Source: Dactylosporangium aurantiacum (lineage in GTDB: Bacteria; Actinomycetota; Actinomycetes; Mycobacteriales; Micromonosporaceae). From it: a stretch of 19,534 nucleotides of DNA. Below the pieces are notes generated by a model. The model worked only from the letters and a program-made list of their open reading frames with translations. It had not been told where the DNA came from and made no database searches. This document shows, one piece after another, positions 1 to 19,534 of the stretch; position 1 is the stretch's first letter; each line of letters opens with the position of its first letter. Made by a program: the position numbers and the translations under genes. The stretch spans positions 1-19,534 of the forward strand of contig NZ_JNYJ01000100.1 of assembly GCF_000716715.1 (NCBI RefSeq), read 5' to 3'.

Positions 1-120
1 GCCGGCCTGGTGGACGCCGACCGGCGCGGCACGTGGGTGTACTACCGGGCGCGCCCGGCGATCCTGGCGCAGCTCGCCGCCCTGCTCACCGTGGAGCCGG
101 CGGCGGCCGGGACAGCATGA
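1..120 (+). CDS. ArsR-family HTH regulator, C-terminal end (5' truncated by window)
   Basis: Frame 1 is open from the first base and reads AGLVDADRRGTWVYYRARPA, then a Leu/Ala helix, ending with TGA at 118-120. The pattern 'GLV..RRGTWVYYR' followed by an Ala/Leu-rich helix is the beta-wing and last helix of ArsR/SmtB winged-helix repressors. The DNA-recognition helix and any metal-binding cysteines lie outside the window, so the effector cannot be stated. The stop overlaps the ATG of the next small ORF (ATGA at 117-120), implying translational coupling. Call by pattern only; other winged-helix families with a similar wing cannot be fully excluded. Confidence 0.7.
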   Translation, partial: AGLVDADRRGTWVYYRARPAILAQLAALLTVEPAAAGTA

Positions 121-320
121 CCATCGACGCGTTGGCGGAGCTGACGGCGCTCGCCGGGTCGCCGCGGCCACCGCGCGGCGGCACGATCCACCGGTACGCC
201 GGCGGCTGCGCCGACTTCCTGCTCGCGTTCGCGACCGGCACCACCGGCCTGACAGTCCTGAACTACGTGCTGCGGCACCACGCCGACCCACTGTTCACGG
301 CGTTTCCCGATCGAGGCTGA
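117..320 (+). CDS. Small hypothetical protein coupled to the ArsR-type gene
   Basis: This 67-aa ORF starts at an ATG that overlaps the stop of the upstream regulator (ATGA), and its stop lies at the base of a hairpin (315-338), so it has the boundaries of a last operon gene. The product has a Pro/Arg-rich N-terminus and one moderately hydrophobic stretch (DFLLAFATGTTGLTVLNYVL, about residues 34-53) that could be a buried or membrane-associated helix. I recognise no family. It might be a remnant of a longer target gene of the regulator. The reading frame is supported by overlap and terminator, not by homology. Confidence 0.45.
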   Translation: MTIDALAELTALAGSPRPPRGGTIHRYAGGCADFLLAFATGTTGLTVLNYVLRHHADPLFTAFPDRG

Positions 321-338
321 CCGGCTCCTGGGTCAGCC
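315..338 (+). terminator. Hairpin after the ArsR operon
   Basis: GGCTGACC (315-322) pairs perfectly with GGTCAGCC (331-338) around an 8-nt loop. The stop codon of the 67-aa gene lies inside the left arm. There is no T-run, which is common for actinobacterial terminators. Confidence 0.5.
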
Positions 339-379
339 GGAACGCGCCGTGCGCGTCGCGTAGAAGCGGACGGCGACGG

Positions 380-586
380 CAGGCGCGGCACGGGGCGGCC
401 GGCGAGGGCCGGCACCCACGCCGGGAAGCGCAGCCCCCACGGGCGCACCAGCGCCAACGCGAGCACCGCCGGCAGGACCGCCAGGGCGTTGAGCGTCAGC
501 GGGTACGTGCCGCCGCCGTCGCGGTGCCACGCCTCGAAGCGGTCGCCCGGGGCCGTGGTCGCGGGTCCCAGCGGGTCCGTCGCCAT
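380..586 (-). pseudogene. Remnant of a multi-pass membrane protein
   Basis: This is the only content of the roughly 310-base gap before the cyclodeaminase gene, apart from hairpins at each end. Read on the minus strand from ATG 586, the product has FEAWHRDGGGTYPLTLNALA, a hydrophobic helix (VLPAVLALALV), then RPWGLRFPAWVPALAGRPVPRL. The 'hydrophobic helix-VRPWG-R-P-W-P-LAGR-VPR' pattern is familiar from large actinobacterial integral membrane proteins in which it joins two helices. After PRL the frame changes to Pro/Ser/Arg low-complexity sequence and no second helix follows. I read it as a fragment of about 65 residues left from a deleted gene. The family assignment is from memory of the pattern and is uncertain. 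Confidence 0.35.
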
Positions 587-602
587 GCCGACGATCGTGC
601 CG

Positions 603-635
603 GACCGCGCTGTGCGGTCACTGAGCGCCGCTCAG
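603..635 (-). terminator. Possible terminator after the racemase/cyclodeaminase operon
   Basis: Two small hairpins follow one another: GACCGC (603-608) with GCGGTC (614-619), and CTGAGC (621-626) with GCTCAG (630-635). The second overlaps the stop codon of the cyclodeaminase gene at 632-634. Stems are only 6 bp each, so the call is tentative. Confidence 0.35.
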
Positions 636-1585
636 CGCCCAATCAGGTGCGCCCGCAGCACCGCCTCCGCCACCACCAGGTCCTGCCACGCCATGCCGAC
701 GCTCTTGAAGACCAGCGGCCGGTCCGGGGCCGGTGTGACCCGGCCGGTGACGGCGTCGCGCATCGGCACCAGGTCCGCGGCCCGCACCGCGCCCTCGTCC
801 ACGGCCAGGCACACGTCGCCGGCCTCGCGCAGGGCGGTGGCGACGTCCTCCACGACGACCGTGGAGCGGGCCAGCAGCGCGCCGGGCAGCTCCCGGGCGT
901 CGGGCTCATGGCTGCCGACCGCGATGACGACCGCACCGGCGGCGACCAGCCCGGCGTCGAACAGCGGCGACCTGGCCGACGTCGCGCACACGACCACGTC
1001 GGCGGCGCGCAGGACGTCGCCGGCCCGCGGATCGTCCAGGGCGACGACGGTCGCGCCGTGGATCGGCGGCACCCGGGCAGGATCGCGCACCAGGTGGGTG
1101 ACCTCACCGAGCGGACGGCGCGGCCGGTGCGCCGCCAGGACCGCGGCCAGGGTCGCGACGTGACCGTGCGCCTGCGGACCGGCGCCGAGGACCGCGACGG
1201 ACGCCGGGCCGACGCCGGCGCGCAGCCGGGAGGCGACCGCCGCGACCGACACGGCCGGCGTGCGCAGCGAGGTGAGGGCGGTGCCGTCCAGGACCGCGAC
1301 CAGCCCGAGGGTGTCGGCGTCGAACAGCAGGTAGGACGCCTGCACCCGGGGCAGCCCGCGGCCCGGGTTGCCCGGCGCGACGGTGGCCACCTTGACCCCG
1401 GCGTACCGGCCCGCCTCCGACGGCATGAGCAGCAGCTGGCCGGTGTGCAGCGGGACGGCCTGGCGCGGTGGGTCGGCGGCCGGGTCGAGCCCGGCGGTGA
1501 GCGCCGCGGTGACCGCCTCGACGGCGGCGGCCGGGCCACAGGCGGCGACGACCGCGGCGGCGTCCAGCAGCAGCGGCGCGCTCAC
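632..1585 (-). CDS. Ornithine cyclodeaminase/mu-crystallin family oxidoreductase
   Basis: This 317-aa protein has the normal family length. Visible marks are GVKVATV (Lys65, substrate carboxylate region), TSLRTPAVSVAA (residues 105-116), the dinucleotide loop VLGAGPQAHGH (132-142), VVVCATSARSPLF (197-209), VGSHEPDARELP (223-234, with the Asp229 region that faces substrate) and the C-terminal FKSVGMAWQDLVVAE (293-307). The family includes ornithine cyclodeaminase, alanine dehydrogenase and 1-pyrroline-2-carboxylate/ketimine reductases; NAD(P)H is the cofactor. The GTG start overlaps the TGA of the racemase gene by 4 bp (GTGA), so the two are translated together. Next to a proline racemase family enzyme, pyrroline-2-carboxylate reductase is the likeliest activity, by inference; true ornithine cyclodeaminase is possible. 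Confidence 0.9.
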   Translation of the reverse strand: MSAPLLLDAAAVVAACGPAAAVEAVTAALTAGLDPAADPPRQAVPLHTGQLLLMPSEAGRYAGVKVATVAPGNPGRGLPRVQASYLLFDADTLGLVAVLDGTALTSLRTPAVSVAAVASRLRAGVGPASVAVLGAGPQAHGHVATLAAVLAAHRPRRPLGEVTHLVRDPARVPPIHGATVVALDDPRAGDVLRAADVVVCATSARSPLFDAGLVAAGAVVIAVGSHEPDARELPGALLARSTVVVEDVATALREAGDVCLAVDEGAVRAADLVPMRDAVTGRVTPAPDRPLVFKSVGMAWQDLVVAEAVLRAHLIGR

Positions 1586-2595
1586 CGCAGCACGAACCCG
1601 GGCACGAGCGGGTCGTCGGGGTCCACGACGAACGTGTGCTCACCCGTGCGGTACGCCAACCCGGTGACCTGCGGCACGACGGCCGGCCGGCCGTCCACGG
1701 ACGTCTCGGCGAGCACCGCGCCGGTGAACCGGGACCCGACGATCGACTCGTGCAGCAGCACCGGCCCGCCGGGCGCCACCCGGCCCTCGGCGGCCAGGAC
1801 GGCGAGCCGGGCGCAGGTGCCGGACCCGCACGGGGAGCGGTCCACCTCACCGTCGGCGAACACGGTCACGTTGCGCTGCCGCACCGCGTCGCCGCCGAGA
1901 TCCTCGTGCAGGATCGTGCCGTACACGCCGCTGAGCCGCGGGTCGGTCGGGTGTGCGGCGTGGCCGGTGTCGTTGAGCGCCCACTTGATCTCCCGACCGA
2001 GGGCGATCAGGTCCCGGTAGTGCGCCGGGTCGACGGTCAGCCCGGCGGTGGTGGCGTCGAGGCAGGCGTAGATGGCGCCGCCGTAGGCCACGGTGACGGT
2101 GACGTCGCCGCGGGACGTCGCCACCGGCACGTCGCGGGCCAGGACATAGCTGGGCACGTTGACGAAGTCGACCGCCACGCTCCGCCCGCCGGCGCGGTGC
2201 ACCCTCGCCGTCACCCGCCCCGACGGCACGTCGATGACGACGTCGGCGGTGCCGTCGTCCGGGGCCGGCACCCGGCCGGTGTCGACCGCCCACACGCCGA
2301 GCGCGATCGTGCCGTGCCCGCACGCGGTGGAGAACCCGTCCTTGTGCCAGAACAGCACCCCGAGGTCGGCGCCGTCGTCGTCGGGCGGGACGAGAAAGCC
2401 GCCGTACATGTCGGCGTGCCCGCGGGGCTCGAAGCACAGCAGCTGCCGCAGCTCATGCGCGGCGGGGCTGTCCACGGCATTGGCCCGCCGGTCGGCGACC
2501 GACCCGCCCGGCAGGTCCACGGGCGGGTCGGCGACGATCCTGAACGGCTCACCGGCGGTGTGGTAGTCGCTCGTCGACACGCGCAACGGCATCAC
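1582..2595 (-). CDS. Proline racemase family protein (hydroxyproline epimerase or dehydratase-like)
   Basis: This 337-aa protein has both catalytic blocks of the PF05544 family: GFSTACGHGTIALG with Cys92 and His94, and DRSPCGSGTCAR with Asp252 and Cys256. Family knowledge: racemases and 4-hydroxyproline 2-epimerases use two cysteines as acid and base, while trans-3-hydroxyproline dehydratases replace the second with Thr. Both cysteines are present, favouring epimerase/racemase. The 'VLFWHKDGFST' lead-in, however, resembles the dehydratase clade. Start: GTG at 2595 with GGGAG about 9 nt upstream, or the adjacent ATG at 2592. It is the first gene of a coupled pair with the cyclodeaminase-family gene, consistent with catabolism of hydroxyproline or a D-amino acid through a cyclic imine. 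No transporter or sensor gene lies beside it. Confidence 0.88.
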   Translation of the reverse strand: MMPLRVSTSDYHTAGEPFRIVADPPVDLPGGSVADRRANAVDSPAAHELRQLLCFEPRGHADMYGGFLVPPDDDGADLGVLFWHKDGFSTACGHGTIALGVWAVDTGRVPAPDDGTADVVIDVPSGRVTARVHRAGGRSVAVDFVNVPSYVLARDVPVATSRGDVTVTVAYGGAIYACLDATTAGLTVDPAHYRDLIALGREIKWALNDTGHAAHPTDPRLSGVYGTILHEDLGGDAVRQRNVTVFADGEVDRSPCGSGTCARLAVLAAEGRVAPGGPVLLHESIVGSRFTGAVLAETSVDGRPAVVPQVTGLAYRTGEHTFVVDPDDPLVPGFVLR

Positions 2596-2634
2596 CGCAC
2601 GATTCTCCCACCGGCCGCCGGGGCCGGCCTGTGG

Positions 2635-2907
2635 TCAGCTCGGCCAGCGGCCCGTCGCCTTACGGACCCCGACGGCGCCGCCGCGGTCCACGGCCGCCTT
2701 CACGACCGCGAAGATCGCGCCCTGCAACGCGGCCGCGGTGAGGATCTCGCCCCAGCCGCGGTCCTCGTCGGTGGCGTTCGGCGCGTCCCGGTCGTCGCCG
2801 ACCACCTTCCACACCTGCTTGAAGATCAGCCCGGCCGCGAGGCCCGCACCGACGCCGAGCAGCAGCCCGACCGGCTTGTACGCAATCTTCCCAACAACCC
2901 CGCTCAT
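2635..2907 (-). CDS. DUF4235 family small membrane protein
   Basis: The product is 90 aa. The start is set by ATG 2907 with a strong GGAGGTGA ribosome site (2912-2919; the GGAGG core is 7 nt from the ATG); an in-frame ATG 42 nt upstream has no such support. Sequence marks are YKPVGLLLGVGAGLAAGLIFKQVWKVV (one Gly-rich membrane helix), an acidic loop, and ILTAAALQGAIFAVVKAAVDRGGA (second hydrophobic segment), ending KATGRWP. This is the pattern of actinobacterial DUF4235 proteins, which usually sit beside DUF3618 genes, as here (85 bp downstream of one). The function is unknown; an envelope role is inferred from the membrane helices. Confidence 0.85.
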   Translation of the reverse strand: MSGVVGKIAYKPVGLLLGVGAGLAAGLIFKQVWKVVGDDRDAPNATDEDRGWGEILTAAALQGAIFAVVKAAVDRGGAVGVRKATGRWPS

Positions 2908-2992
2908 GCCGTCACCTCCGCTACGCTCCGGCGCCGGCCTGAGCTCCACCCTGTGTCCATGATTCGCGGCTCCTCGCTCCGCTGCGGCCCGC

Positions 2993-3256
2993 TCATGCCT
3001 GTCTCCTCCGCAATGCCACGATGATCAGTGCGATGCCCACGGCCGCCGCGGCGATCACGGCCAGCGGCGCCGGCCGGCGCGCCTGCGCCTTCACCCGCGC
3101 CTTCACCTCGCCGGCCGCCTGCGCCGCGGCCTCTTTCGCCCGCGCCTTGACGTCCACCCTGGCCGCCAGGGCCTCGACGGTCGCGCCGAGCTCGGCGCGG
3201 GTCCGTGCGATCTCGGCCCGCAGCTGCTGCGGGTCCGGCGGCGTGTCGGCGCTCAT
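2993..3256 (-). CDS. DUF3618 family membrane-anchored protein
   Basis: The product is 87 aa, starting at ATG 3256 preceded by GGAAGGAC. DPQQLRAEIARTRAELGATVEALAARVDVKARAKE is the typical DUF3618 N-terminus: an amphipathic, coiled-coil-like helix with the 'R.EIARTR.ELG.TVEALA..DVK' pattern. It is followed by a Lys/Ala-rich stretch and one C-terminal membrane helix (PLAVIAAAAVGIALIIVAL) ending in RRR. In many actinomycetes it is accompanied by DUF1469/holin-like and DUF4235 genes; here only the DUF4235 partner is present downstream. Function unknown; probably a tail-anchored membrane protein with its N-terminus in the cytoplasm. Confidence 0.85.
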   Translation of the reverse strand: MSADTPPDPQQLRAEIARTRAELGATVEALAARVDVKARAKEAAAQAAGEVKARVKAQARRPAPLAVIAAAAVGIALIIVALRRRQA

Positions 3257-3385
3257 GACGTCCGTCCTTCCCGGGCCGTGACCGTGACGGGACGAACCGC
3301 ACGCAGTCATCCCTTTCGACGTTTGCCGCCGTGGTGCCCGTACTGGCGGGTCGTCAAACGCGCCGGGCGGGGGACAGCCGCACGC

Positions 3386-4096
3386 TCAGCCCTCCACGCC
3401 GGTGGAGGTGTGCGCGGCGCCGACCGGTTTCGACTCCGGGGATCCGCGCTGGCGCAGGTAGATGGCGAGCACCGCCATGGAGAACACGGCGAGCAGCTCC
3501 GACTGCCAGTTCTGCAGCGTACGGTTCCAGAAGTCCGGCTCGGTCAGGTACGTCGACCACGACACCGGGTCCTGCAGCTGGCTGAGCTGCCGCTCGTTGA
3601 ACGCGGCGACCCCCGCCACCGACTGCGCCAGCCACGACAGCACGAAGATGCCGCCCATCACCAGGCCGAGCGAGTTGGACAGCAGCCACCGCCGCCAGCC
3701 GGCCACCTTCGCCCACGCCGGCGCGTCGTCGGGTGCGTACGGGCCGACCATCTGGTCCTTGTCGGACTCGATACCGGCCTCGTCCAGCGACTTCGACTCC
3801 GGCGACCCACGCTGCAGCAGCCACACGGTGAGCACGATGAACAGGAAGAACTGCAGGTACTCCGACTGCCAGTTCTCCGCCACGTCGACGGCGAAGTCCG
3901 CCGACGTCAGGTACCGGCCGAACGAGATCGGCGGGAGCCCGTCGGTGACCTGCTGCTGGTTGAAGTCGGCGTGACCGGCGAACGCCTGCCCGACCAGGGC
4001 GAGCACGAACAGCACCCCGAACACCAGCCCGAGCGAGTTCTCCCGCGCGAACCGCCGGACCCGGCCGTCGTCTCCGCTTCGCTTCGGCGCGCTCAT
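3386..4096 (-). CDS. DUF6766 family membrane protein, internally duplicated
   Basis: This 236-aa protein consists of two homologous halves. Each has NSLGLV..G..FVL (membrane helix), FN..Q, a segment ending YLT..DF, NWQSE, a second hydrophobic helix, and QRGSPESK. The halves run from about residue 14 to 105 and 131 to 225, giving four predicted helices. I know this pattern as DUF6766, function unknown. The ATG at 4096 overlaps the stop of the 27-aa gene upstream (ATGA at 4093-4096), so expression is probably coupled. NWQSE and RGSPESK are kept in both copies while loops differ, so the motifs are likely functional, probably at the membrane surface. Confidence 0.85.
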   Translation of the reverse strand: MSAPKRSGDDGRVRRFARENSLGLVFGVLFVLALVGQAFAGHADFNQQQVTDGLPPISFGRYLTSADFAVDVAENWQSEYLQFFLFIVLTVWLLQRGSPESKSLDEAGIESDKDQMVGPYAPDDAPAWAKVAGWRRWLLSNSLGLVMGGIFVLSWLAQSVAGVAAFNERQLSQLQDPVSWSTYLTEPDFWNRTLQNWQSELLAVFSMAVLAIYLRQRGSPESKPVGAAHTSTGVEG

Positions 4097-4176
4097 CGGT
4101 GCAGCAGCCCGATCGTGATGAAGTACGCGAGGCCGACACCGACGACGACCAGGCACAACACGAACATCGCCCGCAT
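4093..4176 (-). CDS. 27-aa single-helix membrane microprotein
   Basis: The product has 27 residues: MRAMF, an uninterrupted hydrophobic helix (VLCLVVVGVGLAYFITIGLL) and a basic end (HR). The start at ATG 4176 has a GGAGG site (4183-4187) 6 nt upstream, embedded in the last codons of the lipoprotein gene. Its stop overlaps the DUF6766 start by ATGA, and only 2 nt separate it from the lipoprotein stop. The ribosome site, both junctions and the clean hydrophobic profile make it very likely a real gene, although far below usual length cut-offs. I recall similar one-helix 'GLAYF..IGLL' proteins as common but unstudied in actinobacteria. Role unknown; a partner or assembly factor of the DUF6766 protein is possible. 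Confidence 0.75.
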   Translation of the reverse strand: MRAMFVLCLVVVGVGLAYFITIGLLHR

Positions 4177-4178
4177 CT

Positions 4179-4592
4179 TCAGCCTCCCTGCAGCACGCAG
4201 TCGTACGGACGCTCGCCCCGCGACCGGCAGCCCGCCGCGACGACCCGCCACCCGCCGGGGAACGCGGCCAGGAACTCGGTGTCGTCGGCGAGCACGACGC
4301 GGGCCCACTGCCCGTACACGTCGACCCGCCGCACCCCGGCCGGCTCCGGCAGATCCTCGTCCAGGACCGCCTCGGCGCAGGACGCGCCCGCGGACTGCTC
4401 GAGCGCCTCGACCGTGTCCGGGGCGAGCAGCGCACACGCCGCCGCACCGTCACCGGCGCCCGCGGCGGTCAGCAGCCGCACCGCGACGCCGGAGATAGCG
4501 TCACGCCGGGCGTCAGAGTCCGCGCAGCCGCCCGCCAGCGCGACGACCGTCACCATGGCGAACGCCGCCATCAACGACCGACTGGTTCGCAT
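4179..4592 (-). CDS. Conserved lipoprotein, first gene of DUF6766 operon
   Basis: The product is 137 aa from ATG 4592. MRTSRS is followed by a hydrophobic segment and ALAGGC, a lipobox with Cys23 as the likely lipidated residue. The exported domain has DAISGVAVRLLTAAGAGDGA, two Cys, then YGQWARVVLADDTEFLAAFPGGWRVVAAGC..RGERPYDC near the end. This fits a small cone-shaped NTF2-like fold (helix, then curved sheet); that fold assignment is inference. The four mature cysteines may form disulfides outside the cell. A GTG start at 4637 would place the hydrophobic segment too far in, so ATG is preferred, although its upstream sequence is a palindrome rather than a good ribosome site. Operon order: lipoprotein, 27-aa protein, DUF6766. 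Confidence 0.75.
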   Translation of the reverse strand: MRTSRSLMAAFAMVTVVALAGGCADSDARRDAISGVAVRLLTAAGAGDGAAACALLAPDTVEALEQSAGASCAEAVLDEDLPEPAGVRRVDVYGQWARVVLADDTEFLAAFPGGWRVVAAGCRSRGERPYDCVLQGG

Positions 4593-4593
4593 A

Positions 4594-4609
4594 TGGGCAC
4601 TGTTGCCCA
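4594..4609. promoter_or_regulatory. Palindrome at the start of the lipoprotein operon
   Basis: TGGGCA-CTGT-TGCCCA, a perfect 6-bp dyad, lies one base from the lipoprotein start codon where a ribosome site would be expected. It could be a repressor operator or an RNA hairpin limiting initiation. No regulator is assigned. Confidence 0.35.
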
Positions 4610-4743
4610 ACTCCACCGATCGGCACACATGATCCACCCGTCGGGGTGCGTGCCGTCAGGGGCGCGGCGGCACGCCGGCGCGCGCCGTGCTGGCCTGGGT
4701 GGCCGGGCGGGACCGGGCCGCCGGTCGATGAGATCATGTCGCG

Positions 4744-5367
4744 ATGATGTTCGAGGCTGACCAGCGCATCGTCTTCATCGGCGACAGCATCACCGACTGC
4801 GGGCGGCGTGACGTGCGCGCACCGTACGGCGACGGGTACGTGAGCCTGGTCCGCGCGTTCGTCACCGCCCGCTTCCCGGCGACGCCGCTGACCTGGGTCA
4901 ACCGCGGCGTCGGCGGCGACACGGTGCGCGACCTGGCGGCCCGCTGGGACCGCGACGCGATCGGTGAGCGTCCCGACTGGCTGGTCGTGATGATCGGCAT
5001 CAACGATGTCTGGCGGGCGTTCATGGGCCGTCCCGCGGAGGCCGTGCCGCTGCCGGAGTACGAGGCGACCCTGCGCACCCTGCTGCGCCGCGCCGTCGAG
5101 GCCACCGGGTGCCGGTTGCTGCTCGCCGACCCGTACCTGATCGAGCCGGACCGCACCGACCCGCAGCGGGCGCAGAGCGACCGGTACGCGGCGGTGGTGG
5201 CCGGGCTCGCCACCGAGCTCGGCGCGCCGCACGTGGCGACGCAGGCCGCGTTCGACGAGGCGCTCGCCGTGTCACCGGCCTCCATGTGGGCCGACGACCG
5301 GATCCACCCGGGGCTGCCGGGGCACGCGGTGATCGCCGACGCCTTCCTGCGCGTCATCACCGGCTGA
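4744..5367 (+). CDS. SGNH/GDSL-family esterase
   Basis: This 207-aa protein carries all four SGNH hydrolase blocks: FIGDSITDCG with nucleophile Ser15, NRGVGGDT with oxyanion Gly57, GINDVWR with Asn87, and DDRIHPGLPGH with Asp185 and His188. These form the Ser-His-Asp triad and oxyanion hole. There is no signal peptide, so the enzyme is probably cytoplasmic. The family includes acetylxylan esterases, carbohydrate O-acetylesterases and lysophospholipases; DSITD and GINDVWR resemble the carbohydrate esterase side, but substrate is not decidable from sequence. There are two adjacent ATGs (4744 and 4747). It is a single gene, divergent from the lipoprotein operon, ending at a shared hairpin with the gene at 5390. 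Confidence 0.9.
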   Translation: MMFEADQRIVFIGDSITDCGRRDVRAPYGDGYVSLVRAFVTARFPATPLTWVNRGVGGDTVRDLAARWDRDAIGERPDWLVVMIGINDVWRAFMGRPAEAVPLPEYEATLRTLLRRAVEATGCRLLLADPYLIEPDRTDPQRAQSDRYAAVVAGLATELGAPHVATQAAFDEALAVSPASMWADDRIHPGLPGHAVIADAFLRVITG

Positions 5368-5370
5368 GGC

Positions 5371-5389
5371 CGGCGCCGCGGCGGCGCCG
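5371..5389. terminator. Bidirectional hairpin between convergent genes
   Basis: CGGCGCCG (5371-5378) and CGGCGCCG (5382-5389) are self-complementary 8-bp arms around a 3-nt loop. The hairpin exactly fills the space between the stop of the esterase (5367) and the stop of the opposing gene (5390-5392). Confidence 0.55.
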
Positions 5390-6268
5390 TCACCGGGCGA
5401 GGCGGGCAGCGTTCAGGTCGTCGTGGTCCAGGTCGTCGTGGTCCAGTGCGGCCCATGGGTGCAGCAGGTCGGTGCCCGCCTGCCGCGGCACGTCGGCGAC
5501 CCCGAAGTCGCCGGGCGCGGTGTCGAGCCTGCGCTGCAGCGCCGCCCGGAGCGCGCCGGCGTCCTCCATGAGGCGGTCGTAGGCCTCGTCCCCGCCGGCG
5601 CCGGCGTCGTGCAGGAGCGCCGCGAGGTCCTGCAGGTCGAAGTACCGCGCCGCCCGCACCACGGCGTCGAGCCAGCCGGGCGGGAACTCGGCCAGGGCCG
5701 CCTCGAGGCCGCTGCCGGCGGCGCGGTGGTGCAGGCCCTGCAGCCGCGCCAGGTGCCGCAGCCCGACCGGCCCGCGGTCGGCGTCCGGCCCGTCCATGAC
5801 GATGCGCAGCCACAGCTCGCCGGCGGCGTCCCAGAGCACCTCGACGACGTCGCGCAGCAGGTGGCCCCGCCGGTCGTCGACCCACGCCGGCGCGGGGCGC
5901 CAGTCGTACGCGGCCCGCATCCCGTCGAACCCGGCCGCGCCGGTCACCGCGAGCAGCACGTCGAGGCCGTACCGGCACGGCACCACCGACGCCCGGGGCA
6001 CCACCCCGGGCACCCCGGCCAGCGACACCCACACCTGCTCGTCGGAGCCGGACGTCACCAGGTCGTGCCAGCGCCCACCGTCGAACAGCGCGACCTGGCA
6101 GTGGCTGGCACCGACGACCGACACGACCACGGCCACGCCCCGCCGCTCGTCCCGCCACGAGAACGAAGGGTCGTCCTGCGGCGGCGTCGAGGCCATGGAC
6201 CGCTGCAGGTCACCCGGCTCGATCAGCTGCCGCGTGTTGGTCGTGCCGTACACCCGCCGCTCGATCAC
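5390..6268 (-). CDS. Hypothetical protein, unrecognised
   Basis: This is a soluble 292-aa protein with no signal peptide or membrane segment. The N-terminal part (about 35-115) alternates beta-like stretches, including GVAVVVSVVGASHCQVALFDGGRWHDLV and VWVSLAGVPGVVPRASVVP. The middle and C-terminal parts are helical and acidic (AALAEFPPGWLDAVVRAARY, AYDRLMEDAGALRAALQRR). It ends with an exact 15-nt duplication giving DHDDL-DHDDL. The start is GTG 6268 with no clear ribosome site; ATG 6196 (residue 25) is the alternative. It lies 70 bp downstream of the LuxR-type regulator gene on the same strand, so co-transcription is possible. I do not recognise a family; N-terminal sheet plus helical C-terminus gives no functional clue. 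Confidence 0.7.
   Translation of the reverse strand: MIERRVYGTTNTRQLIEPGDLQRSMASTPPQDDPSFSWRDERRGVAVVVSVVGASHCQVALFDGGRWHDLVTSGSDEQVWVSLAGVPGVVPRASVVPCRYGLDVLLAVTGAAGFDGMRAAYDWRPAPAWVDDRRGHLLRDVVEVLWDAAGELWLRIVMDGPDADRGPVGLRHLARLQGLHHRAAGSGLEAALAEFPPGWLDAVVRAARYFDLQDLAALLHDAGAGGDEAYDRLMEDAGALRAALQRRLDTAPGDFGVADVPRQAGTDLLHPWAALDHDDLDHDDLNAARLAR
5415..5444. repeat. Exact 15-bp in-frame duplication
   Basis: AGGTCGTCGTGGTCC occurs twice head-to-tail (5415-5429 and 5430-5444) inside the 3' end of the 292-aa gene. It adds five acidic residues without breaking the frame, so it is probably a recent slippage event. Confidence 0.8.
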
Positions 6269-6338
6269 GATGCACTGTAACCGCCCGGCGACCCGCCGGT
6301 GCCCCGCAGTGACCGGCGTGACGGGCGGGGGAGCGCGG

Positions 6339-7301
6339 TCAGACCCAGCCCTCGCGGACCGCGGCGGCGGCCAGGGTCACCCGGTTGTTGACGCGCAGCG
6401 CCTCCTGCAGCGCGCCGACGTGGCGGCGGACGGTGCGCTCGCTGATGCCCAGATGCCGGGCGATGGCCGCATCGGTCATGCCGGTGAGCAGCAGCCGCAG
6501 CACCTGGTCCTGCTCGGGGGCGAGCTTCACGGCGCCGCCGTCCACCGGTACCGACGCCGCCCACAGCAGCTCGAAGTAGCCGCGCAGCGCGGCGACGATC
6601 ACCGGCGCGCGGACGAACAGCGCGCCCTCCATGCCGGTCGGGCCCAGCGGCAGCAGCGCGGCGCGGTCGTCGACGAGCACCAGCTTCATCGGCAGCTCCG
6701 GGTAGACCCGGCAGGTCCAGCCGGCCTCGACCGACAGCTGCAGCATCTCCCGGGCGCCGTCGATCTCCAGCGCGGCCCGGCTGTAGATGTTGCGCAGCCG
6801 GACGCCGCGCTGCACCACCTCGGCCGGCAGCGTCCTGGCCGAGCGGGGATCCGGCGGCCGGCTGAAGTGCTCGGTCTCCAGGCTCATCACGTCGGTGCGG
6901 GCCGATAGCGACAGCTCGACCGACAGCGCCCCGATCTCCGCGCGGTCGGTCATCACCTGCACGAGCTCGTCGATCTCCGGGGCCAGCGGCGACGCCGAGC
7001 GGTACGCCTGCTGCAGGGCGTGCATCTCGTCGCGCAAGCGCACCAGCAGCTGGTACTGGTCGAGCAGCTGGCGCTGGCGGATCATGAGCGCGTTGTCGAT
7101 GGCGCGGGCCGGCTCCACGGGCACGAGCAGCGGCGCGCCGACATACCGCTTGCGGGCGAAGCCCTTCTCCACGAGCTCGCGGGTCTCCGGCCGGTCGTCC
7201 AGGTCCGGATGCTCGACCAGGGACAGCCCGCCGCTGACCACCAGCCGTTCATAGAGCTTCGCCGCTGCCTCGGAAAGCACGCCGGTCAGCCCCTGCCGCA
7301 T
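6339..7301 (-). CDS. LuxR-type HTH regulator with TrmB-like N-terminus
   Basis: This 320-aa regulator has LTGVLSEAAAKLYERLVVSGGL at the N-terminus, which resembles the TrmB-like winged-helix segment of actinobacterial regulators. A helical linker (LMIRQRQLLDQYQLLVRLRDEMHALQQAYR) and a sensor-like middle domain with MKLVLVDDRAALLPL follow. The C-terminal LuxR HTH covers about 259-320: LAPEQDQVLRLLLTGMTDAAIARHLGISERTVRRH. No receiver Asp pocket is seen, so it is not a standard response regulator. ATG 7301 has GGGGGAGG close upstream. Family members are often near secondary-metabolism or transport genes; the ligand is unknown. It is divergent from the MmpS-like lipoprotein gene across a 239-bp region with two palindromes, so it is one candidate regulator of that gene. 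Confidence 0.85.
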   Translation of the reverse strand: MRQGLTGVLSEAAAKLYERLVVSGGLSLVEHPDLDDRPETRELVEKGFARKRYVGAPLLVPVEPARAIDNALMIRQRQLLDQYQLLVRLRDEMHALQQAYRSASPLAPEIDELVQVMTDRAEIGALSVELSLSARTDVMSLETEHFSRPPDPRSARTLPAEVVQRGVRLRNIYSRAALEIDGAREMLQLSVEAGWTCRVYPELPMKLVLVDDRAALLPLGPTGMEGALFVRAPVIVAALRGYFELLWAASVPVDGGAVKLAPEQDQVLRLLLTGMTDAAIARHLGISERTVRRHVGALQEALRVNNRVTLAAAAVREGWV

Positions 7302-7451
7302 TGCCCTCCCCCTGGTCGGCCCGCCGTCAGGCTATCAGCCGGGTGGCAGATGGCCGGTACCGGTCGTTGGACGCATCCGGCCGCCGCGGGACGCACCACC
7401 GGCCGTGGCCCGGCCGTAGATTCGGCGCATCGAAGGGGGTCAGCCCGCAAT

Positions 7452-7468
7452 CGGCGGACCGTCCGCCG
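7452..7468. promoter_or_regulatory. Operator-like palindrome 1 upstream of lipoprotein gene
   Basis: CGGCGGACCGTCCGCCG is a perfect 17-bp palindrome (8+1+8). Its core CGGAC-N-GTCCG recurs 43 bp downstream. Confidence 0.55.
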
Positions 7469-7494
7469 CGGGCAGCACGGCAACGGGGGTGGGC

Positions 7495-7511
7495 CGGCGG
7501 ACGGTCCGTGG
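7495..7511. promoter_or_regulatory. Operator-like palindrome 2 upstream of lipoprotein gene
   Basis: CGGCGGACGGTCCGTGG repeats the left half of palindrome 1 exactly and keeps the core CGGAC-N-GTCCG; two outer bases of the right half differ. Centre-to-centre distance to palindrome 1 is 43 bp, about four helical turns, so both would lie on the same DNA face. Confidence 0.5.
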
Positions 7512-7540
7512 GTTGGCCCGCCGACACACAGGGAGCGCGG

Positions 7541-8476
7541 ATGCGAGCACGACGACCACTGACCGCCGCGGCCGCCGTCCTGCTGATCCTGGCCGGATGC
7601 GGCCGGCTCGGCGGAGGCGGCGGGACCGGGGGTGCCGGGGGCACCGTCGCGGCGCCGGAGGGCGGCTGGCCGACGACCGAGAACGGCCGGGTCACCGCGA
7701 AGATGTGCGGCCTGCTCACCCGGGCCGACTTCAGGTCCCTCGGCCACCGGCAGCTGCTGGACCTGGCGGCCCGCACCGGCGCGCCGCCGGCCAGCAACGC
7801 CGTGGAGTGCGACGCGCCGGCGGCCGACTTCCTCGGATTGAACGTGCAGCCCACCGCCGAGGCGGCCACGATCTGGCACGCGTCGTCGCTGGCCGGCCGC
7901 AAGCGGGAGGTGCTCGACCACCAGCGCGACACGATCCTGGTCGAGAACGTCGTCGCCGGTGCCGACGAGAGCTGGTTCGACTACTGGCTGGACAGTGGCG
8001 AGGACAGCGAGTACAGGGACTACCAGCTGCACCTGCGCCGCGGCGCCCTGATCGTCGAGCTGCACCTCGGCGGCATCCAGGCGGCCGACGCCCAGGACCC
8101 CAAGGCCACCCTCACCACCCTCGCCGACCGCGTGCTCCAGCGCGTCGGCGACCTCGGCACGACCGACACCGGCAACACGCCGACGATGCACCTCGAGGTC
8201 CTGGGCACCGGCACCGCCCGGTCGATCTCCTACATCGTCCCCGACGTCGAAGGGGTCGTCCGCCTGGACAACGTCGCGCTGCCGTGGCGCCGGGAGGTGA
8301 GGATCGCCGAGCACGGGCGGACCCTGTTGAACGTCACGCTCAACGCCGACAGCACCGGCGCGCGCGTGCCCCCGCCGGTCGGCTGCCGCATGCTCCTGGA
8401 CGGCAAGCTCATCGTCGAGGACTCCGGCGAGTACGGCCTGGCGCAGTGCCTCGGCACCCTCCCGACACGCTCCTGA
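7541..8476 (+). CDS. Two-domain lipoprotein: DUF3558-like plus MmpS-like
   Basis: The product is 311 aa from ATG 7541 with GGGAG a few bases upstream. A signal sequence ends in LILAGC (lipidated Cys20), followed by a Gly-rich linker to about residue 35. Residues 50-205 (with Cys56 and Cys90) resemble DUF3558-type sensor lipoproteins: 'CGLLTRADF', a Cys before a surface loop, then a long final helix. Residues 215-305 (with Cys282 and Cys303) follow the MmpS pattern: V-GTG-A-SISYIVP, NVALPW, VTLNADS, GCRMLLDGK, GLAQC. MmpS proteins accompany MmpL exporters in mycobacteria, but no MmpL is adjacent here. The protein is probably anchored outside the membrane. Its stop is 1 nt from the stop of the opposing gene. 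Both domain calls come from pattern, not search. Confidence 0.8.
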   Translation: MRARRPLTAAAAVLLILAGCGRLGGGGGTGGAGGTVAAPEGGWPTTENGRVTAKMCGLLTRADFRSLGHRQLLDLAARTGAPPASNAVECDAPAADFLGLNVQPTAEAATIWHASSLAGRKREVLDHQRDTILVENVVAGADESWFDYWLDSGEDSEYRDYQLHLRRGALIVELHLGGIQAADAQDPKATLTTLADRVLQRVGDLGTTDTGNTPTMHLEVLGTGTARSISYIVPDVEGVVRLDNVALPWRREVRIAEHGRTLLNVTLNADSTGARVPPPVGCRMLLDGKLIVEDSGEYGLAQCLGTLPTRS

Positions 8477-8477
8477 G

Positions 8478-9383
8478 CTACTGCCACTCCCACGGCGCGG
8501 TGACCTTCGGGCAGTCCGTCATCGCCGGCGGGTACCGCAGGTCCGGGTCGACCCAGCCGGGCACGACCACGCGCACCACGCCGTCGACGGTGGACGTGGC
8601 CCGGACGGTGAACGGGGACATGTCGTACGGGCACCGGTAGGGCCAGTCGAAGCGCTGCGCCAGCACCACGATCCTGCCGCTGCCGTCGAGCCCGGCGAGG
8701 AGCCGCTCGGTGCCGGTGAGGCCGTGCACGTCGCCGGGCAGGTCACCGCTGAACCACGACTGGTCGGCGGTGAGACCGGGGTCTGCGCTGCCGTACCGTG
8801 GGTCGCTCCACGTACGGAAGTGCCGCCCGCCGGCGTTGACCTCGGCGTACTGGCCGTTGATCCCGGACAGGTGCGGCGCGCCGAACGCCTCGAACAGCGG
8901 CCTGATCTCGCTGATCCCGGCGGCGGTGACCTCGAACACGCGCATCACGGACGGCGACCGGTCGAACTGGACGACGAGGGTCTTCGGCGTGGCGATCAGC
9001 GTGCGGACACCCGCCCAGTCGTACCCGGCGCCGACCTGTACCGCCGGGCCGAAGGGGCGACCCGCCGCGGGCCGGGTGCGCCGCACCAGGCCCCCGTCCC
9101 CGGTCACGGCGAAGATCTCGGTGGCGGTGCCGTCGTACGAGGCCGTCACCTGCTGGTAGGCGCGCCAGTCGGCGGTGTTCACCACGCCGGCGTCGGTGAT
9201 CGCGGCACCGCAGGAGACGACCGAGTGCAGATGCCCGGTGCCGCCGTCGACGGCGAACACCTCCCGGGACACGCCGGCGCACGGTTCCGCGGCCGCGGCC
9301 GGGCCGGCGGCGCCACCCAGCGCGAGACCCGTACCGGCGACGACCGAGGCGAGCACGGTTGACAGGGATCGACGTATCACCAT
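8478..9383 (-). CDS. Secreted protein with beta-propeller-like repeats
   Basis: About 301 aa from ATG 9383; an in-frame GTG at 9392 is equally possible. MVIRRSLSTVLASVVAGTGL and a run ending AAAAEP form a Sec signal peptide cleaved near residue 35. The mature part contains weak repeats: EVFAVDGGTGHLHSV, EIFAVTGDGGLVRRT and RLLAGLDGSGRIVVL, each 'hydrophobic-G-D/T-G-G-L/I', like tachylectin-type propeller blades. Four cysteines (two early, two near the end) suggest disulfides. No catalytic motif is seen; binding of a sugar or surface ligand is a guess from the repeat type. The gene is convergent with the MmpS-like lipoprotein gene and divergent from the SARP gene. Confidence 0.75.
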   Translation of the reverse strand: MVIRRSLSTVLASVVAGTGLALGGAAGPAAAAEPCAGVSREVFAVDGGTGHLHSVVSCGAAITDAGVVNTADWRAYQQVTASYDGTATEIFAVTGDGGLVRRTRPAAGRPFGPAVQVGAGYDWAGVRTLIATPKTLVVQFDRSPSVMRVFEVTAAGISEIRPLFEAFGAPHLSGINGQYAEVNAGGRHFRTWSDPRYGSADPGLTADQSWFSGDLPGDVHGLTGTERLLAGLDGSGRIVVLAQRFDWPYRCPYDMSPFTVRATSTVDGVVRVVVPGWVDPDLRYPPAMTDCPKVTAPWEWQ

Positions 9384-9507
9384 GCGGCTCACGGTACTGA
9401 GCGCAGCGGGCCCGCGGCGGGCGCCGGCTGGCCGGTCCGGGCCACTGGCCGGAAGCGGTCACGCGCAGGTCAGCCGGACGGTGCCGCACCACCGTACGGT
9501 CGGGCAC

Positions 9508-10302
9508 ATGACGCACACGCCGGGGGGTGCGGTGGTCGAGGTACGGCTGCTGGACGGAGTCGAGATCTGGTCGGCCGGCCGGCGGTTGGACGCCGGCGGT
9601 CCCCGGCAGCGCAGCGTCCTGGCGGTGCTGGCGAGCGAGGCGAACCGGGCGCTACCGGTGGAGACGCTCATCGACCGGGTGTGGGACAGCCGCCCACCGG
9701 TCCAGGCGCGGCACACGTTGCACGCGTACGTCACCCGGCTGCGCAAGCTCGTCGGTGCCGACCGGCTGACCTGCCGCGCCGGCGCCTACCGGCTGACCGG
9801 CGGGCCCGAACACATCGACGTGCTGCGGGTCGCCGAACTGACCACCCGCGCCGGCGACCCGGCGGCCGCCCCGCACGCCCGGGCGGAGCTGCTCGGCGAG
9901 GCGCTCGCCCTGTGGCGCGGCGTACCCCTCGCCGGCCTGCCCGGCGCGTGGGCGGCGCAGACCCGGCACCGCTGGTCACAGCAGCGCCTCGACACGACCC
10001 TCGCCTGGGCCGAAGCGCAACTGCCCCGCGCCGGCGCGGCGTCGGTCATCCCCGAGCTCGAGGCGCTCACGGCCGAGCACTGGCTGTCGGAGCCGCTGAC
10101 CGGCGCGCTGATGGTCGCCCTGGCCGCCGCGGGCCGGCCGGCGGAGGCCCTCGACCGGTTCACGCAGCTGCGCCGCCGGCTGGCCGACGAGCTGGGCTGC
10201 GACCCCGGACCGGAGCTGCGCCGGCTGCACGTGTCGATCCTGCGCCGATCGCACGACCGCCCCCGCACCTGCGTCTGCGGGGCGTCGGACACCAGCACCT
10301 GA
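9508..10302 (+). CDS. SARP-family transcriptional regulator (OmpR-type wHTH plus BTAD)
   Basis: The product is 264 aa, a normal size for small SARPs such as ActII-ORF4 and RedD. Residues about 8-95 form the winged-helix DNA-binding domain: VEVRLLDGVEIW, LGPRQ-like GGPRQRSVLAVLA, LPVETLIDRVWD, ARHTLHAYVTRLRKLVG, YRL. Residues about 100-245 are the bacterial transcriptional activation domain (LLGEALALWRGVPLAGLPG, EALDRFTQLRRRLADELGCDPGPELRRLH). No ATPase or TPR extension follows. SARPs activate antibiotic or pigment clusters by binding direct heptamer repeats near -35; no biosynthetic cluster is in the window, so the target is elsewhere or outside. ATG 9508 has no ribosome site and lies 8 bases after ACCGTACGGT, so a leaderless transcript is possible. 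Confidence 0.9.
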   Translation: MTHTPGGAVVEVRLLDGVEIWSAGRRLDAGGPRQRSVLAVLASEANRALPVETLIDRVWDSRPPVQARHTLHAYVTRLRKLVGADRLTCRAGAYRLTGGPEHIDVLRVAELTTRAGDPAAAPHARAELLGEALALWRGVPLAGLPGAWAAQTRHRWSQQRLDTTLAWAEAQLPRAGAASVIPELEALTAEHWLSEPLTGALMVALAAAGRPAEALDRFTQLRRRLADELGCDPGPELRRLHVSILRRSHDRPRTCVCGASDTST

Positions 10303-10390
10303 GGGGATGACGACCGCGGATCGTGATGCCGCCGCAGCACGTCGACCGGCCCAACTGATGCCCGTTGCGACATGTGCCCGTTTACCGCAC

Positions 10391-10475
10391 GTGCCGTGCT
10401 GACCGCCGTGCCGTGCTGACCGCCGTGCCGTGCTGACCGCCGTGCCGTGCTGACCGCCGTGCCGTGCTGACCGCT
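10391..10475. repeat. Five tandem copies of a 17-bp unit
   Basis: The unit GTGCCGTGCTGACCGCC starts at 10391, 10408, 10425, 10442 and 10459. The first four are identical and the fifth ends in T instead of C. The left edge forms GCACGTGC (10387-10394). Seventeen is not a multiple of three, so the array is not coding. It lies between the convergent ends of the SARP gene (10302) and the SUKH gene (10498). Confidence 0.95.
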
Positions 10476-10497
10476 GGAACACGGCAAGCCAACGCCG

Positions 10498-11283
10498 TTA
10501 CCGGTCGCCTCCGTTTCGTGCCGCCGACGCGTCCAGGCCGGCGTCCCAGTCGATGTCCGACCAGTCGGCGGACCACGGCTCGTAGACGGCCTCCTCCTCG
10601 ACGTGTGGTCGGGCGGTCGGTGCGGTCCGCACGGCGAACGGTTGGTGCAGCGTGCCGTCCACCGCCCAACGGCCCAGCCACTCGGTGAAGGTGATCTCCT
10701 CCTGGAACAGGGCGTCCTCCGGGGCGTCGGAGTCATTCGGGTCGAGCGCCCACATCGGCCCGTCCGGGTCGTGCAGGTCGATGAGCGACGCGATCCCGCA
10801 GCCCCAGTCGCAGATCAGCAGCAACGACGCCTCCACCAGCGACCAGCGCCACTCCAGGGCCGCGGGCCGCAGCGTCCGCGGCCCGGGCCCCGCGGGCCGC
10901 AAGCCGTAACCCGGGCCGAACCCACCGTTGCCCAGCTCCAGGTAGCACCGGCGCAACAATGCCGGCAGCGGTGCGCCGGCGGCGTCCTCGACGGCGCGTA
11001 ACGCCTCCGGCGTGGCCGGGGTCAGCGGCGGCAGCGGCGGGATCGTGCCCGCGTCCCGCGCGGCCCGGAAACCGGGATCCCGCCGCGAATGGATCCGCTG
11101 CAACCGCCCGTCGGGCGCATAGTTGAACGCGCCGCCGCCCTCGACGTCCACGCCCGGCAGGCCGAGCATGGAATCCAGATACTCCCCGGCGGCGACCCGC
11201 GCCCTCACCGCCTCGAACACCAACTCCCCGTCATCCACCACGCCCGCATCATCCCAGCGGGGTACGACATTTTCCGCCGCCAC
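10498..11283 (-). CDS. SMI1/KNR4 (SUKH) family protein
   Basis: The product is up to 261 aa. The SUKH core is visible from about residue 85: LTPATPEALRAVEDAAGAPLP (N-terminal helix of the fold), LLRRCYLELGNGGFGPGYGL (the typical 'LY...NGG.GPGYGL' turn), then ICDWGCGIASLIDLHDPDGPMWAL and FTEWLGRWAVDG. SUKH proteins are often immunity proteins against contact-dependent or secreted nuclease toxins, but many are lone housekeeping-type genes; no toxin gene is adjacent. The N-terminal ~80 residues are outside the core. The start is unsure: GTG 11283 sits directly against GGGAGG with no spacing, so a GTG 42-45 nt downstream may be used. The acidic Trp-rich tail (EPWSADWSDIDWD) is distinctive. Confidence 0.8.
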   Translation of the reverse strand: MAAENVVPRWDDAGVVDDGELVFEAVRARVAAGEYLDSMLGLPGVDVEGGGAFNYAPDGRLQRIHSRRDPGFRAARDAGTIPPLPPLTPATPEALRAVEDAAGAPLPALLRRCYLELGNGGFGPGYGLRPAGPGPRTLRPAALEWRWSLVEASLLLICDWGCGIASLIDLHDPDGPMWALDPNDSDAPEDALFQEEITFTEWLGRWAVDGTLHQPFAVRTAPTARPHVEEEAVYEPWSADWSDIDWDAGLDASAARNGGDR

Positions 11284-11334
11284 CTCCCGGGGGCGATGCG
11301 CCTCGGCGCGAAGCGGGAGAGGTGGGCGCCGAAC

Positions 11335-11520
11335 ATGGACGACCGGGCGCTGCGGGGGCCGACCGTGCTCGTCGTCGTCGGCAGCGCCGGCATCGGCCTC
11401 GACACGGCCCGCCGGACCGCGCCGGCGTGTCCTGACCGGCCACGACCCCAGCGCCTGGCCCGAGCCGCAGCCGACCTGCGCGCCACGCTGCCGGTCAGGC
11501 GGCCCGAGTGGCCCGCCTGA
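11335..11520 (+). pseudogene. Short-chain dehydrogenase (SDR) remnant, frameshifted and truncated
   Basis: ATG 11335, with GGAGAGG upstream, opens MDDRALRGPTVLVVVGSAGIGLDTARR, an SDR N-terminus with the cofactor loop G-S-A-G-I-G. The next strand is found in another frame as VLTGHDP (about 11430-11450), the usual 'VLTGRDP' that ends strand 2. The original frame then resumes with QRLARAAADLRA, the following helix. So there was a net loss of several bases before VLTG and a single-base change after HDP. No catalytic Tyr/Lys region follows; the frame ends at 11520. It lies 720 bp upstream of an intact, different SDR gene and next to the SUKH gene, and is certainly non-functional as an enzyme. Confidence 0.7.
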
Positions 11521-11526
11521 CCGGCG

Positions 11527-12186
11527 TCACTCCGAGGCCGGGACCGGGTCGAAGGACGTGCCGTCCGCCGGCCCCACCTCGTGCAGCCCGCCGTCGCGCA
11601 CCAGGTACACGTAGTTGTGCCGGGTCCGGGCGAGGTAATCGGCCCGCTGCTCGTCGGTCCAGTCGTCGTAATGCGTCTGGGGGTACCCGGACCGGTCCGG
11701 CTCCGTCAGCAGCCGCACCACGTAGACGGTGTTGGCGCGCACCTCGATGCGCCACCGGTCGTCGGGCCACTCGCCCTCGGCCTCGATGACGCCGTCGACG
11801 ACGTGGTCGAAGGTGAACCCGTCCAGCGCGGGCGGATACACCCGGCCCGGCACCCGGTCGGCCAGCTCCCGCGCGACGGTGGCGCCCGGCTTCAGGAACG
11901 TGTCCACCAGGTAGGCCATCCAGAGGTCGGCGTCGTAGAACTTCTCGTGCTCGTTCCAGGCGATCGCGGTGCCGTCAGCGGTCGGCTCCCACTTGCACCA
12001 GTAGCCGGGCTTGCCCGGGTCCGCGCCCCGGTTGTCCTCGAGCTCGTCGCCGTAGCCGAGCGCGTAGGGGCCGGTGGTGCGCGGCTCGTGCCGCGTCTCG
12101 GCGAACGCCACCAGATAGTCGATCTCGGCCTGGTCGAGCGGCGGCGTGATCGTCACCTGTCCGGTGAAGGTCGTCTCGTACCCCAC
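11527..12186 (-). CDS. Conserved hypothetical protein
   Basis: The product is 219 aa from GTG 12186, preceded at the right distance by GGAAGGGGA. The N-terminal half has FTGQVTITPPLDQAEIDYLVAFAETRH, then PGKPGYWCKWEPTADGTAIAWNEHEKFYDADLWMAYLVDTFLKPGA. I recall the signature 'G.PG.WC.W.PT.DGTA..W...EKFYD...W..YL' from widespread unannotated proteins in actinomycetes and phages; I know no function. The C-terminal half (about 120-219) looks like a beta-rich add-on (GFTFDHVVDGVIEAEGEW, RIEVRANTVYVVRLL, NYVYLVRDGGLHEV). It is divergent from the SDR gene with 55 bp between them, containing a perfect palindrome, so both may answer to one regulator. Confidence 0.78.
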   Translation of the reverse strand: MGYETTFTGQVTITPPLDQAEIDYLVAFAETRHEPRTTGPYALGYGDELEDNRGADPGKPGYWCKWEPTADGTAIAWNEHEKFYDADLWMAYLVDTFLKPGATVARELADRVPGRVYPPALDGFTFDHVVDGVIEAEGEWPDDRWRIEVRANTVYVVRLLTEPDRSGYPQTHYDDWTDEQRADYLARTRHNYVYLVRDGGLHEVGPADGTSFDPVPASE

Positions 12187-12207
12187 AACGGTCCCCTTCC
12201 ACTTGCG

Positions 12208-12223
12208 TTCGAGCGCGCTCGAA
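12208..12223. promoter_or_regulatory. Perfect 16-bp palindrome between divergent genes
   Basis: TTCGAGCGCGCTCGAA lies in the 55-bp divergent region. It is placed between TTGCGT (12203-12208) and TAGCGT (12228-12233), a possible -35/-10 pair for the SDR gene that would start transcription at or next to ATG 12242 (leaderless). The symmetry and placement suit a TetR- or MarR-type repressor; no such gene is in the window. Confidence 0.6.
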
Positions 12224-12241
12224 ATCCTAGCGTCGACCGGC

Positions 12242-12952
12242 ATGACGACCACGCTGATCACCGGGGCGAACAAGGGGCTCGGCCTCGAGACCGCCCGCCG
12301 TCTCGTCGCCGCCGGGCACACCGTGTACGTCGGCAGCCGCGACCTCGACCGGGGCCGCCGGGCCGCTGAGGAGCTGGGCGCCCGGGTGGTGCGGCTCGAC
12401 GTCACCGACGACGCGTCCGTGGCCGCCGCGGCCGCGACCGTCGAGGCCGGCGGGGGGCTCGACGTGCTGGTCAACAACGCGGGAATCCAGGCCGAGCTCG
12501 GCGCCGACGGCTCGGTGGTCGGCGCGGCCGAGCTGACCGCGGACGTGCTGCGCCGCACGTTCGACACGAACGTGTTCGGTGTCGTCCGGGTCCTGCACGC
12601 GTTCCTGCCGCTGCTGGAGCGCTCCGCCAACCCGGTCGTCGTCAACGTCAGCAGCGGCCTGGCGTCGTTCGCCCGGGTCACCGATGCCGGGCACCCGGCG
12701 TCCGCGTACCGGGGTGTCGCCTACCCGGCGTCGAAGACCGCCGTCAACATGCTCACCGTGCAGTACGCGAAGGCCTTCCCGCGGATGCGGATCAACGCCG
12801 TCGAGCCGGGTTTCACCAGGACCGACCTGAACGGCAACACCGGCCACCGCAGCGTCGAGCGCAGCGCCGGGATCATCGTGCGGATGGCCCAGCTCGGGCC
12901 GGACGGGCCGACCGGGGGCTTCTTCGCCGAGGAGGGCCCGCTGCCCTGGTGA
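12242..12952 (+). CDS. Short-chain dehydrogenase/reductase (classical SDR)
   Basis: This complete 236-aa classical SDR has the cofactor motif TGANKGLGLE (Gly8, Gly12, Gly14), DV in RLDVTDD (adenine binding), NNAG at 78-81, N110 in FDTNVFG, catalytic SS at 137-138, Tyr161 and Lys165 in YPASK, and PGFTRTDLN after strand 6. SRDLDRG after strand 2 (Ser32, Arg33) suggests NADPH preference. The 'GANKGLGLETARRL' start resembles carbonyl-reductase-like SDRs; substrate unknown. No ribosome site precedes ATG 12242, consistent with a leaderless mRNA from the promoter noted at 12203-12233. It ends before a strong hairpin shared with the opposing 1233-aa gene. Confidence 0.92.
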   Translation: MTTTLITGANKGLGLETARRLVAAGHTVYVGSRDLDRGRRAAEELGARVVRLDVTDDASVAAAAATVEAGGGLDVLVNNAGIQAELGADGSVVGAAELTADVLRRTFDTNVFGVVRVLHAFLPLLERSANPVVVNVSSGLASFARVTDAGHPASAYRGVAYPASKTAVNMLTVQYAKAFPRMRINAVEPGFTRTDLNGNTGHRSVERSAGIIVRMAQLGPDGPTGGFFAEEGPLPW

Positions 12953-12959
12953 CGCGGGT

Positions 12960-12990
12960 GCCGGCGGTGGTTACCGTGTCCGCCGCCGGC
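12960..12990 (+). terminator. Weak hairpin after the SDR gene
   Basis: GCCGGCGG (12960-12967) pairs with CCGCCGGC (12983-12990) around a 15-nt loop, just after the SDR stop. It may assist the stronger hairpin downstream. Confidence 0.35.
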
Positions 12991-13006
12991 TGGGCGTCAC
13001 CGACGG

Positions 13007-13042
13007 GCCCGGCGGGCCGGTCCTAGGGCCGGCCCGCCGGGC
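13007..13042. terminator. Strong bidirectional terminator hairpin
   Basis: GCCCGGCGGGCCGG (13007-13020) pairs perfectly over 14 bp with CCGGCCCGCCGGGC (13029-13042), loop TCCTAGGG. It lies between the convergent stops of the SDR (12952) and the 1233-aa gene (13053), so it can serve both strands. Confidence 0.8.
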
Positions 13043-13052
13043 ACACGGTCGC

Positions 13053-16000
13053 TCAGCCGGCCGTGATGGTCAGCGCCTTCGTCAGGTAGCTGTACGCGAC
13101 GGTCAGCTTGACCTTGTCGGCGCCGTCGGCGGCCGCCTGGTCGAGCTTGAGCGCCGACAGGTCCGAGTCCTTGAGCAGCGTGGTGAGCGCCGTGGCCGCC
13201 TGCTGGTCCGGCGTCGCCTTCGTGAAGTCGACGACCGCGTCGCCGGTCGCGGCCTGCTCCGCGGCGGCCACGTTGACGATGATCCGCTTCGCGGCGGCCG
13301 GGACGGTGATCGTGGCGAGCTGCCCGGCGAGCGTCGCCCGCAGTGGCAGTACCGTCTTGGCCAGGTCGACGTCGAGCGCCGGGTGCGCGCCGACCGCGGG
13401 CACGGCGAGCCGGGTCTGCACGGTCGCCGGGAACTTCGCCCGGCGGCCCTGGATCGCCAGCGAGTACTGGCCCGGGGCGAGGGCCACGTCCACCATGGCG
13501 ACCCCGACGTTGGTGGTGTACGGCACCCGCTCGACGACGGCGAGCCCGCCGACCGTACCGGTGAACACGGCGTCGAACTCGCCGTCGAGGCGCTCGCCGC
13601 TCGTCGCGTGGGTGTGGTGGAACGCGACCTGGATCTTCTCCGGCTGCGGGGTGGTCCACCTCTTGACGATCTCCTCGCGGACCTTGGCCTGCTCGGCCGG
13701 GGACAGCATCGCGCCGCCGGCCTGCAGCCGGGCCAGGTCGCCCTCGAGGTCGGCGGACCGGCCCGCCGACTCGAGCGCGCGCTGCGCCGCCGCCTCCTGC
13801 ACCGGGGTCTTCGCGTCCGTCAGCGCCTTGAGCGCGGCGGCCTCCCGGGTGTTCTGCGCGGTGACCGCGTCGGCGGCCGCCTTGTTCTGGATCTCCTTGG
13901 CCTTCTCGGCGGCCTGCGCGATGGAGATCGAGTTGTCGGAGAGCTTCTTGAGCAGGTCGGCGACCTCCGCGCGGCCGGACATGTCGCGGAAGATGTTCGA
14001 CGCGGTGAGCGCGGTGAGCGCGCCGGCGATGCCGTGCGGGTCGGGCGCCGCGGTGGGCTGCGCGATGGTGATGATCGGCGACGGGAACGCGGTCGGGGTG
14101 GTGCCCGTCGTCGGCGACTCCGGCTTCGGCGTCGCCGGCGTCGCCGGGTTGATGCCGGGCGCCTCGACGGGGATCGGGTGCTGCTCCCACTGCCAGTACC
14201 GGGTGTTGTCGATCTCCTCGGAGATGTTGCAGTGGCCCAGCTTGCCCTCGGCGAAGACACCCCGCGTCGGGAACGTGACCAGCCGCTCGCCGCGCGCCTG
14301 CGGGTCGACCGGCACGTCCGGCACGCCGATTAGCGGGTACGCGACGTACGAGCCGAAGACGTCCAGCGCGGTGGGCTCGATGTGGTCGATGGCCTTGTCG
14401 GCGTTGCCGAGCCAGTTCATGTCCTCGAACGCGATCGCGGTCTCGTTCGGGTGCCGGGCCAGCGCCACGGCGTTGCTGTAGTAGGCGGTGTGCTCGTGCA
14501 GGTGCTCCAGCAGCCGGCGCATCGCCAGGCGCTCCTCGACGCTCAGCGCGTGCTCCGCCGACGGGATCGGCGGCACGGACGGCGGGTCCGCCGCGGGCGG
14601 GCGGATCTCGGTGAACGTGTTGTTGCCGTTGTCGTCGTCGTCCTCGGTGCGGTAGTAGCCGAAGTGGCGGTGGTACTCCTTGAGCTCCGACACGATGATC
14701 TTCGGGCCGTTGGTCATCGCGAACCCGTGGATCGCCATGCTGTGCAGCCGCCAGGTGTCGTTGGCGGTGTTGATCTCGAAGCCGGCGATGTCGCCCCACT
14801 TGACCCCGATGGGCTGGTCCGTCGGCGGCGACTTGTACCAGTCGGGGACGTAGGCGAAGAACGACGCCCACTCGCCGCCGCCGCGGACCCGGCCGCCGGT
14901 GTTGAAGTCGTCGTTGCGGGCGCCGGGCTCGGGCCCGGTCACCAGCCGGATGTGGAAGCCGTCCCACCGCACCACGTCGATGGTCAGGTCCGAGTCGGCC
15001 TCGTTGCCCATCTCGTCGTGCAGTCCGTCGTTGGTACGGACCACGAACTCGAACATCTTGAACAGCACGTCGCGCTCCCGGCCGGGCTGCGACTGCGCGT
15101 GGTCCACGTTCGCGTCCAGGTTGGCGGCCTCGCGTTCGGCGGTGACCGTGAGCAGCTTCTCGATGGCGTCGAAGCCCGGACGCACCCGCTGGTCGAGCAG
15201 GAACCGTTCCAGCGCCGGCCGGTGCGCCCGCACCAGCTCACGCGTCTTCGGCTGCGCCGGGTCGAGCGGGAGCTGCGGCGGCCGGATGAGCGCGACCGGC
15301 CGCCGGCGGACCCACCGGGTCTCGACCCGGTAGTGGCGCAGCACCTCGTAGTACAGGATGGTCAGGGTGTGGCTGTGGTTGTAGTTGGTGAAGGTGCGGG
15401 TCTGGATGGTCTCCTTCTCCGCCTGGCGGGACTGGATCACCACGGTGCTGTTGAGCTCCCGCCGCGCCGAGCTGGCCTGCACGAAGCTGTCCGACAGCCG
15501 CTGCACGTTCTCCGCGGCCAGGTCGCGGCTGCCGCTGCTGGTGGAGTAGCTGCCGCCGAGGGCCGCCGAGGCGCCGGCGCCGACGCCCAGCGCACCGGCC
15601 GCGCCGCCGCCGCCGACACCGGCGGATCCGGCCAGGCCGCCCATCACGGTGCCGCCCCGCTGCCATTCCTCCACGGTCGCCTGGACGGTCTCGTTGATGA
15701 CCCGGTCGCGGTGGGTACGGTGCAGGACCTCCTCCTCCAGCTCCGTCTCCTCGCGCCGGTCGGACTCGCCCTCCCAGGCCCAGTCGACGACCGCGAGCTT
15801 CACCGACTCGCCCGGGGCGAGCGGGAGGCTGTACTGGATCTCCCCGAGTGAATGGCCGAGCGCGAACCAGCCGGCGTGGTACTCGTCGACGTAGCCGAAC
15901 TTCACGGTGCCCGGCAGCTGGATCCCGGCCGGGACGTCGCGCAGGCGCACCACCTGGCGGAAGCCGAACTCCTGCAGCACGATCGGCGCGACGACGAGCT

Positions 16001-16754
16001 TCTCGCAGCCGTCCTCGCCGATCAGCAGGTCGGGCGCCGCGGCGAACGAGCCGGGGGACAGGTACCAGTCCACCAGGTCCGGGTTCTGCATCGAGGGCAG
16101 GTTCAGCACCGACAGCTGGCTGAGGTCGACCGCCGCCAGCTCCAGCTTCGCGAAGATCGCCTGATGGGTGAACCGGGCTTGCTGCAGCGCGTCGTAGCGG
16201 GCGCTCTCCTTGGCCATCGGGTACACGTGGAAGGCGTACGTGGCGTTGCCCCGCCCGATCGGCAGGTCGCCGTTGAGCCGGCGCAGGTCGAACGAGACGT
16301 ACCCCGCGTGGTCGGTGGCGAGCGTGCCCAGCGGGAACGAGTAGGTGGTGGTGCTGCCGCGGTGCTGCGGCGCGATGCCCATCCGCTGCAGCGCCTCGGC
16401 CACCACCTCGGCGGCCTCGATGCGCCGGGCCTCGTCGCCGAGGCCGACCAGGCCGCGCTCGCGGGCCAGCTCGGCGACGGCGCGCAGCAGCTCGCCGCGA
16501 CGCTCCGGCGACAGGTCCTGGTACGTGGCGTCGTCCATCGCCCGGGCGAGCGCCTCGGTGAGCATCGGGCCGAGGGCGGGATGCCGGAACTCGTCCAGGT
16601 CGCCGACGTCACCGAGGTCCAGGGGCCGGGGCGGGGTGTCGACGACGAGGGACACCTCGGCGTAGACCGGCATCCGGGCGATCGGCGCCTGGGTGTCTCG
16701 GTCGATCGCGAGGACGCTGAGATGGGTCTGGGTGAAGGAGTCGAGTCGTGGCAC
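13053..16754 (-). CDS. Giant (1233-aa) multidomain protein of unknown function
   Basis: GTG 16754 with AGGGGGT upstream opens a 1233-aa protein without signal peptide. Segments: 1-165, beta-rich with a helical insert (58-128); 170-325, beta-rich, ending PLAPGESVKLAVVDWAW; 330-365, charged helix (EETELEEEVLHRTHRDRVINE); 367-409, Gly/Ala/Ser-rich (GGLAGSAGVGGGGAAGALGV); 411-480, helix then NYNHSHTLTILYYEVLRHYR; 505-585, helical; 590-690 and 775-860, mixed, with DMNWLGNADKAIDHIEP and DVFGSYVAYPLIG; 862-905, Pro/Thr linker; 908-1035, Ala-rich coiled coil; 1040-1120 and 1140-1233, beta-sandwich-like. I recall 'APGESVK...RDR.I.E' and 'NYNHSH.LTILYYEVLRH' from other large unannotated bacterial proteins. 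No catalytic motif is evident. It appears monocistronic. Confidence 0.85.
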   Translation of the reverse strand: MPRLDSFTQTHLSVLAIDRDTQAPIARMPVYAEVSLVVDTPPRPLDLGDVGDLDEFRHPALGPMLTEALARAMDDATYQDLSPERRGELLRAVAELARERGLVGLGDEARRIEAAEVVAEALQRMGIAPQHRGSTTTYSFPLGTLATDHAGYVSFDLRRLNGDLPIGRGNATYAFHVYPMAKESARYDALQQARFTHQAIFAKLELAAVDLSQLSVLNLPSMQNPDLVDWYLSPGSFAAAPDLLIGEDGCEKLVVAPIVLQEFGFRQVVRLRDVPAGIQLPGTVKFGYVDEYHAGWFALGHSLGEIQYSLPLAPGESVKLAVVDWAWEGESDRREETELEEEVLHRTHRDRVINETVQATVEEWQRGGTVMGGLAGSAGVGGGGAAGALGVGAGASAALGGSYSTSSGSRDLAAENVQRLSDSFVQASSARRELNSTVVIQSRQAEKETIQTRTFTNYNHSHTLTILYYEVLRHYRVETRWVRRRPVALIRPPQLPLDPAQPKTRELVRAHRPALERFLLDQRVRPGFDAIEKLLTVTAEREAANLDANVDHAQSQPGRERDVLFKMFEFVVRTNDGLHDEMGNEADSDLTIDVVRWDGFHIRLVTGPEPGARNDDFNTGGRVRGGGEWASFFAYVPDWYKSPPTDQPIGVKWGDIAGFEINTANDTWRLHSMAIHGFAMTNGPKIIVSELKEYHRHFGYYRTEDDDDNGNNTFTEIRPPAADPPSVPPIPSAEHALSVEERLAMRRLLEHLHEHTAYYSNAVALARHPNETAIAFEDMNWLGNADKAIDHIEPTALDVFGSYVAYPLIGVPDVPVDPQARGERLVTFPTRGVFAEGKLGHCNISEEIDNTRYWQWEQHPIPVEAPGINPATPATPKPESPTTGTTPTAFPSPIITIAQPTAAPDPHGIAGALTALTASNIFRDMSGRAEVADLLKKLSDNSISIAQAAEKAKEIQNKAAADAVTAQNTREAAALKALTDAKTPVQEAAAQRALESAGRSADLEGDLARLQAGGAMLSPAEQAKVREEIVKRWTTPQPEKIQVAFHHTHATSGERLDGEFDAVFTGTVGGLAVVERVPYTTNVGVAMVDVALAPGQYSLAIQGRRAKFPATVQTRLAVPAVGAHPALDVDLAKTVLPLRATLAGQLATITVPAAAKRIIVNVAAAEQAATGDAVVDFTKATPDQQAATALTTLLKDSDLSALKLDQAAADGADKVKLTVAYSYLTKALTITAG

Positions 16755-16862
16755 GGGCCACCCCCTGTCCGGATGCTGGGATCTGCCGCCAATGTAAGTG
16801 GGCGGACCCGCGCAGCCTGCCGGTCAGTAAGAATGCCGTCACGGTGGGCGATCGGCTCGCGC

Positions 16863-16901
16863 CGGTGGCGGATCGAAGCCGGTCGCTCCGATCCGCCACC
16901 G
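16863..16901 (-). terminator. Terminator after the carboxymuconolactone decarboxylase gene
   Basis: CGGTGGCGGATCG (16863-16875) pairs perfectly with CGATCCGCCACCG (16889-16901), 13 bp with a 13-nt loop, four bases past the stop at 16906. It separates this gene from the 1233-aa gene downstream on the same strand. Confidence 0.75.
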
Positions 16902-16905
16902 CCGC

Positions 16906-17355
16906 TCACCAGGACTTGCCGGCCTGCTCCCGGATGGTGTGGTTGATCCGGTTGAAGAAGTTCGTCAGGGCGATCTCCAGGATGATCGAGCTGAGCTGGT
17001 CGTCGTTGAAGTGCTCCGCCGCGGCGTCCCAGATCGCGTCGGTCACGCCCGGCGCGCCGTCCTGGATGCGGGTGGCGGCCTCGGTGAGCGCCAGCGCCGC
17101 CCGCTCGGCCTCGGTGTAGAACGGGGTCTCCCGCCACGCGACCACGCTGTGCAGCCGCTCCTCGGTCTCGCCGGCCTGCTTCGCCGACTGGAGCGTGGCG
17201 TACACGCACGGGCTGCAGCCGTTGATCTGGCTGGCGCGCAGGTGGACCAGCGACAGCAGGCGCGGGTCGACGCCGCCGGCGTGGATCGCCTTGTACAGGT
17301 GCTGGACGGCGGTCATCACGTCGGGGCTCGTGGCACTCTTCAGGCGGGCTTCCAT
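16906..17355 (-). CDS. Carboxymuconolactone decarboxylase/AhpD-like protein, ECF41 partner
   Basis: The product is 149 aa. The family core is LVHLRASQINGCSPCVYATLQSAKQAGE, with redox CxxC Cys47/Cys50. ERLHSVVAWRETPFYTEAERAALALTEA, the helix that packs on the active site, and LEIALTNFFNRINHTIRE follow. Mycobacterial AhpD uses Glu118, Cys130, His132, Cys133 and His137; the aligned positions here are Ser35, Cys47, Pro49, Cys50 and Thr54, so the proton-relay residues are absent and only the thiol pair remains. Such proteins are one of the three known partner classes of ECF41 sigma factors; the sigma gene is divergent, 95 bp away. A candidate ECF41 promoter (17421-17447) points at this gene and a terminator follows it. 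The probable role is a thiol-based oxidoreductase or peroxide defence. Confidence 0.9.
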   Translation of the reverse strand: MEARLKSATSPDVMTAVQHLYKAIHAGGVDPRLLSLVHLRASQINGCSPCVYATLQSAKQAGETEERLHSVVAWRETPFYTEAERAALALTEAATRIQDGAPGVTDAIWDAAAEHFNDDQLSSIILEIALTNFFNRINHTIREQAGKSW

Positions 17356-17384
17356 CGGTCCTGCTCCTCCATGGGTGGTGTGGC

Positions 17385-17411
17385 TGTTACCTGGACCCGT
17401 CCGGGCCCGTC
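17385..17411 (+). promoter_or_regulatory. ECF41-type promoter for the sigma factor gene
   Basis: TGTTACC (17385-17391), 16-bp spacer, CGTC (17408-17411). Published ECF41 promoters have TGTCACA-N16-CGTC; this differs at two positions and keeps the spacing exactly. Transcription would start near 17418, about 33 nt before ATG 17451, implying autoregulation. Confidence 0.75.
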
Positions 17412-17420
17412 ATCACCCAT

Positions 17421-17447
17421 GACGGAGCAGCGCCGAGAAAGGTAACA
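17421..17447 (-). promoter_or_regulatory. ECF41-type promoter for the decarboxylase gene
   Basis: On the minus strand TGTTACC (17447-17441), 16-bp spacer, CGTC (17424-17421): identical boxes and spacing to the plus-strand promoter. The start would be near 17414, giving a leader of about 60 nt. Its -35 box overlaps the ribosome site (AAAGG, 17438-17442) of the sigma gene. Confidence 0.75.
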
Positions 17448-17450
17448 CCG

Positions 17451-18311
17451 ATGACCGACATGACCGAGGCGTTCGAGGCGCAGCGGGCCCGGCTGCGCGC
17501 GGTCGCGTACCGCATCCTCGGCTCGCACGCCGACGCCGAGGACGTGGTGCAGGAGGCGTGGCTGCGGCTGTCCCGCCAGGACCCGGCGGTCATCGGCAAC
17601 CTCGCCGGCTGGCTGACCACGGTGGTCGGGCGGATCAGCCTCGACGTGCTGCGCTCGCGCCAGGTCCGGCCGGAGGCACCCTACGGCGACGAGCCGCCGG
17701 AGTACCTGGTGACGCCCGACGACGGGCCGGACCCGCAGGACGACGCGGTGGCCGCCGACACCGTCGGCCTCGCGCTGCTCGTCGTGCTCGAGTCGCTGCG
17801 CCCGAGCGAGCGGCTCGCGTTCGTGCTGCACGACCTTTTCGCGGTGCCGTTCGACGAGATCGGCCAGATCCTCGGCAGGTCGGGCGACGCCGCCAAGATG
17901 CTCGCCAGCCGGGCCCGCCGGAAGGTCCAGGCGAACGAGGCGCCGGCCGCCGGCGGCCGGCAGCGGCGCGAGCTGGTCGAGGCGTTCCTCGCCGCGGCCC
18001 GCCTCGGCGACTTCGAGGGCCTGCTGCGCATCCTCGACCCGGACGTGCGGCTGACCGTCGACGGCCCCGACGGCGTGTTCGTCGTGCTCGGGGCCACGAA
18101 GGTCGCCGCCGGTGCCCGCTTCGGTGCCGCCGCCGGCGGCGCGGGGCGCGCGGTGCTGGTCAACGGCCTGCCCGGGTTCGTCGCGTGGCACGAGGACGGC
18201 ACCCCGCGGTCGGTGCTCGCGTTCACCGTGGCCGACGGGCGGATCGCCGCCATCACCGCCGTGATCGACCCGGCGAAGCTGGCACTGATGGAGCTGCCGG
18301 ATCGGGCATGA
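17451..18311 (+). CDS. sigJ: ECF41-family (SigJ-type) sigma factor with SnoaL-like C-terminal domain
   Basis: This 286-aa sigma factor has region 2 at about 7-72 (FEAQRARLRAVAYRILGSHADAEDVVQEAWLRL, GWLTTVVGRISLDVLRSR) and region 4 at 105-160 (LRPSERLAFVLHDLFAVPFDEIGQILGRSGDAAKMLASRARRKV). A C-terminal NTF2/SnoaL-like domain covers about 170-286 (ELVEAFLAAARLGDFEGLLRILDPDV). Family knowledge: ECF41 members lack an anti-sigma factor; this extension controls activity, with DGGGK and NPDKL motifs near linker and terminus. Here they are degenerate (LGATK at 213-217, DPAKL at 273-277). ATG 17451 has AAAGG 8 nt upstream; ATG 17460 is an alternative. The divergent AhpD-like gene and mirrored promoters fit the classic ECF41-partner arrangement. 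The symbol follows the M. tuberculosis SigJ type. Confidence 0.92.
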   Translation: MTDMTEAFEAQRARLRAVAYRILGSHADAEDVVQEAWLRLSRQDPAVIGNLAGWLTTVVGRISLDVLRSRQVRPEAPYGDEPPEYLVTPDDGPDPQDDAVAADTVGLALLVVLESLRPSERLAFVLHDLFAVPFDEIGQILGRSGDAAKMLASRARRKVQANEAPAAGGRQRRELVEAFLAAARLGDFEGLLRILDPDVRLTVDGPDGVFVVLGATKVAAGARFGAAAGGAGRAVLVNGLPGFVAWHEDGTPRSVLAFTVADGRIAAITAVIDPAKLALMELPDRA

Positions 18312-18335
18312 TGGTCCGCCCCCCGGAGGTGCCGC

Positions 18336-18497
18336 GTGCCCGCCGTGCTGTCGGTCCTGCTCGCCCGCCGCTCGTCCCCGCTGGCCGCGAGCTCACTGGT
18401 CGCCAGGCTGCCCAAGGGCATCACCCCGCTGGCCGCCGTCGTGCTGATCCACCGGCCGACCGGCTCACACGGCACCGCCACGCTGGCCCGCGCCGCT
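18336..18497 (+). pseudogene. N-terminal stub of an MFS transporter
   Basis: A perfect GGAGGT (18325-18330) sits 5 nt before GTG 18336, which opens VPAVLSVLLARRSSPLAASSL and then ARLPKGITPLAAVVLI..PTGSHGTATLARAA. 'RLP.G..PLA.VL....TGS...A.L..A' is the hallmark of the first helix and periplasmic loop of actinobacterial MFS exporters. About 54 codons resemble the family; thereafter the frame runs antisense into the next gene with low-complexity sequence. The resemblance stops at 18497, the very base where the opposing gene's stop begins, which marks a deletion breakpoint. A full transporter would need about 400 residues. The start signals are intact, so a short peptide may still be made. Confidence 0.65.
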
Positions 18498-18826
18498 CAG
18501 ATGCCGGTGGGAAACAGCCGGGGATGCTCCGCGACCACGACCACCGCCGTGCCGGGCGGGACGTCCACCGGGCCGGGTTCGAACTCGACCATCACCAGCC
18601 CCTCGGTGATGCGTAGGGTCAGCACGGGCTCCTCGTATGCCTCGACCGTGCCCCGGAGGAGGGGACCGTCGCGCAGCGACGAGGCACCGTCGGGCAGCGC
18701 GATCCTGTCGCCCCACACGAGCGGGTCGTCGATGTCGAGCTCGACGTCGGAGAAGGAGCCGGGCGGGACGAGCGGCCCGACCCATTCGGCGTGCAACCGC
18801 ACGCCCGCCACGACCGCGTCGACCAT
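18497..18826 (-). CDS. Small hypothetical protein
   Basis: The product is about 109 aa from ATG 18826; an in-frame GTG at 18868 would add 14 residues (VQALVVAVHPGAPT) that continue the beta-like pattern, and neither start has a convincing ribosome site. It is acidic and beta-rich: VAGVRLHAEWVGPLVPPGSFSDVELDIDDPLVWGDRIAL, VEAYEEPVLTLRITEGLVMVEFEPGPVDVPPGTAVVVVAEHPRLFPTG. No signal peptide, helix or catalytic motif is seen. I do not recognise a family. It lies downstream of the xylanase gene on the same strand but behind a strong terminator, so it is probably transcribed separately. Confidence 0.65.
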   Translation of the reverse strand: MVDAVVAGVRLHAEWVGPLVPPGSFSDVELDIDDPLVWGDRIALPDGASSLRDGPLLRGTVEAYEEPVLTLRITEGLVMVEFEPGPVDVPPGTAVVVVAEHPRLFPTGI

Positions 18827-18900
18827 GGTGGGCGCGCCGGGGTGTACCGCGACAACGAGTGCCTGCACCGTCCGATGGTCGCACCGGTGGCGGCGGGCGC

Positions 18901-18942
18901 GGTCGCGCCGGTCCGAGGGGGCGTACCCGGACCGGCGCGACC
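18901..18942 (-). terminator. Strong terminator after the xylanase gene
   Basis: GGTCGCGCCGGTCCG (18901-18915) pairs perfectly with CGGACCGGCGCGACC (18928-18942), a 15-bp stem with a 12-nt loop, six bases beyond the xylanase stop (18949). There is no T-run. Confidence 0.8.
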
Positions 18943-18948
18943 AGCCGG

Positions 18949-19534
<586 letters not shown>

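Follow-up and report, generated by a model that had tools for sequence, protein, structure and literature searches.

Mirror-image promoters at a near-constant spacing between an ECF41-like sigma factor gene and its divergent partner

A face-to-face promoter pair between a sigma factor gene and a decarboxylase gene

In the 19,534-nucleotide stretch of Dactylosporangium aurantiacum DNA analysed here (the window), the promoters of a sigma factor gene and of its divergent neighbour overlap as mirror images of each other. Does this layout follow merely from a short intergenic region, or does the spacing of the two promoters matter? The sigma factor gene (17451–18311, forward strand) encodes an ECF protein of 286 aa that is SigJ/ECF41-like and carries a C-terminal extension, as judged by Pfam and an alignment with SigJ. 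Its partner (16906–17355, reverse strand) encodes an AhpD-like protein of the carboxymuconolactone decarboxylase (CMD) family with 149 aa and a CSPC motif, and the intergenic region between the two genes measures 95 bp. At 17385–17447, the motif TGTTACC-N16-CGTC can be read exactly from the letters on both strands, with a dyad at 17416. The coordinates on both strands agree with the exact mirror symmetry described in the first-pass annotation, which also extends to the inner CGTCAT (17408–17413) and ATGACG (17419–17424) boxes.

On the forward strand, the sigma-gene promoter consists of a −35 box, TGTTACC (17385–17391), and a −10 box, CGTC (17408–17411), extended to CGTCAT (17408–17413). The decarboxylase promoter on the reverse strand has its −35 box, TGTTACC, at 17447–17441 and its −10 box, CGTC, at 17424–17421, likewise extended to CGTCAT (17419–17424). 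Both spacers between TGTTACC and CGTC are N16, and a centre gap of 9 bp (17412–17420) separates the two −10 boxes. Shine-Dalgarno-like stretches precede the sigma gene (GAGAAAGG, 17435–17442, forward strand) and the decarboxylase gene (GGAGGAG, 17364–17370, reverse strand). The proposal that some bases serve both a promoter and a ribosome site holds for two of them, which are shared by the decarboxylase −35 box (17441–17447) and GAGAAAGG. By their sequence, both box pairs look like promoters of the adjoining sigma factor.

When spacers of 14–18 were allowed, the motif had two matches in the whole window, both of them here, against 0.01 expected from shuffling. The looser TGTYACC-N16-CGTC had ten matches in the 11.4-Mb genome compared to six for a reversed-pattern control. 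Three of these ten are of the TGTTACC variant, and two of the three are the promoter pair of the window. The third (locus L012, 1501–1527) lies directly before a frame that, by eye, resembles an acyl-CoA dehydrogenase. As it contains a perfect inverted repeat, GTTACCGACTGGTAAC (GTTACC-GACT-GGTAAC), we regard this site as a putative operator of another regulator.

Class of the sigma factor

Both Sigma70_r2 and Sigma70_r4_2 scored above the Pfam cut-off in the sigma factor of the window, and SnoaL had no match at E 0.001. The closest solved structure is SigJ of Mycobacterium tuberculosis (PDB 5xe7), a near full-length match (E-value of 4.9e-50) that aligns with the 286-aa protein over residues 6–282, extension included. 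Where the SigJ linker reads WLPEP, the window protein has EPPEY; its sigma2–sigma4 linker contains DEPPEYLVT and no WLPEP motif. Because this hallmark is missing, we refer to the protein as ECF41-like rather than as ECF41, the label initially given to it, although the sigma2 and sigma4 regions, the extension and the CMD neighbour fit that label. Exact WLPEP was found in 11 of 103 sampled sigma factors and in none of the 51 with a mirrored promoter pair (sample described below). Besides ECF41, further ECF groups with SnoaL-like ends include ECF205, ECF294 and ECF295, according to the available parts of PMC7730460 and PMC8999054.

Experiments in two species have established that ECF41 sigma factors activate TGTCACA-type promoters of COE genes (Wecke 2012, PMC3426412, as far as available). 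A COE neighbour, the divergent CMD with its CSPC motif, is also present beside the sigma factor of the window. Like the window, the ECF41/COE loci in the available text of that study have a sigma factor with a C-terminal extension, a CMD partner and no obvious anti-sigma gene, and many of the divergent ones have the motif before both genes. A Pfam scan, which covered five window proteins in all, likewise had no match to an anti-sigma family among the other proteins scanned. The two systems differ in the WLPEP motif, absent from the window, and in the target: compared with TGTCACA-n16-CGTC, the TGTTACC-N16-CGTC of the window agrees in spacer and −10 box and differs in two of the seven −35 bases. 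Elsewhere in the window, a reading frame of 1233 aa (13053–16754, reverse strand) had no Pfam or NCBIfam match at E 0.001.

The mirrored pair in orthologous loci

Scanning the contigs of the named genomes with the sigma protein of the window resulted in a set of 31 orthologous loci, 22 of which have a divergent CMD according to tblastn. All 22 contain both promoters, with N16 in both spacers and 8 or 9 bp between the −10 boxes, which bears out the expectation that the symmetry and both box pairs are conserved in ECF sigma/decarboxylase pairs. The remaining nine orthologues are more varied. Two retain the mirror (L044, L045), three retain the sigma-gene promoter alone (L046, L047, L050), and four have neither promoter in a usable position (L021, L022, L042 and L049, the query match in L049 beginning only at residue 83). 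Loss of a box pair in close relatives, which the first-pass annotation named as a finding that would speak against its reading, has thus occurred for one or both pairs in some orthologues, but those orthologues are also without the divergent CMD.

In an alignment of 14 chosen mirrored loci, GTTAC and CGTCAT of the sigma-gene promoter and TGACG (−10) and AGGTAAC (−35) of the decarboxylase promoter are invariant. Compared to its 13 aligned relatives, the window has an 11-bp insertion at 17373–17383, where the −35 box of the sigma gene is followed by the start of CMD.

Spacing of the two promoters across sigma factor relatives

To avoid promoter-based selection, we picked 103 sigma loci by protein similarity. 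These comprised 10 loci from the genome of the window, the 31 from the orthologue scan, 29 and 18 further loci (the 18 being those left after removal of two duplicates, L160 and L163) and 15 plasmid loci, hand-picked out of 216 and 221 records. The mirrored pair is present at 51 of the 103 loci, window included, with a gap of 8 in 30 and a gap of 9 in 21; the other 52 are not mirrored. Seven non-mirrored loci have two motif matches, which in six cases lie back to back with gaps of −62 to −164. The seventh (L059, at +161) is probably a chance double match. Since six loci possess two separate promoters, overlap is not essential. Where promoters do overlap, the spacing is narrow, and none of the 58 loci with two motif matches in this sample had an overlap at a spacing other than 8 or 9.

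In a tree of the 103 sigma factors, for which the bootstrap had not settled and the root serves for drawing only, mirrored loci are scattered through a group of 91, while the remaining 12 include none. Nine of these 12 have the exact WLPEP motif and the rest a near form of it, compared to two of the 91. Three well-supported sister pairs (starred; L032/L041, L026/L038 and L056/L177) have a gap of 8 in one member and 9 in the other. The gap can therefore shift by a single base, and still no mirrored pair falls outside 8–9. Eight of the hand-picked plasmid loci are alphaproteobacterial. Four of them are mirrored with a gap of 8 (Rhizobium L178, L182 and L183; Shinella L179), one has separate promoters (Labrenzia L185), and the loci from Paracoccus (L184), Methylobacterium (L186) and Sinorhizobium (L191) have no pair. 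Among the ten loci examined in the genome of the window, a paralogue (L004) is the only other mirrored one; its pair lies before the sigma gene, is of the TGTCACA type, and has GGTC and TGTC −10 boxes at a gap of 9.

These data bear on whether the window simply contains two independent ECF41-type promoters that overlap by virtue of a short intergenic region, the spacing being without function. Intergenic regions are indeed short (95 bp in the window), separate promoters occur in six relatives, and both promoters were already known at divergent loci: of the 55 divergent ECF41/COE loci in Table 4 of PMC3426412, 36 have the motif upstream of the sigma gene and 41 have it upstream of the COE gene. 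Yet overlaps outside a spacing of 8 or 9 number 0 of 58 even though the gap is able to shift by one base, and the spacing is constant although the distance from the mirror to the partner ORF varies. We therefore consider independent promoters an unlikely explanation.

A search for the promoters alone

We next queried 394 genomes of the class with the pattern GTYAC-N17-CGTC-N{4,16}-GACG-N17-GTRAC. This pattern requires CGTC in both −10 boxes and so misses TGTC and GGTC variants, of which there are six among the 51 mirrored loci of the protein-based sample. It matched 60 places in 52 of the 394 genomes, all of which were inspected. Although gaps of 4–16 were allowed, the −10 boxes are 8 or 9 bp apart at 57 of the 60 places. 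A related sigma gene was found within 200 bp of 58 places, with a gap of 8 in 43, a gap of 9 in 14 and a gap of 5 in one; the two places without a sigma gene have gaps of 6 and 15. An off-register control, with spacers one base longer, matched 17 places in 16 of the 394 genomes, with gaps of 5–15 and 7 of 17 at 8–9, and none of the 16 of these 17 places that were examined encodes a sigma homologue. A reversed-pattern control in the same search matched in one genome. Put as a rule, CGTC-N8/9-GACG with −35 boxes 16 bp outside adjoins a related sigma gene at 57 of 57 places in the 394 genomes, and is useful for finding such sigma factors and their targets.

Sequence patterns within the mirrored pairs

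Pooling both sets resulted in 108 loci with 101 distinct pairs, taken up with a search form that allowed spacers of 15–16 and gaps of 8–9. The centre gap is accordingly 8 or 9 bp in 101 of 101 distinct pairs, and the spacer is N16 on both sides in 100 of 101 under a pattern that allowed 15 or 16. In 86 of the 101, an A comes directly after CGTC and a T directly before GACG. The variable third base of the −35 core tends to be the same in both promoters of a pair (T/T in 52, C/C in 47, mixed in 2 of the 101); in a subset of 54 pairs, this matching has a Fisher P of 4e-13 with relatedness ignored. Most T-type −35 boxes seem to belong to a single clade, so the matched variants may represent few independent events.

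The conserved centre could also be viewed as a palindrome, CGTCA-N6/7-TGACG, that is the operator of another dimeric regulator and whose halves merely resemble −10 boxes. Its dyad and near-invariant half-sites are what such an operator would have. However, in 100 of 101 pairs each half has a −35 box at a distance of exactly 16 bp (partly by construction of the pattern), half-site spacings of 6 and 7 are both found, and some single-promoter loci retain CGTC and its −35 box with the other half gone. With a −35 box for each half and single promoters that persist alone, we rejected an operator for another regulator as the main reading and regard it as very improbable.

In the 54 pairs, 0–7 nt separate the −35 core of the partner promoter from the first start codon in frame with the sigma gene, and a Shine-Dalgarno-like stretch, loosely defined, is present in 51 of them, so the double use of bases noted above is general. 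We also considered whether selection acts on a short upstream frame in each transcript (NTG ACG ... TAA/TGA, around eight codons) that would allow leaderless translation and couple it to that of the sigma gene. On the sigma side, this frame begins with ATG in 31 and GTG in 14 of 54 distinct pairs and ends in TAA or TGA in all 54, and, by our way of counting, a purine is the first base in 45 of 54 compared to 34 of 54 on the partner side (P 0.03). Conversely, any two promoters that face each other in this way bring about the frame and its stop, 9 of 54 frames begin with CTG, TTG or AGG, the peptide is variable, and the likely start site would lie at or past the first codon. The absence of in-frame stops (0 of 324 codons on either side, versus 2 of 540 on the sigma side and 4 of 540 on the partner side in other frames) is uninformative. 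A conserved upstream frame is thus quite improbable.

The spacer of the sigma promoter (17391–17407 in the window) contains a recurrent inverted repeat, GCCCGTCCGGGC or a variant of it, in the window and its 22 orthologues with CMD, with matched changes in some species. In the CMD transcript, this repeat would be a hairpin close to the 5′ end.

Partner genes

A candidate divergent ORF was picked at 106 of 107 mirrored loci on the basis of the GC bias of its codons, at a distance of up to 300 bp from the mirror; some of these ORFs may be neighbours rather than targets. According to Pfam (E 1e-5, with loci reached by two routes still counted twice), 53 of the 106 candidate partners belong to CMD, 14 to DoxX_2, 8 to NAD_binding_10, 6 to Flavodoxin_2 and 4 to MMPL. 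Further families number 6 or fewer each, some overlapping those listed. The distance between the mirror and the candidate partner ORF varies among loci. At a Streptomyces plasmid locus (L180, mirror at 1902–1961), the mirror is retained while the CMD and DoxX genes are located downstream of the sigma gene. The gene annotated upstream shares its strand, and the best divergent ORF had no Pfam match. As the mirror geometry is found with differing partner families, the promoter unit is independent of any one partner family.

A putative sigma-specific bidirectional promoter

We favour, with a probability of about three in four, a reading of the region as a bidirectional promoter specific to this sigma factor, with each −10 box placed at the opposing start site and both directions drawing on one shared polymerase-binding event. 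The sigma factor encoded at 17451 would bring polymerase to either of two identical mirror promoters with a common melting zone, one reading the sigma gene and the other the decarboxylase gene. Because they face each other at 8 or 9 bp, each −10 box would sit at the start site of the opposing promoter, and the DNA would be opened by one polymerase at a time. Once active, the sigma factor would split its firing between positive autoregulation and its target. The ratio of sigma factor to target would then depend on how strong the two near-equal promoters are relative to each other, which would also cap the feedback gain.

The start sites are predicted from the Sinorhizobium meliloti ECF41 promoter. 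In the available part of PMC6180224 (Table 1), the sequence of its CMD promoter ends 9 nt after CGTC, and this end is probably the start site, judging from the lower-case last base of another row. Placing the start 8–10 nt past the −10 box puts the predicted zone at 17419–17421 (forward strand) for the sigma transcript and, by symmetry, at 17411–17413 (reverse strand) for the decarboxylase transcript, with a predicted start-to-start distance of 6–10 bp. The reciprocal overlap of start and −10 box holds if initiation occurs 9–10 nt past the −10 box, as the S. meliloti sequence suggests; with a gap of 8 and a start 9 nt past CGTC, each start would fall on the G of the opposing TGACG. With starts at these places, two polymerases would need the same melted DNA.

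That two RNA polymerases could not bind at once, as first proposed, is likely, considering that the spacing is fixed over a large clade wherever the promoters overlap. That many related bacteria share the layout speaks for a spacing that matters. Analogy with bidirectional promoters of Escherichia coli likewise leads us to infer exclusion, with promoter strength setting the ratio. Of two other parts of the first-pass annotation, one needs correction and one is unsupported. Transcription from each promoter was said to run through the other, but the predicted transcripts diverge without overlap and each crosses only the opposing −10 and −35 boxes. A bistable switch through direct competition was suggested as well. 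In a toy model with non-cooperative binding, all 100 parameter sets led to a single steady state, whereas cooperative binding made 17 of 100 bistable, in both cases alike for exclusive and independent layouts. Exclusion by itself gave rise to no bistability in this model, and bistability from competition alone is unsupported.

A further-reaching version of the bidirectional reading, on which we are evenly balanced, is that SnoaL-fused ECF sigma factors have evolved a dedicated class of bidirectional promoters, with mirrors locked at 8–9 bp. Each −10 box would then double as the opposing start, and every initiation would choose between sigma factor and target. This would fix the ratio of sigma factor to target and cap autoactivation for any target gene, and Actinobacteria and some Alphaproteobacteria would have retained the unit through a series of partner gene exchanges.

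Relation to described bidirectional promoters

Bidirectional promoters have been defined in Salmonella by divergent starts 7–25 bp apart (PMC10268837, available parts); for the window, a distance of 6–10 bp is predicted. Those that depend on sigma-70 share a −10 element, and their commonest start distance is 18 bp, with 10 and 23 also common (Warman 2026, PMC12825309, in the text available). They consist of pseudo-symmetric DNA with divergent starts and accommodate polymerase in one orientation at a time, as is predicted for the window. According to the same portion of PMC12825309, one direction can repress the other in E. coli under substantial activation and not at basal activity, which was too low for competition in the bidirectional promoters tested there. 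Unlike the sigma-70 promoters, whose −10 element is common to both directions, the window has an ECF sigma factor and two −10 boxes, each with its own −35 box, and a single shared −10 element is absent: the boxes lie 8–9 bp apart in the distinct mirrored pairs. The gap of the ECF pair is fixed over a large clade, whereas sigma-70 start distances vary (PMC12825309, available text). The unit of the window would thus work like a bidirectional promoter, but with two −10 boxes instead of one shared element it appears to be a variant of the described kind.

The first-pass annotation knew of no description of such an overlap. Promoters before both divergent genes are in fact known (PMC3426412), and the available text of that study makes no mention that we found of overlap, mirror symmetry or a fixed gap. 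In the literature that could be searched, we found no description of the locked ECF geometry, and no papers on overlapping ECF promoters or on a SnoaL sigma factor together with a carboxymuconolactone decarboxylase promoter. According to the available parts of PMC12825309 and PMC10268837, bidirectionality results from a housekeeping −10 element that is itself symmetric. Here the whole unit is mirrored, −35 boxes included, and its spacing varies by no more than one base pair throughout a large clade of sigma factors, which makes it a natural system for testing what polymerase exclusion at the promoter level is good for.

Several promoters without a facing partner have NTGA around 7–10 nt past the −10 box, perhaps as the remnant of a lost mirror or as an initiation signal.
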